DNA from: Pigmentiphaga sp. NML080357
Lineage (GTDB): Bacteria; Pseudomonadota; Gammaproteobacteria; Burkholderiales; Burkholderiaceae_B
Assembly (NCBI RefSeq): GCF_002188465.1
Contig: NZ_NINW01000049.1
Location: 372,001-436,000 of the forward strand
Direction of reading: 5' to 3'
Length of the DNA stretch: 64,000 bases
The notes below the pieces were generated by a model. It was not told the origin of the DNA and did no database searches. It saw only the letters and a program-made list of their open reading frames with translations. Positions 1-64,000 of the stretch are shown one piece after another; position 1 is the first letter of the stretch; each line of letters starts with the position of its first letter. The translations under genes and the position numbers were made by a program.

Positions 1-1
1 G

Positions 2-1042
2 CAGATCCAGGAAGTGATCATGGGCAACGTGCTGCAGGCCGGCCAGGGCCAGGCGCCCGCCCGCCAGGCCGCCCTTGGCGCCGGGCTGCCGCTGCCGGTG
101 GGCTGCTCCACCATCAACAAGATGTGCGGCTCCGGCATGAAGGCCGCGATGCTGGCGCACGACCTGCTCGTGGCCGGCAGCGTCCAGGTCGCCGTGGCCG
201 GCGGCATGGAGAGCATGACCAACGCCCCCTACCTGGTTCCCAAGGGGCGCCAGGGCTACCGCTACGGCCACGCCACCATGTACGACCACATGGCGCTGGA
301 CGGCCTGGAAGACGCCTACGACCGTGGCCGCGCCATGGGCGTGTTCGCCGAGGAATGCGCCGCCAAGTACCAGTTCACCCGCGAGCAGCAGGACGCCTAT
401 GCGCTCGAGTCGCTGCGCCGCGCCAAGGCCGCCAACGAGGACGGCAGCTTCGAATGGGAGATCGCGCCCGTCACCGTGGCCGATCGCAAGGGCGAGAAGG
501 TCATCGCCCGCGACGAGGCGCCCTTCAAGGCCATGCCCGAGAAGATCCCGACCCTCAAGCCCGCGTTCAAGAAAGACGGCACCGTTACCGCCGCCAACGC
601 TTCGTCCATTTCCGACGGCGCCGCCGCCTTGGTGATGATGCGCGCCTCCACCGCCGAGAAGCTCGGCGTCAAGCCGCTGGCCCGGGTGGTCGCGCACGCC
701 GAGCATTCGCAGGAGCCGCAGTGGTTCACCACCGCGCCGGTGGGGGCGCTGGCCGCGCTGTTCGCCAAGACCGGCTGGAAGGCGGAAGACGTCGACCTCT
801 ACGAGATCAACGAAGCTTTCGCCGTCGTGACCATGGCCGCCATGACCGAACACAAGCTGCCGCACGAGAAAGTCAACGTGCACGGCGGGGCGACCGCGCT
901 GGGCCACCCCATCGGTGCGAGCGGCGCGCGGCTGATCGCGACCCTGCTCGGCGCCATGCGCCAGCGCAAGGTCAAGCGCGGCGTGGCGTCGCTGTGCATC
1001 GGCGGCGGCGAGGCCACCGCCATGGCCTTCGAGCTGCTCTGA
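2..1042 (+). CDS. Acetyl-CoA C-acetyltransferase (thiolase), 5' end outside window
   Basis: Thiolase that condenses or cleaves acyl-CoA, as in beta-oxidation or acetoacetyl-CoA formation. The frame is open from base 2, so the first few dozen residues lie upstream of the window; the ATG/GTG codons near base 14 are internal. The nucleophilic Cys lies in NKMCGSGMKA (codon 125-127), the catalytic His in GHPIGASGAR (codon 905-907) and the second catalytic Cys in SLCIGGGEA (codon 995-997), with NEAFAV between. All thiolase signature blocks are therefore intact. An IclR regulator follows after 13 bases on the same strand, which suggests an acyl-CoA or aromatic degradation operon. Substrate length (acetoacetyl-CoA versus beta-ketoadipyl-CoA) cannot be decided from the motifs. 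Confidence 0.93.
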   Translation, partial: QIQEVIMGNVLQAGQGQAPARQAALGAGLPLPVGCSTINKMCGSGMKAAMLAHDLLVAGSVQVAVAGGMESMTNAPYLVPKGRQGYRYGHATMYDHMALDGLEDAYDRGRAMGVFAEECAAKYQFTREQQDAYALESLRRAKAANEDGSFEWEIAPVTVADRKGEKVIARDEAPFKAMPEKIPTLKPAFKKDGTVTAANASSISDGAAALVMMRASTAEKLGVKPLARVVAHAEHSQEPQWFTTAPVGALAALFAKTGWKAEDVDLYEINEAFAVVTMAAMTEHKLPHEKVNVHGGATALGHPIGASGARLIATLLGAMRQRKVKRGVASLCIGGGEATAMAFELL

Positions 1043-1055
1043 GCGCCAGGGCTGC

Positions 1056-1922
1056 ATGACGCAACACGCAGCGGCCGGCGGCAAGCCGGCCGGACGGGGC
1101 GCGAGCGCCGGCCCGGCGGACCGGCCCGTCGCCGGCGCCAGCCAGGCGGGCGACGCGGTCAAGCCCAGCGACGCCTACGTGCAGTCGTTCGCGCGGGGGC
1201 TCGCGGTCATCCGCGCGTTCAATGCCGAGCGCCCCGCCATGACGCTGACCGAGGTCGCCGATGCCGCGGGACTGACGCGGGCGGGCGCGCGCCGTATCCT
1301 GCTGACCTTGGTGCAACTGGGCTACGTGGTCGCCGAGGGGCGCCTGTTCCGGCTGACGCCCCGCATCCTGGAGCTCGGCTTCGCCTACCTTACCTCCATG
1401 CCGTTCTGGGACCTGGCCGAGCCCATCATGGAGGAACTGGCCAACGAGGCGCACCAGTCCTGTTCCGCAACGGTGCTCGACGGCACGGACATCGTCTACG
1501 TGCTGCGCATTCCCACCGGCCGCATCATGTCCATCAACCTCGGCATAGGCAGCCGCCTGCCGGCCTATTGCTCGGCCATGGGGCGAGTGCTGCTGGCCGG
1601 GCTGGCCGACGAGGAAATCGAGGCGGTGCTGGCCCGCTCCGAGCTGCGCGCCCACACGCCGCTGACCGTGACCGATCCCGTCCGGCTCAAGGAGGCCATC
1701 CTCAAGGTGCGCCAGCAAGGCTGGTCGCTGGTGGACCGCGAACTGGAGACGGGCCTGGTCGCCATCGCCGCGCCCATCCGCGATCGCAGCGGGCGCACCG
1801 TCGCGGCGCTGAACCTGAGCGGGCAGGCGCACCGCATCACCGCGCGGCAGATGCAGGACGACCTGCTGCCCCTGCTGTGCCGGGCCGCCGAGCGCATTAA
1901 CGATTTGATGAAGCGCGTGTAA
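1056..1922 (+). CDS. IclR-family transcriptional regulator (PcaR/PcaU-like)
   Basis: DNA-binding regulator of about 288 residues. After a disordered, Gly/Ala/Pro-rich stretch of about 40 residues, the winged helix-turn-helix begins at YVQSFARGLAVIRAFN and includes LTEVADAAGLTRAGARRILLTL. The effector-binding domain follows, with the motif GSRLPAYCSAMGRVLLAGL typical of the PcaR/PobR group. These proteins usually control protocatechuate, beta-ketoadipate or related aromatic acid operons. Its position directly behind a thiolase fits that role, because the last step of the beta-ketoadipate pathway is a thiolase. ATG at 1056 is the first in-frame start and lies 13 bases after the thiolase stop. 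Specific target genes are not visible in the window. Confidence 0.9.
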   Translation: MTQHAAAGGKPAGRGASAGPADRPVAGASQAGDAVKPSDAYVQSFARGLAVIRAFNAERPAMTLTEVADAAGLTRAGARRILLTLVQLGYVVAEGRLFRLTPRILELGFAYLTSMPFWDLAEPIMEELANEAHQSCSATVLDGTDIVYVLRIPTGRIMSINLGIGSRLPAYCSAMGRVLLAGLADEEIEAVLARSELRAHTPLTVTDPVRLKEAILKVRQQGWSLVDRELETGLVAIAAPIRDRSGRTVAALNLSGQAHRITARQMQDDLLPLLCRAAERINDLMKRV

Positions 1923-1963
1923 CCTTGGAAGACTCTGCCTACGCCTTGCTTCCGGGAGCGCCG

Positions 1964-2932
1964 ATGAACGAGCCATACCCGTGTGCGCCGCTGATACGCG
2001 AGATCGGCCGGGGCAAGGACGGCTCCCGCGCGCTGGCGCGCGAGCCGGCGCGCGAATTGATGGGGGCGATGCTCGACGGCCGGGTGAGCGACCTGGAGCT
2101 GGGGGGCGTGCTGCTGGCGCTGCGGATGAAGGGCGAATCGGTGTCCGAGGTGGCCGGCTTCCTGGATGCCGCCGAAGCGCGCATGGCGCGCGTGACCCTG
2201 CCAGGAGGCGGCCCCGCGGTGGTCCTGCCTACCTACAACGGCGCCCGCCACGCGCCCAATCTGGTGCCGCTGCTGGCCTGGTCGGTGGCGCAGGCCGGCG
2301 TGCCGGTCCTGATGCACGGGCAGGCTTCGGACCCGAGCCAGCCCGGCGCCGGTTCAAATATCTCGCGGGTGCCGACGCTCGAGATCCTGGAGGCGCTCGG
2401 CATTCCCGCTTCTCCCGATACCGGGTCGGCCGCGCAGGCGCTGGGCGACCGGGGCCTGGCCTACCTGCCCCTGGCGGCGGCGAGCCCGGGGCTGGCGCGC
2501 CTGGTGAGCCTGCGCCGCATCCTGGGCGTACGCAACGTGGCGCATACCCTCGCCAAGCTGCTGCGGCCGGTGCGGGGCCCGAGCCTGTTGCTGTCGGCCT
2601 ATACCCATCCCGAATTCGGCGCCATGCTGGCGGAACTGTTCGCGCTGCGGCGCGAGCCGGCGCTGCTGATGCGCGGCACCGAAGGCGAAGCGGTGGCCAA
2701 CACCCGTCGCCCCCAGCGCATCGCGCGATGGCTGGACGGCGCGCAAGACACGGCGGTGGAAGGCGCCGAACGCGCCGAGGCGCAACTGCCCGGCCTGCCG
2801 CCGCGCGATGCCGCCGCCACCGCCGACTGGGTGCGCGCGATCCAGCAGGGGCGGGAATCCTTGCCGGCGCCGATCGCGGCCCAGCGCGACGCCATCCTGG
2901 ACACCGTCGCGCGCATGGGGAGGGCGGCATGA
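1964..2932 (+). CDS. ybiB: YbiB family protein (TrpD2-like DNA-binding protein)
   Basis: Homologue of the YbiB/TrpD2 family, which has the anthranilate phosphoribosyltransferase fold but binds nucleic acid rather than acting in tryptophan synthesis. Visible family marks are RELMGAMLDGRVSDLELGG near the N terminus, LPTYNGARHAPNLVPLLA, and GSNISRVPTLEILEALGI in place of the TrpD PRPP loop. The ATG at 1964 gives 322 residues. An upstream in-frame TTG at 1925 would add 13 residues without support. The stop overlaps the start of the next gene in ATGA (2929-2932), implying translational coupling to cbiX. The link to a chelatase is commonly positional and its function is not known from sequence. Confidence 0.85.
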   Translation: MNEPYPCAPLIREIGRGKDGSRALAREPARELMGAMLDGRVSDLELGGVLLALRMKGESVSEVAGFLDAAEARMARVTLPGGGPAVVLPTYNGARHAPNLVPLLAWSVAQAGVPVLMHGQASDPSQPGAGSNISRVPTLEILEALGIPASPDTGSAAQALGDRGLAYLPLAAASPGLARLVSLRRILGVRNVAHTLAKLLRPVRGPSLLLSAYTHPEFGAMLAELFALRREPALLMRGTEGEAVANTRRPQRIARWLDGAQDTAVEGAERAEAQLPGLPPRDAAATADWVRAIQQGRESLPAPIAAQRDAILDTVARMGRAA

Positions 2933-3555
2933 GCGCGCCCGCCCGGCCGCCCGAAGGGCGCGCTCCCTCCCCTGGGGAGGATGTCGCGCAGCGACAGGAG
3001 GGTAGTCCAGTGAGCGCGCCCGCCCGGCCGCCCGAAGGGCGCGCTCCCTCCCCTGGGGAGGATGTCGCGCAGCGACAGGAGGGTAGTCCAGTGAGCGCGC
3101 CCGCCCGGCCGCCCGAAGGGCGCGCTCCCTCCCTTGGGGAGGATGTCGCGCAGCGACAGGAGGGTAGTCCAGTGAGCTCGCGCGGCATCGTGCTGTTCGC
3201 CCATGGCTCGCGGGATCCGCAATGGGCGCGGCCGCTGGAGCGCCTGGCGCAGGCGGTGGGCGCGCGCGATCCCGGCGCGGCGGTCGAGACCGCCTTTCTC
3301 GAACTCATGCCCCCCACGCTGGAGACGGCGGTGGCCCGGCTCGTGGCCCGGGGTGCGACCGACATTGCCGTCCTGCCGGTATTCTGGGCGGCGGGCGGCC
3401 ACGTGACGCGCGACCTGCCGCGGCTGCTGGCGCAGGCCGAGGCGGCGCATCCCGGGGTCCGGCTCACGGCGTTGCCGGTCCTGTCCGAGCTGCCGGGCGT
3501 CCTGGATGCCGTGGCGCAAGCAGCGTTGCAGTCCGGCGCGGGCCGATCTCCCTGA
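2929..3555 (+). CDS. cbiX: Sirohydrochlorin chelatase CbiX with an N-terminal repeat-encoded extension
   Basis: The last ~127 residues form a short, single-domain CbiX (CbiXS type), which inserts cobalt, or iron/nickel in relatives, into sirohydrochlorin. The two metal-binding histidines are in VLFAHGSRDP and AGGHVTRDLP. Ahead of this core the frame runs through three exact-length 27-residue repeats (SAPARPPEG...EDVAQRQEG) encoded by an 81-bp DNA repeat. Translation could start at ATG 2929 (overlapping the ybiB stop), at GTG 3010 or 3091 between units, or at GTG 3172 directly before the core. Each GTG has AGGAGG eight bases upstream. The native enzyme most likely starts at 3172. The repeat tract resembles no domain I know and is probably dispensable. 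No other cobalamin genes are visible nearby. Confidence 0.88.
   Translation: MSAPARPPEGRAPSPGEDVAQRQEGSPVSAPARPPEGRAPSPGEDVAQRQEGSPVSAPARPPEGRAPSLGEDVAQRQEGSPVSSRGIVLFAHGSRDPQWARPLERLAQAVGARDPGAAVETAFLELMPPTLETAVARLVARGATDIAVLPVFWAAGGHVTRDLPRLLAQAEAAHPGVRLTALPVLSELPGVLDAVAQAALQSGAGRSP
2931..3173 (+). repeat. Tandem array of three 81-bp coding palindromic repeats
   Basis: Three head-to-tail units at 2931-3011, 3012-3092 and 3093-3173, nearly identical; the third has CTCCCTTGG where the others have CTCCCCTGG. The period of 81 bases keeps the reading frame. Each unit holds three inverted repeats. In unit 1 these are GCGCGCCC (2933-2940) with GGGCGCGC (2956-2963), the palindrome CCTCCCCTGGGGAGG (2966-2980), and TGTCGC-GCA-GCGACA (2982-2996). 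It then has AGGAGG (2996-3001) eight bases before a GTG. Removing all three units would restore ATGAGC, the normal overlap start of cbiX. A related pair of units occurs at 40815-40976. No spacers, transposase or flanking duplications are visible. Confidence 0.95.
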
Positions 3556-3611
3556 GGCTTCGCGCCGGCCGGTACACACGATTCATTGCACACCTACACG
3601 GAGCATTCACC

Positions 3612-4235
3612 ATGATGACGATCTGGGGCCGCCTGACTTCCATCAACGTAGCCAAGGCGGTGTGGACCGCCCAGGAACTGGGGTTGAAATTCGAGCGCAT
3701 CGACGTGGGCGGCCCATACGGCGGCCTGGATAAGCCGGAATACGTGGCGATGAATCCCAACAGCAAGATCCCCACGCTGGACGACGACGGCTACATCCTC
3801 TGGGAATCGAACTCCATCGTCCGCTACCTGGCCGCGACCTACGGCGCCGGGACGCTGTGGCCCACCGATCCGCGCGAGCGCGGGCTGAGCGACCGCTGGC
3901 TCGACTGGCAGGCCACCGAGTTCGGGCCGGCCTTGACGCCGGCCTTCTGGGGCCTGATCCGGCAGACCGAAGCGCAGCGCAATCCGCAAGCCATCGCCGA
4001 CTCCATCGCCCGCACCAATCGCCTGCTGGGCGTGCTCGAGGGCGTGATGGCGGACGGCCGGCAGTACGTGGCCGGCGATCGCTTCACCATGGGAGACATC
4101 GCCGTCGGCTGCGCGGTGGACCGCTGGTTCCTGATGCCGGTCGAACGCCCCGAGACGCCGGCGCTGGCCCAGTGGTACGAGCGCGTCAGCGGCCGGCCCT
4201 CGGCGCAGGGCGTGTTGAAGCAGAAGCTGGCATGA
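3612..4235 (+). CDS. Glutathione S-transferase family protein
   Basis: Cytosolic GST-fold protein of 207 residues. The thioredoxin-like N-terminal domain has the cis-proline region [11 protein letters not shown] and the glutathione gamma-Glu contact ESNSIVRYL. The all-helical C-terminal domain ends with the N-capping motif [16 protein letters not shown]. Such proteins conjugate glutathione to electrophiles or act as glutathione-dependent reductases; the substrate cannot be inferred. The start is one of two adjacent ATGs (3612 or 3615). It lies 56 bases after cbiX, and its stop overlaps the deformylase start in ATGA (4232-4235), so the two genes are translationally coupled. Confidence 0.9.
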
Positions 4236-4765
4236 TCCGCGAAATCCTCAGGATGGGCGATGAACGGCTGCTGCGTATCGCCAAGCCTGTCGAACGGGTA
4301 GGCACGCCGGAGCTCGAGTCGCTCATTCGCGACATGTTCGACACCATGGAAGCGGCCGGGGGCGTGGGATTGGCCGCGCCCCAGATAGGCGTGGACCTGC
4401 AAGTGGTGATCTTCGGCTTCGACCACAGCGAGCGCTATCCCGACGCGCCGGCCGTGCCGCGCACGATCCTCGTCAACCCGGTCATCACGCCGTTGTCCGA
4501 AGAGCGGGAAGAAGGATGGGAGGGCTGCCTGTCGGTGCCGGGACTGCGCGGGTCCGTGCCGCGCCATGTCTCGATCCGCTATACCGGCGTCGACCCCTCG
4601 GGCGCGCCCATCGACCGCGTCGCCGAAGGCTTCCATGCGCGCGTCGTCCAGCACGAATGCGACCATCTCATCGGGCGCCTGTATCCTTCGCGCATCGAGG
4701 ATTTCTCCAAGTTCGGCTTCACCGAAGTCCTGTTCCCCGGCCTGGACCCGCGCAGCGACGACTGA
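4232..4765 (+). CDS. def: Peptide deformylase
   Basis: Removes the N-formyl group from nascent proteins. The 177-residue protein has all three deformylase motifs in order: [18 protein letters not shown] (Cys metal ligand) and QHECDHLIG (the HExxH zinc/iron site). The ATG overlaps the stop of the GST gene, with no space for an independent ribosome-binding site. Its partner is a GST rather than fmt (formyltransferase), so this is probably the second, accessory deformylase found in many betaproteobacteria rather than the main copy; that point is inference. The C-terminal tail [17 protein letters not shown] is slightly longer than in the E. coli enzyme. Confidence 0.94.
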
Positions 4766-4832
4766 CCGCCCGCCGCCCCGGCCCGCCGACGCTATAAGAT
4801 ACGGCCGGGGGAACAACGGAGATCAGCCACCC

Positions 4833-6269
4833 ATGGCGGAAAGTCTGCTGTCGATCGGCCTGGAAGTCGCAGCCATCCACGTGCTGGGCATCATCGCCGC
4901 ATGCCATGCCGTCATGAACACCCGCACCTCGCAGGGCGCGGTGGCCTGGGCGGTGGCGCTCGTTTCGATTCCGTACCTGACGCTCATCCCCTATCTGTTC
5001 CTGGGCCGCAGCCGCTTTGCGGGCTATGTGGACGAACACCGGTTCAACAGTGCGCGGGCGCGGGCCCGCACGGAAGCCGAGGTCAACCAGTCCCAGCTTA
5101 CCGTGAACGCGCGCCGCGACGCGGCGGCCGAGCCTGCGCTGCGCCGTTTCGTGGCGCTGGATCGCCTGGTCGGCCGCCGGTTCCTGGCGGGCAACGAGGT
5201 CAGCCTGCTGCGCAACGGCGCAGCGACGTTCGACGCGATCTTCGCCGCCATCGGCCGCGCCGAGCGCTACGTGCTGGTGCAGTTCTTCGTGGTCCGCGAC
5301 GACCCGCTGGGCCGCGAACTGCATCGCCGCCTGCTGGAACGCGCGGCGGCCGGCGTCAAGGTCTATTTCCTCTACGACGGCATCGGCAGCCACGCCCTCG
5401 CGCGGCGCTACGTCGAGTCCCTGCGGGCCGGCGGCGTCCAGATCCATGCCTTCGCGATACGGCGCTTCAGCAACCGGTTCCAGCTCAACTTCCGCAATCA
5501 CCGCAAGATCGTCGTGGTCGACGGGCAGACGGCATTCGTCGGCGGCCACAATGTCGGCGTGGAGTACCTGGGCGAGAACCCCAGGCTGTCGCCATGGCGG
5601 GACACGCACATCCGGCTTTCGGGACCCGTCGTCGCGCAGGTCCAGCGCACCTTCAGCGAAGACTGGTACTGGGTCACCCAGGAGCTGCCCGACCTGCACA
5701 TGCCCGAGACCACACCCGGCGACATGATGTGCCTGGCCGTGCCCAGCGGTCCCGCCGATCACCAGGAAACCGGCTCGCTGTTCATGGTGCAGGCCATCCA
5801 GGCGGCGCAGCGGCGCATCTGGCTGGCGTCGCCGTACTTCGTGCCCGATTCGGCCGTGCAGTCGGCATTGCGGCTGGCGGTGCTGCGCGGCGTGGACGTG
5901 CGGGTGCTGGTGCCCTGCCGTCCCGATCATTTCACGGTCTACCAGGCTTCCCTGTTCCACACCTACGAGGCGGTGCGCGCCGGCGTGAAAATCTATCGCT
6001 ACCAGCCCGGATTCCTGCATCAGAAGGTGGTGCTGGTCGACGACGATACGGCGGCCGTGGGCAGCGCCAACCTGGACAACCGTTCCTTCCGGCTCAATTT
6101 CGAATTGACCGTGCTGACGGTCAGCCCGGCCTTTGCCGCCGACGTGGAGGCGATGCTGCTGGCCGACTTCGCCCATGCGGTGGAAGTGAAGCCCGACGAG
6201 TGGGCGCGCATCCCCTTGCTGCCGCGCGTCGTGATGCACGTGGCGCGAATGTTCGCGCCGGTGCTGTAG
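4833..6269 (+). CDS. cls: Cardiolipin synthase
   Basis: Membrane phospholipase-D-superfamily enzyme that makes cardiolipin from phosphatidylglycerol. The 478-residue protein starts with two hydrophobic segments (about residues 5-25 and 36-56, ending ...IPYLFLGRSRF). It then has the two HKD motifs: HRKIVVVDGQTAFVGG (His at about 223) and HQKVVLVDDDTAAVGS (His at about 396). This matches the ClsA layout. The gene is 67 bases after def on the same strand and may have its own promoter. It converges on the lactate dehydrogenase gene. A weak GC hairpin followed by seven T residues (about 6270-6296) could terminate it, but the stem is short. Confidence 0.94.
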   Translation: MAESLLSIGLEVAAIHVLGIIAACHAVMNTRTSQGAVAWAVALVSIPYLTLIPYLFLGRSRFAGYVDEHRFNSARARARTEAEVNQSQLTVNARRDAAAEPALRRFVALDRLVGRRFLAGNEVSLLRNGAATFDAIFAAIGRAERYVLVQFFVVRDDPLGRELHRRLLERAAAGVKVYFLYDGIGSHALARRYVESLRAGGVQIHAFAIRRFSNRFQLNFRNHRKIVVVDGQTAFVGGHNVGVEYLGENPRLSPWRDTHIRLSGPVVAQVQRTFSEDWYWVTQELPDLHMPETTPGDMMCLAVPSGPADHQETGSLFMVQAIQAAQRRIWLASPYFVPDSAVQSALRLAVLRGVDVRVLVPCRPDHFTVYQASLFHTYEAVRAGVKIYRYQPGFLHQKVVLVDDDTAAVGSANLDNRSFRLNFELTVLTVSPAFAADVEAMLLADFAHAVEVKPDEWARIPLLPRVVMHVARMFAPVL

Positions 6270-6316
6270 CCGGTTGCCGGGCGGCCGCTTTTTTTGCGCG
6301 CCCTCCCGGCGCGGCC

Positions 6317-7456
6317 TCAGTGGCGCACCAGGACGTGCGGACCGATCTCCTCGATGGTCCGCGTGCCGGTGAGGGCCATGCTGACGTCGAGTTCGCGCTG
6401 GATGATGCCCAGCGCGGCATCGACGCCGGGGCGTCCCATGGCGCCCAGCCCGTACAGGAAGGCGCGTCCTATCATCGCGCCGCGCGCGCCCAGGGCCAGC
6501 GCCTTGAGCACATCCTGGCCGCTGCGCACGCCGCCGTCGAACAGCACTTCGGTCTTGTCGCCCACGGCCTCGACGATGGCGGGCAGGGCGGCGATGGACG
6601 AGAGCGCGCCGTCGAGCTGGCGTCCGCCGTGGTTGCTCACCACGATGGCGTCCGCGCCGCAGGACGCGGCGATGCGGGCGTCCTCGGGATCAAGGATGCC
6701 TTTCATGATGAGCTTGCCGCCCCATTGCTGCTTGATCCACTCGACGTCCTTCCACGACAGGGTCGGGTCGAACTGCCGGGCGGTCCAGCGGGCGAGGCTG
6801 TTGATGCCGTCGGCATCCTTGACGTAGCCCGCCAGGTTGCCGAAGGTCTTGCGCCTGGAGCCGAGCATGCGCAGCGCCCAGGCGGGCTTGCTCGCCAGGT
6901 CCAGCAGGTTGCCCACGGTCGGCCGCAGCGGCACGGTCATGCCGTTCTTCAGGTCCTTGTGGCGCTGGCCGAGGATCTGCAGGTCCAGGGTCAGGACCAG
7001 CGCCGAGCACTTGGCGGCCTTGGCGCGCTGGATCAGCGACGCGATGAACTCGCGGTCGCGCATCACGTACAGCTGGAACCAGAACGGCTTGGTAGTGGCC
7101 GCCGCCACGTCCTCGATGGAGCAGATGCTCATCGTGGACAGGGTAAAGGGAATGCCGAACTGCTCCGCCGCCTGGGCCCCGAGGACTTCGCCATCGGCCC
7201 ATTGCATGCCCGCCAGGCCGGTGGGCGCAATGGCCACGGGCATGCTCACTTCCTGCCCCAGCAGCGTGCTCTTGGTCGAGCGGTTGTCGACGTTGACCGC
7301 GACGCGCTGGCGCAGCTTGATGGCGGCCAGGTCGTCGGTGTTGGCGCGGTAGGTGCACTCGGTATAAGAGCCGCTGTCGGCGTAGTCGTAGAAGGCGCGG
7401 GGCACGCGCTTCCTGGCGAGCTGGCGCAGGTCTTCGATGCAGGTGATGACGGGCAT
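6317..7456 (-). CDS. lldD: FMN-dependent alpha-hydroxy acid (L-lactate) dehydrogenase
   Basis: 379-residue TIM-barrel flavoenzyme of the LldD/lactate oxidase/glycolate oxidase family, which oxidises L-lactate to pyruvate and passes electrons to the quinone pool or oxygen. The N-terminal PRAFYDYADSGSYTE, the flavin-contact region PVAIAPTGLAGM, the catalytic SNHGGRQLD (His about 276) and FDGGVRSGQDVLKALALGA are all intact. LldD is usually peripheral to the cytoplasmic membrane. The gene stands alone; no lactate permease or LldR neighbour is present. It converges with cls and is divergent from the small ORF at 7653. The substrate assignment is by family and could also be another 2-hydroxy acid. 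Confidence 0.9.
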   Translation of the reverse strand: MPVITCIEDLRQLARKRVPRAFYDYADSGSYTECTYRANTDDLAAIKLRQRVAVNVDNRSTKSTLLGQEVSMPVAIAPTGLAGMQWADGEVLGAQAAEQFGIPFTLSTMSICSIEDVAAATTKPFWFQLYVMRDREFIASLIQRAKAAKCSALVLTLDLQILGQRHKDLKNGMTVPLRPTVGNLLDLASKPAWALRMLGSRRKTFGNLAGYVKDADGINSLARWTARQFDPTLSWKDVEWIKQQWGGKLIMKGILDPEDARIAASCGADAIVVSNHGGRQLDGALSSIAALPAIVEAVGDKTEVLFDGGVRSGQDVLKALALGARGAMIGRAFLYGLGAMGRPGVDAALGIIQRELDVSMALTGTRTIEEIGPHVLVRH

Positions 7457-7652
7457 GGGGAAATCCGGTAATTCGAGAGGGGGCGGCGCAAGGCCGTATG
7501 GGGGCTTATTTTGCTACAGATGAGCCAGGAGCGGCCCGTCACCGCGTGCGATGCGATCTCGCCGGACCGAGCGCGGGCCGGGCGCACCGTGCATCGCCGG
7601 GGTCCGGGTACGAAAGCTGCTGCCGGTACCGGCCCTATTGCAGGAGCCGATC

Positions 7653-8054
7653 ATGAAGCAACCGCCCGATCCGAATGCCGGCGCGCCGCGCCCGCGCCAC
7701 GTTTCTTCCGAGGACGCCCCGCGTCCCGACATGGACCATCCTCCCGGTGCGCCGGGAGCCACGACGGAGTTCGACCGGGGAACGGCGCAAGCCAGCCAGG
7801 AAGCGCGAACCGGGACGCTGCCCGGTTCCGATGATTTCACGCCCGCGCAGCGCGGCCAGCAGGGCGCCGACGTGGAGGTGCGCAGCGACGGCGCCGAGGG
7901 TAACGCCAAGCGCGAAGGCGATTCGGAAGAACGGCACGCCCCCGCGGCTGGCAGCGGCAACACGCTGGGTGAAGGCATGACTGCCGGCGGCACGGAGGGC
8001 GTGGAGCGCCGGCGGGAATGGCTCGAGCGTGTTGAAAAAGAAGGGGAGGATTGA
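7653..8054 (+). CDS. Hypothetical disordered hydrophilic protein
   Basis: 133-residue protein rich in Pro, Gly, Asp, Glu and Arg (MKQPPDPNAGAPRPRH...), ending in a charged helix-like stretch (VERRREWLERVEKEGED). No membrane segment, signal peptide or known domain is visible. ATG 7653 follows CAGGAG with suitable spacing; an upstream in-frame start at 7551 lacks this support. Small disordered acidic proteins of this kind in proteobacteria are often stress-induced, but nothing here proves that. The convergent neighbour at 8141-8365 has similar composition. The gene is probably real because of the ribosome-binding site and because the protein is not an antisense shadow of another gene. Confidence 0.6.
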   Translation: MKQPPDPNAGAPRPRHVSSEDAPRPDMDHPPGAPGATTEFDRGTAQASQEARTGTLPGSDDFTPAQRGQQGADVEVRSDGAEGNAKREGDSEERHAPAAGSGNTLGEGMTAGGTEGVERRREWLERVEKEGED

Positions 8055-8140
8055 AATACCGGGCGCCAGTGCCTGGGCCGGCGTCTGATCGCGGCGGCAG
8101 GCCGCCCGCCATCGTTTCGCGCAAGCCGGGGCGACTGGCT

Positions 8141-8365
8141 TCAGGCCAGGTCGGGATCGCGCCCCTTGCGCCGCGGCGGATCCGCCGCCGGCGGTATCTC
8201 GCCGGGCATTTTCCTGCCGACGTCCGCGGGCTCCGACCCGGATGGGGGCTCGACCTTCTCGCGCGGCTTGCCTTCGGAGCCCACGCCGAGCCAGTTCGGG
8301 TCGGCGGGGCGTTCCCGTATGACGGTGGCGGGCTTGGGGGCGGTGTCTGGCTTGTCGGGTTTCAT
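8141..8365 (-). CDS. Small hypothetical Pro/Lys-rich protein
   Basis: 74-residue, highly charged, proline-rich protein (starts MKPDKPDTAPKPATVI, ends RRKGRDPDLA) with the internal segment ADPNWLGVGSEGKPREKVE. On the minus strand its ATG is preceded by GGAGG at a spacing of about nine bases, the main support for a real gene. No known domain, signal or membrane segment is visible. It is convergent with the 133-residue disordered protein and divergent from the DUF2243 membrane protein. A function cannot be proposed from sequence. Confidence 0.55.
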   Translation of the reverse strand: MKPDKPDTAPKPATVIRERPADPNWLGVGSEGKPREKVEPPSGSEPADVGRKMPGEIPPAADPPRRKGRDPDLA

Positions 8366-8451
8366 GGGATAGGCCTCCGGAAAGGCCGCTGCGCAGCAAG
8401 ACGCGTGCCCCGGGCCCTGGCATGGATCTCAGGAGAATGGAGCGATCGATC

Positions 8452-9249
8452 ATGAAAAGCGCGTCCCTGGCCGAAGTGGTATGGGTTCCCTCCAGGCTGT
8501 TCCGCTGGTCGGGTTATCTGCTGGGTTTTGCGTTGGGCGGATTCTTCGACGGCATCCTCCTGCACCAGATCCTGCAATGGCATCACTTGCTCAGCGGGCT
8601 CGAGGGCGGGCCATGGCGCGACCTGCGGGTGCAAGTCATGGCGGACGGCCTGTTCCACCTGGCGATGTACGTGGTGGCGCTGGCGGGACTGTGGGCGTTG
8701 TGGCGCACGCGCGCTCAGTATGGGCAGCCGGGCGCGGGCCGGCTGCTGTGGGCGTATGTATTGATCGGGTTCGGCGCTTGGCACGTGCTGGACGCGGTGC
8801 TGTCCCATTGGCTGCTGGGCATACACCGCATACGGATGGACGCGGCGAATCCGCTGTTGTGGGACTTGGCGTGGTTCGTGGTGTTCGGCCTGGGCATCGC
8901 GGCTGCCGGCTGGGGGCTGCGGCGGCGTGGAGGCGGCAAGCGGGGCGGCGGACGGGCCGGCTTGGCGGCGCTGCTCGCCGCCGTGGCCATCGCCTTGCCG
9001 TGGTCGCTGCGTCCGCCGCCCGGCACGAACGCGGTCGTGGTCCTGTTCACGCCGGGCACCACCGCGCCCGAGGCCCTGGCAACCTTGAGCCGCGTCGATG
9101 CGGATCTTCTGTGGAGCGATGCGTCGGGCCAGCTCTGGGCGATCAGGCCGGGGGCGGGTTATCGCACCTCGGCGCTCTATCGCCACGGTGCCATGTGGGT
9201 AGGCGGCTCGCTGTTGCCGGCGGCGTGTCTGGGCTGGTTCAAGGCCTGA
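8452..9249 (+). CDS. DUF2243 family membrane protein
   Basis: 265-residue integral membrane protein with about five to six hydrophobic helices. The family marks are histidine/glycine-rich: YLLGFALGGFFDGILLHQILQWHH, ADGLFHLAMYVVALAG and GAWHVLDAVLSHWLLGIHRIR. The conserved His and Asp residues inside membrane segments suggest metal or heme binding, but the family is uncharacterised. The start at 8452 (MKSASLAEV) has GGAG nine bases upstream; ATGs at 8422 and 8437 have poorer spacing. The C-terminal ~90 residues (TNAVVVLFTPGTTAPEALATL...) look like a separate extracytoplasmic domain. The gene ends just before, and converges on, the iron-uptake operon. Confidence 0.8.
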   Translation: MKSASLAEVVWVPSRLFRWSGYLLGFALGGFFDGILLHQILQWHHLLSGLEGGPWRDLRVQVMADGLFHLAMYVVALAGLWALWRTRAQYGQPGAGRLLWAYVLIGFGAWHVLDAVLSHWLLGIHRIRMDAANPLLWDLAWFVVFGLGIAAAGWGLRRRGGGKRGGGRAGLAALLAAVAIALPWSLRPPPGTNAVVVLFTPGTTAPEALATLSRVDADLLWSDASGQLWAIRPGAGYRTSALYRHGAMWVGGSLLPAACLGWFKA

Positions 9250-9253
9250 GCCC

Positions 9254-9577
9254 TCAGCCCAGCGCCAGCCCGGCGAGGCCCGCCGCCAGGCTGAGCAGGC
9301 CGCCGTGGGGAACCCAGGAAGGGCGGAAGCTGATGAGCAGGGTGCAACAGAAGGCCGCGAACCCTGTCACCGCGATCCATAGCGCGAGGCCGACCGAGAC
9401 GCCCCATCCGGCCGCCGCCGGCAGCGCCGCGATGGCCAGCAGGGCCCAGCCCGCGCCGCGCAGCCAGGCCAGTGCCGGCGCGGCCGGGCCGTGTGCGCCA
9501 TGACGGTATCTTTCGCTGGCCATGGCCAGGCAAGTCATGGCGGCATAGGCCAGGGCCGCCGTCGAGAAGAGATTCAT
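9254..9577 (-). CDS. DUF3325 family membrane protein
   Basis: 107-residue protein with three to four hydrophobic segments (MNLFSTAALAYAAMTCLAMASERYRHG...). It matches the small DUF3325 proteins that end TonB-receptor/PepSY iron operons. Its ATG overlaps the stop of the PepSY gene in ATGA (9574-9577), so it is translationally coupled and is the last gene of the four-gene operon. Its role is unknown; association with ferric-siderophore reduction or uptake follows from context only. The conserved SERY(R)H element after the first helix is visible. Confidence 0.8.
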   Translation of the reverse strand: MNLFSTAALAYAAMTCLAMASERYRHGAHGPAAPALAWLRGAGWALLAIAALPAAAGWGVSVGLALWIAVTGFAAFCCTLLISFRPSWVPHGGLLSLAAGLAGLALG

Positions 9578-11211
9578 GACGCGGCCTCGTTCCCGCCCGG
9601 CGCGGAGGGCGCACGCGCGGGAAGACGGTTTTTCCGGGCAGGCGCGGGACGGCCGATGCGCGCGGCGGCCCAGGCCAGCAGTACCCCGGCCAGCACGGCG
9701 GCCAGGTCGAAGCCCGCGATGGCCCACTGCCCGGCGGGGATGCTCGTGGCCAGGCCGTGGCCGCCGGTCCAGGCGTTCAGCAGCGGGATCGCCGCGAACA
9801 AGGCCGCCGCCGCGCCCAGCTGTTCCTGCCAGGCCCGCGCGTGGGGCCGGACCAGCGCATGGGCCAGCGCCAGCGCCCAGACGATGAAGAAGCCGCGTAT
9901 CTCCCAGTCGGCCCGGCCCGCCATGCCGGCGGGCAGCAGCCGGTTGCAGAAGAAGTAGGCCGCCGTCGCCACGGCCAGCCCGGCGATGGCGGCGACGTTC
10001 AGGACCTCTACCAGGCGATGTCCGGCCGGCGTGCGGCCGAGCCGCGCGCGCTCGGGCAGGCGCTTGGACACCCACAGCATGAGGCCCGTGGCGACCATCA
10101 GCGTGCCCAGCACGCCGGACAGGAACAGGATCCAGCGCATGGCCGGACCGGCGAACCGGCCCAGGTGCAGGCTCGCCATGACGTTGTAGGTGGCCCGCAC
10201 GGCCGAGGGTGCCGCGGTGGCGGGGGCTTCGAGCGCGCGGCCGTCCACGCCGTCGAAGCGCAAGCGGCGCGGCGTGCCGCGGTCGGCCAGGCTCGCGCCG
10301 CCTTTTTCGCGGATCTCCAGGACGGGCCGGCCGCCGGCCGTGCGCGTCATGACGATGGCGCCCGCCTCGGCGCCTGCCCATTGCTCGGAAGCCCGGGCCA
10401 GCAGGGTGGCCACGTCCGCCTCCACCCGCTGCGGTGCGCCGGCGTCGCGCTCGGCCGGCCGCCCGGTGCTTTGCCCGCCCGCCGCGCCGCCGCGCAGCTC
10501 CGATACGAACCGGCCGCCTCCTTCGCTTCCGTACAAGGCTTCGCGCGGCCCGGGCATCAGGGTGCCCATGAGCAGCAGGAGTCCGCTGAACGTGATGACG
10601 AGGTGAAAGGGCAGGGCGAACACGGCGGTGGCGTTGTGCGCGTCGAGCCAGGTCCGCTGCCCCTTGTCGCGGCGGAAGGTGAAGAAATCGGCGAAGATCT
10701 TCTTGTGGGTGATGACGCCGCTGATGAGGGCGGCGAACATGAACATGGTCGCCAGCCCCACGATCCATCGCGCCCAGATGCGGTCCATGCCGTAGAGCTC
10801 GAAATGGAAGCGGTACAGGAAGTTGCCGCCGCGCGTTTCGCGCGCCTCGATCACTTCTCCGCTGCCGGCGTCCAGATAGGCGCGCCGGGTGCCCGCCCGG
10901 CCGGCGGCGGCGCCCGGTTCGCGCCAAGACGCCTGCACCTCGGAATGGCGCGCTCCAGGCAGTGCCAGGGTCCACGTCGCGGCATCGGGCGCCAGGCGCT
11001 CGATGGCGTCGACCGCGACACGGGCCGTGTCCGCGTGGGGAGCGGACCGGTGCAGTTCCGGCCGCATCCACTGGTTGATCTCGTCGAGGAAGAAGCTGAG
11101 GGTGCCGGTAAGAAACACCGCGTACAGCAGCCAGCCCAGCACGAGTCCCGACCAGGTGTGCGCCCACGCCATCGATTGGCGCAGGCCCTCCGGCCTGCCA
11201 TCCGCCCTCAT
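9574..11211 (-). CDS. PepSY-associated TM domain protein (probable siderophore reductase)
   Basis: 545-residue inner-membrane protein with a PepSY_TM domain. The first membrane helix (AWAHTWSGLVLGWLLYAVFLTGTLSFFLDEINQWMRP) is followed by a large periplasmic region, the segment RFHFELYGMDRIWARWIVGLATMFMFAALISGVITHKKI, and further helices to the C terminus. Proteins of this type (FoxB/FiuB-like) are proposed to reduce ferric siderophores in the periplasm or inner membrane; conserved membrane His residues could bind heme. ATG 11211 overlaps the upstream DUF3649 stop, and the stop overlaps DUF3325. An upstream in-frame start at 11325 is unlikely because it lies inside DUF3649. Confidence 0.87.
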   Translation of the reverse strand: MRADGRPEGLRQSMAWAHTWSGLVLGWLLYAVFLTGTLSFFLDEINQWMRPELHRSAPHADTARVAVDAIERLAPDAATWTLALPGARHSEVQASWREPGAAAGRAGTRRAYLDAGSGEVIEARETRGGNFLYRFHFELYGMDRIWARWIVGLATMFMFAALISGVITHKKIFADFFTFRRDKGQRTWLDAHNATAVFALPFHLVITFSGLLLLMGTLMPGPREALYGSEGGGRFVSELRGGAAGGQSTGRPAERDAGAPQRVEADVATLLARASEQWAGAEAGAIVMTRTAGGRPVLEIREKGGASLADRGTPRRLRFDGVDGRALEAPATAAPSAVRATYNVMASLHLGRFAGPAMRWILFLSGVLGTLMVATGLMLWVSKRLPERARLGRTPAGHRLVEVLNVAAIAGLAVATAAYFFCNRLLPAGMAGRADWEIRGFFIVWALALAHALVRPHARAWQEQLGAAAALFAAIPLLNAWTGGHGLATSIPAGQWAIAGFDLAAVLAGVLLAWAAARIGRPAPARKNRLPARAPSAPGGNEAAS

Positions 11212-11513
11212 CGCGCGCCCCAGTCCAGCCCGTGGGTCAGCAGCAGGCAGGCGCCGTAGAAACCGGCTACCACGCCGGACAGCCTGGCGAGGCTTGCGCA
11301 GCGGAACGCCCAGAGGGCGACCCACGCGTACACGACGAAGGCCAGCATGGTTGCCGCCAGCACCGCGTCGACCCGGGGCAGCGGCAGCGCAAGCGCCGCC
11401 AGCTTGCCGACGGCGACCGCGAGCGCGTACCCGCCCGCGATGGCCACGGCACCGCGCAGTGCGATCGACGCCCGGTAGCGTGCCGTCGCCGGGTTGCGGT
11501 CAGAACTGGACAT
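11208..11513 (-). CDS. DUF3649 family membrane protein
   Basis: 101-residue protein with about three transmembrane helices (GAVAIAGGYALAVAVGKLAALAL, AVLAATMLAFVVYAWVALWAF, SGVVAGFYGACLLLTHG). DUF3649 proteins accompany TonB receptors and PepSY reductases in iron-uptake operons of pseudomonads and Bordetella. It overlaps the receptor gene by 14 bases (11500-11513) and the PepSY gene by four, so all four genes are tightly coupled. The function is unknown; an inner-membrane partner of the PepSY protein is plausible. Confidence 0.82.
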   Translation of the reverse strand: MSSSDRNPATARYRASIALRGAVAIAGGYALAVAVGKLAALALPLPRVDAVLAATMLAFVVYAWVALWAFRCASLARLSGVVAGFYGACLLLTHGLDWGAR

Positions 11514-13656
11514 TCATCGCCACCCACAGGCGCCGGCCGTCGAGGTACAGGTTGGCCACGTCGTAGTCCAGGCGCTTGTCGCCCAGGTTGTAGATGGCCG
11601 CATGCAGGGTGACCGTCTTGTTCACCCGGTACGAACCGCCCAGGTCTACCTGCACGTAGCCGGGCGACATGGTCGGCACGGCGCTGGTGCGGTTGAGCTT
11701 CATCTGCTTGTCGTAGGCCCAGACGCGCGCCCAGCCGGTCGCGGCCTGGGTCGGCTTCCATTCCACCGTGCCGCTGAAGATCTGCTTGGGCGTGCCGGCC
11801 AGCTGCAGGCCGGTCTGGCCATTGACGGGATCATCGGTGATCTTGGAACGGATGTAGGTGTAGGTGCCGCGTACCGTGACCGTATCGGTCAGCGCCCATT
11901 TCAGGTTGCCTTCCACGCCCCGCATCACGGCCTTGCCCACGTTCACCCGCGAGCGGATGGTGGCGCCGGGATAATTCGGATCCTCCACTCCGGGCAGGGT
12001 GACTTCGGTGATCTTGTTCTTGAAGTCGTTGTTGAACAGGGTCACGCCGCCCGACAGCCGGCCGCCGTCGCCGTAGTGCAGGCCGATTTCCTGGTTGATG
12101 CTGGTCTCGGGCTGCAGGTCGGGATTGGAGCGGATGACGATGGAGCCGCCGCCGTTGCCGCCGCCCGACGAGAGCGCGTAGCCTGGCAGGATGTCGCGCG
12201 CCGAGGGGGCCTTGTAGCCCTTGGAGACGCCGCCCTTCACCGTCCAGTTGTCGTTCACGTGGTAGACCGCGTAGGCGCGCGGCGTCCACTCGCGGCCGAA
12301 GACCTCGTGGTCGTCCAGGCGCAGCCCGCCGGTCAGGGCGAGCTTGTCGGTCACGCTCCATTCGTCCTCGATGAAGACCGCCTTCATGACGGTCGACAGC
12401 TTGGCGCTGGAATCGGTCACGGTGCGCCACGAGGACCCGTTGTTCGGCATGCCGGGATAAGGATCGTTCGTGCCGGGCACGAAGCAGCCGTAATAGGGAT
12501 CGGACGGGTTGGTCCGTATGCACTCGCGCCCGACGTAGTTGGTGGCGGTGAATGCCTCCTTGCGATACTGCCCGCCCATCGTGACGAGATGGTTCTTGAC
12601 GGGCAGCGTCCACTTGCCGTCGAGCACCGTGTTGCGCAGCACGTTCGGGTCGGCCGGCACGGCATTGGTCTCGAGGTTGAAGTTGCGGCGGAAGGCTCTT
12701 TCCTGATAGAGGCTGACGGTCGACGTGCCCCAGTCGCCCCAGCGGCCGGTGTGGGTGAGCGAGATGTTTTCGCGCTCGTTCATGCTGCGGGTCGAGGCGG
12801 TGGCGTCGGTGACCGACACCCCGCGGTGGTAGATGCTGTCCTGTCGGCTGCGGCCGAAGTCCAGCACGAAATCGTGGTTGCGGTTGGGCGTCAGCGAGAG
12901 TCGGCCGTTCAGGTTGTAGTTCCTGGCCTTGTTGAAGCCGTTGACGATCTCGTCTTCGGAGCGGTTGAAGTAGCCGCCGTAGATGGCCAGCCCCAGCATG
13001 TCTTCCTTGATCGGGCCGCTGAGGTAGAAGTTGGTGCCGACGGAGTTGCCGGCGGAGGAGCGCTCTTGCAGCGTTCCCTCGATCTTGGCCGAGCCGCCCC
13101 AGCGGGTGGCGACCTTGCGGGTGATGATGTTGATCACCCCGCCCATCGCATCGGAACCGTACAGCGACGACATCGGACCGCGGATGACCTCGATGCGCTC
13201 GATCGCTTCCAGCGGCGGAATCCATCCCTGCTCGTATCCGGCATTGCCGTTGGTGCGCGCCTCGCGCGTGTTCTGGCGCTTGCCGTCGACCAGGATCAGC
13301 GTATAGGCGCCGGGCATGCCGCGGATGCTGATATCCTGGCCGCCGCCGCCCGCCTGAGCCGCCGCGCCGGTGATGCTCACCCCTTCGATGGTCCGCAGGG
13401 CGTCGGTCAGGTCGCGGAAGGCGCCTTGTTCCAGTTCCTCGCGGGTCACGACGCTGATCGAGGCCGGCGCCTGCTTGATGTCCTGTTCGAAGCCCGAGGC
13501 GGTGACCACCACCGTATCCAGCGACTGGGTCGGCGCGGTGGCGTCCTGGGCGGCGGCCTGAGCGGCAAAGCCCGCGAGCAGGGCGGTGCGGAGGATGGAG
13601 CGCGCAAAGGGAGTGCTGCGTGCCGCCGCTGGCGGCCGGGAGGGGGCTTGGAACAT
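11500..13656 (-). CDS. TonB-dependent outer membrane ferric-siderophore receptor
   Basis: 718-residue outer-membrane receptor. It has a signal peptide (about residues 17-40, ending AAQAAAQ), a TonB box (LDTVVVTASGF), and a plug domain with QDISIRGMPGAYTLILVDG and RIEVIRGPMSSLYGSDAMGGVINIITR. The 22-strand barrel ends in the terminal aromatic of AMNVQF. It transports an iron chelate powered by TonB-ExbBD. The closest remembered relatives are the BfrA/BfrD/BfrE-type receptors of Bordetella and FepA/IroN-like catecholate receptors; the ligand is not proven. Two cysteines in REC...YGC (about residue 375) may form an extracellular loop disulfide. A Fur-box-like site lies about 60 bases upstream. 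The operon continues with DUF3649, PepSY and DUF3325. Confidence 0.93.
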   Translation of the reverse strand: MFQAPSRPPAAARSTPFARSILRTALLAGFAAQAAAQDATAPTQSLDTVVVTASGFEQDIKQAPASISVVTREELEQGAFRDLTDALRTIEGVSITGAAAQAGGGGQDISIRGMPGAYTLILVDGKRQNTREARTNGNAGYEQGWIPPLEAIERIEVIRGPMSSLYGSDAMGGVINIITRKVATRWGGSAKIEGTLQERSSAGNSVGTNFYLSGPIKEDMLGLAIYGGYFNRSEDEIVNGFNKARNYNLNGRLSLTPNRNHDFVLDFGRSRQDSIYHRGVSVTDATASTRSMNERENISLTHTGRWGDWGTSTVSLYQERAFRRNFNLETNAVPADPNVLRNTVLDGKWTLPVKNHLVTMGGQYRKEAFTATNYVGRECIRTNPSDPYYGCFVPGTNDPYPGMPNNGSSWRTVTDSSAKLSTVMKAVFIEDEWSVTDKLALTGGLRLDDHEVFGREWTPRAYAVYHVNDNWTVKGGVSKGYKAPSARDILPGYALSSGGGNGGGSIVIRSNPDLQPETSINQEIGLHYGDGGRLSGGVTLFNNDFKNKITEVTLPGVEDPNYPGATIRSRVNVGKAVMRGVEGNLKWALTDTVTVRGTYTYIRSKITDDPVNGQTGLQLAGTPKQIFSGTVEWKPTQAATGWARVWAYDKQMKLNRTSAVPTMSPGYVQVDLGGSYRVNKTVTLHAAIYNLGDKRLDYDVANLYLDGRRLWVAMNVQF

Positions 13657-13715
13657 GGGTGGCTCTGAGGAATGAAGGGCCGGGTCCGGGCTGACCGGAT
13701 CGGACACGTCGACAA

Positions 13716-13738
13716 ACAAATGAGAATGATTTCTATTG
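13716..13738 (-). promoter_or_regulatory. Probable Fur box upstream of the TonB receptor operon
   Basis: AT-rich island in GC-rich surroundings. The sequence ACAAATGAGAATGATTTCT (13716-13734) matches about 11 of 19 positions of the Fur consensus, with the characteristic ATGAgAATgATTT core. It lies about 60 bases ahead of the receptor ATG on the minus strand, next to a TATAAT-like stretch (13741-13746). Iron-repressed transcription of the operon is inferred from this and from the gene content. It might also influence the divergent response-regulator gene. Confidence 0.6.
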
Positions 13739-13829
13739 ACTATAATGGCCGCTCGACCGATTCCTCGCGTCAAGGTTTGGATCTTTGGATTTCTTGACGT
13801 TTCTTTAGTTATCTTTGGACAAGAAGGGC

Positions 13830-14606
13830 ATGAGTGTGCGGTATGCACGACATGAGGCGGCCGGCATGGCCGTGGCGCCGGCGGCAGCCGGGCAGGCCAC
13901 GGTGCTGCTGGCCGACGACGACGCCGAGCTGACGCAGATGCTGGCGGAGTTCTTCGCCGGCGAGCCATTCGAACTGCACGTCGCCCAGGACGGCGCGGCC
14001 GCGGCCGAGATGGTGAGCCGGCGCCGCTTCGACCTCCTGCTGCTCGATGTCATGCTGCCGCGGCTGTCGGGGTTCGACGTGCTCAGGCAGGTGCGCCGGA
14101 TTTCCAGCATTCCCGTCATCATGATGACTGCCCGCACCACGCAGGAGGACCGCATCGAGGGCCTGGAATCCGGCGCCGACGACTACGTGTGCAAGCCTTT
14201 CAGCCCGGCCGAGCTGCTTGCCCGCATGCGCGCCGTCATGCGCCGCACCCTGCCGCAGCCGCCGGCCCCGCCCCAGCCGCCGCAGGCCGACCCGGGCATC
14301 GCCATCGGCCGGCTGCGGATCCTGCCCCGGTCGCAGCGCGCCTACATGGGCGACGAGGCGCTGGCGCTGACTTCGGCGGAACTGCGGGTGCTCGAGATCC
14401 TCGTGCGCCACGCCGGCACCCCCGTCACTCGCGAGCACCTGACCGAAGCCGCCCTCGGCCGGCAGCTCGAGGCCTACGATCGCAGCCTGGACACCCACGT
14501 CAGCAACCTGCGGCGCAAGCTGCGCGAGTGTACGGGGCCGGGCGCGGCGCCCGAAATACGCGGGCTGCGCAATCTGGGATACATGCTGCTGGCGGGCGGC
14601 GCGTGA
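13830..14606 (+). CDS. OmpR-family response regulator (CpxR-like)
   Basis: 258-residue response regulator. The receiver domain has the acidic pair in LLADDDAEL, phospho-acceptor Asp about 73 in LLLLDVMLPR, and the switch Lys in DDYVCKPF. A Pro-rich linker (PPAPPQPPQ) leads to an OmpR-type winged helix with LTSAELRVLEILVRHAG and SLDTHVSNLRRKL. ATG 13830 is preferred; a TTG at 13815 and an ATG at 13866 are alternatives. It overlaps its kinase partner by GTGA (14603-14606). CpxR-like architecture suggests envelope-stress or antibiotic-related control. The location opposite an iron receptor may be coincidental. Confidence 0.9.
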   Translation: MSVRYARHEAAGMAVAPAAAGQATVLLADDDAELTQMLAEFFAGEPFELHVAQDGAAAAEMVSRRRFDLLLLDVMLPRLSGFDVLRQVRRISSIPVIMMTARTTQEDRIEGLESGADDYVCKPFSPAELLARMRAVMRRTLPQPPAPPQPPQADPGIAIGRLRILPRSQRAYMGDEALALTSAELRVLEILVRHAGTPVTREHLTEAALGRQLEAYDRSLDTHVSNLRRKLRECTGPGAAPEIRGLRNLGYMLLAGGA

Positions 14607-16003
14607 AATCGCTGTTCCTGCGCATCTTCCTGTCGTTCTGGATCGCCATGGGCCTGATCCTGACGGGGGGCATGGCGATCATGGGTTCGGTGCAGTCGTA
14701 CCGCGTGAAGTCGCTGTACGAGGTCAATCCCGACCAGCTCGCGCGGGAGGCCAGACAGGCTGCGCTGTCCGGCGGGATCCCCTCGCTGCGCGAGTGGCTG
14801 GCCGCGCTGCATGCGCGTCATCCGGCCCTGGGCGCCTATATCGTCGACGCGGACGACCGCGACATCGCCGGCCAGACCTTGTCCGTGCTGACGGCCGATC
14901 GCCTGCGTTCCTACCGGGCGCGCAACCACTGGCGCGCCTCGCTGGGCCTGGCTCCCGTCGGCGGCACGCCGGTGCCGCCGCCCGAGGCCACGCCGCCCGA
15001 GTATCAGCCGTCCTGGTGGAACATCCGCCGGCTGACGCTGGAGGACGGCCGCAGGTTCGATCTGCTGTTCGACCCCTTTGCCCTCTCGGAGCTCGACGTG
15101 CTCGACCAGCCCCACGTGTGGTGGCTGCTTCTCCTGTTCTGTTTCGCCGTCAGCGCGCCGATCTGCTGGCTGCTGGCGCGCACCATCAGCGGCCCGGTCG
15201 GCCAGTTGCGCGACGGCGTGCGGCGCCTGGCCTCGGGGGATCTCGGGGTGCGCGCCGGCAAGCCGCTGGGGCGCCGGCGCGACGAACTGGGCGTGCTGGC
15301 CCGCGACTTCGACGCCATGGCCAGCCGCATCCACGAACTGGTGGCCACCAAGGAGCGGCTGCTGCGCGACGTTTCGCACGAACTGCGCTCGCCGCTTGCG
15401 CGGCTGCGCGTGGCGCTCGACCTGGCGCGGCGCGGCGGCCCGCGGCTGCCCACGCAGCTGGATCGCATCGAGCGCGAATGCGAACGCCTGGATGCCATGA
15501 TCGGCCAGATCCTCCAGGTAGCCCGCTTGCGCGGCAAGCCTATCCAGGCGCGGGAGCCCGTCCGGCTGGACGACCTGGTGCGGGAGGTGGTCGACAACGC
15601 GAGGTTCGAGGCGCAGGCCAAGGAGGTGGCCGTCAAGGTGGCGGGCATCGAAGGCGCCGTGGTGCAAGCCGAACGCGGCGCCCTGGCCAGCGCCTTCGAC
15701 AACGTGCTGCGCAACGCCTTGCGCTTCTCGCCGCGCGGCGGCGAGGTCAGCGTCACCCTGCGCGACGACGGCGGCGCCTATGCCATGGAAGTCGCCGACC
15801 GCGGCCCGGGCGTGCCGGCCGACGCGCTGCCCCACCTGTTCGAGCCCTTCTTCCGTTCGGGCGACGCCCGCGACCGGGAGAGCGGCGGGGCGGGCCTCGG
15901 GCTGGCGATTGCCGCCGCGGCCATGCATAGGCACGGCGGAAGCGTCGAAGCGGCCCTGCGCGAAGGCGGCGGACTGCTCGTCAGGCTGCGCGTGCCGGCG
16001 TGA
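14603..16003 (+). CDS. Sensor histidine kinase (CpxA-like)
   Basis: 466-residue membrane kinase paired with the preceding regulator. TM1 is at about residues 5-27, a periplasmic sensor of about 140 residues follows, and TM2 (PHVWWLLLLFCFAVSAPICWLLA) starts near 168. Then come HAMP, the HisKA box RDVSHELRSPLARLR (His about 259), and a HATPase domain with NVLRNALRFSP, DRGPGVP and GGAGLGLAIAAAAMHRHGG. The start is a GTG inside the regulator's stop codon (GTGA). The periplasmic region has the motif PPPEATPPEYQPSWWNIRR, of unknown ligand. Its 3' end overlaps the convergent aldo/keto reductase gene by 23 bases. Confidence 0.9.
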   Translation: MKSLFLRIFLSFWIAMGLILTGGMAIMGSVQSYRVKSLYEVNPDQLAREARQAALSGGIPSLREWLAALHARHPALGAYIVDADDRDIAGQTLSVLTADRLRSYRARNHWRASLGLAPVGGTPVPPPEATPPEYQPSWWNIRRLTLEDGRRFDLLFDPFALSELDVLDQPHVWWLLLLFCFAVSAPICWLLARTISGPVGQLRDGVRRLASGDLGVRAGKPLGRRRDELGVLARDFDAMASRIHELVATKERLLRDVSHELRSPLARLRVALDLARRGGPRLPTQLDRIERECERLDAMIGQILQVARLRGKPIQAREPVRLDDLVREVVDNARFEAQAKEVAVKVAGIEGAVVQAERGALASAFDNVLRNALRFSPRGGEVSVTLRDDGGAYAMEVADRGPGVPADALPHLFEPFFRSGDARDRESGGAGLGLAIAAAAMHRHGGSVEAALREGGGLLVRLRVPA

Positions 16004-17027
16004 TTCCCGATCGCCGGCGGAACAGCGGCAGCAGGTCGGGAGACGCGGTCTGGCCGGGAGCGGGCGCGACGTTGCGGTCGAGCTGCACCTGTTGCGGCAC
16101 ATAGGGCGCTTCCAGGCGATCGAGTTCTTCCGCCGTCAGCACGATGTCCAGCGCGGCCACGGCGTCATCCAGGTGGCCGACGCGTGTGGCGCCCACGATG
16201 GGCGCGGTGACCGCGGGGTTGTGCAGCAGCCAGGCCAGCGCGATCTGCGCCGGCTTGACGCCCCGCTCGTCGGCGACCTGGATCACCCGGTCCACGACCC
16301 TCTCGTCCTCCGGACGGACGAAGTCGCGGACGACGCGCGAGCGTTCGGTGTCCTGCCGCCGGCTGCCCGCCAGCAGCCCGCGCGCGAGCGGGCTATAGGG
16401 CAGCACGGCCACGCCCTGGTGCAGGCATAGCGGCAGCGTTTCGCGTTCCTCCTCGCGATACAGCAGGTTGTACTTGTTCTGCATGGTCGAGAACCGCGCC
16501 AGCCCATTGCGCTCGGCAAGCTGCTGCAGGGTTGCGAACTGCCATGCGTGCATGCTGCTCGCGCCGACGTAGAGCACCTTGCCGGCGCGCACCGCGTCAT
16601 CCAGCGCAAGCATGACTTCTTCCAGCGGCGTGCGCGGGTCGAGCCGGTGTATCTGGTAGAGGTCCACGTAGTCGGTACCCAGCCGCCTGAGGCTGCCCTC
16701 GATGGCGTGGCGTATGCGCTTGCGCGACAGGCCGTGGCTGGTCTCGTCGCCCTTGGCCAGGCCCACCTTGGTGGCAATGACGACCTTGTCGCGGCCCGGG
16801 CCGTAGCGCTTGACGGCGCGCCCCAGTATCTCTTCCGACAGGCCGCTGGAATAGGACTCGGCCGTGTCGAAGAAATTGAAGCCGTGCTCGAAGGCCGCCC
16901 GGTAGTGGGGCTGGGCGTCGTCTTCCGACAAGGCCCAGGGCATCCAGTCCCTGGATCCGTAGCTGGAGGCGCCGAATGCCAGCCGCGATACCCGCAGCCC
17001 GGTGGATCCCAGATCGATGGTGCGCAT
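15981..17027 (-). CDS. Aldo/keto reductase
   Basis: 348-residue TIM-barrel NADPH-dependent oxidoreductase of the YajO/Tas/voltage-gated-channel-beta type. It shows the catalytic set: Asp in NFFDTAESYS, Tyr in the same motif, Lys in KVVIATKVG and His in DLYQIHRLD. The NADP-binding C-terminal part contains AWLLHNPAVTAPIVGATRVGHL. The C-terminal tail (LDRNVAPAPGQTASPDLLPLFRRRSG) is longer than the family minimum. Substrate unknown. The gene overlaps the 3' end of the kinase gene by 23 bases on the opposite strand and is divergent from the ABC transporter operon. Confidence 0.9.
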   Translation of the reverse strand: MRTIDLGSTGLRVSRLAFGASSYGSRDWMPWALSEDDAQPHYRAAFEHGFNFFDTAESYSSGLSEEILGRAVKRYGPGRDKVVIATKVGLAKGDETSHGLSRKRIRHAIEGSLRRLGTDYVDLYQIHRLDPRTPLEEVMLALDDAVRAGKVLYVGASSMHAWQFATLQQLAERNGLARFSTMQNKYNLLYREEERETLPLCLHQGVAVLPYSPLARGLLAGSRRQDTERSRVVRDFVRPEDERVVDRVIQVADERGVKPAQIALAWLLHNPAVTAPIVGATRVGHLDDAVAALDIVLTAEELDRLEAPYVPQQVQLDRNVAPAPGQTASPDLLPLFRRRSGITPARAA

Positions 17028-17210
17028 GAGTCGTTCCGTATGCGGCGCTTGCCGAAAGGCCGCAATCTACCAACCGGCGGTGTCCGGGGGAAATGCGATT
17101 TGCGGCATTGCATATGCGCCCGGTGCGAGGATCGATATGCGGACAAATTCCTTCGTGGCCGCGGGCGGGCGACATAGAGTGATCCTCCTGTGCATCACAT
17201 CGTCTATCCC

Positions 17211-18053
17211 ATGTCCAGCGTTCCGTCCCGTCTGCATGCCGTGCGCGCGGTGCCTGCCATCGAGGCGGGCGGTCCCGCGCGCGCACGCCGCATTCCCGCG
17301 GCCGTCCTGATCGTGTCGGGACAGGTCGCCCTGCTTGCCGCCATCCTCTTCTACGTGCAGTTCCTGGTCGACAGCGGCACGGTCAAGCCCATCTACCTGG
17401 CGTCGCCCACCCAGGTGCTCGAGGCCTTTCCGCGGCTGGTCGTCGAAGAGGGCCTGGTCCGCCATTTGCTGACCACGCTGTCCGAGGCGCTCCTGGGCCT
17501 GGCCATCGCATTCGTCGCCGGCATCGCGACGGGTGTCGTGATGGGACTGCTGCCGGCGGTGCATCGCTTCCTCAATCCCTTCCTGGTGGCGCTGATGGCC
17601 ATACCCAAGGTCGCCATCATTCCGCTGCTCACGCTCTACCTGGGCATAGGCTATGCCCACAAGGTCTTCATCGTCGTCCTGTTCGGCTACTTCATCTTCG
17701 TGTTCAACACCATCGCCGGGATCCGGCAGGTGCAGGAGAACCACCTGAAGGTGGCCAGGGTGCTGGGCGCCACGCCGGCGCAGCGCATCTTCAAGATCGT
17801 GCTGCCCTCGGCCATTCCGGCCATCATGGCGGCGGTGCGCGTCGAGGCCGTGATGTGCGTCGTGGCCGCGCTGCTTGCCGAAATCGTGGCGTCCAAGGCC
17901 GGCATCGGCAACCTGCTGAACCGGGCGACGGGTGTCTACGATACCGCCGCCGTGTTCGCGCTGGTGGCCACCATCACCGTCTTCGCCTTGCTCATCATCT
18001 TCGTCGTCGAGCAGCTGGAAAAACGCGTCCTGCTCAGGTGGAAGCATGTCTGA
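17211..18053 (+). CDS. ABC transporter permease (SsuC/TauC family)
   Basis: 280-residue inner-membrane permease with about six transmembrane helices. The EAA loop that docks the ATPase is visible as LKVARVLGATPAQRIFKIVLPSAIPAIMAA. Members of this family import sulfonates, nitrate, pyrimidine precursors or aromatic acids. ATG 17211 was chosen; a GTG at 17190 in the same frame would add seven residues, and neither start has a strong ribosome-binding site. It opens a five-gene operon: permease, binding protein, ATPase, then two flavin monooxygenases. The first-position permease differs from the usual ssuEADCB order. Confidence 0.9.
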   Translation: MSSVPSRLHAVRAVPAIEAGGPARARRIPAAVLIVSGQVALLAAILFYVQFLVDSGTVKPIYLASPTQVLEAFPRLVVEEGLVRHLLTTLSEALLGLAIAFVAGIATGVVMGLLPAVHRFLNPFLVALMAIPKVAIIPLLTLYLGIGYAHKVFIVVLFGYFIFVFNTIAGIRQVQENHLKVARVLGATPAQRIFKIVLPSAIPAIMAAVRVEAVMCVVAALLAEIVASKAGIGNLLNRATGVYDTAAVFALVATITVFALLIIFVVEQLEKRVLLRWKHV

Positions 18054-18097
18054 CGCACCGTCCGCGCCCATTTTTTCGTCCGTCCACAGGTCCTCTC

Positions 18098-19114
18098 ATG
18101 AACTCCAATCGACGCGACGCGCTGTCGCGCATCGCCGCGCTGGCCGCGGCGGCCTCCGTACCCGGCATTCCGTTCGCCCAGGGGGCCGGCGCTTCCAGGA
18201 AGCTCAAGCTCGCCGCCACCAACAGCTATACCCAGCAACCCATCGTCTTCGGGGTCGAGAAGGGGTTCTTCAGGGAAGAAGGCCTGGAGGTCGAGTTCGT
18301 CGACGCGCAAGATGCCGTGACCGGCGTCGCCACTGGCGAGCTGTCGTTCGCGTTCGGGCCGACCAGCGTCTACCTGCGCGCGGCGGCGCTGGGCGCGCCG
18401 ATCAAGATCGTGTCGTCGGGCTTTCGCAGCAAGGGACCGTATTTCCTGATCGCGCGCCCCGGCATACCGGCCATCGCCGGCCTCAAGGGCAAGACGGTGG
18501 GCAATGCGCAGGCGGGGTCCAACCTCGACACCGTGCTGCGGACCATACTCGTGCGCAACGGGCTCGATCCGCGCCGCGACGTGACCCTCTTCGCCAACGG
18601 TTCGACCCAACAGGCCTACGGCACGTTGATCTCGGGCCAGGTCGACGCCACCATCATCCATCAGCCCTTCGCCGCCCTGGGCGAGCTCGAGAAGACCAGC
18701 CGCACGCTCGCGCGGGGCTGGGACTACCTGCCCACCTATCACACCGGCGTGCTCATCGCCGGGGACCGGCTCATTGCGGCCGATCCCGACCTGCTGCGGC
18801 GCGGACTGCGGGCGTATTTCAAGTCCTACGCCTACGCCAAGGCCCACTATCCGGAATACCTGCCCTGGCTGCAGGCCCGGCTCAAGCTCAATCCGCGGGC
18901 GGTGGAGCTGGCGCTCAAGCAGGAGGACGACATCTGGGACAACAATCCCGACGTCGACCCGGCCGCGATCGAGGCCACCCAGCGGGTGGAGATCGCGCAG
19001 CAGAACCAGAAGGTCCTCTACGACGCGGGCAAGTACATCGACCTGCGCTTCCTGCCCAGGGAATACGTCAAGCCATTCGTCTATCCCAATCAATCGGCGG
19101 CGCTGAAAGGCTGA
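18098..19114 (+). CDS. ABC transporter substrate-binding protein (SsuA/NrtA-like)
   Basis: 338-residue periplasmic binding protein. The N terminus (MNSNRRDALSRIAALAAAASVPGIP) is a signal peptide with an RR motif that could be Tat-type, cleaved near IPFAQGAGA. The mature domain begins LKLAATNSYTQQPIVFGVEKGFF, typical of the SsuA/TauA/ThiY fold, with ATGELSFAFGPTSVYLRAAALGAP and GLKGKTVGNAQAGSN as ligand-cleft elements. It delivers the substrate to the adjacent permease. Linked monooxygenases suggest an organosulfur or N-heterocyclic substrate, but the ligand is unproven. Confidence 0.88.
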   Translation: MNSNRRDALSRIAALAAAASVPGIPFAQGAGASRKLKLAATNSYTQQPIVFGVEKGFFREEGLEVEFVDAQDAVTGVATGELSFAFGPTSVYLRAAALGAPIKIVSSGFRSKGPYFLIARPGIPAIAGLKGKTVGNAQAGSNLDTVLRTILVRNGLDPRRDVTLFANGSTQQAYGTLISGQVDATIIHQPFAALGELEKTSRTLARGWDYLPTYHTGVLIAGDRLIAADPDLLRRGLRAYFKSYAYAKAHYPEYLPWLQARLKLNPRAVELALKQEDDIWDNNPDVDPAAIEATQRVEIAQQNQKVLYDAGKYIDLRFLPREYVKPFVYPNQSAALKG

Positions 19115-19131
19115 CCAAGGGAGTCCCGGCC

Positions 19132-19929
19132 GTGTCCATTTTCTCGATCAGGAAGCTCAACCAGGTCTACGGCGGCGCGCAGCCGGTGCATGCATTGCGC
19201 GATATCGATCTCGAGGTCGGCGAAGGGGAGTTCGTCGTCCTGCTCGGCCCCAGCGGCTGCGGCAAGAGCACGCTGCTGGAGATCCTGGCCGGCTTGCAGC
19301 GCCCCACCAGCGGCCAGGCGCTGTTCGACGGCCGTCCCATCGCCGGCCCGTTCCCCTCGGTAGGCGTGGTGTTCCAGGATGCTTCGCTGCTGCCCTGGCG
19401 CACCGTTGCGCGCAATGTCCAGCTGGGCCTGGAAATCCGGGGGCGGGACAAGGCCTGGCGCAGGCAGACGGCGGATGCGTACCTGGAATTGGTCGGCCTG
19501 GCCGGCTTCGGCGACAAGTATCCGCACCAGTTGTCGGGAGGCATGCGGCAACGCGCGGGCATCGCGCGAGCTTTGGCCAACGAGCCCGGCGTGCTGCTGA
19601 TGGACGAGCCGTTCGGCGCCGTGGACCACATCACGCGCATCAAGCTGCAGGAGGACCTGATCCGGATCTGGCAGGCCCATCGCCGTACGGTGGTGTTCGT
19701 CACGCACGACGTGGGGGAGGCGGTGTTCCTCGCCGACCGCATCGTGCTGCTCTCGCCGCGGCCCGGAGAGGTGTTCGAGACCTTCCGCGTGGGCGCGCCC
19801 CGGCCGCGTCGTCGCGGCGATCTTGCGCTCCTGAAGCTGGAAGCCGCGATCTACGACGCCCTGCATGCCATCGACCACGACGCGTCGCCAGCCAGGGCGC
19901 CCCTGCGCGCCCTGGCGGCGGCGGGTTGA
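19132..19929 (+). CDS. ABC transporter ATP-binding protein (SsuB/TauB family)
   Basis: 265-residue ATPase with Walker A GPSGCGKST, Q-loop FQDASLLPWRTV, signature LSGGMRQR, Walker B VLLMDEPFGAVD and H-loop FVTHDVGEAV. The order and PWRTV motif place it with nitrate/sulfonate/taurine importers. Translation starts at GTG 19132 after AAGGGAG, 17 bases behind the binding-protein stop. A basic stretch (APRPRRRGDLALL) lies near the C terminus. It powers the permease encoded at 17211. Confidence 0.92.
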   Translation: MSIFSIRKLNQVYGGAQPVHALRDIDLEVGEGEFVVLLGPSGCGKSTLLEILAGLQRPTSGQALFDGRPIAGPFPSVGVVFQDASLLPWRTVARNVQLGLEIRGRDKAWRRQTADAYLELVGLAGFGDKYPHQLSGGMRQRAGIARALANEPGVLLMDEPFGAVDHITRIKLQEDLIRIWQAHRRTVVFVTHDVGEAVFLADRIVLLSPRPGEVFETFRVGAPRPRRRGDLALLKLEAAIYDALHAIDHDASPARAPLRALAAAG

Positions 19930-19948
19930 CCCGCCACCGTTTCCCGCC

Positions 19949-21085
19949 ATGTCCGCATCCATCGACTCCTCCACGTTGCCTGCGCCCCGCTCCGGCATGC
20001 GGCTCGCCTATCTGCATCGCGCGGCCGAGCCCGCCGGTGATCTTGCCGCACGGCTCACGCGCCTCGCGCTCGAGGTCGAACGCGCCGGTTTCGACTTCCT
20101 GCTGTTCGACGACGAACCGAAGGCCGGAGGCCCGGTGCCGGCCGCACGCCTCGACCCTTTCACCGCGGCGTCGTTCGTAGCGACCCGCACCCGGCACCTG
20201 GGCCTCGCCGTCACGGCCGATGCCGCCTACTACGAACCGTTCAACCTGGCGCGCCTGACCGCGTCGCTGGACCACATTACGCACGGCCGCGCGGCGCTCA
20301 ACCTGACGCTCGATCCGGCGCGGTCGGCGGCGGCCAATTTCGGCGTGCGTCATCGCGCGGCCCCCGAGGACGGGCAGCGCCATGCCGAAGAATTCCTGCA
20401 TATCGTGCGCAGCCTCTGGGACAGCTGGGAAGACGACGCCTTCATCCGCGACAAGGAAACCGGCCGTTTCGTCGACGGGACCAAGATCCACGCCATCGCC
20501 CATCGCGGCGAGCACTTCCAGGTCCAGGGACCCCTGAACGTGGCGCGTCCGCCGCAGGGGCAATTGCCGCTCGTGCACGTCGAGCGTTCCGCCGCGACCC
20601 GGGAATGGGCGGCAACCGAGGCCGACGTCGTCATCGTGGCCGAGCCGGACGAGGCTGGCGCGCGATCGGCTCGCGCAGCCCTGCGCTTGGGGGCCGCCGA
20701 CGGCGGACGGGATGCCGATGCCCTCGCCGTGCTGGCCCGGGTGGTGCCCCTGGTAGGGACGAGCCCGTCCGAGGCGGCCGACCTGCACGCGCGATGGGCG
20801 CCCCTTTTGCCCGCCGGCATCGTGGCGGCGGGGACGGCCGGGGAGGTCGCGGATCGCCTCCATGGGTGGGTCGAACAAGGCGTCGCGGATGGCTATGCGG
20901 TGCTGCCGGCGCCCGTGGCCGGCCAGTGGCCGCGTTTCGCCGAGGCCGTGCTGCCCGAACTGGCGCGCCGCGGCGCCATCGGGCCGGCGCCCGGCGTGGG
21001 CGCCACCCTGCGCGAGCGCCTGGGCCTGGCGCGCCCGGCCAACCGCCATGCCGCTGCGCCAACCCTTTCCGGACAAACGACATGA
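19949..21085 (+). CDS. LLM-class flavin-dependent monooxygenase, divergent
   Basis: 378-residue bacterial-luciferase-like protein related to NtaA/SnaA/SoxA monooxygenases, which use FMNH2 from a separate reductase to oxidise N- or S-containing compounds. Recognisable parts are GFDFLLFDDE, ARLDPFTAASFVATRTRHLGLAVTADAAYYEPFNLARLTASLDH and HYARLQG-like FHIVRSLWDSWEDD. It is shorter than the usual ~440 residues. The flavin region carries LNLTLDPARSAAANFG instead of the WNIVTG seen in the neighbour, so flavin or substrate binding may differ. Its stop overlaps the next monooxygenase start in ATGA. The two may form a heteromer, or this one may be degenerate. Confidence 0.85.
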   Translation: MSASIDSSTLPAPRSGMRLAYLHRAAEPAGDLAARLTRLALEVERAGFDFLLFDDEPKAGGPVPAARLDPFTAASFVATRTRHLGLAVTADAAYYEPFNLARLTASLDHITHGRAALNLTLDPARSAAANFGVRHRAAPEDGQRHAEEFLHIVRSLWDSWEDDAFIRDKETGRFVDGTKIHAIAHRGEHFQVQGPLNVARPPQGQLPLVHVERSAATREWAATEADVVIVAEPDEAGARSARAALRLGAADGGRDADALAVLARVVPLVGTSPSEAADLHARWAPLLPAGIVAAGTAGEVADRLHGWVEQGVADGYAVLPAPVAGQWPRFAEAVLPELARRGAIGPAPGVGATLRERLGLARPANRHAAAPTLSGQTT

Positions 21086-22452
21086 GCACGACAAACCGCC
21101 GCCTGCACCTGGGCCTGATGTTCTGGGCCACCGGCACCCACGCCGCCGGGTGGCGGCTGCCAGGTTCGAAAGAGGATGCCGCCTTCGACATCGAGTTCCT
21201 GCAGCACGTGACGCAGATCGCGGAACGCGCCAGGTTCGATTTCCTGTTCCTGGGGGACCGGCTGGCCACCGATCCCAGGCTGCAGCGCACCAATCCTTCG
21301 CAGATGTCCCGCCTGGAGCCCTTTACCGCCGCCGCCAGCCTGGCGGCGGCCACTTCGCGCATCGGTATCGTGGTCACGGCCAATCCGACCTATTACGACC
21401 CCTACACCGTGGCGCGGCTGATCGGTTCGCTCGACCACGTCAGCGGCGGACGCGCCTCGTGGAATATCGTGACGGGCGCGGACGACATCGCCGCGGCCAA
21501 CTTCAGCCGCACCGAGCATTGGGAGACCCAGAAGCGCTACGACTGGGCCGACGAATTCGTAAGCGTGGTCAAGGCGCTGTGGGACGGCGCTCCCTCGGAG
21601 GTGCACCCGGCCGGCCTGCCGCTGCGGCACGAGGGTGCGCATTTCCGCATTGAAGGTCCGCTCGACGTCCCGCGCCTGCCGCAGCGGCACGCGGTCATCC
21701 TGCATGCCGGTACCTCGGACCGATCGCGCGAACTCGGCGCCCGCGAAGCCGACGTCATCTTCGCCGGCCAGCCGGACCTGCCGTCCGCGCAGGCCTATTA
21801 CGCGGACATCAAGGCACGCGCCCGCCGCCACGGGCGCGGCGAGCACGAGATCGCCATCCTGCCCGGCCTCACGCCCATCGTGGCGGCCACGACCGAAGAG
21901 GCGGTCGCCATCTACGATCGCCTCAATGCCTTCCTGCCCCTCGATCCGGAGGACGCGGTGGGCGAGGTCCGCAAGGGCGGGCTGGGCCGCGGCCGCCGCC
22001 GCAACCTCGGCGCATTGTCCGACGTCCTGGGCGTGGACGTGCGCGGCAACGGCTACGGCGAGGCGGTCGCGCCGGGGCTGTATGCGCGCGTATCCGATGC
22101 GGGACGGCAATTGATCGATGAAACCGCGCGCCGCACGCGCCGGACGCTCGAGGGCGGTGCGCGCCGCATCACCTACCGCGACCTCATCGATACCGCCGGC
22201 GCGATGGGCGCCGTCGTCGTGGGCAATCCGGAAGAGGTCGCCGATTTCATCCAGTCGTGGTTCGATGCCAGGGCGGCGGATGGTTTCAACATCTTCCCGG
22301 CCTACGTGCCGGGCGCGGTGGAGGCGTTCGCGGAACTGGTGGTGCCGGTGCTGCAGCGGCGCGGCCTGTTCCGCCTCGATTACGAAGGGCCGACCTTTCG
22401 CCATCACCTGGGCCTGGACCTGCCCGCCCCGCGACTGCCGGAGGCTGCCTGA
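21082..22452 (+). CDS. NtaA/SnaA/DszA-type FMN-dependent monooxygenase
   Basis: 456-residue luciferase-like monooxygenase. Family marks include LHLGLMFWATGTHAAGWR at the start, FDFLFLGDRLA, MSRLEPFTAAASLAAATSRIGIVVTA, GRASWNIVTGADDIAAANF and RYDWADEFVSVVKALWD. Such enzymes open nitrilotriacetate-type amines or organosulfur compounds using reduced flavin. A flavin reductase gene is not in this operon. The gene is translationally coupled to the shorter paralogue (ATGA, 21082-21085) and is the last gene of the transporter operon, so it probably acts on what the transporter imports. Confidence 0.9.
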   Translation: MSTTNRRLHLGLMFWATGTHAAGWRLPGSKEDAAFDIEFLQHVTQIAERARFDFLFLGDRLATDPRLQRTNPSQMSRLEPFTAAASLAAATSRIGIVVTANPTYYDPYTVARLIGSLDHVSGGRASWNIVTGADDIAAANFSRTEHWETQKRYDWADEFVSVVKALWDGAPSEVHPAGLPLRHEGAHFRIEGPLDVPRLPQRHAVILHAGTSDRSRELGAREADVIFAGQPDLPSAQAYYADIKARARRHGRGEHEIAILPGLTPIVAATTEEAVAIYDRLNAFLPLDPEDAVGEVRKGGLGRGRRRNLGALSDVLGVDVRGNGYGEAVAPGLYARVSDAGRQLIDETARRTRRTLEGGARRITYRDLIDTAGAMGAVVVGNPEEVADFIQSWFDARAADGFNIFPAYVPGAVEAFAELVVPVLQRRGLFRLDYEGPTFRHHLGLDLPAPRLPEAA

Positions 22453-22481
22453 CGAGGATCAGGCGCCACGGCCGGATAGGC

Positions 22482-23318
22482 TCAGCGCCGCAGCCGGTCC
22501 AGCGCCTCGTCCACGGCGGGAGGCTGGGCCGCATCCTTGTAGACGTCGAGCCGCCGGTAGATGTCCGCCGCCGCCAGGTGAAAGCCCGAAGGCAGGCCGG
22601 CGGCGTGGAACGTGGCGGCGATCTCTTCCATTTCCCCCACCCAGCGCCAGGCCTTTTCCGCCTTTTGCGCGACCTCTTCCGAGCGCGCGGGCGTCTGCGG
22701 GCTCGACAACTGCCATTCGGCAAGCAGCGCCGCCTCCACGCCTTCGTGCCGGGCCAGGGCCCGGATGCCGCCGAGCAGGGCGGTGGCGCCTTTGCTCCAG
22801 GCGGCATAGCAGATCTTCAGCGCCGATGCGCTGCCAGCCGGGCCGTCCAGGGCGATGGCTTCCAGCGCGCTGCCGGCGAACAGGGCCGCGGTCTCGGCCG
22901 CCTTGCCGCCGGCGAGGTACAGCCGTGTGCTGCCCGGTTTGCGCGGCGGCTGGCCGATGATGCCGCCATCGACAAAGTCCGCGCCGCCGGCCCGCACCGC
23001 TTCCTCGATCTGGCGGACCGTGGCGGGCGAGACGGCGTTGGCATCGACGAAGACGCCCGCGTACCGGTTTTCGGCCACGGCGCGCGCCAGTTCGAGCGCG
23101 TTGTGAGGCGGACAGACCGAAATGGCGATGTCCGCGTCCCGCAGCGCGGCCGCCATGTTTTCCGCGTCTTCCAGGCCGGCGGCCTGCGCCCGCCGCGCGG
23201 TGGCGGCGCTGCGGCCGGCGGAACTCCAAAGTACGCGATGCCCGCGCGATACGAGGCAGGCGCCTAGGGCTGCGCCCATGGCGCCGGGATGCAGGAGGGC
23301 GATGGTTCGGCTCGGCAT
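22482..23318 (-). CDS. NAD(P)-dependent oxidoreductase with DUF1932 domain (6PGDH/HIBADH-like)
   Basis: 278-residue protein. The Rossmann N-terminal domain has the glycine-rich loop LLHPGAMGAALGACLVSRGH and the substrate-binding FVDANAVSPATVRQIEE. The helical DUF1932 C-terminal domain contains SALKICYAAWSKGATALLGG, where the Lys corresponds to the catalytic residue of the beta-hydroxyacid dehydrogenase family. The reaction is probably oxidation of a beta-hydroxyacid or a related reduction; substrate unknown. It converges with the monooxygenase operon and is divergent from the thioesterase. Confidence 0.85.
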   Translation of the reverse strand: MPSRTIALLHPGAMGAALGACLVSRGHRVLWSSAGRSAATARRAQAAGLEDAENMAAALRDADIAISVCPPHNALELARAVAENRYAGVFVDANAVSPATVRQIEEAVRAGGADFVDGGIIGQPPRKPGSTRLYLAGGKAAETAALFAGSALEAIALDGPAGSASALKICYAAWSKGATALLGGIRALARHEGVEAALLAEWQLSSPQTPARSEEVAQKAEKAWRWVGEMEEIAATFHAAGLPSGFHLAAADIYRRLDVYKDAAQPPAVDEALDRLRR

Positions 23319-23441
23319 GGCATGTCCTGGGAAGTGGGAAAGCGGGCGTGACCGCTTCTTTCCCGCATGTTAACGCCGCCCGGCCTGCCGCGGCGGCCGG
23401 TGGCTACAATGGCGCCAGTATCCCCGCAGCGAAGGTTCGCC

Positions 23442-23942
23442 ATGAACGATTCCCAGCACAAGCTCTCCATGACGATCCTGATGACGCCCGACATGGCCAA
23501 CTTCTCGGGCAACGTCCATGGCGGCACGATCCTCAAGTACCTCGACCAGGTCGCCTATGCCTGTGCCAGCCGCTATGCGGGCCGCTACGTGGTCACGCTG
23601 TCGGTGGACCAGGTCGTGTTCCGCCAGCCCATCCACGTCGGCGAGCTGGTCACCTTCTACGCCTCGGTCAACTACACCGGCAGGACCTCCATGGAGATCG
23701 GCATCAAGGTGGTGACCGAGGACATCCGCAGCAAGACGGTGCGCCACGCCAACAGCTGTTATTTCACGATGGTGGCCGTGGACGACGCCGGCGTGCCCGT
23801 GCCGGTGCCGCCGCTGGAGCCGCAGACCGAGGAAGAGCGCCAGCGCTTCGAGGCCGCGCAACTGCGGCGCGAGCTGCGGCAGGAAATGGAGCGGCGTCAC
23901 CAGGCGATCAAGGAGCGCACGGCCGGGCAGGCGCAGGGCTGA
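23442..23942 (+). CDS. Acyl-CoA thioesterase (YciA-type hotdog)
   Basis: 166-residue hotdog-fold hydrolase. The YciA/BACH signature MTPDMANFSGNVHGGTILKYLDQVAYACASRYAGRYVVTLSVD is split over the first 60 residues and holds the catalytic Asn/His-Gly-Gly and Asp. A helical, charged tail (RRELRQEMERRHQAIKERT) follows, longer than in E. coli YciA. It releases free CoA from acyl-CoAs in the cytosol. ATG 23442 lies behind a weak GAAGG; upstream in-frame starts at 23367 lack support. It is a single-gene unit. Confidence 0.9.
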   Translation: MNDSQHKLSMTILMTPDMANFSGNVHGGTILKYLDQVAYACASRYAGRYVVTLSVDQVVFRQPIHVGELVTFYASVNYTGRTSMEIGIKVVTEDIRSKTVRHANSCYFTMVAVDDAGVPVPVPPLEPQTEEERQRFEAAQLRRELRQEMERRHQAIKERTAGQAQG

Positions 23943-24041
23943 GCAACGTTAACGGGCCCGGTCCATGCGCTTTGCGCATTTGGCCGGGCAAGCGGAATCC
24001 CCTACTATTTCCGGTTCCGTCCCACTCCGTTCGAGGCAGCC

Positions 24042-24992
24042 ATGACTCATCGCGCGCTCGGCACCACCGGCCTGCAAGTATTTCCCATCACCTTCGGCGG
24101 CAACGTCTTCGGTTGGACGCTCGACGAGGCGGCCTCGTTCCGCATCCTCGACGCGCTGGCCGGCCGCGGCATGAATTTCATCGACACCGCGGACGCCTAT
24201 TCGCGCTGGGTGCCCGGCAACCAGGGCGGCGAGTCGGAAACCATTATCGGCAACTGGTTCAAGCGCACCGGCAAGCGCAACAGCGTGATCCTCGCCACCA
24301 AGGTGGGCAAGCCCGCGCTGGGCAACCCGGGCGGGTTGTCGGCGGCCTATATCGAAAAGGCGGTGGAGGGTTCGCTGCGCCGCTTGCAGACCGACTACAT
24401 CGACCTCTACCAGGCCCATGACGACGACGCCGATACGCCGCTCGAAGAAAGCCTGGCGGCGTTCGACAAGCTGGTGCGGGCCGGCAAGGTCCGCGCCATC
24501 GGCGCATCCAACTACACCGCGGCCCGCTTCCAGCAAGCCCTGGACGTGAGCCAGGCCAACGGCCTGGCCGCCTATGCCACCCTGCAGCCCGAGTACAACC
24601 TGGTCGAACGCCAGGCGTTCGAGACCGAACTGGCGCCGGTGGCGCTGAAGAACCGGATCGCGGTCATCAACTACTACGCCCTGGCCAGCGGTTTCCTGAG
24701 CGGCAAGTACCGCACGGCGGCCGACCTCGAAGGCAAGGCCCGCGGCGGCCGCGTCGCCTCATACCTGAACGAGCGTGGCCTGCGTATCCTGGCGGCGCTG
24801 GACGAGGTGGCGGCGCAATACCGGTCCACGCCCGCCGCGGTGGCCCTGGCCTGGCTGTTGCACCAGCCGGCGGTGACGGCTCCCATCGCCAGCGCGACGT
24901 CCGAGGCGCAACTCGATTCGCTCGAGGCCGCGGCGCATCTCGCGCTGGGGCAGGAGGCCCTGGACCTGCTGACGCGGGCCAGCGCCTACTAG
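24042..24992 (+). CDS. Aldo/keto reductase
   Basis: 316-residue NADPH-dependent aldo/keto reductase, a different subgroup from the one at 15981. The catalytic Asp and Tyr are in NFIDTADAYSRW, Lys in SVILATKVGKPA and His in DLYQAHDDD. The phosphate-binding end contains AWLLHQPAVTAPIASATSEAQL. The substrate is unknown. It stands alone, with a strong hairpin at 25024-25049 behind it. The start ATG is the only good one; the upstream 100 bases contain no other gene. Confidence 0.9.
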   Translation: MTHRALGTTGLQVFPITFGGNVFGWTLDEAASFRILDALAGRGMNFIDTADAYSRWVPGNQGGESETIIGNWFKRTGKRNSVILATKVGKPALGNPGGLSAAYIEKAVEGSLRRLQTDYIDLYQAHDDDADTPLEESLAAFDKLVRAGKVRAIGASNYTAARFQQALDVSQANGLAAYATLQPEYNLVERQAFETELAPVALKNRIAVINYYALASGFLSGKYRTAADLEGKARGGRVASYLNERGLRILAALDEVAAQYRSTPAAVALAWLLHQPAVTAPIASATSEAQLDSLEAAAHLALGQEALDLLTRASAY

Positions 24993-25023
24993 GGCGTATT
25001 CCCCCGGGTCTTCGGTCCGGAAG

Positions 25024-25049
25024 GCCGGCCGCCTGAGCAGGCGGCCGGC
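25024..25049 (+). terminator. GC-rich hairpin after the aldo/keto reductase gene
   Basis: Perfect inverted repeat: GCCGGCCGCCTG (25024-25035), AG, CAGGCGGCCGGC (25038-25049), 32 bases after the stop codon. It has no T-run behind it, so it may be a pausing or mRNA 3'-end structure rather than a classical intrinsic terminator. Confidence 0.55.
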
Positions 25050-25163
25050 ATCGAAGCGCCACGGCACCCCGCCATCGCGTTCGTTGTGCATTGTTTGCGA
25101 ATCGTTTCGCGGCTTATACGTAGACTCGGTGCGACGTAGTTCCGTCCTGGCGCATCGAATTCC

Positions 25164-25712
25164 ATGAACGACCGAATTGGCGAGTTGGCCGAGCCGCACG
25201 TGGCAGGCCCGCTTTGCGATCTGGGTTTGCTCGCCCAAGCGGCGGTGGACGCGCATCGCATCTCACCCGGGGGGTACGTCCGGCACGTGGACGCGGACCT
25301 GCCTGGCCATCCGCTGCTCGTGCGGGGGTATGGGGAGGACGTGTTTTCGCTGGTCGCGGCCTCGATCGCCTGTGTCGCCCGCTGGCCCGGCGTGAACCGG
25401 CGCATCGTGGTGGGCGCCCGGCCGAGTTTCGAGCGCGTGGAGCTGTTCGTGGGCCATGGCAACAGCATCGGCAGCTACCCGACCCTGCCCATGAGCCTGG
25501 ACGACCTCGAGCGAGCGGACGGCATCGCGCCTTTCGAAGCCATGCGCGGCCGCATGATGCGGTTGCTGGATACGCTCAACGCCACGCTGGTTCTCGGCTG
25601 CAATACGGCCCTGGACGCGCTCGCGCTGTCCATCGCCTTTCCGGGCGTGTCCGGCCGGTCCACGCACCGGCCGTTTCCGTCCCTCGCCAGGAAAGACCAG
25701 GCGAATCGATAG
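25164..25712 (+). CDS. Hypothetical protein of unknown family
   Basis: 182-residue soluble protein that I do not recognise. Notable stretches are HPLLVRGYGEDVFSLVAASIA, RRIVVGARPSFERVELFVGHGNSIG and NATLVLGCNTALDALALSIAF. It has no signal peptide or membrane helix. Codon use matches the neighbours (GC-rich third positions). A possible promoter lies at TTGTTT (25091-25096) and TATACG (25115-25120), spaced 18 bases. Its stop TAG directly abuts the stop of the convergent PepSY gene (TAG|CTA, 25710-25715), so the 3' ends are back to back without a spacer. Confidence 0.6.
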   Translation: MNDRIGELAEPHVAGPLCDLGLLAQAAVDAHRISPGGYVRHVDADLPGHPLLVRGYGEDVFSLVAASIACVARWPGVNRRIVVGARPSFERVELFVGHGNSIGSYPTLPMSLDDLERADGIAPFEAMRGRMMRLLDTLNATLVLGCNTALDALALSIAFPGVSGRSTHRPFPSLARKDQANR

Positions 25713-26954
25713 CTATTGCACCGCCGGCGCGCGGTCCGTGCCCAGGCGCACGCCCGCCGGCGCGTTTTTGGCAGATGCCGTGCGGCCCTTGCGTTTCCTG
25801 GCCCAGATGACCACCCCGGTCACGCTCAGCATGGCCACGGTCAGGCCGAGCAGCGACACCAGGATGCGGCCCGGGATGCCGAGGATGCGGCCCGAGTGGA
25901 GCGGGAACTGCGCCTGCATGAAGATGTCGCCCGCGCTGCCGGTGCCCGGGATGTGGGCGCCCAGCGGCTTGCCGTCCTTTTCGTCGAAATACAGCCAGGT
26001 GTTGCCCAGGCCGCCATCGCCGTGGTCGTTGCCCGGCTCGTAGAAGCCGACGCCGTAGATGCCCTGCAAGGCCCCATAGAACACGCCCCCGGCCGGCTCG
26101 GCGATGTCCAGGCGCCGGGCCTCGGCCCTGGCCAGCTCGACGATCTGCGTGCGCTGCAGGGCGGGCATGATGGGCTCGTCGAGCGGCCGCATGGGCCGCG
26201 TCTCGAACGGCGTCGGCGTCAATGGCGAGATCATGTTGACCACGGGCCGCACCACCTCGGTGTTCAGGTTCAGCGAGATCGAGGTGACCGCCAGCAGCAA
26301 CAGCAGGCCCCACAGCCAGACGCCGCCCGAACGGTGCAGGTCGAAATTGAGCGCATAGCCCCCCTTGCGCAGCCGGAACGCAAAGGACTTGCGCCAGGTG
26401 CGCCAGGACGGAAACGACAGGTACAGGGCGATGAAGCAATCGAGGAACCATGCGATGCTGACGAACCCCATGAACCACATGCCGAGCTCGACGCCGTTCA
26501 CGTTGGGCAGATGCATGGTGTAGTGCAGCTTGTACAGGAAGGGCAGCAGGTTCTCGCGGCTGAGGGAGATCGCGCCCCACTCGCGCTTGCCCTGGATCTG
26601 GCCGGTGACCGGGTCGAGCGCGACCTGGTTGAAGCCGAGGTCGTAGGCCTTGCCGGTGGAGGGATCGATGCGGCCCGTGACCGATACCAGCAAGGCATGG
26701 CCGGGTTCGACCTCCAGCGGACTGAAGGTGACCATGACGCGCGGATCCTGGGCCTCCAGCCTGGCGATCAAGGTCTCGACCGGCAGGGGGTCGCCCTGGG
26801 TGGCCGGTTCGTACAAATGCGGGTTGAGCCAGGCGTCCAGCTCGTGGTCCCACGAGATGAAGGCGCCGGTCAGGCCGGCGATGAACAGGAAAACCGCCAC
26901 GCTGAGGCCTATCCAGCGGTGCAGCAGAACTCCGAATTTGCGCAGCATGAGCAT
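25713..26954 (-). CDS. PepSY-associated TM domain protein (second copy)
   Basis: 413-residue inner-membrane protein of the PepSY_TM family. It has the canonical first helix LLHRWIGLSVAVFLFIAGLTGAFISWDHELDAWLNP, the periplasmic-facing HYTMHLPNVNGVELGMWFMGFVSIAWFLDCFIALYL, and the last helices GRILGIPGRILVSLLGLTVAMLSVTGVVIW followed by a basic tail. It is probably a ferric-siderophore reductase, like the protein at 9574, but only distantly similar in sequence. ATG 26954 (or 26948) was chosen; a TTG at 27026 is unlikely. A weak Fur-box-like sequence lies at 27000-27018. It stands alone without a TonB receptor. Confidence 0.86.
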   Translation of the reverse strand: MLMLRKFGVLLHRWIGLSVAVFLFIAGLTGAFISWDHELDAWLNPHLYEPATQGDPLPVETLIARLEAQDPRVMVTFSPLEVEPGHALLVSVTGRIDPSTGKAYDLGFNQVALDPVTGQIQGKREWGAISLSRENLLPFLYKLHYTMHLPNVNGVELGMWFMGFVSIAWFLDCFIALYLSFPSWRTWRKSFAFRLRKGGYALNFDLHRSGGVWLWGLLLLLAVTSISLNLNTEVVRPVVNMISPLTPTPFETRPMRPLDEPIMPALQRTQIVELARAEARRLDIAEPAGGVFYGALQGIYGVGFYEPGNDHGDGGLGNTWLYFDEKDGKPLGAHIPGTGSAGDIFMQAQFPLHSGRILGIPGRILVSLLGLTVAMLSVTGVVIWARKRKGRTASAKNAPAGVRLGTDRAPAVQ

Positions 26955-26999
26955 GCATCGCCGCCGGGCCGCGGCGATTCCCCGAGTCTTTTGATGATG

Positions 27000-27018
27000 G
27001 GGAATGATAACGCGAATT
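27000..27018 (-). promoter_or_regulatory. Weak Fur-box-like site upstream of the second PepSY gene
   Basis: GGGAATGATAACGCGAATT matches about 11 of 19 positions of the Fur consensus, with an intact AATGATAA left half and a poor right half. It is 46 bases ahead of the PepSY start. Iron control is suggested by the gene's family rather than by the site alone. Confidence 0.4.
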
Positions 27019-27039
27019 AGTCTCAATAAAGGGCGGGAT

Positions 27040-27064
27040 AAAAAGACGGGGCATCAGCCCCGTC
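27040..27064 (-). terminator. Intrinsic terminator of the 3-hydroxybenzoate hydroxylase gene
   Basis: On the minus strand, the hairpin GACGGGGC-TGAT-GCCCCGTC (27064-27045) is followed by TTTTT and lies directly behind the stop codon at 27068. An eight-base GC stem with a four-base loop and a U-run is a classic rho-independent terminator. Confidence 0.85.
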
Positions 27065-27067
27065 CCG

Positions 27068-28279
27068 TCAGGCCTTCTGCACCGAGTGGTTCAGGCAGGT
27101 CTCCACGCGCCAGCCGTACAGCCACTGCATCGCGTCGTAGTACTGCTCCTGGGTGCGGCCCACCCACAGCGAGTTGCGCACCAGGCGCTCCACGCCCTTG
27201 GCATGGTAGAGCGTGCCCATGGCGCGGGTGGAGAGCACCACGCGGGCCGTGCGCGTGATGCGCGAATTCTCGTACAGCCGGAACGCCGCTTCCAGGTCGC
27301 CCCGGCAATGGCGCACGGCCGCCCCCAGCGTGGCTGCGTCCTCCAGCGCCATGCAGGCGCCCTGCGCCAGGTATTGCGTCATCGGATGCGCGGCGTCGCC
27401 CAGCACGGTGGCGCGGCCATGGCCCCAGCGCGGCTGCGGGTCGCGGTCGGCGGTGGCCCAGCGCTTCCACGAGGTCGGTCGGTGCAGCATCTGGTGCGGA
27501 CGGGGGTGGATGCCCTCGAAGTAGGAAAGCACTTCTTCCTTGCTGCCTTCGCGCACCCCCCAGACCTCGGGCTCGCGGCTGTGGAAAGTCACGACCAGGT
27601 TGTACTGGTGCCCGCCGCGCAGCGGGTAGTGCACCAGGTGGCAGTTCGGGCCAGCCCATACCACCGGGGCGTTGATCTTCAGGTCTTCGGGCATGTCGGC
27701 CTCCTCGACCACGGCCCGGTAGACGACGTGGCCGGTGACCTTGGCCTCGTCGCCGATCAGGGTGTCGCGGATGACCGACTTGACGCCGTCTGCGCCCACC
27801 ACCACGTCGGCCGTATGGCGTCCGCCCTGGTCATCCACCACGGTCGCCTTGCCGTCGCCCAGTTCCAGCGCCCGCACCCGGGTCGAGGTCTTGAAGCGGA
27901 TGAGCGGATGGACCTGCACCGCTTCCAGGATGGAAAGGTGGATGTCGGCGCGGTGGATGACCGCATAGGGATTGCCGAAGCGCTTGCGGAACGCCTCGCC
28001 CACCTCGAAACCGCCGACTTCGGTGGCATCCACGGCGTCCATCATGATGAGCCGTTCGGTGAAGACGGCGCGGCGGCGGGCGGCCTCGCCCACGCCCAGC
28101 GCGTCCAGCGCGGCGAAGGCGTTGGGGCCGAGCTGGATGCCCGCGCCGATCTCGCCGATGGTGGGGCTCTGTTCCAGCAGCTCGACCGCCACGCCTTCCT
28201 TGGCCAGTGCCAGGGCGGCCGCCAGGCCGCCGATGCCGCCACCGACGACGATGGCGGTTGCTTGGGTTGCTGTAGTCAT
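27068..28279 (-). CDS. FAD-dependent 3-hydroxybenzoate 6-hydroxylase-like monooxygenase
   Basis: 403-residue class A flavoprotein hydroxylase. The FAD loop is VVGGGIGGLAAALALAKEG, the mid-motif is VVGADGVKSVIRDTLIG, and the second FAD motif is VLGDAAHPMTQYLAQGACMALEDA. Sequence and length resemble 3-hydroxybenzoate 6-hydroxylase (NagX/MhbM), which makes gentisate with NADH and O2; salicylate hydroxylases are the nearest alternative. The start ATG 28279 has GAGG upstream. No gentisate dioxygenase or maleylpyruvate isomerase is in the window. A divergent LysR gene 122 bases away is the likely regulator. Confidence 0.85.
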   Translation of the reverse strand: MTTATQATAIVVGGGIGGLAAALALAKEGVAVELLEQSPTIGEIGAGIQLGPNAFAALDALGVGEAARRRAVFTERLIMMDAVDATEVGGFEVGEAFRKRFGNPYAVIHRADIHLSILEAVQVHPLIRFKTSTRVRALELGDGKATVVDDQGGRHTADVVVGADGVKSVIRDTLIGDEAKVTGHVVYRAVVEEADMPEDLKINAPVVWAGPNCHLVHYPLRGGHQYNLVVTFHSREPEVWGVREGSKEEVLSYFEGIHPRPHQMLHRPTSWKRWATADRDPQPRWGHGRATVLGDAAHPMTQYLAQGACMALEDAATLGAAVRHCRGDLEAAFRLYENSRITRTARVVLSTRAMGTLYHAKGVERLVRNSLWVGRTQEQYYDAMQWLYGWRVETCLNHSVQKA

Positions 28280-28354
28280 TGGAGTGGCGCCTCGCACATG
28301 TGGGGATGGATGGCCGCCATCTTAGTGAGCCGGCGCGCTTGACTCCATGGAGCG

Positions 28355-28417
28355 CTATCGATAGGCTGAATCGATATACTCGATATAGACGGCATTGAGA
28401 ATTGGAAAATATCGATA
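28355..28417. promoter_or_regulatory. Cluster of CGATA boxes between hydroxylase and LysR genes
   Basis: Four copies of a CGATA/TATCG element: CTATCGATAG (28355-28364, itself palindromic), ATCGATAT (28370-28377), TCGATATAG (28380-28388) and ATATCGATA (28409-28417). They lie in the divergent interval, and the last copy falls inside the first codons of the LysR gene. This spacing of short AT-rich dyads is typical of LysR operators with an autoregulatory site. It probably controls both the hydroxylase and the regulator. Confidence 0.55.
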
Positions 28418-29361
28418 CGAAACTGTTGCGGGTGTTCGACGAAATCCGCCGCACCGGCAGCGTATCGGTGGCGGCCGAGCGCATGGGCATGAGCCAGTCC
28501 ACCATGAGTTTCTTCCTGGCCAAGCTGCGCGAGGTGTTCGGCGATCCGCTGTTCGTGCGCACGCCCGCCGGCATGGAGCCGACCGCCCGGGCGCTGGAGC
28601 TCGAAAACCGGGTCGCCGCCGCGCTGGCCGCGATGCAGGCCCTGCTGGAGCCGCCCACCTTCCTGCCGGAAGCGTCCGACCGGGTATTCCGGTTGAGCAT
28701 GACCGACATCAGCCATATCGTGTTGCTGCCGCGCATCGTGAACCACCTGCGCGAGGTCGCGCCCGGCGTGCGCATCGAGGTCCAGCGCATCAGCCCCGAT
28801 ACGCCGGCCCACATGGCAAGCGGCGAAGCGGATCTCTCGATCGGCTTCATGCCGCAGCTCGATGCCGGGTTTTATCGCCAGCGGCTGTTCGAGCAGGACT
28901 TCGTGTGCGTGGCCGGGCCCCGCCATCCGCGCATCCGCAAGGCCTTCACGCGCGCCGATTTCGCGCGCGAAGGTCATATCGACGTGTCGCCTTCGACCAC
29001 CAGTCAATTGATCGTGGAGCAGGCCATACGGCGCGCCGGGCTGGCGCGGCAGGTCGTGCTGCGGCTGCCGAGCTACCTGGGCCTGGCCGCCGTCATCGCG
29101 CAGACCGACCTGGTCGCCACCGTGCCCCGGCTGCTGGGCGAGATCGTCGCCCGTCAGGAAGGGCTGCGCGTCCATGCGCCGCCCATCCCCATCGAACACT
29201 ATGGCGTCAACCAGTACTGGCATGCGCGGTACCACCGCGATCCCGGCCACGCCTGGCTGAGGCAGACCCTGGCCGAATTGTTTCTGGAGAGCGGCGCACC
29301 GCCGCCCGGCAGCCTCAGCCGGACGCGCCCTCGGTCTTCTCGGCGTGAGGATTCACCATGA
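28402..29361 (+). CDS. LysR-family transcriptional regulator
   Basis: 319-residue regulator. The helix-turn-helix is TKLLRVFDEIRRTGSVSVAAERMGMSQSTMSFFLAKLREVFGDPLFVR, with DPLFVRT characteristic of the NahR/NodD-type subgroup that responds to aromatic acids. The effector domain follows from FRLSMTDISHIVLLPRI. The only start that keeps a full helix-turn-helix is TTG 28402. It is divergent from the hydroxylase gene and likely activates it with a benzoate-type inducer. Its 3' end overlaps the convergent ferredoxin gene by 47 bases. Confidence 0.9.
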   Translation: MENIDTKLLRVFDEIRRTGSVSVAAERMGMSQSTMSFFLAKLREVFGDPLFVRTPAGMEPTARALELENRVAAALAAMQALLEPPTFLPEASDRVFRLSMTDISHIVLLPRIVNHLREVAPGVRIEVQRISPDTPAHMASGEADLSIGFMPQLDAGFYRQRLFEQDFVCVAGPRHPRIRKAFTRADFAREGHIDVSPSTTSQLIVEQAIRRAGLARQVVLRLPSYLGLAAVIAQTDLVATVPRLLGEIVARQEGLRVHAPPIPIEHYGVNQYWHARYHRDPGHAWLRQTLAELFLESGAPPPGSLSRTRPRSSRREDSP

Positions 29362-29653
29362 CGATGGGCGCGGTCGCCACCGCCACGCAGGGCAGGATGA
29401 AGCCTTCCTCCTTTTCGCGCGCGCTCAGCCCCGGCCATTCGACCAGGTAGCGGACGCTGCCGCTTTCCATCCTGGAATAGCAGGTGCGGCATGTGCCGTT
29501 GCGGCAGATGCTGGGCAGCCGGATGCCGGCGCGGCGCGCAGCCTGGAACAGGCTCTCGTCCGGCCCGGCGGTGAAGGTCCATTGCTGCGGTTCCAGCGTC
29601 ACGACGTGGCGCTGGGACGTGTTTTCGGGGGAATCGGGCGACGAAGAACTCAC
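29315..29653 (-). CDS. Plant-type 2Fe-2S ferredoxin
   Basis: 112-residue electron carrier. The iron-sulfur motif is visible as CRNGTCRTCYS (C-x4-C-x2-C), with the fourth Cys in FILPCVAVA about 30 residues later. The N-terminal 25 residues are Ser/Thr-rich and probably flexible. Stand-alone ferredoxins of this type feed electrons to oxygenases; a partner is not encoded next to it. It overlaps the LysR gene tail by 47 bases on the opposite strand. Confidence 0.88.
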   Translation of the reverse strand: MSSSSPDSPENTSQRHVVTLEPQQWTFTAGPDESLFQAARRAGIRLPSICRNGTCRTCYSRMESGSVRYLVEWPGLSAREKEEGFILPCVAVATAPIVMVNPHAEKTEGASG

Positions 29654-29836
29654 GGCATGGCAGAGTAGGAGTGCCCGCCCGGCGGCGGGACAGGGTCAGC
29701 CGGATGCTAGCATCCCGCCCCGCATTTCCGCGAACGGGCGAGTTTCGCAAGGGTCATGCCTTGAAACACATGCTCTCCGGGGCGCGAGTACACTGCGGCT
29801 TCGATCGGCAACCAGCGAACGGGGGCAACGACGCGC

Positions 29837-31525
29837 ATGCAGCCGTGGGATATCGCGTCCTACCGGTTCCGAGGCAAGCGGCGCCTGGATGAAGAGGCCA
29901 CCGCGGATGCCTTGCGACGCAGCGAGCACCGGTACCGTCTGCTGTTCGAGTCCATCGACCAGGGGTTCTGTGTCGTCCAGATGCTGTTCGACGGCGACAA
30001 GCCGGTCGACTACCGTTTCCTCGAGGCGAATCCCGCTTTCGAGACCCATACCGGCCTCAGGCACGTGCTGGGCAAGCGCATGCGCGAGCTCGCGCCCGGC
30101 CATGAAGAGCACTGGTACCAGATCTACGGCGACGTCGCGCTGACCGGCCGGCCCGCCCGTTTCGAGCATCGGGCCGAGGCGCTGGGCCGCTGGTTCGACG
30201 TCTATGCCTTCCGCCTGGGCGAGCCGGAGGATGCCACGGTCGCCATCCTGTTCAGCGACATCACCGAGCGCTACATGATGGAGTCGCAGCGCGAGCAGCT
30301 GCTGGAAGCCGAGCGCGCGGCGCGGCGGGATGCGGAGACCGCCACCCGCATGAAGGACGAATTCCTCGCCACGCTGTCGCACGAGCTTCGCACGCCGCTG
30401 TCGGTCATCATCGGCTGGAGCCAGTTGCTGCTCAAGCGCGCCGATCCGAACAACGAGCAGCAGCGCAAGGGCCTGGCCAACATCCTGCAGAGCGCCCGCA
30501 CGCAGGCCACGCTGATTTCCGACATGCTGGACATGAGCGCGATCTTCCTGGGCAAGGTCAAGCTCGACCTCGAGCCGCTGGACGGCTTCGAGCACGTGGC
30601 GCGCGTGGTGCAATCGAGCGAGCCCTCCATGCAGGGCAAGGGGATACGGCTGGAGTTCCAGCACAGCTTCGAGGTCTGCCTGGTGCTGGCCGACGCCACG
30701 CGGCTGCAGCAGATCCTGTGGAACCTGCTTTCCAACGCGATCAAATTCACCCCGCCCAATGGCCGTATCAGCATTGCGGCCCGTAACACCGGCTCGCGGT
30801 TCGAGGTGTCGGTGGCCGACAGCGGCGTGGGCATCGAGCCCGACTTCCTACCTCACCTGTTCGACCGTTTCCGCCAGGCCGACGGCTCCACGTCGCGCCG
30901 CTACGGCGGGCTGGGGCTGGGCCTGTCCATCGTCAAGCAATTGGTGGAGATGCATGGCGGCGAGGTCTGGGCCGAAAGCGAAGGCCTGAATCGCGGTGCC
31001 TGCTTCACCGTCAGCCTGCCGGTCTACCGGTCGCCGCTCATCGCCACCGAGGCGGGCGAGATCCATGGCGAGAAAGGCGACCTGCTGCATGCCGACAGCT
31101 TGGCCGGCCAGCTCATCCTGGCCGTGGAAGACCAGCCCGACGTGCTGGAATATCTCATCTACCTGCTGAGGGAATACGGCGCGGAGGTCACCGGCGTGAC
31201 CTCGGCCTACGCGGCGCTCGAGGAACTGGCCGAACGTGGTCCCGACTTCTATACCGTGCTGGTGGCCGACATCGGCATGCCGGGCATGGACGGCTACCAG
31301 TTGATCGAGACCGTGCGCAAAGGCATGGGGGTGGACGCGAAGAGATTGCGGGCGGTGGCCGTTACCGCCCTGGCCCGCGACGACGATCGCCGCCGCGCGC
31401 TCGCCAGCGGCTTCCAGACCCACGTGACCAAGCCCTATCGCGCGGCGACCCTTATCGCCGCCATACGCGGCAGCAGCGAAGGCGCCGCCCCCGCGGACGA
31501 AGGCGGCGCCGCGGGGCAGTCCTAG
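29837..31525 (+). CDS. Cytosolic PAS hybrid histidine kinase with C-terminal receiver
   Basis: 562-residue signalling protein without transmembrane helices. A PAS domain covers about residues 28-145 (RYRLLFESIDQGFCVVQML ... FSDITERY). HisKA follows with DEFLATLSHELRTPLSVIIG (His about 182), then HATPase with NLLSNAIKF, DSGVGI and GLGLGLSIVKQLVEMHGG. A receiver domain lies at about 430-545 with VLVADIGMPGMDG (Asp about 478) and THVTKPY. No separate output regulator is adjacent, so phosphotransfer partners are unknown. The 3' end overlaps the convergent PLP-enzyme gene by four bases. A similar hybrid kinase is encoded at 49279. Confidence 0.92.
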   Translation: MQPWDIASYRFRGKRRLDEEATADALRRSEHRYRLLFESIDQGFCVVQMLFDGDKPVDYRFLEANPAFETHTGLRHVLGKRMRELAPGHEEHWYQIYGDVALTGRPARFEHRAEALGRWFDVYAFRLGEPEDATVAILFSDITERYMMESQREQLLEAERAARRDAETATRMKDEFLATLSHELRTPLSVIIGWSQLLLKRADPNNEQQRKGLANILQSARTQATLISDMLDMSAIFLGKVKLDLEPLDGFEHVARVVQSSEPSMQGKGIRLEFQHSFEVCLVLADATRLQQILWNLLSNAIKFTPPNGRISIAARNTGSRFEVSVADSGVGIEPDFLPHLFDRFRQADGSTSRRYGGLGLGLSIVKQLVEMHGGEVWAESEGLNRGACFTVSLPVYRSPLIATEAGEIHGEKGDLLHADSLAGQLILAVEDQPDVLEYLIYLLREYGAEVTGVTSAYAALEELAERGPDFYTVLVADIGMPGMDGYQLIETVRKGMGVDAKRLRAVAVTALARDDDRRRALASGFQTHVTKPYRAATLIAAIRGSSEGAAPADEGGAAGQS

Positions 31526-32754
31526 ATTGCGTCGCAGGCCTGCGCGAAATCGCCGAGCAGGTCTTCCGGGTCCTCGATACCCACCGACACGCGGATCAGC
31601 GAATCGGCAATGTCCATCTCGCGCCGCCGCTCCGGGCCCATTTCCCAATAAATGGTCTGCGCCACCGGTATGGCCAGGGTGCGGTTGTCACCCAGGTGCG
31701 TGGCGGAGATGACGATGCGCAGCAGGTTCTGGAAGCGGACCGGATCCAGCCCGTCCTGCAGCTCGAAGCTCAGCAGGGCGCCGCCGCGCTTGAACAGCGC
31801 CCGGGCGCGTTCGTGCTGCGGATGATCCGGCAGGCTGGGGTGGTAGACCCGCTTGACCTTGGGATGGGCGGCCAGTTGCGCGGCCAGCGCGGCCGCCGTG
31901 GCACAGGCCCGCTCCATGCGCAGGCTGAGCGTTTCGGCGCCCGCGGCGATGCGGTGGGCGGCTTCCGAACCCAGCGTCGCGCCCATGTCGCGCAAGCCTT
32001 TCTTCTTGATCTGCTGCAGCCCCTGCATGGCCGGCTTGACGCCGCGGTAGGCGGGATTGATGTTGGGATAGGCCGTCCAGTCGAACAGGCCCGTATCGGT
32101 AACCGTGCCGCCCAGCGCGTTGCCATGGCCGCAGATGTATTTGGTGAGCGAATTGATGCTCAGGTCCGCCTGGACCGCCTTGGGGCGGAACAGGTAGGGC
32201 GAGGTCATGGTGTTGTCCACCACGTACAGCACGCCCTTGGCCTTGCACAGTGCGCCGATCTCGGCCAGCGCGGCGACCTGGGTGCGCGGGTTGGCGATGG
32301 TTTCGACGAATACGAGCCGCGTATTGGGGCGCAGCGCGCGTTCGACGTTGGCGACCTCGGTGGCGTCGACGAAGTCCACCTCCACGCCCAGGCCCTTGAG
32401 CGTGGCGAACAGGCTGTTGGTGTTGCCGAACAGAAAGCCGCTGGAGACGATGTGGTCGCCCTCGCGCAGCAAGGTCGTCAGCACCGCGGCGATGGCCGCC
32501 ATGCCGGTTGCGAACGAGACCGTGCCGATGCCGTCTTCCATGTCGGTGATCTTGGTCTCCAGCGCCGCGGTCGTCGGATTGCCCTGGCGGCCGTAGGAAT
32601 AGCCGGGGTTGCGGCCCTGGAATACGTCGACCAGCGTCTGCGCGTCTTCGTAGCCGAAGGCGGAGGCGGTGTGCATGGGTTTGTGCAGCGCGCCGTGTTC
32701 GACGGAGGAGCGGCGGTCGCTGTGCAGGATGCGGGTAGTGAAGCCTTGGGACAT
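31522..32754 (-). CDS. Cys/Met-metabolism PLP-dependent enzyme (O-acyl-homoserine sulfhydrylase / cystathionine gamma-synthase family)
   Basis: 410-residue fold-type I PLP enzyme. The conserved YSYGRQGNPTTAALETKI, the substrate region FATGMAAIAAVL, NTMTSPYLFRP and the PLP lysine in SINSLTKYICGHG are all present. The C-terminal RVSVGIEDPEDLLGDF is typical. Members make homocysteine or cystathionine from acylated homoserine, or cleave cystathionine or methionine. Which reaction occurs cannot be told from the motifs. The gene is single; it follows a LysR gene on the same strand after 33 bases, but that gene's own operon lies upstream. Confidence 0.88.
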   Translation of the reverse strand: MSQGFTTRILHSDRRSSVEHGALHKPMHTASAFGYEDAQTLVDVFQGRNPGYSYGRQGNPTTAALETKITDMEDGIGTVSFATGMAAIAAVLTTLLREGDHIVSSGFLFGNTNSLFATLKGLGVEVDFVDATEVANVERALRPNTRLVFVETIANPRTQVAALAEIGALCKAKGVLYVVDNTMTSPYLFRPKAVQADLSINSLTKYICGHGNALGGTVTDTGLFDWTAYPNINPAYRGVKPAMQGLQQIKKKGLRDMGATLGSEAAHRIAAGAETLSLRMERACATAAALAAQLAAHPKVKRVYHPSLPDHPQHERARALFKRGGALLSFELQDGLDPVRFQNLLRIVISATHLGDNRTLAIPVAQTIYWEMGPERRREMDIADSLIRVSVGIEDPEDLLGDFAQACDAI

Positions 32755-32787
32755 GATCGGGATCGTCGAGGGAGATTTGCGGTCATT

Positions 32788-33741
32788 CTAAACCTTGCCC
32801 GGCTTGCGGCGACCCGTGCGGGGAATCCGGGTATCCAGCGCGCGCAGGCGGTCGGCGACGACTTGCTTGAGCAGATGGGTGAGCGTGGCGGCGACAATCG
32901 ATCGGGGCGCGGGGCGGCGATAGACGGCCGAGAACGCCATCGAGATCGTGGGCGTGAATGGCCGGATGGCGACCGTGGACGTCTGGGAGCCGATGATGGC
33001 GATGGGATCGATGACGGCGATTCCCACTCCCCGGCTCACGTAGCCGATGACGGAGGAGGAGTGCATGGTCTCCACGCGTATGTTGGGCTTGACGCCGGCT
33101 TCCAGCATCGCGCCGTTGAGCTGCATGCGCTGATGGCTGCTCTGCCCCAGCGCGATGAAATCCTCGCCGTCCAGGTCGTTGATCGAAATCTGCTTCTTTC
33201 CCGCCAGCCTATGGTCCTTGGGCATGACGCAGACCGCCTGCGTTGCCGGAAAGGGGTCGTGCTCCAGGCCTCCCAGGTCCGGCGGCGGCGACGCGAACGC
33301 AATGTCCAGCTGCGCATGGCGAAGCATGGAGATGAGATTGATCGAACTGTCGGGATGGACCGAGACGACGACGTCGGGATGGTGCCGCAGCAACAGGCCG
33401 ATGGCTTCGGGAAGGCAATGCGAGGACAGGTTCGGCATGGCGCCCACGTGCAGGTAGCCCGCCGTCGAAAGACGGATCGCGCGGGCCGCTTCGCGGATCC
33501 GCTCGGCGCCGGAGAAGTGTCGCTCCACTTCCCTGTATAGCTGATGCGCCGCGTCGGTCGCGATGATTTGCACGCCCTGCCGCTGGAACAACGCCAGCTT
33601 CAGCTCGTGCTCGAGGTCGTGGACCAGGCGCGAGACCGCCGGTTGCGAAATGGACATCAAATGCCCCGCGCCTGTCATGCTGCCGGTCAGCATGACGGCG
33701 CGGAATGCTTCTAGCTGGCGGAAGTTCAGCGGGCGTGGCAA
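32788..33741 (-). CDS. LysR-family transcriptional regulator
   Basis: 317-residue regulator. The helix-turn-helix is LNFRQLEAFRAVMLTGSMTGAGHLMSISQPAVSRLVHDLEHEL, close to those of OccR/NocR-type regulators of amino-acid or opine catabolism. The start is placed at TTG 33741 because it sits exactly before the conserved N terminus and 13 bases after the isomerase stop. An ATG at 33852 would overlap the isomerase by about 100 bases. It is the last gene of a four-gene unit (glutamate-cyclase-like, Bug, isomerase, LysR), and amino-acid-type inducer sensing suits that context. Confidence 0.85.
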   Translation of the reverse strand: MPRPLNFRQLEAFRAVMLTGSMTGAGHLMSISQPAVSRLVHDLEHELKLALFQRQGVQIIATDAAHQLYREVERHFSGAERIREAARAIRLSTAGYLHVGAMPNLSSHCLPEAIGLLLRHHPDVVVSVHPDSSINLISMLRHAQLDIAFASPPPDLGGLEHDPFPATQAVCVMPKDHRLAGKKQISINDLDGEDFIALGQSSHQRMQLNGAMLEAGVKPNIRVETMHSSSVIGYVSRGVGIAVIDPIAIIGSQTSTVAIRPFTPTISMAFSAVYRRPAPRSIVAATLTHLLKQVVADRLRALDTRIPRTGRRKPGKV

Positions 33742-33754
33742 GGCAGCGAAGAGG

Positions 33755-34555
33755 TCATCGGGGCGCGGACAGGGCCGATGATACTTCGAAGGCGGAGTCG
33801 TCGACAGGCGCGACGCAGGTCTCGAGCAACCGTCCGTAGCCTTGCGGCGCATCGCCGAGGCCCAGGCGACGCAGGCATGCCCAGAAGCAGGCCTGATTGC
33901 TGGTGATGACGGGCTTGCCGAGGTCCCGCTCCAGCGCCGCGATCACCCCGAGCGAGGCCAGGTTGGTGCAGGAAATGAAGACGGCGTCCGCCTCCGGCCG
34001 GTCGACCATGCGGGCCAGCCGATAGATGGCCTCGGGTGGAACGCGTCCGATGCCACGCCGTTCCTCCTGGGTTTCGCCCAGTCCGAGTCCTTGCAATGAG
34101 GTCACCTGGAACCCGTACTCCTCGAGGAATTCCCGCTCGCGGCGGTTGACGAATTCCACGTAGGGCGTCGCGACCGCCACCCTTCGGACACCGAGCGCCC
34201 GCAGCGCGGCGACGACCGCGCCCGCGGCGGCCAGGGCAGGCTTGCCGGTGCGCGCTTGCATGTCGGAGACGAGCTCGGACATCGGGCACATGAACGAGCC
34301 CGACGTGCAGCCATAGGCGACGATGTCGATCTCGGCGGTGGCCAGCTGCTCGGCGGCTGCACCGACGGCCTGCGCCATCGCGACGTAGGATTCCTGGGTC
34401 GCGTGGCCCAGCAGCAGCGCCCGGGCGGCGAACACGCCGACGCCCGTGGGCGCCATGCGCCAGAACTCGGGTTCGTTCACCGTATTGGTGGAGGGGACGA
34501 TCAGCCCGATCTTGGCCTTCCAGCCATAGGGGGCATAAAGGGAAACGGCTTTCAT
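33755..34555 (-). CDS. Maleate isomerase / Asp-Glu racemase superfamily protein
   Basis: 266-residue enzyme of the aspartate/glutamate racemase superfamily, in the maleate isomerase and arylmalonate decarboxylase branch. The two catalytic cysteines are both present: Cys83 in AYGCTSGSF and Cys196 in ISCTNL. The N-terminal IGLIVPSTNTVNEPEFW matches maleate isomerases closely. It could isomerise maleate to fumarate or racemise a chiral carbon acid. The neighbours (glutamate-cyclase-like protein, D-amino-acid-oxidase-family enzyme, Bug receptors) make a racemase or decarboxylase role on an amino acid derivative worth considering. Confidence 0.86.
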   Translation of the reverse strand: MKAVSLYAPYGWKAKIGLIVPSTNTVNEPEFWRMAPTGVGVFAARALLLGHATQESYVAMAQAVGAAAEQLATAEIDIVAYGCTSGSFMCPMSELVSDMQARTGKPALAAAGAVVAALRALGVRRVAVATPYVEFVNRREREFLEEYGFQVTSLQGLGLGETQEERRGIGRVPPEAIYRLARMVDRPEADAVFISCTNLASLGVIAALERDLGKPVITSNQACFWACLRRLGLGDAPQGYGRLLETCVAPVDDSAFEVSSALSAPR

Positions 34556-34579
34556 GGATATGTGCTTCTCGGCGTGGGT

Positions 34580-35557
34580 TTAGTCAAGCTTGATTCCCAT
34601 GCGGCGGATGAGTTCGCCGTACTTGCGTTCCTCGGACATCAGCACCTCGCCCAGTTCGGCCGGCGTGCCGCCGATCACTTGCGCGCCGGCATCTTCGAGC
34701 CGCTTGCGTATCGCCGGCGTCCGCAGTGCCGCGACGATCTCGCGGTTGAGCTGGTCGATGCGCGCAGGCGGCGTGCCCGCGGGCGCCAGCACGGCGCCCC
34801 AGGACTCGGCACGGAATCCGGGGTATCCGGCCTCGGCGACCGTGGCCACGTCGGGGAATTGCCGCATCCGCTCCGCGCCCGCAGCCAGCACCTTGAGATT
34901 GCCCGCGGCGATGTGCGGCTGCACGGCGCCCAGCGTATCGAAGACGATGTGCGTGCGGCCCGCGATCAGGTCCAGATGCGCGGCTGCGCTGCCTTTGTAG
35001 GGCACGTGGGTCATCCTGAGTCCGGCAAGGTCGGCGAACCATTGACCGAAAACGTGGACATTGCTGCCGTTGCCCGCCGAGGCAAAGGCAAGCTGGCCCG
35101 GCCGCGCGCGGACATAGGCCACGAGTTCCGGCACGTTGCTCACGGGAAGAGAGGGCGTTGCCACCAGCACCATGGCCGTGCGCGTGGCGAGCGTGACGGG
35201 CGCGAAATCCTTGATCGGGTCGTATGGCAGGTCGGGCATGAGCGCGCGCCCGAACACGTGCGAACTGACCACCAGCGCCAGCGTGTTGCCATCGGCGGGG
35301 GCTTTCGCCACGAGCGCCGTGCCGATCGTGCCGTTGGCGCCCGGCTTGTTCTCCACGACCACGGGCTGCTGCAGGCGCGCGGCCAGGTGGTCGGCAAGCA
35401 GCCGGGCCGTGATGTCGGCCAGTCCGCCGGCGGCGTAAGGCACGACGATACGCAACGGGCGGGGACCCGAAGGCGCCGGCGCCTGGGCGTGGACGGCGCC
35501 GGATGCGCCGAGCGAGGCGAGCAGGAAGGCGAGCACGCGCCTGAGCGATGCGGACAT
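34580..35557 (-). CDS. Bug/TctC-family periplasmic binding protein
   Basis: 325-residue extracytoplasmic binding protein of the Bug (Bordetella uptake gene) family. The signal peptide is MSASLRRVLAFLLASLGASGAVHAQ. Family marks are RIVVPYAAGGLADITARLLADHLA, NKPGANGTIGTALVAKAPADG, THVPYKGSAAAHLDLIAGRT and FPDVATVAEAGYPGF. These proteins bind carboxylates, amino acids or amides and may feed TctAB-type transporters or act as sensors; no TctAB genes are nearby. AGGAG precedes the ATG. It lies between the glutamate-cyclase-like and isomerase genes with gaps of 23-24 bases, so its ligand is probably the substrate of that unit. Confidence 0.92.
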   Translation of the reverse strand: MSASLRRVLAFLLASLGASGAVHAQAPAPSGPRPLRIVVPYAAGGLADITARLLADHLAARLQQPVVVENKPGANGTIGTALVAKAPADGNTLALVVSSHVFGRALMPDLPYDPIKDFAPVTLATRTAMVLVATPSLPVSNVPELVAYVRARPGQLAFASAGNGSNVHVFGQWFADLAGLRMTHVPYKGSAAAHLDLIAGRTHIVFDTLGAVQPHIAAGNLKVLAAGAERMRQFPDVATVAEAGYPGFRAESWGAVLAPAGTPPARIDQLNREIVAALRTPAIRKRLEDAGAQVIGGTPAELGEVLMSEERKYGELIRRMGIKLD

Positions 35558-35580
35558 GTTGAACTCCTGAGAGGGGGGAA

Positions 35581-36618
35581 TCAATGATCCAGGGTGCCGT
35601 GGGACAGCCCGCGGTCGGGCTGCGCGATGTTGACGCGGACCATGTCGCGCAGCAGCTGGATGATCGCCATCGAGCTTTCGCCTTCGGTGCCGTCCACGAT
35701 GAAGCGCGACGTGCAATAGCGCATCTCCCAGCCGCCGGCATCCAGGCACGCCCGCAGGATGTCGCGTTCGATGGCCGGGGTGTGCAGGACGTCGAGCCGG
35801 CGGCACAGGAAGGCCAGCATGGCGCTCAGGCCGTAGGCCCCCCAGTTGGATATCGAGGCGGGAAGGAAGATGTCGGTCGGGACTACGGTCGGGACGCCGG
35901 CGCCACCCGGGTACTGGCATCGGCGGCCATACGGATGGAAGTCCTTCATGAACGCGAAGATCCGTCCGAAGCCTATCTCGTTGCCGTTGTCGCCGATCCC
36001 GATCGACAGGACGCGGCGCTCGGCGGCCAGCTCGAAGAGCGGGGCGAGGTCGATGCAATGTTCCGGACGCACGCCGGTGGAGTAATGGATCACACCCTGC
36101 TCGTTGGGGCCGAGGCGCTCGACGGCCAGGATGGCGCTCGGGCGGTACTCGTCGAGCAGGGCGGCCGCCCATGCCCGCACCTCGTCCTGCCGCTCGGGCG
36201 AGACGGCGAGCGCCGCGCCCATCCGGCGGTCGCGGCATAGTTCATAGTCGCGCACCATGATGCCCGCGGCCCGGCTGCTGGCCACGACCGGCGGGGCATG
36301 ACAGGGTTCGGTCACGAATACCGGTACCGCCCGCAGCCCCCAGAACAGCGCGTGGGCCAGTGCCGCCGCGCCGGGCGGCCCGTCGCTTTCGCCGTTCGGC
36401 GCCTCGGGCGCGTAGCCGGCTCCCGTCACGATCAGGACCCGATCGCCGGGCCGCACTCTTTCGACCAGGGCTTGCGCGGCGCGCGCGCTGATCGGCCTTC
36501 CGCCGCCTTCCGCGCGCGCCTGCTCGTAGATCCTGCCGATGATGTTGTGATTCATTGCGCGATTGCGCATTTCGACCGTGACGAGACGGTCCACATATTC
36601 GCCGATGATGTCCGGCAT
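35581..36618 (-). CDS. DUF4392 / D-glutamate-cyclase-like C-terminal domain protein
   Basis: 345-residue protein that resembles the DUF4392 domain of mitochondrial D-glutamate cyclase, which converts D-glutamate to 5-oxo-D-proline. Visible conserved blocks are RVLIVTGAGYAPEAPNGESDGPPGAAALAHAL, LAVERLGPNEQGVIHYSTG, SIGIGDNGNEIGFG and VPTDIFLPASISNWGAYGL. Several acidic and Asn residues in GDNGNEIGFG could hold a metal. GGAG precedes ATG 36618. It heads the minus-strand operon, divergent from a LysR gene. The assignment is by remembered family likeness; activity on D-glutamate is not shown. Confidence 0.8.
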   Translation of the reverse strand: MPDIIGEYVDRLVTVEMRNRAMNHNIIGRIYEQARAEGGGRPISARAAQALVERVRPGDRVLIVTGAGYAPEAPNGESDGPPGAAALAHALFWGLRAVPVFVTEPCHAPPVVASSRAAGIMVRDYELCRDRRMGAALAVSPERQDEVRAWAAALLDEYRPSAILAVERLGPNEQGVIHYSTGVRPEHCIDLAPLFELAAERRVLSIGIGDNGNEIGFGRIFAFMKDFHPYGRRCQYPGGAGVPTVVPTDIFLPASISNWGAYGLSAMLAFLCRRLDVLHTPAIERDILRACLDAGGWEMRYCTSRFIVDGTEGESSMAIIQLLRDMVRVNIAQPDRGLSHGTLDH

Positions 36619-36778
36619 CGAACGCTCCGGGATGGCTCTGGATTAGACTTGAGCCATTCTGTGTCGTCCCGCGCCCGGCCGCATAATCGAATTCTCGGCG
36701 CCATCGATAAGCGAATGTTATGAAGAGCGGCGGCGAGTGCCGCTTGCCGGCGGGTCTTCCGGTTCTGCGTCCTTCACC

Positions 36779-37720
36779 ATGAATATTCCGTCCATTCCCG
36801 TGCTGCGCGCCTTTATCGAGGTTGCCCGGTGCAACAGTTTCACCCGCGCGGCCGATACGCTGTGCCTGACCCAGAGCGCCGTCAGCAAGCAGGTCCAGAC
36901 GCTGGAGGAACAACTGGGCTGCCGGCTGTTCGTGCGTTCGGGGAAAACCTTGGCGCTGACGCCCGCCGGGCACGCGTACCTGGCGCATGCGAACGACGCG
37001 CTGGCCATGCTCCAGGAAGGCCGTGCGATCGCGCAGGAGGTGGCCGGGGAGAAGGCGCCCGCCTCCGCGGTCGAGATTTCCGCATCGCCGGCCTTCGCTT
37101 CGTACTGGCTGATCCCGCGCCTGCCGGGTTTCCGCGAGCGGGCGCCCGGCACGCGGCTGATCGTTCGTCCCCGGCTACCGGATTTTTCGCCCGTCACCGA
37201 GCGCTTCGATCTGGAGGTCCGGGTGGGAGCGGGGCGATGGCCCGACGCCCGCGCCATTCGTCTGCTCGGCCGGGAAATGGCGCTCGTGGCCAGTCCCGAA
37301 CTGCTGGGGGACACGCGTGCCACGCTGCGGCAGCTTCAGGGCCTGCCCGTGCTGCATCGTGCGCAGCGCGGCTATGACTGGCGGGAATGGAGCGCAAGCG
37401 CGGCACCAGGCTGGAACCCCCGTGCCGGCGCGGGATTGCTGTTCGAAGGGTTCTCCGTCCTGATTCCGGCGGTGGTTGCCGGGCTGGGCGTGGCCATATG
37501 CCCGCTCTTCCTCGTGCTCGACCAGCTCGAGGCCGGCCGCCTGGTGCGGCCCCTGGGAGAGTGCGTGCGTACCCGGTACGCCTATCACGCCGTGCTGCCT
37601 ACGGGCGCCAGCCATGGCGCGGCCCGCGACCGCTTCCTGGACTGGATGCTGGTCGAGTCCGAGACGACGCAGATGCGCATACAAAAGCACCTGGATTCGT
37701 GGCATTCCATGGAGGAATGA
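36779..37720 (+). CDS. LysR-family transcriptional regulator (GcvA-like)
   Basis: 313-residue regulator. The helix-turn-helix is LRAFIEVARCNSFTRAADTLCLTQSAVSKQVQTLEEQLGCRLFVR. The effector domain has the GcvA-type FASYWLIPRLPGFRERAPGTRLIVR and FDLEVRVGAGRWP. It starts at ATG 36779, 160 bases from the divergent DUF4392 gene, and is followed by a Bug gene after 78 bases. It is well placed to control both the leftward operon and the rightward Bug-hydrolase-peptidase-oxidase series. Confidence 0.9.
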   Translation: MNIPSIPVLRAFIEVARCNSFTRAADTLCLTQSAVSKQVQTLEEQLGCRLFVRSGKTLALTPAGHAYLAHANDALAMLQEGRAIAQEVAGEKAPASAVEISASPAFASYWLIPRLPGFRERAPGTRLIVRPRLPDFSPVTERFDLEVRVGAGRWPDARAIRLLGREMALVASPELLGDTRATLRQLQGLPVLHRAQRGYDWREWSASAAPGWNPRAGAGLLFEGFSVLIPAVVAGLGVAICPLFLVLDQLEAGRLVRPLGECVRTRYAYHAVLPTGASHGAARDRFLDWMLVESETTQMRIQKHLDSWHSMEE

Positions 37721-37798
37721 GGGTCCTGAAGTTTTCGTTTGACCCCTCCCGGACGTGAACTTAATGTGGCGCCTCTCTTTCTACCGGGCGTCCACGAC

Positions 37799-38773
37799 AT
37801 GCGTGCCTTTTCCTCTCGCCGCCTTTTCCTGGCCGGCGCGGCCTGCGCCGCGGCGGCGGCTTCCGTTCCCGCTCTTGCCGACTCCTATCCTTCAAGGCCG
37901 ATCGAGTTCGTCGTGCCGTACGCGCCGGGCGGCGCCTCCGATATCGTCGTGAGGGCGCTGGCGCCGCACTTGCAGAAGCAGCTCGGCGTATCGGTAGTGG
38001 TCATCAATCGCGCCGGGGCGAACACGGCCATTGCCGCCACCCAGCTGGCACGGGCCACTCCGGACGGGTACACCATCATGCTGGCCGACGCGGCCCTGGT
38101 GCTCAATGCCGCGGTACGCAGTTCCTCGCCGGGATACGACGTGGCGAAGGATTTCACCCCGATCGTCCAGGTCGGGGCCGCGCCGCTGGTGCTGTTCGTC
38201 CCGGCCTCGGGCGCGGCGGACCTGCCGTCGTTCCTCAAGCAGGGGCGCGACCGTCCCATGAACGTCGCCAATGCCGGCCCCGGTTCGCTGGGCCACCTGG
38301 CCGCCGAGCTGCTCCAGCTGCGCACGCAGACGACGCTGGTGAGCGTGCCTTATCGCGGATCGGGGCTCGCGCTCAACGAGACCATCGCGGGCCAGGTCGA
38401 TGCCACTTTTACCAGCACGGCTTCGGGCATGCCGCTGGTCAAGAGCGGTCGCCTGCGGGCGCTTGCCGTCGCGGCGCCGCAGCCCATCAAGGAGTTTCCC
38501 GACATCCCCACGTTCGCGCAATTCGGCGTGCAAGGCGTCCATGTATTGAACTGGTGGGGCGTGGTCGCGCCGGCCGGGCTGCCCGCCGACATATCGGCCC
38601 GCATCGCGAAGGCCGTGGAATCGGCCATGCGCGAGCCGGCCATCGTGGAACGCTTCGCGGCGCTGGGAATCTCGCCGTCGGCGCGCGATGCGGGAGCCTT
38701 CGCAGGCATGATGAGCAAAGACCTTGCTGCCTGGCGCGATGTCGTCGCGCGGGCCGGCATCAAAGTGGATTGA
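37799..38773 (+). CDS. Bug/TctC-family periplasmic binding protein
   Basis: 324-residue Bug-family receptor. The signal sequence MRAFSSRRLFLAGAACAAAAASVPALAD has an RR near the start (possibly Tat). Core marks are IEFVVPYAPGGASDIVVRALAPHLQ, NRAGANTAIAATQLARATPDG, VSVPYRGSGLALNETIAGQVD and FPDIPTFAQFGVQG. It differs clearly from the Bug protein encoded at 34580, so the locus carries two receptors with possibly different ligands. It is cotranscribed with the dienelactone hydrolase gene 46 bases downstream. Confidence 0.92.
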   Translation: MRAFSSRRLFLAGAACAAAAASVPALADSYPSRPIEFVVPYAPGGASDIVVRALAPHLQKQLGVSVVVINRAGANTAIAATQLARATPDGYTIMLADAALVLNAAVRSSSPGYDVAKDFTPIVQVGAAPLVLFVPASGAADLPSFLKQGRDRPMNVANAGPGSLGHLAAELLQLRTQTTLVSVPYRGSGLALNETIAGQVDATFTSTASGMPLVKSGRLRALAVAAPQPIKEFPDIPTFAQFGVQGVHVLNWWGVVAPAGLPADISARIAKAVESAMREPAIVERFAALGISPSARDAGAFAGMMSKDLAAWRDVVARAGIKVD

Positions 38774-38819
38774 TGGATTGCGCCGACAGGCGTTCGTGCG
38801 AACAAGGAGGACATGAGAA

Positions 38820-39491
38820 ATGAGCGGTGTGCTGACGCGTCTGACGGCGGCGGACGGTTTCGAATTCGACGGCTACGTGGCCCGGCCGGCGGGCGCGCCT
38901 CGCGCCGGGGTCGTCATCCTGCCCGAGATATTCGGCGTGAACAGCCATATCCGCAGCGTCGCCGACCGGTACGCGGGGTGGGGATACCTGGCCGTGGCGC
39001 CCAGCGTCTTCGACCGTGTGGAGCCGGGATTGGACCTGGGGTATGGCGAGGACGACGTGCGCAAAGGGCAGGCGCTGATGCGGCGCGTCGACTGGGACGA
39101 CGCGCTGAAGGACATCGAGGCCGCCGGCCGCCTTGCGGCCGAAGCGGGCAAGGTGGGCATCGTCGGTTTCTGCTGGGGAGGCACCGCGGCCTGGGTGGCG
39201 GCGGGACGCGGCACGGGATTCGCATGCGCGGTCTCATACTACGGCAACGCGATTCCCACCGTGCTAGAGCCTACGCCGCGCATTCCCATGATGCTGCACT
39301 GGGGCGAGCACGACCACCTGGTATCCAAGGAGAAGATGCTGGAGCCCGGCCGCGCCGCTCCCGCGGTAACCGTCCACTTCTATCCCACCGGACATGGCTT
39401 CAACTGCGACCAGCGCGATCTTTATCACGCGGAGTCGGCGGCCCAGGCCCAGCAGCGCACGCTGGCGTTCCTCGAAGAGCACCTGGCATGA
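38820..39491 (+). CDS. Dienelactone hydrolase family protein
   Basis: 223-residue alpha/beta hydrolase of the dienelactone hydrolase type. The catalytic triad is Cys118 in GFCWGG, Asp165 in GEHDHLV and His192 in TGHGFNC; PEIFGVNSHIR contains the conserved Glu. These enzymes open lactones such as dienelactone and related esters. AAGGAGG precedes the ATG. The stop overlaps the peptidase start in ATGA (39488-39491). In this operon it may open a lactone or ester form of the imported compound rather than serve chloroaromatic degradation. Confidence 0.92.
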   Translation: MSGVLTRLTAADGFEFDGYVARPAGAPRAGVVILPEIFGVNSHIRSVADRYAGWGYLAVAPSVFDRVEPGLDLGYGEDDVRKGQALMRRVDWDDALKDIEAAGRLAAEAGKVGIVGFCWGGTAAWVAAGRGTGFACAVSYYGNAIPTVLEPTPRIPMMLHWGEHDHLVSKEKMLEPGRAAPAVTVHFYPTGHGFNCDQRDLYHAESAAQAQQRTLAFLEEHLA

Positions 39492-40816
39492 CGGCAGGCG
39501 AAGCGAGAGGCGGCGCGGAGACGGAGCGGGCGGCATTCGACGAGATCGGCAGGCACCTTCGTCACGACGAGGAGCTGTGGACCGATTTCGAGGCCTTGTG
39601 CCGGCACGGCGGACGCCTGGCAGGCACCGCGAGCGAGCGGGCCGCCCAGGACTGGTGCGAACACCAGTTGGCCGCCTTCGGCACGGTGTCGCGCGAGCCG
39701 ACATCCTATGCCGGATGGCGGTGCGACCATGCCGCATTGACGCGCCAGCCCGATGGCCTGCCGCTGGAGGCGGTTCCCCTGCTGGGAACGGCGTTCACGC
39801 CGCCGGAGGGGCTGGACTTGCCGGTGCTCGACCTGGGACGGGGGACGCCCGACATGATCGATGCCGCGGGCGATGCCGTCCGCGGACATGCGGTCATGGT
39901 CCGGCACGAGTATCCCTTTTCCTCCCAGACCGTTCACCGGCGCGTCAAGCTCGCCGCCGCACAGCGAGCGGGGGCGGCCGCCTTGCTGGTCGTCCAGCCG
40001 GAAGCAGGGATAGGTCCGGTGTCGGGCTCTTCGGGGCGGGCGGGCGGTCCGGGCATTCCCGCCATGGGCATTTCCGCCGAGGCTGCGCGGGCGCTGCAGG
40101 TTTCGGGCGCGCGTGTCCGCCTCGCCATCAGCGGGGAAGACCTGCCGCAGGCACGGACCGACACCCTGGTGCTCGACCTGCCGGGCGGCGAAGGCCGCCA
40201 AGCCGAAGAGCGCGTGGTGCTGTCCGCGCACATCGACGGCCATCCGCTGGCCGAGAGCGCCCTGGACAACGCGACGGGCGTGGCGGCGGCGATTGCGCTC
40301 GCCCGCGCATTCGCGCCCCGCATGCACGCCATGCGCCGAGGCCTGACATTGTGTCTGTTCAGCGCGGAAGAATGGGCCCTGAACGGTTCGCGCGAGTGGC
40401 TGGCGGCCCTGCCCGAGGCCCGGCGCGCGGCCATGGCGCTCAACGTCAACCTCGATTCGCTGGCGGGATCCGCCCGCCTGACCGCGCTGACCTCGGGATT
40501 CGATCGCCTGGGCGAATTCGCCCGGGCGGGCGCACGGCTGGCCGGCGGCGACCTGGGCGTTCATCTGCCGCTGATGGCCAACAGCGACCATGCGAATTTC
40601 GCGGCTTGCGGCATTCCCGCGCTGCGCCTGATCGCGGGATTCGACGAGCCGGACAGCGCGCTGCGCCTGCTGCTCACTCCCGCTGATACGAGAGCGCTGG
40701 TGGACGAAAAACACTTGCGCAACGCCACCCTCCTCGCAGCCGGCGTACTGTGGCGCGCCCTGCGCGCAGATAGCCTGGCCAGCCTGCGCGATCGCGCGGG
40801 CAAGGAGGCGGCATGA
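39488..40816 (+). CDS. M28-family metallopeptidase
   Basis: 442-residue di-zinc aminopeptidase-type protein. Zinc ligands are visible in SAHIDGHPLAESALDNATGVA (His, Asp), LFSAEEWALNGS (catalytic Glu and ligand Glu), NLDSLAG (Asp) and SDHANFAACGIP (His). A PA-like insertion (about residues 130-210) precedes the C-terminal catalytic half. No signal peptide is seen, so it is probably cytosolic and may hydrolyse a peptide or amide. The ATG overlaps the hydrolase stop. Its own stop overlaps the next ATG in ATGA, where an 81-bp repeat array begins, and the TGA itself belongs to that junction. Confidence 0.88.
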   Translation: MTAGEARGGAETERAAFDEIGRHLRHDEELWTDFEALCRHGGRLAGTASERAAQDWCEHQLAAFGTVSREPTSYAGWRCDHAALTRQPDGLPLEAVPLLGTAFTPPEGLDLPVLDLGRGTPDMIDAAGDAVRGHAVMVRHEYPFSSQTVHRRVKLAAAQRAGAAALLVVQPEAGIGPVSGSSGRAGGPGIPAMGISAEAARALQVSGARVRLAISGEDLPQARTDTLVLDLPGGEGRQAEERVVLSAHIDGHPLAESALDNATGVAAAIALARAFAPRMHAMRRGLTLCLFSAEEWALNGSREWLAALPEARRAAMALNVNLDSLAGSARLTALTSGFDRLGEFARAGARLAGGDLGVHLPLMANSDHANFAACGIPALRLIAGFDEPDSALRLLLTPADTRALVDEKHLRNATLLAAGVLWRALRADSLASLRDRAGKEAA

Positions 40817-42216
40817 GCGCGCCCGCCCGGCCGCCCGAAGGGGGCGCGTCCTCCCCCGGGGAGGATGTCGCGCAGCGACAGGAGGGTGGTCCAGTTAGCG
40901 CGCCCGCCCGGCCGCCCGAAGGGGGCGCGTCCTCCCCCGGGGAGGATGTCGCGCAGCGACAGGAGGCCACACCGGTGCGTCCGCGCGGTTCCGTCGTCGT
41001 GCTGGGCGCGGGTCTGGTGGGACTTGCCTGCGCCCACGCCTTGCAACGCGATGGGTTCACCGTGACGGTGGTCGATCGCGGAGGCGTCGGGGAGGGGGCG
41101 AGCTTCGGCAATGCCGCCCACATCGCCATCGCTTCCATCATTCCCCAGTCGACGCCAGGCATTATCGGGCAGACGATCCGGTTGTTGAAGGACCCCGCGG
41201 GTCCGCTCATCGTCCGGCCCGGCTATGCCGCCCGGCACCTGCCCTGGTTCGCCCGCTTCGTCGCACAGGGAACGGCCGAGCGCGCGCGCGCCGGAACCCA
41301 CGCCATGGCCGCGATGATGGCGCAAGCCTGGGACGCCTGGCAGCCCGTGCTGGAAGACATCGGCGGCGGCGAGCTGGTGCGCCAGTCCGGCGCATTGCAC
41401 GTCTTCGGCTCGCAGGCGGCATTGCGGGCTGCGCAGGCCGCCTACGACCTGCGGCGCAGCCTCGGGGTGACGTGCACGCCTGTCGATCTCGAACAGGCGC
41501 GGACCATGGAGCCCGCGCTCACCGAGCAGGTAGGCGCCGTCGTATGGATACCCGGGATGGGCTATGTGACCGACACGCTGGCTTTGGCGCGGCGCCTGGC
41601 CGAGCGTATCGAATCGCGCGGCGGCCGCATCTTGCGCGCGGAGGCGACGGGCGTGGACGCCCGCGGCGTGCGCACGAAGGAGGGACGGCTCGACGCAGAC
41701 CGCGTGGTGCTGGCCGCCGGCGCATGGTCCCATCGGCTGGCGCGCGGACTGGGCGTGGACATCCCCTTGGTCTCCGAGCGCGGCTATCACGTCATGCTGG
41801 CTCCGGGCAGCAGCCCGCTACGCATGCCGGTGTTGATGGTGGAGCGCAAGGTCGCGCTGACGCCCATGGCGGCGGGGATCCGGATGGCCAGCGTGGCGGA
41901 GTTTGCGGCGGCAGATGCCCGGGCGGACCATGCGCGGGCGGAGCGGGTGTTCCGCGGACTGGAGCGGTTCGTCCAGGGCCTGGACGCCGAGCCGGTTTCT
42001 AGATGGGTCGGCCCGCGCCCGTCCGTGCCCGACAGCCGGCCCATCCTGGGGCAGGCGCCCGGGGCGCCCCATGTCCTGCTCGCCTATGGACACGGACATC
42101 TGGGCGTCACTTTGGCGGCGTTGACGGGGCGCGTGATCGCCGACGTCGCGAGCGGCCGCGACCCGGGCATAGACATGCGCGCGGTCGCCCCGCTCCGGAG
42201 CGCGCGGCTCAGGTAG
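40813..42216 (+). CDS. DadA-like FAD-dependent D-amino acid oxidoreductase with repeat-encoded N terminus
   Basis: The conserved enzyme starts near residue 58 with VVVLGAGLVGLACAHALQRDG (FAD loop) and VVDRGGVGEGASFGNAAHI. It ends with SVPDSRPILGQAPG and LLAYGHGHLGVTLAALTGR, as in the DAO/DadA family that deaminates D-amino acids or related amines. Before it, two 27-residue repeats (SAPARPPEG...EDVAQRQE) are encoded by the 81-bp repeat. Possible starts are ATG 40813, overlapping the peptidase stop, or GTG 40975 after the array, preceded by AGGAGG. The boundary between units has GTT instead of GTG. The native enzyme (about 413 residues) probably starts at 40975. Confidence 0.87.
   Translation: MSAPARPPEGGASSPGEDVAQRQEGGPVSAPARPPEGGASSPGEDVAQRQEATPVRPRGSVVVLGAGLVGLACAHALQRDGFTVTVVDRGGVGEGASFGNAAHIAIASIIPQSTPGIIGQTIRLLKDPAGPLIVRPGYAARHLPWFARFVAQGTAERARAGTHAMAAMMAQAWDAWQPVLEDIGGGELVRQSGALHVFGSQAALRAAQAAYDLRRSLGVTCTPVDLEQARTMEPALTEQVGAVVWIPGMGYVTDTLALARRLAERIESRGGRILRAEATGVDARGVRTKEGRLDADRVVLAAGAWSHRLARGLGVDIPLVSERGYHVMLAPGSSPLRMPVLMVERKVALTPMAAGIRMASVAEFAAADARADHARAERVFRGLERFVQGLDAEPVSRWVGPRPSVPDSRPILGQAPGAPHVLLAYGHGHLGVTLAALTGRVIADVASGRDPGIDMRAVAPLRSARLR
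40815..40976 (+). repeat. Tandem pair of 81-bp coding palindromic repeats
   Basis: Two units at 40815-40895 and 40896-40976, related to those at 2931-3173 but with shared differences, for example GAAGGGGGCGCGTCC instead of GAAGGGCGCGCTCCC, and CCTCCCCCGGGGAGG as the central palindrome. The hairpin TGTCGC-GCA-GCGACA and AGGAGG are kept. The last 11 bases of unit 2 (CCACACCGGTG) differ from those of unit 1 (GTGGTCCAGTT), although the length is equal. The array lies on the ATGA overlap between peptidase and oxidase genes, in the same arrangement as at cbiX. Confidence 0.93.
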
Positions 42217-42226
42217 CGGGGAAGGC

Positions 42227-42964
42227 ATGTCGGATTTGCTCTTGCTGGCGGCGGCCTGCGGCGCGGGCATGCTCAACGCCGCGGCGGGCGGCGGGAGTTT
42301 CCTCACGCTGCCCGCCCTGGTCGCGGTGGGCTTGCCTGCGTCGGTGGCGAACGCCACCGGCACCGTCGCCCTGCTGCCGGGCTACCTGACGGGCGCCTGG
42401 GCATTGCGGCGGGACATTGCGCAGTCCGAGCCGGGCTCGCTCGCGTTTCTCTCGGCCATCGCCCTGGCGGGCGGGAGCGCGGGAGCGTTGCTGCTGCTCT
42501 GGACGTCGGGCGGCATGTTCCGGAGTCTCGCGCCGTGGCTGCTGCTGTTCGCCACGGTCGTGTTCCTTTGCGCACCCGTCATGCCGAGGGCGGCGCGGGG
42601 CCAGGTTCTGTCTTCCGCGGGCACGGCGGCGGGCCTGGGCGCCGTGAGCCTGTACGGCGGCTATTTCAACGGCGGCATGGGCATCATGCTGCTCGCCCTG
42701 TTCGGCATGTCGAAACACCGCAGTTTCAGCGCCATCAACGGAATCAAGAACCTCCTTTCGGGAGTGCTGACCGTGGTGGCGGCCATCGTGTATGCGGCGG
42801 GTGGTCTTGTCGAATGGCGCGAAGCCGCGGTGATGGCCGTCGGCGCGACGGCGGGCGGGTTTCTCGGGGCGCGGCTGGCGCGCCGCGTGCCGGCCGCCTG
42901 GATGCGGGCCGTCGTGGTCGCGGTGGGCGTCGTGATGAGCGCCTTCATGTTCCTGAAGGCCTGA
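42227..42964 (+). CDS. TauE/SafE (TSUP) family membrane permease
   Basis: 245-residue inner-membrane protein with about seven to eight helices. The duplicated family motif begins at AAACGAGMLNAAAGGGSFLTLPALVAVGLPASVANATGTVALLPG and recurs near GGYFNGGMGIMLLALFGM. TSUP proteins move sulfite, sulfonates or organic anions, usually as exporters. It starts 10 bases after the oxidase gene with GGGGAAGG upstream, so it is probably in the same operon and may export a product such as an organic acid. Confidence 0.9.
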   Translation: MSDLLLLAAACGAGMLNAAAGGGSFLTLPALVAVGLPASVANATGTVALLPGYLTGAWALRRDIAQSEPGSLAFLSAIALAGGSAGALLLLWTSGGMFRSLAPWLLLFATVVFLCAPVMPRAARGQVLSSAGTAAGLGAVSLYGGYFNGGMGIMLLALFGMSKHRSFSAINGIKNLLSGVLTVVAAIVYAAGGLVEWREAAVMAVGATAGGFLGARLARRVPAAWMRAVVVAVGVVMSAFMFLKA

Positions 42965-43024
42965 CGCACGGGCTCCGGTCCCTGGCGGAACGCCCGTCAT
43001 GCGGCGCATCGCCGGGACGGCATC

Positions 43025-44296
43025 CTAGCCGGCGGCGGCCATTGCGCCTTCGATTCGCCGCTCGGCCTCGCGCAGCGCGGCTTCCCGCTCGCGCACGTAG
43101 TCGCGCGTCAGCGGGACGCTTTCCTGGCGCCGGGCCAGCTGCACCTGGAAAATGGCGATGTCCTGGTAGCGGAACGCGGTTTCCGACATCGACAGGTAAT
43201 ACTCCCACATCCGCGCGAAACGCTCGTCGTACAGGGCCACCGCTTCGGCGCGCCGCGCAAGGAAGCGCTCGCGCCACAGCCGCAGCGTGCGCGCATAGTG
43301 CAGCCGCAGCACCTCGATGTCGGTGATGACGAGTCCGGAGCGCTCGATGGCGGGCGTGAATTCCGACATCGAAGGAATGTGGCCCCCGGGGAAGATGTAT
43401 TTCTCTATCCAGGGATTGTTGAAGTCCGGCACGTCGGAATTGCCGATGAAGTGCAGCAGCATGACGCCGTCTTCGGCCATGAGTTCGCGGCATCGTCGGA
43501 AGAACGCGTCGTGGAAGCCCACGCCCACGTGCTCGAACATGCCCACCGAGACGATGCGGTCGAATGCGCCTCGGGTGGCGCGGTAGTCTTCCAGCCGGTA
43601 TTCGTAGGCCTGCGGATGCGCGCTGCGGGCGGCGAGCTCCCGCGCGCCCTTGAGCTGTTCGGACGATAGCGTGGTACCGGTGACGTGGCCGGCGCCGGCG
43701 ACCTCGACCAGATAGCGGGTCAGGCCGCCCCATCCGCAGCCGATGTCCAGCACCCGGTGCCCGGGTTCGATCAGCAGCTTGGCGGCGATGTGCCGTTGCT
43801 TGGCGCGCTGGGCCTCTTCGAGGCTTTGTCCGGGATGTTCGAAATAGGCGCACGAATACTGGCGTTCGTCGTCCAGGAACAGGGCGTAGAGCCGATCGTC
43901 CAGGTCGTAGTGGTGGGCGACGTTGGCCCGCGCCCGCCCGGGACGGTTGTTCTGCAGGAAACGGCGCACCGACATGCGCAGGGCGTCGAGCATGCGCACG
44001 GCCGGGCCGGGCTGTACCGCCTTGGCGTCGCGCAGCAGCAGTTCCAGCACGTCGTAGATCCGGCCTTCCTCGACCACCAGGCGCTCGTCCATGAAGAGTT
44101 CGCCCAGGCGCAGGTCCGGATCGAGCAACAGGGCGAAGGCCGCGCTGGTATCGGCAAAGCGGATGGCTGCGCGTGGAGCCGTGCCGTCACCGAAGACCAG
44201 GCGCTTGCCGTTCGGCATCGAGACTTCCAGCGTGCCGCGCTTGACGAGTTCGTTCAGGGTGCCGGAGAGCAGGCGTTCCGCGTACGGTTGGAGCAT
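43025..44296 (-). CDS. cfa: Cyclopropane-fatty-acyl-phospholipid synthase
   Basis: 423-residue SAM-dependent methyltransferase that adds a methylene bridge to unsaturated acyl chains of membrane phospholipids. The SAM site is VLDIGCGWGGLTRYLVE. Also present are NVAHHYDLDDRLYALFLDDERQYSCAYF, the bicarbonate-site region SVGMFEHVG, and FIFPGGHIPS-like YIFPGGHIPSMSEF. The N-terminal ~100 residues form the lipid-binding domain. The gene is divergent from a Crp/Fnr regulator, which may control it. An intact Cfa is typical of stationary-phase and acid tolerance. Confidence 0.93.
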   Translation of the reverse strand: MLQPYAERLLSGTLNELVKRGTLEVSMPNGKRLVFGDGTAPRAAIRFADTSAAFALLLDPDLRLGELFMDERLVVEEGRIYDVLELLLRDAKAVQPGPAVRMLDALRMSVRRFLQNNRPGRARANVAHHYDLDDRLYALFLDDERQYSCAYFEHPGQSLEEAQRAKQRHIAAKLLIEPGHRVLDIGCGWGGLTRYLVEVAGAGHVTGTTLSSEQLKGARELAARSAHPQAYEYRLEDYRATRGAFDRIVSVGMFEHVGVGFHDAFFRRCRELMAEDGVMLLHFIGNSDVPDFNNPWIEKYIFPGGHIPSMSEFTPAIERSGLVITDIEVLRLHYARTLRLWRERFLARRAEAVALYDERFARMWEYYLSMSETAFRYQDIAIFQVQLARRQESVPLTRDYVREREAALREAERRIEGAMAAAG

Positions 44297-44402
44297 CGTG
44301 GTTTCCGCGATGGGTAGACAGGACAGGAACTGCTGGGCCTAGTGTAATGAATCGCCGGTCACGGGTGATTGATTTTTCCCTCGGCGCCTACAAGAATGCC
44401 GC

Positions 44403-45086
44403 ATGGCCACCCGCGAAACCGCCTTCGCCTTGCTATTGGACGGCCTGCCCGATGCGCAGGCGGACGCCGTGCATCGGTGCCTGGCTCATCGCAGGCTGTC
44501 GCCCGGACAGACGCTTTTCCGCCAAGCCGAGCCGAGCCCTCGTTTCTGGGTGATCCGGTCGGGGCGCATGCGGACCTACCATCTTTCGCCTGGGGGTGAA
44601 GAATTCACGACCGCGGTGTGGTCCACCGGCCATACGCTGGGCTTGTTGAGCGCACTGCTGGACCAGCCGCGCGCCATTTCGTGCGAGGCGCTGGAGACAG
44701 TGTCGCTGCTGTCCATGGAGCGCGCCGACCTGCTCGCGCTGATGGAAACAATGCCACGGTTTGCCATCAACGTTGCCAAGGTCGCGGCTTCGCTGGCGGC
44801 CAACAGCATTGCCCGCTCAGGCCCGCGGGTTCTGGATTCCGCCACCGCAAAACTGGCGCGCATCCTGCACGATCTCGCACTTGCCGTACCCGGCTATGAC
44901 GGTGGCTCGGTGGAAATCGTCGGCGTGACCCAGACCGACCTCGCCAAGATGGCCGGAATCAGCCGCACGTGGGTGAGCCTGCGGCTGGCGGAGTTCGAGC
45001 GCGCCGGCCTGGTTCGACGGGCGCGCGGCCGACTGCTGATACCTGAAGCGGCTCGCCTGGTCGGTCTTTATACGGGTGCCTGCTGA
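44403..45086 (+). CDS. Crp/Fnr-family transcriptional regulator
   Basis: 227-residue regulator. The cyclic-nucleotide-binding-like beta-roll covers about residues 15-125 (HRRLSPGQTLFRQAEPSPRFWVIRSGRMRTY). The helix-turn-helix is TQTDLAKMAGISRTWVSLRLAEFERAGLV. There is no N-terminal Cys cluster as in FNR, so it is not an iron-sulfur oxygen sensor; an effector is not predictable. It is divergent from cfa, and the short interval holds the palindrome TCACGGGTGA (44359-44368), a possible binding site. Its end overlaps the convergent Rid gene by 19 bases. Confidence 0.88.
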   Translation: MATRETAFALLLDGLPDAQADAVHRCLAHRRLSPGQTLFRQAEPSPRFWVIRSGRMRTYHLSPGGEEFTTAVWSTGHTLGLLSALLDQPRAISCEALETVSLLSMERADLLALMETMPRFAINVAKVAASLAANSIARSGPRVLDSATAKLARILHDLALAVPGYDGGSVEIVGVTQTDLAKMAGISRTWVSLRLAEFERAGLVRRARGRLLIPEAARLVGLYTGAC

Positions 45087-45490
45087 GGTCCCGTCAGCGC
45101 GAGGCACTCGACCTCGAGCAGCAGGTCGGCCTTGGCCAGCGCCGCGACGCCGACCAATGTGCTGGCCGGAAGACGGCCGGGATCCAGGTAAGGCGCCCGC
45201 TCCCGGCGGATGATCGCCACGGCGTCTTCGGTCAGGTCTTTGACGAAGTAGGTCAACTTGACGGCGTGTCGCAGCGAGGAGCCCGCTGCTTCCAGCGCGA
45301 TCGACAGGTTCTCGAGCACTTGCCGCGTCTGCGCTGCCAGGTCGCCTTTGCCGATGATGCGGCCGTCCGGCGCGTAGGCGACCTGGCCCGAGACGACGAC
45401 CAAACGGCCTGCCGGCGCGATGGCCACGTGGGAGAAACCGTTGGGAGGCGGCAGGCGCGGGGGATTGATGAAAGAAGCGAATGGGTGCAT
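45068..45490 (-). CDS. RidA-superfamily protein lacking the catalytic arginine
   Basis: 140-residue Rid (YjgF/YER057c) protein with VVSGQVAYAPDGRIIGKGDLAAQTRQVLENL and VKLTYFVKDL. The conserved PARS/T motif that holds the imine-binding Arg in RidA reads LPASTLVGVAAL here, so the Arg is absent. Such Rid subgroups lack general 2-aminoacrylate deaminase activity and are usually tied to specific catabolic routes. ATG 45490 was chosen; it lies eight bases behind the Bug stop (45499), so the two form an operon. An upstream in-frame start at 45580 is inside the Bug gene. Confidence 0.85.
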   Translation of the reverse strand: MHPFASFINPPRLPPPNGFSHVAIAPAGRLVVVSGQVAYAPDGRIIGKGDLAAQTRQVLENLSIALEAAGSSLRHAVKLTYFVKDLTEDAVAIIRRERAPYLDPGRLPASTLVGVAALAKADLLLEVECLALTGPQQAPV

Positions 45491-45498
45491 GAGGCCTG

Positions 45499-46467
45499 TC
45501 AATTGAGCGTGATGCCGGTGCGTTCGATGATGCGGGCATAGATGTCGCGTTGTTCGCGGGCGAAGGCGGCGAATTCCCATGGCGTGGAACCCGACGGTTC
45601 AATGGCCGCTTGCCGCAGCGCTGCCGCGATGGCGGGGTCCGCCAAGGCGGCGCGCACGCTGGCGTTGAGCTGTTCGACAACCGGTTCCGGCGTACCGGCT
45701 GGCGCGACGATGCCGAACCATGAATAGAGATCGACGTCTCCGGCGCCCTGTTCTCTGGCGGTGCCGATTTCCTGCGCCAGCGGCGATCGTCGGGCGCTGA
45801 GGATCGCCAGAGCCTTGAGCTTGCCGGCGCGGATCTGGGGCAATGTGGCGGCGAGCGTATCGACCACCGTATCGACGTTGCCGCCCAGCAGATCCACGAG
45901 CGCCGGCGCGCTGCCCTTGTAGGGTACGTGCAGCAGCGCGGCGGATCGCTCGAGTCCCACCAGTTCCATCGCGATGTGGTTGGACGTGCCGGCGCCCATC
46001 GATCCGTACGACAGTCCTTTGGGGCGGCTGCGCGACTGGTCCAATGCCTGTGCAAGGGTTTGCCAAGGGGCGTCGGGCCGCGCGACGACGACATTGGGGA
46101 CGGATCCGAGCAGGGATACGTAGCTGAAGGAGTCGATGGGCGAGTAGCCGACGTCCTTCATCAACAACGGATTGATGGCCAGCGTGGCATTGCTGGCCAC
46201 CAGCAGCGTATAGCCATCGGGAGCGGCCTTGGCTACCGATTGCGCGGCGACTACGGTTCCCGCTCCCGGCCGGTTGATGACGACGACGGTTTGCCCCAGG
46301 CGCTTGCTCATCCCTGCGGCGACCGTACGAGCGAGCAGATCGGTCGTGCCGCCGGCGGCGAAGGGAACGACGAGGCTCAGGGGGCGAATGGGGAATTCGG
46401 CCGCGGCGGCGGGGGCCGTCGCGGATACGATCAGCAGGGTTGCCAGGACGGCGCGTATCGACGGCAT
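45499..46467 (-). CDS. Bug/TctC-family periplasmic binding protein
   Basis: 322-residue Bug receptor with signal peptide MPSIRAVLATLLIVSATAPAAAAE. Core motifs are LSLVVPFAAGGTTDLLARTVAAGMS, INRPGAGTVVAAQSVAKAAPDG, LLHVPYKGSAPALVDLLGGNVD and LYSWFGIVAPAGTP. ATG 46467 has GGAG about eight bases upstream, better than the upstream starts at 46482. It is followed after eight bases by the Rid gene, which suggests uptake of a nitrogen-containing compound. It is divergent from the BetT-like transporter gene, with a double GTTAAC site in between. Confidence 0.92.
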   Translation of the reverse strand: MPSIRAVLATLLIVSATAPAAAAEFPIRPLSLVVPFAAGGTTDLLARTVAAGMSKRLGQTVVVINRPGAGTVVAAQSVAKAAPDGYTLLVASNATLAINPLLMKDVGYSPIDSFSYVSLLGSVPNVVVARPDAPWQTLAQALDQSRSRPKGLSYGSMGAGTSNHIAMELVGLERSAALLHVPYKGSAPALVDLLGGNVDTVVDTLAATLPQIRAGKLKALAILSARRSPLAQEIGTAREQGAGDVDLYSWFGIVAPAGTPEPVVEQLNASVRAALADPAIAAALRQAAIEPSGSTPWEFAAFAREQRDIYARIIERTGITLN

Positions 46468-46521
46468 CGCAGTGCTCCACAAGGATGAAAGGCATTCTGC
46501 ATGGCTCCCGCAACGGCGTCG

Positions 46522-46535
46522 GTTAACTGGTTAAC
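46522..46535. promoter_or_regulatory. Double GTTAAC operator-like site
   Basis: GTTAAC-TG-GTTAAC (46522-46535). Each half is palindromic, so the site reads both as a direct and as an inverted repeat. It lies between the divergent Bug and betT-like start codons, in otherwise GC-rich DNA. It fits a dimeric regulator operator (GntR or similar); no matching regulator is adjacent. Confidence 0.45.
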
Positions 46536-46645
46536 ACCAGCCACCGTTTGCCAGCGGCAGGCTTTGGATGAAAAAATGCGGCCCAGGCGACACCCGCCCC
46601 GCGCGCGCCGCAGGCGTGCGCATGCATGTCCAACGGGGAGTTCTC

Positions 46646-48595
46646 ATGAAAACAACGATAGATCGCCCGGTCTTCTTCACGGCGGCCGCTTTCATCCTGG
46701 CGCTGGTCGCGTGCGCCATAGCCGTGCCGCGCATCGTGCAAGGCGTGTTCGATGCGATCCAGAAATGGATACTGACCAACACCAGCTGGTTCTACATCCT
46801 GTCGGTGGCCATCATCCTGCTGTCCGTCGTGTTCGTCGCGGTCAGCCGCTATGGCAACATCAAGCTCGGGCCGGACCATAGCGAGCCGGACTATCGCAAC
46901 TTCACCTGGTTCGCGATGCTGTTCTCGGCCGGCATGGGGATAGGGCTGATGTTCTTCGGCGTGGCCGAGCCGGTCATGCACCTGATCGCCCCGCCGGTCG
47001 GCGAGGCGGGCACCGTGGCGGCCGCCCGCGAGGCGATGAAGATCACGTTCTTCCACTGGGGACTGCACGCGTGGTCGATCTATGCGGTGGTGGCGCTGAT
47101 CCTGGCCTACTTCAGCTATCGCCACAACCTGCCGCTGACGCTGCGGTCGGCGCTGTATCCGTTCATCGGGGACCGCATCCACGGACCCATGGGCAACGCC
47201 GTCGACATCTTCGCCATCATCAGCACCGTGTTCGGCGTGGCGACCTCCCTGGGGCTGGGGGTGGCGCAGATCAACAGCGGCCTCAACCATTTGTTCGGCC
47301 TGCCGGTCGACACGCTCACCCAGATCATCCTGATCGCCATTGCCTGCGGCCTCGCCACCCTGTCGGTGGCCAGCGGCCTGGACCGGGGGATACGCATCCT
47401 GTCCGAGGTCAACCTGTACCTGGCGGTGATCCTGCTGATCTTCGTGCTGGTCGTCGGGCCCACGATCTTCCTCCTGCAGAGTTTCCTGCAGAACATCGGC
47501 GCCTATCTGTCGGACATCGTCGCCAAGACATTCAACCTCTATGCCTACCATCCCACCGACTGGATCGGCGGCTGGACGCTGTTCTATTGGGGCTGGTGGA
47601 TCGCCTGGTCGCCCTTCGTCGGGCTCTTCATCGCCCGCATCTCGCGGGGGCGGACCATACGCGAGTTCGTGATGGGCGTGCTGCTGGTACCCACCGGGTT
47701 CACCTTCCTTTGGATGACGGTATTCGGCGGCTCGGCCATCCACCTGGTCCTGTTCGAGCACTTCGGCAGCCTGGCCGACACCGTCAAGGCGGACAGCTCG
47801 CTGGCCCTGTTCGCCTTCCTCGAGCACTATCCGTGGGGTTATGCGATTTCCATGCTGGCCATTGCCATGGTGGTGGTGTTCTTCGTGACTTCCGCCGACT
47901 CCGGGGCGCTGGTGGTCGACCTGCTGGCTTCGGGCGGCGCGGAATCGACGCCGGTCTGGCAGCGCATCTTCTGGTCGGTGCTCACCGGCGTGGTGGCGGT
48001 GGCCCTGCTGCTGGCCGACGGTCTGCAGGCGCTGCAGACCGCGACCATCGCCAGCGCGCTGCCGTTCTCCCTGGTGCTGTTGCTCTCCCTGTGGGGATTG
48101 TTCAAGGCCTTGAAGCTCGACGCCACCAAGCGCCGTATCCACTATCAGTCCCTGGCGCTGTCGCGGCCCGTGGGGGGAGGGGAATCATGGGAATCGCGGC
48201 TGCGCAACATGGTCATGATGCCGCGCCGCGCGCACGTGATGCGCTTCCTCGCCGACGTGGTGCGGCCTTCGATGGAAGCGGTGGTGGAGGAACTCCAGAA
48301 GCTGGGCTACGAGGCGCGGGTAACCGATGGCGAAGAAGGCGAGGTGGCGCTGGAGGTGGTGCACCAGGGCGCCCTGGACTTTTCCTATGCCGTGCGCGCG
48401 TTGTCCTTCGTGCGGCCCAGCCTGACCGCCGAGGAAGCCGCGAACGAGGAGCAGCGCAAATACTTCCGCGCCGAAGTCCATCTGCGCGAGGGCGGGCAGG
48501 ACTACGACATCATGGGATGGAGCCGCGACGCGGTCATCGGCGACATCCTCGACCAGTACGAGCGGCACCGCCACTACCTGCACGTGGTGCGATAG
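46646..48595 (+). CDS. betT: BCCT-family choline/betaine transporter (BetT-like)
   Basis: 649-residue secondary transporter for quaternary amines. There are about 12 helices over the first 510 residues, with FAMLFSAGMGIGLMFFGVAEP, HWGLHAWSIYAVVALILAYFSYR and the signature FYWGWWIAWSPFVGLFIARISRGRTIREF. A C-terminal cytosolic domain of about 140 residues, as in BetT, senses osmotic state. ATG 46646 follows GGGGAG; the ATG at 46568 is not needed. Proton-coupled choline uptake is the likely activity, for betaine synthesis. No betAB or betI genes are in the window. Confidence 0.9.
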   Translation: MKTTIDRPVFFTAAAFILALVACAIAVPRIVQGVFDAIQKWILTNTSWFYILSVAIILLSVVFVAVSRYGNIKLGPDHSEPDYRNFTWFAMLFSAGMGIGLMFFGVAEPVMHLIAPPVGEAGTVAAAREAMKITFFHWGLHAWSIYAVVALILAYFSYRHNLPLTLRSALYPFIGDRIHGPMGNAVDIFAIISTVFGVATSLGLGVAQINSGLNHLFGLPVDTLTQIILIAIACGLATLSVASGLDRGIRILSEVNLYLAVILLIFVLVVGPTIFLLQSFLQNIGAYLSDIVAKTFNLYAYHPTDWIGGWTLFYWGWWIAWSPFVGLFIARISRGRTIREFVMGVLLVPTGFTFLWMTVFGGSAIHLVLFEHFGSLADTVKADSSLALFAFLEHYPWGYAISMLAIAMVVVFFVTSADSGALVVDLLASGGAESTPVWQRIFWSVLTGVVAVALLLADGLQALQTATIASALPFSLVLLLSLWGLFKALKLDATKRRIHYQSLALSRPVGGGESWESRLRNMVMMPRRAHVMRFLADVVRPSMEAVVEELQKLGYEARVTDGEEGEVALEVVHQGALDFSYAVRALSFVRPSLTAEEAANEEQRKYFRAEVHLREGGQDYDIMGWSRDAVIGDILDQYERHRHYLHVVR

Positions 48596-48608
48596 CGGCG
48601 GCCTGCGT

Positions 48609-49250
48609 TCAGCCGCCCTGGCCGGACTTGAGCGCCGCGCCCAGCTCGTCGTCGAGCTGCGCGGCCCGGGCCGCCGCCGGGCGGCTGGTGACGCGCCGTA
48701 CGTACCGTTCGTAGGCCGGGCGCTTTTCTATGGTGCCGAACATCATGCCCCACGCCAGTTGCGAGCCGACGTAGACGTCGGCGGCCGTAAAGCGGTCGCC
48801 CGCCACGTAGGCGTCGCCGGCCACGGCCGACTCGAGGGTATCGAGCGTGGCCGCCAGCGTGCCGTAGCCGACCATTCTCTGCCTGTCCTCGGGAATGCTT
48901 ATTCCCAGCGCCTGGTTGGTTACCGCGGCTTCCACCGGCCCGGCGCAGAAGAACATCCACCGATAGTAAGGGCCGCGCAGCGGACTCGAGGGCGGGGGTG
49001 CGAGCCCGGCTTGCGGGAAGGCGTCCGCCAGGTAGGCGCAGATCGCCGCCGCCTCGGTCACGACCGTGTCGCCGTGGCGGATGGCGGGGACCTTGCCCAT
49101 CGGGTTGATCGCCCGGTAGGAAAGGCTCTTCATGGAGGTCGCGAAATCCAGCACTTCGATGCGGTAGGGCTGGCCGACTTCTTCCAGCATCCAGCGGGCG
49201 ATTCGGCCCCGCGACATCGGGTGGGTATAGAAAACGAGCTCGTCGTTCAT
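48609..49250 (-). CDS. Glutathione S-transferase family protein
   Basis: 213-residue GST. The N-terminal thioredoxin fold has FYTHPMSRGRIARWMLEEVG with a Ser near the active site, the cis-proline block NPMGKVPAIRHGD and the glutathione contact TEAAAICAYLADAF. The helical domain contains RFTAADVYVGSQLAWGM. GGGGAG precedes ATG 49250. It is convergent with the betT-like gene and follows the hybrid kinase gene's direction. Substrate unknown; not closely similar to the GST at 3612. Confidence 0.9.
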   Translation of the reverse strand: MNDELVFYTHPMSRGRIARWMLEEVGQPYRIEVLDFATSMKSLSYRAINPMGKVPAIRHGDTVVTEAAAICAYLADAFPQAGLAPPPSSPLRGPYYRWMFFCAGPVEAAVTNQALGISIPEDRQRMVGYGTLAATLDTLESAVAGDAYVAGDRFTAADVYVGSQLAWGMMFGTIEKRPAYERYVRRVTSRPAAARAAQLDDELGAALKSGQGG

Positions 49251-49278
49251 GGAATCTCCCCGGGATGATCCGGCCCTT

Positions 49279-51255
49279 TCATTTGGGAGGCAATGATACG
49301 TGCGGCGCGGCGTCGACGATATGGCCGAGCTGGGAAATGTCCACCGGCTTAACCAGGTGCAGGTCGAAGCCGGCCTCCGCGGTCTGTCGGCGGTCGTGTT
49401 CCTGACCATAGCCCGTCATGGCGATGAATGCCGTCCCCGCCAGCTGAGGCAGGGCCTTGAGCGCGCGCAGGGCCTCGAAGCCGTCCATCAGGGGCATGGC
49501 CAGGTCGATGAAGACCACGTGGGGCTGGAAGCTGGGCGCGAGCCGCAAGGCCGCTTCGGCGCTGTACAGCGCCCGCGCCTGGTGGCCCTTGAGTTCCAGC
49601 AGCATGGCCAGGCTGTCGGCCGAATCCCGGTTGTCGTCCAGGACGATGATGCGCTTGGTGTCCGAAACGGGGCGGGCCGCGGCGGAGGCCTGCAGCGAGC
49701 GGGACTCCGGTTCGGCCACCGGCAGCCGGATCGTGAAGGTGCTGCCCTGCCCTGGCCCGGCGCTGGCGGCGGATATCGCGCCGCTATGCATGTGCACCAG
49801 CGAGCGGCAAAGGGTCAGTCCGATGCCGAGCCCGCTTTCGGTAGGATTGGCCGTCCTGTCCTCCTGCACGAACAATTGGAAGATGGAGTCGAGCGCATGC
49901 TCCGGTATGCCTTGTCCCGGGTCGCGCACCGTTATCACCACGGACCGGGTGTGCTTGGTGGCGGAGACCGCTATCGTGCAGTCGGGAGGGGAGAACTTCG
50001 AGGCGTTGTGCAGCAGGTTGTGCACCACCTGCACCAGACGGGTCATGTCTCCCTTGACGGTCAGCGGCTCGGCCGGCAGGTCGACGGCGATGCGCTGGTG
50101 CTTGGCGTCAAGATGGAAACGCGAGGACTCGATGCTGCGCTCGACGACGTTGCGGATGTCGATCTCCGCCAGGCGCAATTCCATCTTGCCGGAGGTGATG
50201 CGGCCGATGTCCAGCAGGTCGTCGACCAGCCGCGCCAGATGCGAGAGCTGGCGATCGATCATGTCGCGGCATCGCGCCACGGTCGGGCTGATGTCCTGGT
50301 CCATCTGCAGGATCCCGATGGCGTTGCGCACCGGCGCCAGCGGGTTGCGCAGCTCGTGCCCCAGCGTCGCCAGGAACTCGCTCATGCGCCGGTTGGCGAG
50401 CTCCAGCTCTTCCAGGCGCTTGCGCTCGCTCATGTCGCGCGTGATCTCGGCATAGCCCCGGAGCTCTTCGGTCTCGTTATAGACGGCCGTGGTGGTCACA
50501 TTGGCCCAGAACAGCGTTCCGTCCTTGCGCTGGCGCCAGCCTTCCTCTTCGAAGCGGCCTTCGGCCCGTGCCCGGCGCAGTACGTCGTCCGCCTTCTCGC
50601 CCGATGTGTCGTCGACCGGATGGAAGAGGGAGAAATGGCGGCCGAGGACCTCGTCGCGCCGATAGCCGGTAATCTGCGATGCCCCCGTGTTCCAGCTCGT
50701 GATGATGCCGTCGGCGTCGAGCATGTAGATCGCATAGCCCTCGACGCCTTCGAGCAGGAGCCGGAAGCGCTCCTCGCTTTGCCGCAGCGCTTCGGAGTGC
50801 CGCCGGCGCTCGGTCAGGTCCCGTGTGACCTTGGCGTAGCCCTTGAGCGCGCCGGAGGCATCGTGCAGGGCGGTGATGACGACATTGGCCCAGAAGGTGG
50901 TGCCATCCTTGCGCACGCGCCAGCCTTCGTCTTCGAAACGGCCGTGGAGGGCGGCCTCTTCCAGTTCGTACTGGGGCCAGGCGCGCGCGTTGGCCTCGTC
51001 GGTGTAGAACACCGAGAAATGCCTGCCGATGATCTCTTCGGCTGCATAGCCCTTGATCTTGGTCGCACCGGCGTTCCAGGTCGCCACGCATCCGGTCGGG
51101 TCCAGCATGAAGATGGCGTAGTCCTCGATGCCGTTGACCAGCATCCGGAAACTGGCTTCCGTATCGTACGCAAGCTCCGCCGGCGGGCGGGCTCCTGTGT
51201 CGTCTGTCTCGGCCTGGAGCCTGGAAGTATCCATGGCAGAGGAGTCCAATGGCAT
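49279..51255 (-). CDS. Cytosolic hybrid histidine kinase with two PAS domains and a receiver
   Basis: 658-residue signalling protein without membrane segments. PAS1 (about 35-150: MLVNGIEDYAIFMLDPTG) and PAS2 (about 160-275: LLLEGVEGYAIYMLDADG) are similar to each other and both contain WRVRKDGT/WRQRKDGT-FWANV. HisKA is SEFLATLGHELRNPLAPVRN (His about 300), then HATPase with NLLHNASKFSP and GLGIGLTLCRSLVHMHSG. The receiver has VVFIDLAMPLMDG (Asp about 584) and LHLVKPV. Start at ATG 51255; GTG 51258 and ATG 51234 are alternatives. Domain order parallels the kinase at 29837, and no cognate regulator is adjacent. Confidence 0.9.
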   Translation of the reverse strand: MPLDSSAMDTSRLQAETDDTGARPPAELAYDTEASFRMLVNGIEDYAIFMLDPTGCVATWNAGATKIKGYAAEEIIGRHFSVFYTDEANARAWPQYELEEAALHGRFEDEGWRVRKDGTTFWANVVITALHDASGALKGYAKVTRDLTERRRHSEALRQSEERFRLLLEGVEGYAIYMLDADGIITSWNTGASQITGYRRDEVLGRHFSLFHPVDDTSGEKADDVLRRARAEGRFEEEGWRQRKDGTLFWANVTTTAVYNETEELRGYAEITRDMSERKRLEELELANRRMSEFLATLGHELRNPLAPVRNAIGILQMDQDISPTVARCRDMIDRQLSHLARLVDDLLDIGRITSGKMELRLAEIDIRNVVERSIESSRFHLDAKHQRIAVDLPAEPLTVKGDMTRLVQVVHNLLHNASKFSPPDCTIAVSATKHTRSVVITVRDPGQGIPEHALDSIFQLFVQEDRTANPTESGLGIGLTLCRSLVHMHSGAISAASAGPGQGSTFTIRLPVAEPESRSLQASAAARPVSDTKRIIVLDDNRDSADSLAMLLELKGHQARALYSAEAALRLAPSFQPHVVFIDLAMPLMDGFEALRALKALPQLAGTAFIAMTGYGQEHDRRQTAEAGFDLHLVKPVDISQLGHIVDAAPHVSLPPK

Positions 51256-51323
51256 CACCTTGATCGTGCTAGGAAGTCGAGTCTATACACGCCATCATAG
51301 CGGGCCTGTAACAAGGTGAATCG

Positions 51324-51379
51324 AGGGGAAGCCCACTCCTCGCGGCTTACGCGCGAAGCGCGGAGGGGTGGGTTTCCCC
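51324..51379 (-). terminator. Long imperfect hairpin behind the MFS gene
   Basis: GAGGGGAAGCCCACTCCTCGCG (about 51324-51345) pairs imperfectly with CGCGGAGGGGTGGGTTTCCCCTC (about 51357-51379), around a loop containing GGCTTACGCGCG. It begins one base after the stop of the MFS gene on the minus strand, so it is probably that gene's terminator. The GCTTACGCGCG element recurs behind icd (56332-56400), which suggests a dispersed intergenic repeat. Confidence 0.6.
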
Positions 51380-52579
51380 TCAGCGCGCAGGGGGCGGCCT
51401 ATTAGCCGGCAGCCATTTCCAGAAGACCGCGGCCGCTGCCAGCCCCAGCGTGCCGATCGCCGCCACGCCTACCGCCAGCGACGCGACGGCGGTGATGGCG
51501 GACAGTACGACCGGTCCCAGGCTGTTGCCGAGGTCGGCGATCAGCCGCCAGATGCCGAGGAACTCGGTGCGGCCGTGGGCGGGGGAGGCGTCGGCGCCCA
51601 GGGTCATGACGATGCCCGAGCTGATGCCGTTGCCGAAGCCGAGGATCAGCGACACGATGAGGAATGTGGCCACGCCCGTCGTCAGCGAGGTGGCCATCAG
51701 CGCGAAGCCCATCAGCAGCGCGGACGGCAGCGCGACCCACAGCCTTCCGTGCCGATCCATGATCGTGCCGGCGGGATAGAACACCGACATGTCGATGGCG
51801 GCCACCAGGCCGTAGATGATGGAGGTCGACGTCGCCGTCAGCCCAAGGTGGTCGGCCCACAGCGGGACCACCACCTGGCGCGAGGCGCGCAGGGCGCTGA
51901 CGAGCAGGATGCCCAGGCCGAGCGTGAGGAAGACCTTGGCATGGTCGCGCGCGATGTCCTGGACCCGCGGCTTTGCCTGCGGTGCGCCGGGGCGCTGGGC
52001 CGGGGCCATTTCGGGCGCCAGGTGCGCGATCAGGCCGGCGCCGGCCAAGGCCGCCACGGCCACCCAGTAGCCGCCTTGCAGCCCCACGAAGTGGATCATG
52101 GCCGCCCCGGCGAACGGGCCGACGAAAACCCCGATGCGGTTGGTGCCGCCCAGCGTGGAGAGTGCCCGGGCCCGCATGTAGGATGGCACGGCGTCCATCA
52201 GGTAGGTCTGGCGGGCGAGCAGGAAGACCGAAGCGGCGACGCCGACCAGGAAGACGCCCGTCGCCAGCATCCAGGTATGGGTCGCGAAAATGCACAGCAA
52301 CAGCGACAGCACGCTGAGGATCGCGGCGCCGACCATGGACCGCCGTTCCCCGTAGCGGGATGTGATCATCGCCGCGGGGATGTTGCTGACCAGGGACCCG
52401 ATGCCGATCAGCGCCACGATGAGCCCTGACAGCGCGACGGAGGCGTCGAGCTCGCGCGCGCTCAGCGCGATGACCGGAAGGATCGCGCCGTTGCCGACGC
52501 CGTAGAGTACCGAGGGACCGAATGCCGGGATGGCGATTTTCTTGAGGCTGAAGGGGGTATCGCTGCTCGGCGCTGTCAT
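51380..52579 (-). CDS. Major facilitator superfamily transporter
   Basis: 399-residue, 12-helix MFS protein. The loop 2-3 motif appears as TSRYGERRSMVGAA and the corresponding loop 8-9 motif as DRHGRLWVALPSALLMG. The central loop (APAQRPGAPQAKPRVQDIARDHAK) is hydrophilic. LGGTNRIGVFVGPFAGAAMIHFVG is a motif of drug/sugar-efflux-type members. The direction and substrate of transport are not predictable. It is monocistronic, with a large hairpin right behind it, and sits 159 bases from the convergent end of the next membrane-protein gene. Confidence 0.9.
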   Translation of the reverse strand: MTAPSSDTPFSLKKIAIPAFGPSVLYGVGNGAILPVIALSARELDASVALSGLIVALIGIGSLVSNIPAAMITSRYGERRSMVGAAILSVLSLLLCIFATHTWMLATGVFLVGVAASVFLLARQTYLMDAVPSYMRARALSTLGGTNRIGVFVGPFAGAAMIHFVGLQGGYWVAVAALAGAGLIAHLAPEMAPAQRPGAPQAKPRVQDIARDHAKVFLTLGLGILLVSALRASRQVVVPLWADHLGLTATSTSIIYGLVAAIDMSVFYPAGTIMDRHGRLWVALPSALLMGFALMATSLTTGVATFLIVSLILGFGNGISSGIVMTLGADASPAHGRTEFLGIWRLIADLGNSLGPVVLSAITAVASLAVGVAAIGTLGLAAAAVFWKWLPANRPPPAR

Positions 52580-52738
52580 CGGTAGGGGAAGGGATGGTGG
52601 CGCCGGCCGGCATGCCGGCGGGTCGGCGATGACGGCCCGCCACGGGGCGGCACCGGCCGGCGCCGCGTATGGACAATCCCGTCATTGTCGCGCAAATCGG
52701 CGGGGCCGGCAGCGGCGGCCCCGCTGGCGCAGGTGGGG

Positions 52739-53653
52739 CTAGACGATGTCGTCCCGTCCCTTGCCGCCCACCGTGGCCATCCAGCTCGCGACGAACGCGC
52801 CGATCAGCATCGAGGCGAAGGCCCACAAGGCGAAGGCGGCCGCGGCCTTGCGCGCCGTGTCCGCCGCTTCGCGGGCGGTCTGTTTGGCTTGCTCCGCCGC
52901 CTGCCGGGCGCGGTTGATCACCTCGTCCACGCGCCTTTCCGCGGTGGGCTGGTCGACGCCGGTCTGTGCCGCCACGACCCGGGCCACGTAGGTCCGGTCC
53001 TCGGCGCTCATTTCCCCCTTGGCCAGGCTGGCGGCGACGATGCGGCCCACTTCGGCGCGCGCCGCCCCCGGCTCGCCGGCGGGATTGGGCTGTTCGGCCC
53101 GCAGCAGCAGGTCGGCGACGTAGTCGGTGGGCATGCCGCCCTGGCCGCCGGGAAGCGCCTGCCCGGCAGCCGCCGCGGCGGCGGTACCGGTTCCCGCGGC
53201 GATGGCCGCGCCGGCGCGCGCGGTGCCCGCCGCGGCCGATATCAGCGCCGAGCCGATCAGGATGGCGCTGACGACCGCGCTCAGAGCCCAGACCAGGAAG
53301 CCGTGCGCGGTATCGCGGAAGTAGGTCTCGTCGGTATGGACGCCTACCCATTTCGTGCGCAGGCGGCCGGCGATGTAGCCCCCTATTCCGAAGGAAATGA
53401 TGTGGGTGGCGATCATCCAGACGATGGCGCCGATGCCTAGCGTGGCGGCGGAGGCGCCTTCCCCGGACCAGGGCGACATCGACACGAAGCCCAGTCCGGT
53501 ACCGCCGGCAAGCAGCATGAAAGAGACGGCGGAAGCGATGACGGCGCCGGCGATGACGGCGGCCCAGGATACCGCCGAGGTCGGGGATTCATGGACCCGC
53601 GCGGCGGCGGTGCCGGATACGTAAGAATTACCAACGGGCGTAGCGTTTTCCAT
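52739..53653 (-). CDS. Hypothetical Ala-rich integral membrane protein
   Basis: 304-residue protein with four likely helices: SWAAVIAGAVIASAVSFMLLAGG, GIGAIVWMIATHIISFGIGGYIAGRL, FLVWALSAVVSAILIGSALISAAAG, and near the C terminus ALWAFASMLIGAFVASWMATVGG. Between the third and fourth lies a cytosolic or periplasmic Ala-rich region with a probable helical coil (ERRVDEVINRARQAAEQAKQTAREAADTA). The pattern resembles a PhnA-like family of small membrane proteins in proteobacteria, but no function is known to me. It is followed upstream by the 24-residue membrane protein on the same strand. Confidence 0.75.
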   Translation of the reverse strand: MENATPVGNSYVSGTAAARVHESPTSAVSWAAVIAGAVIASAVSFMLLAGGTGLGFVSMSPWSGEGASAATLGIGAIVWMIATHIISFGIGGYIAGRLRTKWVGVHTDETYFRDTAHGFLVWALSAVVSAILIGSALISAAAGTARAGAAIAAGTGTAAAAAAGQALPGGQGGMPTDYVADLLLRAEQPNPAGEPGAARAEVGRIVAASLAKGEMSAEDRTYVARVVAAQTGVDQPTAERRVDEVINRARQAAEQAKQTAREAADTARKAAAAFALWAFASMLIGAFVASWMATVGGKGRDDIV

Positions 53654-53703
53654 GGCGTGGCCTTTTTTGTGGTTTAGAGAGGCGTCGAACCGCGAAGTAC
53701 CCG

Positions 53704-53778
53704 CTAATGCCAGAACAGGGCGAGCAGGATGATGATGGGAATGGGAACGCCCAGAAGCCAGAGCAGGATGGCGCGCAT
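53704..53778 (-). CDS. 24-residue single-helix membrane miniprotein
   Basis: Tiny ORF that encodes MRAILLWLLGVPIPIIILLALFWH (stop TAG). The whole peptide is one hydrophobic helix with a central Pro-Ile-Pro. CGGAGA lies about seven bases ahead of the ATG on the minus strand. Similar miniproteins are found in other Burkholderiales, to my recollection. The next gene downstream, 50 bases on, is the Ala-rich membrane protein at 52739, so the two may form one transcript. It is too short for normal gene finders. Confidence 0.6.
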   Translation of the reverse strand: MRAILLWLLGVPIPIIILLALFWH

Positions 53779-56331
<2,553 letters not shown>

Positions 56332-56400
56332 AGAGAGGCTCCCCCCTGCGCGCTTACGCGCGCCCGGCGGTGAGCCCCCCAGCCGCTACGCGGCAGCCCC
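56332..56400. repeat. GC-rich intergenic palindromic element (REP-like)
   Basis: Directly behind icd. It contains GCGCG-CTTA-CGCGC, then CCGC-TAC-GCGG, with runs of C between (GGCTCCCCCC, GAGCCCCCC). The TTACGCGCG motif is shared with the hairpin at 51324-51379. It is non-coding here. It resembles the repeated extragenic elements of Bordetella/Achromobacter genomes as I remember them, but copy number was not checked. Confidence 0.45.
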
Positions 56401-56507
56401 GCGAGGACGTCGGGCCCCGTAGGGAGCGGCACTGGCGGACCGGCAAAGCCCGATCCGCTGTGCCCTGGGTCCGACAGGATGGGCGAATGCCCGCCGCGGT
56501 CTGAACG

Positions 56508-56538
56508 AAAAACGCCCGCGTGCGGGCGTTTTGTTTTT
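56508..56538 (+). terminator. Intrinsic terminator of icd
   Basis: AACGCCCGC-GT-GCGGGCGTT (56511-56530) with AAAAA before and TTTTGTTTTT after. This is a strong rho-independent terminator that could work in both directions. It lies 180 bases behind the icd stop, after the palindromic element. Confidence 0.9.
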
Positions 56539-56559
56539 CTGCGAGGAAGATGGCCGCTT

Positions 56560-57198
56560 ATGGCGAATGAATGCCGTGCCGGAATGGATCCCCCTGACGA
56601 GTTGCTCGTGAGCGTCTATACCCGTTGGCACCAAGGGTCCGTCATCGGCGGCATCGTGCTGTGCCCGGCGCTTGCCATATCCGTGATCCATTTTTGGCAC
56701 GATTTCGTCATCGGGATCGTGCTCGGCATGATCGGCCTGCTGGGCCCCGGGCTGATTGCGTTCCGGGGCTTTCCGTCCAAAGACACCGTGGTGGTCCAGC
56801 CCCATGGTCTGGCGTTTTCGCGCCGGGGCTGGGTGCCTTATTCGGAGATCCTGAGCTACGGCGCCGACGACTATCTCAAGCTCAAGCGCGCCGGCCGGAC
56901 CACCTTGCTCGTCGCCGGCCGCCAGACCGGCCACTATGCCCGCCTGTGCGGGCAGTTCATCCGGTCCATCGAAGCCTGGCATGCGTCCCAGCCTGCCGGT
57001 ACGCCGCAGGCCGGGCGCACGCGCTTCTATGGCGGACCGCTGGCGCGCACGATAGGAGGCCTCCTCGTGCTCGGATCCTTCTTCGCCGCCTGGGCGGCGT
57101 GGAGCTTCACGCCGCCGAAGATCTACCTGCTGGCAATGGGAGGCACGGCTCTGGTCGTCGGGCTGGCGATGCTGGCGGGGCGCAAGCCGTCTCCCTGA
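56560..57198 (+). CDS. Hypothetical membrane protein
   Basis: 212-residue protein with two helices near the N terminus (GSVIGGIVLCPALAISVIHFWHDFVIGIVLGMIGLLGPGLIAFRGF) and two near the C terminus (IGGLLVLGSFFAAWAAWSFTPP and IYLLAMGGTALVVGLAML). Between them is a cytosolic PH-like stretch (TVVVQPHGLAFSRRGWVPYSEILSYGADDYLKLKRAGRTTLLVAG), like the bacterial bPH_2/YdbT pattern. Start ATG 56560 has GAGGA upstream; ATG 56584 is possible. The function is unknown. It converges on the MarR gene. Confidence 0.7.
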   Translation: MANECRAGMDPPDELLVSVYTRWHQGSVIGGIVLCPALAISVIHFWHDFVIGIVLGMIGLLGPGLIAFRGFPSKDTVVVQPHGLAFSRRGWVPYSEILSYGADDYLKLKRAGRTTLLVAGRQTGHYARLCGQFIRSIEAWHASQPAGTPQAGRTRFYGGPLARTIGGLLVLGSFFAAWAAWSFTPPKIYLLAMGGTALVVGLAMLAGRKPSP

Positions 57199-57271
57199 AG
57201 CCGGGGACCTGGGCGCGGCATGGAACCGGCGCGCTTTTTCAAGGGCGCCACGGATCCGGCTCCGCATGGCC

Positions 57272-57736
57272 TCACCCCAACCGGATCAGCCGGTCCAGCG
57301 CCTTCATGAAGCCGTCCAGGTCTACGCCTTCCAGCGCCTTGTGAAGCCGCGCCTCGTGCGCGGCTACCAGGCGCCGCAGCTCAACCAATTGCCGGCGCCC
57401 CGCCGGCGTGATGCGCAGCAGGACCGTGCGCCGGTCCTCGCTCGTCCGCTCGCGCGCGACCAGGCCGCGCTGCTGCAGTTTCTCGATGATGGGCACCATG
57501 GCGGACCGGCTCAGGCCCAGGACCTGGCCGAGCGCGCCCTGGGCGACGAATTCGTTGGCGTCCAGGACCTCGAGCGCGCCATGCATGGCGGTGGTGAGCT
57601 GGAGTTCGGCCAGGCTGGCGTCGATGTCGCGCAGCGCGGCGGAGTGGGCGCGGCGCAGCTTGAAACCGATCAGCTTGGGCAGGCTGCTTTGCTGGATAGT
57701 CTTGGCCATGTCGTGAGCGAGTGTACTGAAAGTCAT
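57272..57736 (-). CDS. MarR-family transcriptional regulator
   Basis: 154-residue regulator with the winged helix QGALGQVLGLSRSAMVPIIEKLQQRGLVARERTSEDRRTVLLRITPAGRR, the classic MarR DRR wing. It is divergent from the amidohydrolase gene. The 108-base interval holds an inverted repeat overlapping the predicted promoter of that gene, so it most likely represses the amidohydrolase-Bug operon and itself until a phenolic or carboxylic ligand binds. Confidence 0.92.
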   Translation of the reverse strand: MTFSTLAHDMAKTIQQSSLPKLIGFKLRRAHSAALRDIDASLAELQLTTAMHGALEVLDANEFVAQGALGQVLGLSRSAMVPIIEKLQQRGLVARERTSEDRRTVLLRITPAGRRQLVELRRLVAAHEARLHKALEGVDLDGFMKALDRLIRLG

Positions 57737-57763
57737 CGTTTCACGCTCCGGGATGGATTCGCC

Positions 57764-57815
57764 GATATTGTTCGATATAAAACTGTTTGACGATGAACAA
57801 ATATCCGACTATGCT
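57764..57815 (+). promoter_or_regulatory. Amidohydrolase promoter with MarR-type operator halves
   Basis: The promoter has TTGACG (57787-57792) and TATGCT (57810-57815), with a 17-base spacer. The inverted halves GATATTGTTCG (57764-57774) and CGATGAACAAATATC (57791-57805) flank and fill this promoter; the right half sits between -35 and -10. Binding of MarR there would block RNA polymerase. The region is clearly AT-richer than its surroundings. Confidence 0.65.
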
Positions 57816-57844
57816 CCGCCTCATCAATGGAGGACGGAGGAGAC

Positions 57845-58762
57845 ATGTTCATCGTCGACAACCACATCCACCTCGGCCAGCCGGGCGTGCACGTGTCGGA
57901 TTACATCTATAAGGAATTGCGCAAGAACTGGACGGAACGCGGCTTTCGCTATCACAGCGTCGAAGTGGCATCCGAGAAGCGGGAGGTGACGGCGCTGGTG
58001 GACGTCATGGACGAGGCGGGGCTGGATGTCTGCTGCGTGCTGGCGGGTAACTGGAACCGCGTCCTGCCCCCGGAGCAGCGGCCCTACAACGTGCCGAATG
58101 CCTTCGTCGCCACGCAGGTAGCGCAATCGGGCGGACGGCTGATCGGGATCTGCAGCGTGGACCCCATCGTAGATCCGTGGGATGCGGCCGACGAACTGGA
58201 GCGTTGCGTCCGCGACGAGGACTTCCGCGGATGCAAGCTGTATCCCACCTACGCCCACTTCGACCCGCGCGACAAGGCGTGCGAGCCCGTGTACGAAGCC
58301 GCCTCGGCGCTCGGTATTCCCATTCATTTCCACATGGGCTATACGCCGGTCTGCGGCGCCGACATGAAACTGCAGCAGCCGTGGCTGCTGGACGAGGTCG
58401 GGCGCCGTTTTCCAAAGCTCAAGGTGGTGGTGTGCCACATGGGCTATCCCTATGCGGAGGAAGCCATGGGGCTGGTGTCGCGGCACGAGAACTTCCATGC
58501 CGACCTGAGCGCGCTCGGTTTCCACCATCCGCGCAAGGTCTACCAGCTGATCCACGACTTCGGCTGTGTGAATTCCTGGGATCGCCTGCTGTACGGCTCG
58601 GAAAATCCTTTCATGCGCACCTTCCACAAGACGGTGATGTCAATCAACGAAGTGGCGGCGGAGATAGGCATGCCCGAGATCCCGCAGGACGCGCTGGAGC
58701 ACATTCTCGGCGGCAATGCCTGCCGGCTGTACCGGATCGACCGGGCGGCGCTGGGGCGCTGA
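57845..58762 (+). CDS. Amidohydrolase family protein (ACMSD/2-pyrone-dicarboxylate-lactonase type)
   Basis: 305-residue TIM-barrel metal-dependent hydrolase or decarboxylase. It starts MFIVDNHIHLGQ (HxH metal ligands), then IPIHFHMGYTP (His), VVVCHMGYPYAEEAM (His) and YGSENPFMRTFHKT. The usual metal-ligand Asp of this last motif (GSD-x-P) is Glu here. GGAGGAG precedes ATG 57845. Family members decarboxylate or hydrolyse aromatic acids and lactones. It forms an operon with the following Bug gene, under the MarR regulator. Confidence 0.88.
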   Translation: MFIVDNHIHLGQPGVHVSDYIYKELRKNWTERGFRYHSVEVASEKREVTALVDVMDEAGLDVCCVLAGNWNRVLPPEQRPYNVPNAFVATQVAQSGGRLIGICSVDPIVDPWDAADELERCVRDEDFRGCKLYPTYAHFDPRDKACEPVYEAASALGIPIHFHMGYTPVCGADMKLQQPWLLDEVGRRFPKLKVVVCHMGYPYAEEAMGLVSRHENFHADLSALGFHHPRKVYQLIHDFGCVNSWDRLLYGSENPFMRTFHKTVMSINEVAAEIGMPEIPQDALEHILGGNACRLYRIDRAALGR

Positions 58763-58803
58763 ACTGGATTCGCCATCGACGCCGTCACCGTAGCGAGGCC
58801 GTC

Positions 58804-59805
58804 ATGAATATCGAACGCAACTTCCTTTCCCGCGCGCTCATTGCGTTGAGCGTCCTGGGTCTGTCGTCCATCGGGCATGCCGCCGCCGCGGAGACCTATC
58901 CGCGCAGGACGGTCAGCATCGTGGTGCCGTTCCCGGCGGGCGGGCCCGCCGACGGCACGGCACGCGTGCTGCAGCCGGCCATGCGCGAAGTGCTGGGCCA
59001 GACCGTGATCGTGGAAAATTTCAGCGGCGCCGGCGGTTCGATCGGCGTCGGCAAGGTGCTGGCCGCGCCGCCCGATGGCCACACGCTGTTGCTGACTACG
59101 TTGGCCGAGCCCATCCTGCCGCCGCGCACCTTGCCCTCGGTAACGTACCGGCCCGAGGACCTGAAGCTGGTCACGCAACTGTCGCATACGCAGCTGGCCC
59201 TGGTCGCGCGCCCGGACGCGCCGTTCAAGAACCTGAAGGAGTTGCTCGCGCACACGACCGGCAAGGGCTCGGCCAGCGTGAACTACGCGACCCCCGGCAG
59301 CGGCACGCTCTACCATCTGGTCAGCGAGCATTTTCGGCAACTGACGGGCGCCGCGCTGACCCACGTTCCTTATCGCGGCATCGCGCCGGAAATCAACGAC
59401 CTGCTAGGCAGCCAGGTCGACGTGGCCTTCCTGCCCCTGGCCGGCAACCTGACCGGTTTCATCAACCAGGGCAAACTGCGGCTGCTGGGGACCTCCGGCA
59501 CCGGACCGGTGCTTCATCTGGACCGGGCTCCCTCGCTCAGGACCGAAGCCGCCCTGAAGGACTTCGACTACACCGTGTGGACCGGTGTGTTCGTGCACAA
59601 GGACACGCCGGATGCCGTGGTCGACAAGGTCCGGGCCGCCGTGGATGCGGCCATGAAGAAAGAGGCGTTCCAGAGTTTCATCCGCGAATCGGGAGGCATA
59701 CCCTTGCGGCATGCGCAATCGGCCGGGGAGGCGGGCGGCATCTATGCCCGTGAGGTGAGGCGCCTGGAGCAGGTGTTCGATGTCGTGCGGCTGAAGGGAT
59801 CGTAG
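58804..59805 (+). CDS. Bug/TctC-family periplasmic binding protein
   Basis: 333-residue Bug receptor with signal peptide (MNIERNFLSRALIALSVLGLSSIGHAAAAE). The motifs are VSIVVPFPAGGPADGTARVLQPAM, VENFSGAGGSIGVGKVLAAPPDG, THVPYRGIAPEINDLLGSQVD and DYTVWTGVFVHKDTP. It lies 41 bases behind the amidohydrolase gene and is probably cotranscribed, binding that enzyme's substrate or a precursor. This is the fourth orphan Bug gene in the window. Confidence 0.92.
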   Translation: MNIERNFLSRALIALSVLGLSSIGHAAAAETYPRRTVSIVVPFPAGGPADGTARVLQPAMREVLGQTVIVENFSGAGGSIGVGKVLAAPPDGHTLLLTTLAEPILPPRTLPSVTYRPEDLKLVTQLSHTQLALVARPDAPFKNLKELLAHTTGKGSASVNYATPGSGTLYHLVSEHFRQLTGAALTHVPYRGIAPEINDLLGSQVDVAFLPLAGNLTGFINQGKLRLLGTSGTGPVLHLDRAPSLRTEAALKDFDYTVWTGVFVHKDTPDAVVDKVRAAVDAAMKKEAFQSFIRESGGIPLRHAQSAGEAGGIYAREVRRLEQVFDVVRLKGS

Positions 59806-60088
59806 GAAGAGGGTACGCGGCGGTCCATGTGGGCCGGGCCGGCAATCGATTTGCGTAATTCGCAGATTCATGGGGTTTTCATGCGGACTGCGCAAAATCC
59901 TTCTTCTGCAACTTCAGCGGCGCAAGGGTTTTCCTGAGTCCACTCTGATCGGCAACGTGCCGAGATCCTGTTGCCTCGTCGGCGGCTCTCGCGCGAAATG
60001 GCACGCGATCCGACTTCTTATCCATGCGTGCCCTTTTCGTGAACGGTCGACAATCGCCACGTGAAGTCGTGGACAACAGGAGATCGGC

Positions 60089-61882
60089 ATGTCGGGAAGT
60101 GGCAATCGCTTGGCGCGCGTACTGGAGTTCCGCTGGGACCGCTCGACGCAGGTGCTGGAGCAGGCCATCGATGCGGTGGTCAGTATCGACCAGCACAACA
60201 ACGTGACCTTCTACAATGCCGCCGCCGAGCGGCTCTGGGGATACACCCGTGCCGAGGTTATCGGCCGTAACGTGAAGATGCTCGTGCCCCAGGCCATCCA
60301 GGCGGCGCATGACGGCTACGTGAATGCCAACCGCGAGACCGGCCGCAACAAGATCGTGGGAACCAGCCGCAAGGTACAGGTCGAGCGCAAGGACGGCGGC
60401 AAGGTCTGGGTGAGCCTGTCGCTGTCGCGGGTGCAGATCGGCCGGCACATTACCTATACCGCCTTCGTGCGCGACATCACGGCCCAGCACGAGGAGCGCG
60501 AGACCATCAACCAGACGCTGGAGCAGGCCCTGGACGCCGTCGTCTCCATCGATGAACGGAACAACGTCACGTTTTTCAACGCCGCGGCCGAGCGCTTCTG
60601 GGGCTATGCGCGCGACGAAGTGCTGGGCCGCAACGTGAAGATGCTGGTGCCACGGGGCATCCAGCCCATGCACGACGACTACGTGGATGCCAATCGCAAG
60701 ACGGGCCGGGACAAGATCGTAGGCACCAGCCGCGAGGTGCAGGTCGAGCGTAAGGATGGCACCCTGGCCTGGGGGGCGTTGTCGCTGTCCAAGATCCGCG
60801 TCGGCGAGCGCATCGTCTATACCGCGTTCGTGAAGGACATCTCGCGCGAGCGCGAAGTGCGGGAGGTCATCAACCAGACGCTGGAGCAGGCCCTGGATGC
60901 CGTCGTGTCCATCGATGGCGAAAACAACGTGACCTTCTTCAACGCGGCGGCCGAGCGCTTGTGGGGCTACGAACGGTCGGAGGTGGTCGGGCGCAACGTG
61001 AAGATGCTGGTGCCGCATGCCATCCAGGCCGTGCACGACAGCTACGTGAACGCCAACCGCAGCACCGGCGTGGACAAGATCGTAGGCACCAGCCGCGACG
61101 TCCTGATCGAACGCAAGGATGGTTCCTCGGTATGGGGCAACCTGTCGCTGTCGCGGGTACGCGTGGGCGACCGCGTGACCTACACCGCTTTCGTCAAGGA
61201 CATCACCCGCGAGCGCGACGCGCGCGAAATGATGAACCAGACGCTGGAGCAGGCGCTGGACGCGGTGGTCACCATCGACGAGAACAACCTCGTCACCTTC
61301 TTCAACGCCGCGGCCGAGCGGATGTGGGGCTACCGCCGCGACGAGGTTATCGGCCGTAACGTGAAGATGCTCGTGCCGCAGGCCATCCAGGGCGACCACG
61401 ACCGGCTGGTCCATGCCAACCGCAGCACCGGCGTGGACAAGATCGTGGGCACCAGCCGCGAAGTGCCCATCGAGCGCAAGGACGGCACCCGCATCTGGGG
61501 ATTGCTGTCGCTCTCGAAGATCCGGCTGGAAGGCAAGATCGCCTATACCGCCTTCGTCAAGAACGTGCAGGCCGAGCACGAGGAGCGCCAGACGACGCAC
61601 AGCGCGATGAGTTCCGTGCTGGCCTCGAGCGAGCAGATCGGCCAGATCGTGGCCGTCATCAACGAGATTGCGGCGCAGACCAACCTGCTGTCGCTCAACG
61701 CGGCAATCGAAGCCGCTCGCGCGGGCGATGCGGGACGGGGCTTCGCCGTGGTGGCCGACGAGGTTCGCAAGCTGGCGATGCGCTCTTCCAAGTCGGCCGG
61801 CGAGATCGACGGCCTGGTCGAGGAAACCAAGAACCGCATCAGCGAACTGGCCCGGTCGCTGCACCTGCACGAACAGGCCTGA
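60089..61882 (+). CDS. Cytosolic methyl-accepting chemotaxis-type protein with four PAS domains
   Basis: 597-residue soluble receptor with no transmembrane helix or HAMP. Four PAS domains of exactly 121 residues each begin at about residues 23, 144, 265 and 386 (each [27 protein letters not shown]...GRNVKMLVP). The last ~90 residues hold the MCP hairpin tip, with [16 protein letters not shown] and [12 protein letters not shown]. The signalling coiled coil is much shorter than the usual ~250 residues, and no methylation helices are apparent. PAS domains of this type often sense redox or oxygen via a cofactor. Start ATG 60089 has AGGAG. No other chemotaxis gene is nearby. Confidence 0.9.
60155..61606 (+). 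repeat. Four tandem 363-bp PAS-domain repeats
   Basis: Repeats start at 60155, 60518, 60881 and 61244, each exactly 363 bases with no indels. They share long identical stretches, such as the codons for [16 protein letters not shown] and ERKDG. Near-identity at both protein and DNA level points to recent duplication or ongoing gene conversion. Confidence 0.95.
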
Positions 61883-61918
61883 GCCCCGGCGGGCCGGAGG
61901 CCGGGTCGGCGCCGCGAT

Positions 61919-62671
61919 TCATGCCGAAGCCGAGTCGGCCTCCGCGGCCAGTTTCTCCGCCGCGTCGACCAGCATCCGCCCGATCTCGCGCACGCGCGGC
62001 TTGGCCCGTTCCAGCGGCGCGCCGACCGTGAGCGCGTAGGGCGTGCCGTACAGCACGAGAGGCGCGGCCACCGACAGCGTATCGGCCTGGTGTTCCCCCA
62101 GGTTGACGTGATAGCCCCGCCGGTCTCCTTCTTCCAGCGCCTTGCGCAATTGTTCCCGTGTGGTCGGCGTCCGGTCGGTGAAGCGGGACAGCGGCATGCG
62201 GGCGATCAGCTCGTCGCGCTCTGCGGGCGCCATGGCGGCCAGCAGCGCGCGTCCCGACGCGGCGGCGTGCAGCGGCTTGCGTTCGCCGGTCCGGGCGGTG
62301 AAGCGGACGATGCGCTCGGGCTCGGCCACGTCGAGGTAGACCACCTGGTCGCCGGAGCGCTGGGCCAGGATCAGTGTTTCCCTCAGGCTTTCCCGCAACT
62401 CTTCGAGCACCGGGCGGATACGGGCCGTCAACTGGTCGTGCTCGGCGATGACTCGGGCCTCGTTGAACCACCGGCGCGTCAGGTAGTAGCGCCCGCCGGC
62501 CTGGTGGGCGTAGCCTTCTCCCTCGAGCGTGTCGAGCAGCGCCAGGCAACTGGACTTGGGAAAACCCAGGGCTGCCGAGATCTGCGACAGCGAGGCGGGC
62601 GCCTTGGTCTGCGCGAAGTACTGCAGGATGGTCAGCACGCGCTTGGCGCTTTTTACGTCGTTCGTGTTCAT
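61919..62671 (-). CDS. IclR-family transcriptional regulator
   Basis: 250-residue regulator. The winged helix is KRVLTILQYFAQTKAPASLSQISAALGFPKSSCLALLDTLEGEGY. The effector domain has RTGERKPLHAAASGRALLAAM. It is divergent from the MaoC and CitE genes (130-base interval), which it most likely represses. The AT-rich interval contains dyads at 62731-62774. It differs from the longer IclR protein at 1056, which belongs to the PcaR subgroup. Confidence 0.92.
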   Translation of the reverse strand: MNTNDVKSAKRVLTILQYFAQTKAPASLSQISAALGFPKSSCLALLDTLEGEGYAHQAGGRYYLTRRWFNEARVIAEHDQLTARIRPVLEELRESLRETLILAQRSGDQVVYLDVAEPERIVRFTARTGERKPLHAAASGRALLAAMAPAERDELIARMPLSRFTDRTPTTREQLRKALEEGDRRGYHVNLGEHQADTLSVAAPLVLYGTPYALTVGAPLERAKPRVREIGRMLVDAAEKLAAEADSASA

Positions 62672-62730
62672 GGCAAAAAGTCTATATGCACGAAGGGGGC
62701 GGCGCTACTTTCCCGGGCGGAAATCCCCGG

Positions 62731-62774
62731 TTGAATGTTTTTGTTCAAGTATATAAACTTTTATTCATAAATAA
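62731..62774 (+). promoter_or_regulatory. AT-rich promoter/operator of the MaoC-CitE genes
   Basis: Two dyads: TTGAA-N8-TTCAA (62731-62748) and TTATT-CAT-AAATAA (62761-62774). A TATAAA-like -10 (62752-62757) lies about 15 bases behind TTGAAT (62731-62736). The region is strikingly AT-rich in a GC-rich genome and directly precedes the MaoC start. IclR-family operators are often such dyads over the promoter. Confidence 0.5.
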
Positions 62775-62801
62775 GAACGATCGAACCGGAAGGAGACATC
62801 G

Positions 62802-63254
62802 ATGGCCGGACTGTATTTCGAGCAGTTCTCGCCCGGGCAGGAATTCGTCCATGACTGGACGCGTACCGTCACGGAGATGGACAACGTGCTGTTCAGTTCC
62901 CTGACGATGAACGTCCAGCCCCTGCATATCGACGCCCATTTCGCCGCGCAGACCGAGTTCAAGCGGCCGCTGGTGAACAGCCTGTTCACGCTGGGCCTGA
63001 TGATAGGCATGACCGTGAACGACACCACGCTCGGCACGACGGTGGCCAACCTGGGCATGACCGAAGTGGCTTTTCCCAAGCCGGTGTTCGCCGGCGATAC
63101 GCTGCACGTGCGCACCCGCGTGCTATCGGTGCGCGAGAGCCGCTCGCGTCCGAACGCCGGCATCGTGGAGTTCGAGCACGTCGCGTTGAACCAGGACGAC
63201 GACATCGTCGCCCGCTGCAAGCGCTCCGCCTTGATGCACAAGGCGCCGGCCTAG
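62802..63254 (+). CDS. MaoC-family hotdog enoyl-CoA hydratase
   Basis: 150-residue hydratase. The MaoC catalytic block is visible as [26 protein letters not shown], with Asp and His in PLHIDAHF. Also present are [33 protein letters not shown] precedes the ATG. Small hydratases of this kind next to CitE lyases work on mesaconyl-CoA or itaconyl-CoA. It lies nine bases ahead of the CitE gene, with which it is surely cotranscribed. The exact substrate is unproven. Confidence 0.88.
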
Positions 63255-63263
63255 GAGTCCGCC

Positions 63264-64000
63264 ATGATCCGCTCCATGCTGTTCGTGCCCGGCGATTCGC
63301 CGCGCAAGTTCGACAAGGCCGCCGCGAGTTCCGCAGACGCCCTGATCCTCGATCTGGAGGACTCGGTGGCGCCCGATGCCAAGCCGGCGGCGCGGGATAC
63401 GGTGCGCGGCATGCTGGACCGGCCGCCCGCCGGCAAGCAGCTATGGGTGCGGATCAACGCATTGGACAGCGGCGTCGCGCTCGAGGACCTCGCCGCCGTC
63501 GTGCCCGGGCGGCCGTTCGGCATCGTGCTGCCCAAGTGCGCGGGCCGCGCCGATCTTCAGCGGGCCGCGCACTACCTCGACGCCTGCGAGGCCATGGCGG
63601 GCCTGCCGGCGGGCGATGTCCGCATCCTGGCCATCGCGACCGAGACCGCGCGGTCGCTGTTCGGCCTGCACGACTATGCCGGCGCCACGCCCAGGCTCTG
63701 GGGCCTGTCGTGGGGCGCGGAGGATCTCGCCGCCGACGTGGGCGCCCAGGCCAACCGCGCGGCGGGCCGCTACACCGAACCGTTCCGGCTGGCGCGTTCC
63801 CTGTGCCTGATGGCCGCGGCCGCTGCCGGCGTGCGCGCCGTCGATACCGTGTGCGTGGATCTTGACGCGCCCGAGGTGCTGGCCGAGGAAACCCGCGAGG
63901 CCGTGCGCGACGGCTTCGTCGGCAAGCTCGCCATTCATCCCAGGCACGTGGATGCCATCAATGCGCTCATGTCGCCCGACGCGGCCATGCTCCAGTGGGC
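63264..64000 (+). CDS. HpcH/HpaI aldolase / citrate lyase beta-like (CitE) protein, 3' end outside window
   Basis: CoA-ester lyase of the CitE/Mcl/Ccl family; 245 codons are visible and the frame stays open at the window end. It starts MIRSMLFVPGDSPRKFDKAA. The metal- and substrate-binding blocks are ALILDLEDSVAP, LWVRINALDS, GIVLPKCAG (Lys), IATETARSLFGL (Glu) and GKLAIHPRHVDAIN. Orphan CitE proteins cleave malyl-, beta-methylmalyl- or citramalyl-CoA. Together with the MaoC hydratase and IclR regulator, it suggests degradation of a C4-C5 branched dicarboxylate such as itaconate or mesaconate. Confidence 0.92.
   Translation, partial: MIRSMLFVPGDSPRKFDKAAASSADALILDLEDSVAPDAKPAARDTVRGMLDRPPAGKQLWVRINALDSGVALEDLAAVVPGRPFGIVLPKCAGRADLQRAAHYLDACEAMAGLPAGDVRILAIATETARSLFGLHDYAGATPRLWGLSWGAEDLAADVGAQANRAAGRYTEPFRLARSLCLMAAAAAGVRAVDTVCVDLDAPEVLAEETREAVRDGFVGKLAIHPRHVDAINALMSPDAAMLQW

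Follow-up and report, generated by a model that had tools for sequence, protein, structure and literature searches.

The repeat at the start of cbiX in Pigmentiphaga sp. NML080357 is an interspersed mobile repeat, as judged by dispersed copies in this and other genomes and by orthologous sites at which it is absent. It is likely to be a small non-autonomous element, 81 or 83 bp long, that has recently spread to the RTGA stop/start overlaps of operons. Its units are probably tolerated at these overlaps because each unit supplies the second gene with a new ribosome-binding site and start codon.

Two unit arrays in the window

In the 64,000-nucleotide stretch of DNA analyzed here (the window), the start of cbiX carries three head-to-tail 81-bp units on the forward strand (positions 2931 to 3173), each 27 codons long; TRF delimited the tract at 2930 to 3181, with period 81, 3.1 copies, and 98% matches. 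The upstream gene (1964 to 2932, forward strand), named ybiB in the initial annotation and found by domain search to contain glycosyl transferase family 3 domains, ends at the TGA at 2930 to 2932. This stop lies over the old start codon, ATG 2929 to 2931, and the resulting ATGA (2929 to 2932, forward strand) forms the left border of the array, as seen in the sequence and in six sister orthologues where the overlap is empty and both frames are present. Unit 1 (2931 to 3011), which was recognized by sequence, TRF, folding, and the covariance model, contains hairpins 1, 2, and 3, a Shine-Dalgarno (SD) sequence at 2996 to 3001, and a GTG at 3010 to 3012. By sequence and blastn, unit 2 (3012 to 3092; SD at 3077 to 3082, GTG at 3091 to 3093) is identical to unit 1, and unit 3 (3093 to 3173; SD at 3158 to 3163, GTG at 3172 to 3174) has one difference, both being on the same strand. 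Thus, the three near-identical 81-base units described in the initial annotation, each with three inverted repeats and each ending in AGGAGG, eight bases, and GTG, were all located, and the inverted repeats of the window unit fold as three adjacent hairpins.

The cbiX gene itself (PF01903; 3172 to 3555, forward strand) is probably read from a unit-supplied GTG, on the evidence of frame, domain search, and solved relatives. The CbiX domain (E = 3.2e-28) starts at residue 11 of the protein begun at the last GTG; therefore, the repeat contributes nothing to the domain, and GTG 3172 to 3174 is the likely CbiX start. The frame from ATG 2929 is also open across the three units into CbiX (3 × 27 residues), in agreement with the earlier statement that a period divisible by three would add residues in frame. 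A consensus scan of the array found no promoter or terminator.

The initial annotation was correct about the cbiX array and overlooked a second one in the same window (40815 to 40976, forward strand), which consists of two 81-bp units and was identified by TRF, blastn, and orthologues with one unit or none. Here the stop codon of an M28-peptidase gene and the former start codon of an oxidoreductase gene overlap in the ATGA at 40813 to 40816 (forward strand; sequence and domain search). The last unit ends with AGGAGG (40961 to 40966), 8 nt, and GTG (40975 to 40977), and this unit-supplied GTG begins the FAD-dependent oxidoreductase (DAO by domain search; 40975 to 42216, forward strand). At the inner junction, GTT (40894 to 40896) is found in place of GTG, so there is no start codon at that point. 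The window contains five copies of the 20-mer TGTCGCGCAGCGACAGGAGG, three in the cbiX array and the others at 40866 and 40947, compared to none in 100 shuffles. TRF also reported a 363-bp unit repeated 3.8 times with 77% matches at 60154 to 61516, which we presume may belong to a multi-domain sensor gene.

Copies and host range

A search for the unit beyond cbiX, as the initial annotation had proposed, showed that further copies are present both in this genome and in other genera. In its own genome, blastn gave 30 matches at 16 places, and a search for the core that allowed two mismatches or fewer gave 26 matches compared to none for the reversed control. Two contigs terminate inside an array, C46 at its end and C4 at its start (L013 and L014). 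Because an orthologue in a sister genome (L275 in G002) joins their flanking genes, a TctC receptor gene and an FMN dehydrogenase gene, the two contig ends look like parts of one array, which leaves about 15 places; the assembly break between them was probably caused by the repeat.

The exact core was present in 7 of the 11 genomes of the genus, its own included. The collection of named genomes yielded 71 stretches, mainly from Alcaligenaceae-type (Pigmentiphaga, Verticiella, and Candidimonas) and Rhodocyclales-type (Thauera, Azoarcus, Aromatoleum, Methyloversatilis, and Zoogloea) bacteria, some of these stretches not being copies (L060 and L104 have only the core in common, and L077 and L078 only the right half). 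With a covariance model, units were detected in at least 17 of the 151 family genomes searched (at a threshold of E 1e-4) and in at least 6 of 300 genomes of the order (threshold E 1e-6), a patchy distribution. Matches to this model numbered 28 in its own genome and 54, 88, 22, 28, and 16 in five others that were picked for their richness, G072 and G183 being counted as one genome since their coordinates are identical. The genome with 54 matches, G056, is complete and consists of a single contig. Plasmids, phages, and viral contigs contained no match to the unit (viral sequences by exact 20-mer), and Rfam gave three chance-level matches far below the gathering score around the window array and none at five loci.

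Two kinds of partly similar sequences were also seen. The Rhodocyclales-type sequences L056, L082, and L100 are longer and modular, with similar ends and one or more extra hairpins in mid-element. L077 and L078 lie on contigs labelled as alphaproteobacterial metagenome-assembled genomes, and in L077 the right half of the unit is within an open frame.

Units also differ by genome. The subfamily mark GCGCTCCCTC was carried by 23 of 26 own units compared to 1 of 20 sister units. It is found on the own units at trpC-ung and birA-coaX as well, where the sister units have other marks. This pattern points to recent spread, or homogenization, within the genome.

Empty sites in sister genomes

Twelve own loci (C24, C56:96 kb, and C12 were left out) were compared with orthologues from one to ten sister genomes, and at all 12 at least one sister orthologue lacked the unit. 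At 11 of them, at least one empty orthologue has an RTGA stop/start overlap precisely where the unit would start; at the twelfth, C34, the flanking genes are convergent. The unit was private to its own genome at nine loci among the orthologues read. For instance, all nine sisters read lack a unit at cbiX, and in six of these the ybiB frame ends at an ATGA that also provides an ATG in frame with cbiX. Since six sister species have this plain ATGA, precise removal of the units would yield the usual junction, as had been predicted for the overlap with ybiB. The possibility that the repeat is an ordinary protein domain, found in all CbiX homologues and without copies elsewhere, fails on both counts.

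Other loci were occupied in some of the sisters. At the peptidase-oxidoreductase junction, two units are present in the own genome, one in G007, and one, shortened, in G008, and six other genomes are empty. This locus also gave the cleanest pair: the empty site of G004 reads GGGC-ATGAGCGGTTCGG compared to GGGC-ATGAGCG...CCA-GTGAGCGGTTCGG in G007, where the filled site differs from the empty one by 81 additional bp and by an A-to-G change in the start codon. At trpC-ung, the own genome has two units and G008 and G009 one each, six genomes have an empty RTGA, and G004 has a short remnant. At birA-coaX, the own genome has one unit, G002 has three, G004 has one without its right end, G007 has a remnant, and G003, G008, and G009 have an empty ATGA. 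The remnants at birA-coaX in G007 (L195) and at trpC-ung in G004 (L165) are short, in-frame left ends encoding MSAPAxPP, and from their sequences they look like deletion scars.

At the remaining pairs, some of which are named from one gene only, no sister had a unit: livG-livF type pair (4 of 4 empty), ring hydroxylase-SDR (3 of 3), TctC receptor-FMN dehydrogenase (1 of 1), permease pair (9 of 9), branched-chain permease pair (6 of 6), TetR-type regulator-tyrosine recombinase (6 of 6), amidohydrolase-esterase (6 of 6), and sulfate permease end (7 of 7). Because more distant relatives also have a plain ATGA at birA-coaX, gain of units at empty sites, not loss, appears to be the simpler reading.

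Position at gene junctions and folding of the unit

Array sites were gathered from the own genome, the genus, and the named genomes (94 in all), and 81 were analyzed, 12 being too near an end and 1 not element-like. A supported codirectional downstream gene was found at 79 of these, and 66 of the 79 had a clean left start. Some trends were apparent. First, at 57 of 81 sites the upstream stop coincided exactly with the left border of the array (offset −52 in 35 and −54 in 22; P = 1e-11 against the one third expected for a random frame), for sites that were picked by core and not by position and that, since many share ancestry, are not independent. Second, the upstream stop was part of an ATGA at 61 of 81 sites. 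Third, an in-frame start codon followed AGGAGG by 5 to 9 nt at 64 of 79 sites; by position alone, the right-hand start was usually at +8 (68 of 93 sites). The genes flanking the units were unrelated from locus to locus.

The pattern was weaker in the complete genome G056, of whose 54 matches 25 loci were read, than in the 81-site set: the stop was exactly at the left end (−52) in 12 of 25 (P = 0.09) and between −69 and −49 in 19, and an in-frame right start was present in 15. At some loci (L351, L362, and L365 of G056, and L061, L064, and L069), the upstream frame continues to an RTGA at or past the right end. Some copies lie outside stop/start overlaps, an example being the one at C34 between its convergent genes.

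An alignment of 50 diverse units (93 columns) showed that helix 1 covaries, with double changes in six of its eight pairs. Across the 20 helix pairs, 49 cells were doubly changed compared to 14.6 in shuffles and 10 or fewer when the partner was slid. The constancy of helix 3 and of the SD is partly a selection artifact because both are inside the search core. By eye, three hairpins were seen in 9 of 13 folded units, with helix spacings of mostly 2 or 4, then 1, and then 0 nt. In the minimum-energy fold, the median number of unpaired exterior nt from stop to SD was 3, compared to a shuffled mean of 6.2, the value being lower in 60 of 68 units. Such a compact fold, as modeled, may hold the stop and the SD close together. 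Accessibility of the SD was not clearly better than in shuffled sequences (0.437 versus 0.418, with 40 of 68 units exceeding the shuffled value; P = 0.06). The unit ends are direct, not inverted, repeats of TGAGC. These bases may be part of the element; at cbiX, the sequence in six sisters is TGACG, and a target-site duplication is not clear.

Several of these features might instead mark a cis-regulatory RNA module that is under selection at operon junctions and whose three hairpins adjust the translational coupling between the two genes or the stability of their mRNA. Its position and orientation at junctions, the covariation of helix 1, and the compact fold between stop and SD are all consistent with such a role. 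However, the flanking genes are unrelated, only one species has the unit at 9 of the 12 loci as far as orthologues were read, the subfamilies follow genomes, the element is patchily distributed, and access to the SD is not clearly above the shuffled level. We therefore regard an RNA module as unlikely.

Read-through peptide or own start

The 66 sites with a clean left start were almost evenly divided: 32 were in frame with the downstream gene, 31 of these being open, and 34 were out of frame. The right-hand start was kept at 25 of the 32 in-frame sites and at 32 of the 34 out-of-frame sites. Because almost all out-of-frame copies keep their own start, the peptide is optional, and both sets together mean that nearly all versions can use the start of the unit itself. 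Loss of the right start was more frequent in frame (7 of 32) than out of frame (2 of 34), a difference that is suggestive only (P = 0.08); it strengthens post hoc to P = 0.027 without L078, which is not a real copy, and to P = 0.011 without L078 and L098, which has CTG there. Read-through is thus an option of the 81-bp form that is needed where the right start has been lost. Variation by codon position in 21 distinct own units gave no clear sign of protein-level selection on the peptide (32, 29, and 42 changes at positions 1, 2, and 3; P = 0.26).

The initial annotation had likened the repeat to coding palindromic elements such as RPE, in which case the benefit, or the tolerance, would lie in the 27-residue N-terminal peptide. 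That 81 bp is a multiple of three with an open frame, that about half of the left starts are in frame and nearly all of these open, and that seven in-frame sites must be read from the left ATG would agree with this. However, the out-of-frame sites, 32 of them with a right-hand start, the codon-position profile with no clear constraint, and the placement of units at gene starts and not within genes make a coding element very unlikely. What stands of the comparison is a repeat family; a mainly coding insert does not fit the junction position and the copies, about half of them, that are out of frame.

Comparison with known systems

The unit behaves like selfish repeats of the MITE or REP type and has, in addition, an RPE-like option; the tests below do not place it in any of these groups. 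MITEs are, like the unit, non-autonomous, short, and precisely inserted, with hairpins and empty sites, and the same is true of palindrome elements derived from IS200/IS605. Unlike MITEs, the unit has direct rather than inverted short ends and no clear duplication, and no partner transposase was found for it, Y1_Tnp being the only family searched. With REP/BIME and their RAYT, it has in common short GC-rich palindromes that are both dispersed and clustered; it differs from them in its location at a stop/start overlap with an SD and start codon and in its head-to-tail 81/83-bp units with three different hairpins. The Y1 transposase expected for REP/BIME was also missing: Y1_Tnp (PF01797) was absent from 11 of 12 distinct host genomes (12 of 13 entries), among them the own genome and the complete genome G056, with only G182 positive, whereas the same search detected it in 5 of 14 control genomes. 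Mobilization by a RAYT/Y1 enzyme is therefore not supported.

A REP is described as a 20- to 40-bp palindrome tagged GTAG or CGTC (PMC3733652). The unit does not match this description, being 81 or 83 bp long with three hairpins and having its GTAG 3′ of the hairpins. RPE are dispersed palindromic repeats readable in frame (PMC10969869); as far as that source describes them, they are ∼150 bp and fuse with the open reading frames that they enter, whereas the unit lies at gene junctions, is out of frame at 34 of 66 sites, and has a translation that is dispensable. In Bordetella, the Bor repeats and families Bor-1 to Bor-6 are repeated stem-loop sequences (PMC1590033, PMC2267715). The Bor repeats are REP-like and 26 to 30 bp long in these accounts, compared to 81 or 83 bp for the unit. 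Bor-4, compared here by its description only, is 81 bp and is described in coding sequences with a common protein domain, and there may be a link between it and the unit.

In the parts consulted, published work covers REP-like Bor repeats, RPE fusions, ATGA coupling, and other start-site repeats (PMC2267715, PMC1590033, PMC10969869, PMC6728339, PMC4679880). A literature search that included sequence strings of the unit, and that took in few subscription papers and no supplements, found no description of the element. SD motifs are reported often to matter for re-initiation at overlapping genes (PMC6728339), which fits with a replacement SD making insertion tolerable.

Proposed mechanism and implications

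We propose that transposition, or some equivalent process, places a copy of the unit at an RTGA overlap and that the unit survives by virtue of its portable start signal. The unit would begin at the TGA of the overlap, with the upstream gene retaining its stop, and its body would fold into three tightly packed hairpins between the stop and the SD. The old start would be left behind, and the second gene would start from the AGGAGG of the unit, 8 nt, and a new RTGA(GC). Because the stop is preserved and a new SD and start are supplied, insertion would leave both proteins intact; because the right end recreates the RTGA(GC) target, units could stack head to tail. With the 81-bp form, a ribosome from the old ATG may continue through the array, each unit lengthening the protein by 27 residues. 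With the 83-bp form, there would be no read-through, and the unit's own start would be used.

Neighbors at one site have private variants in common, for example the GTCC/GGAC pair of L017, which suggests that much of the tandem growth is local duplication. That the array is nothing but a plain tandem duplication of the local cbiX leader (VNTR), or an assembly artifact, is hardly credible and as a full account refuted: near-identical tandem copies at cbiX and two contigs ending within an array would suit it, but the unit occupies about 15 places in its own genome and recurs in a complete single-contig genome, and sister orthologues are empty at the same base. Local copy-number change is still part of the picture.

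Beyond the interspersed element itself, we tentatively raise the possibility, toward which we do not yet lean, of a class of transposable elements that home on stop/start overlaps. Its members would have RTGA(GC) as the recognized sequence, a portable, hairpin-compacted body for re-initiation, and an enzyme outside the known REP-type (Y1) machinery. In such a class, insertion would be tolerated at the point where operons are most sensitive. More generally, the unit would be a mobile repeat with a translation start as its cargo, selfish DNA that enters operons without breaking them. It would rewire coupling at ATGA junctions and add optional N-terminal peptides to unrelated proteins, and it would mislead start-site annotation and break short-read assemblies. 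With empty and filled loci available in sister genomes, the cost of losing ATGA coupling would be directly testable.
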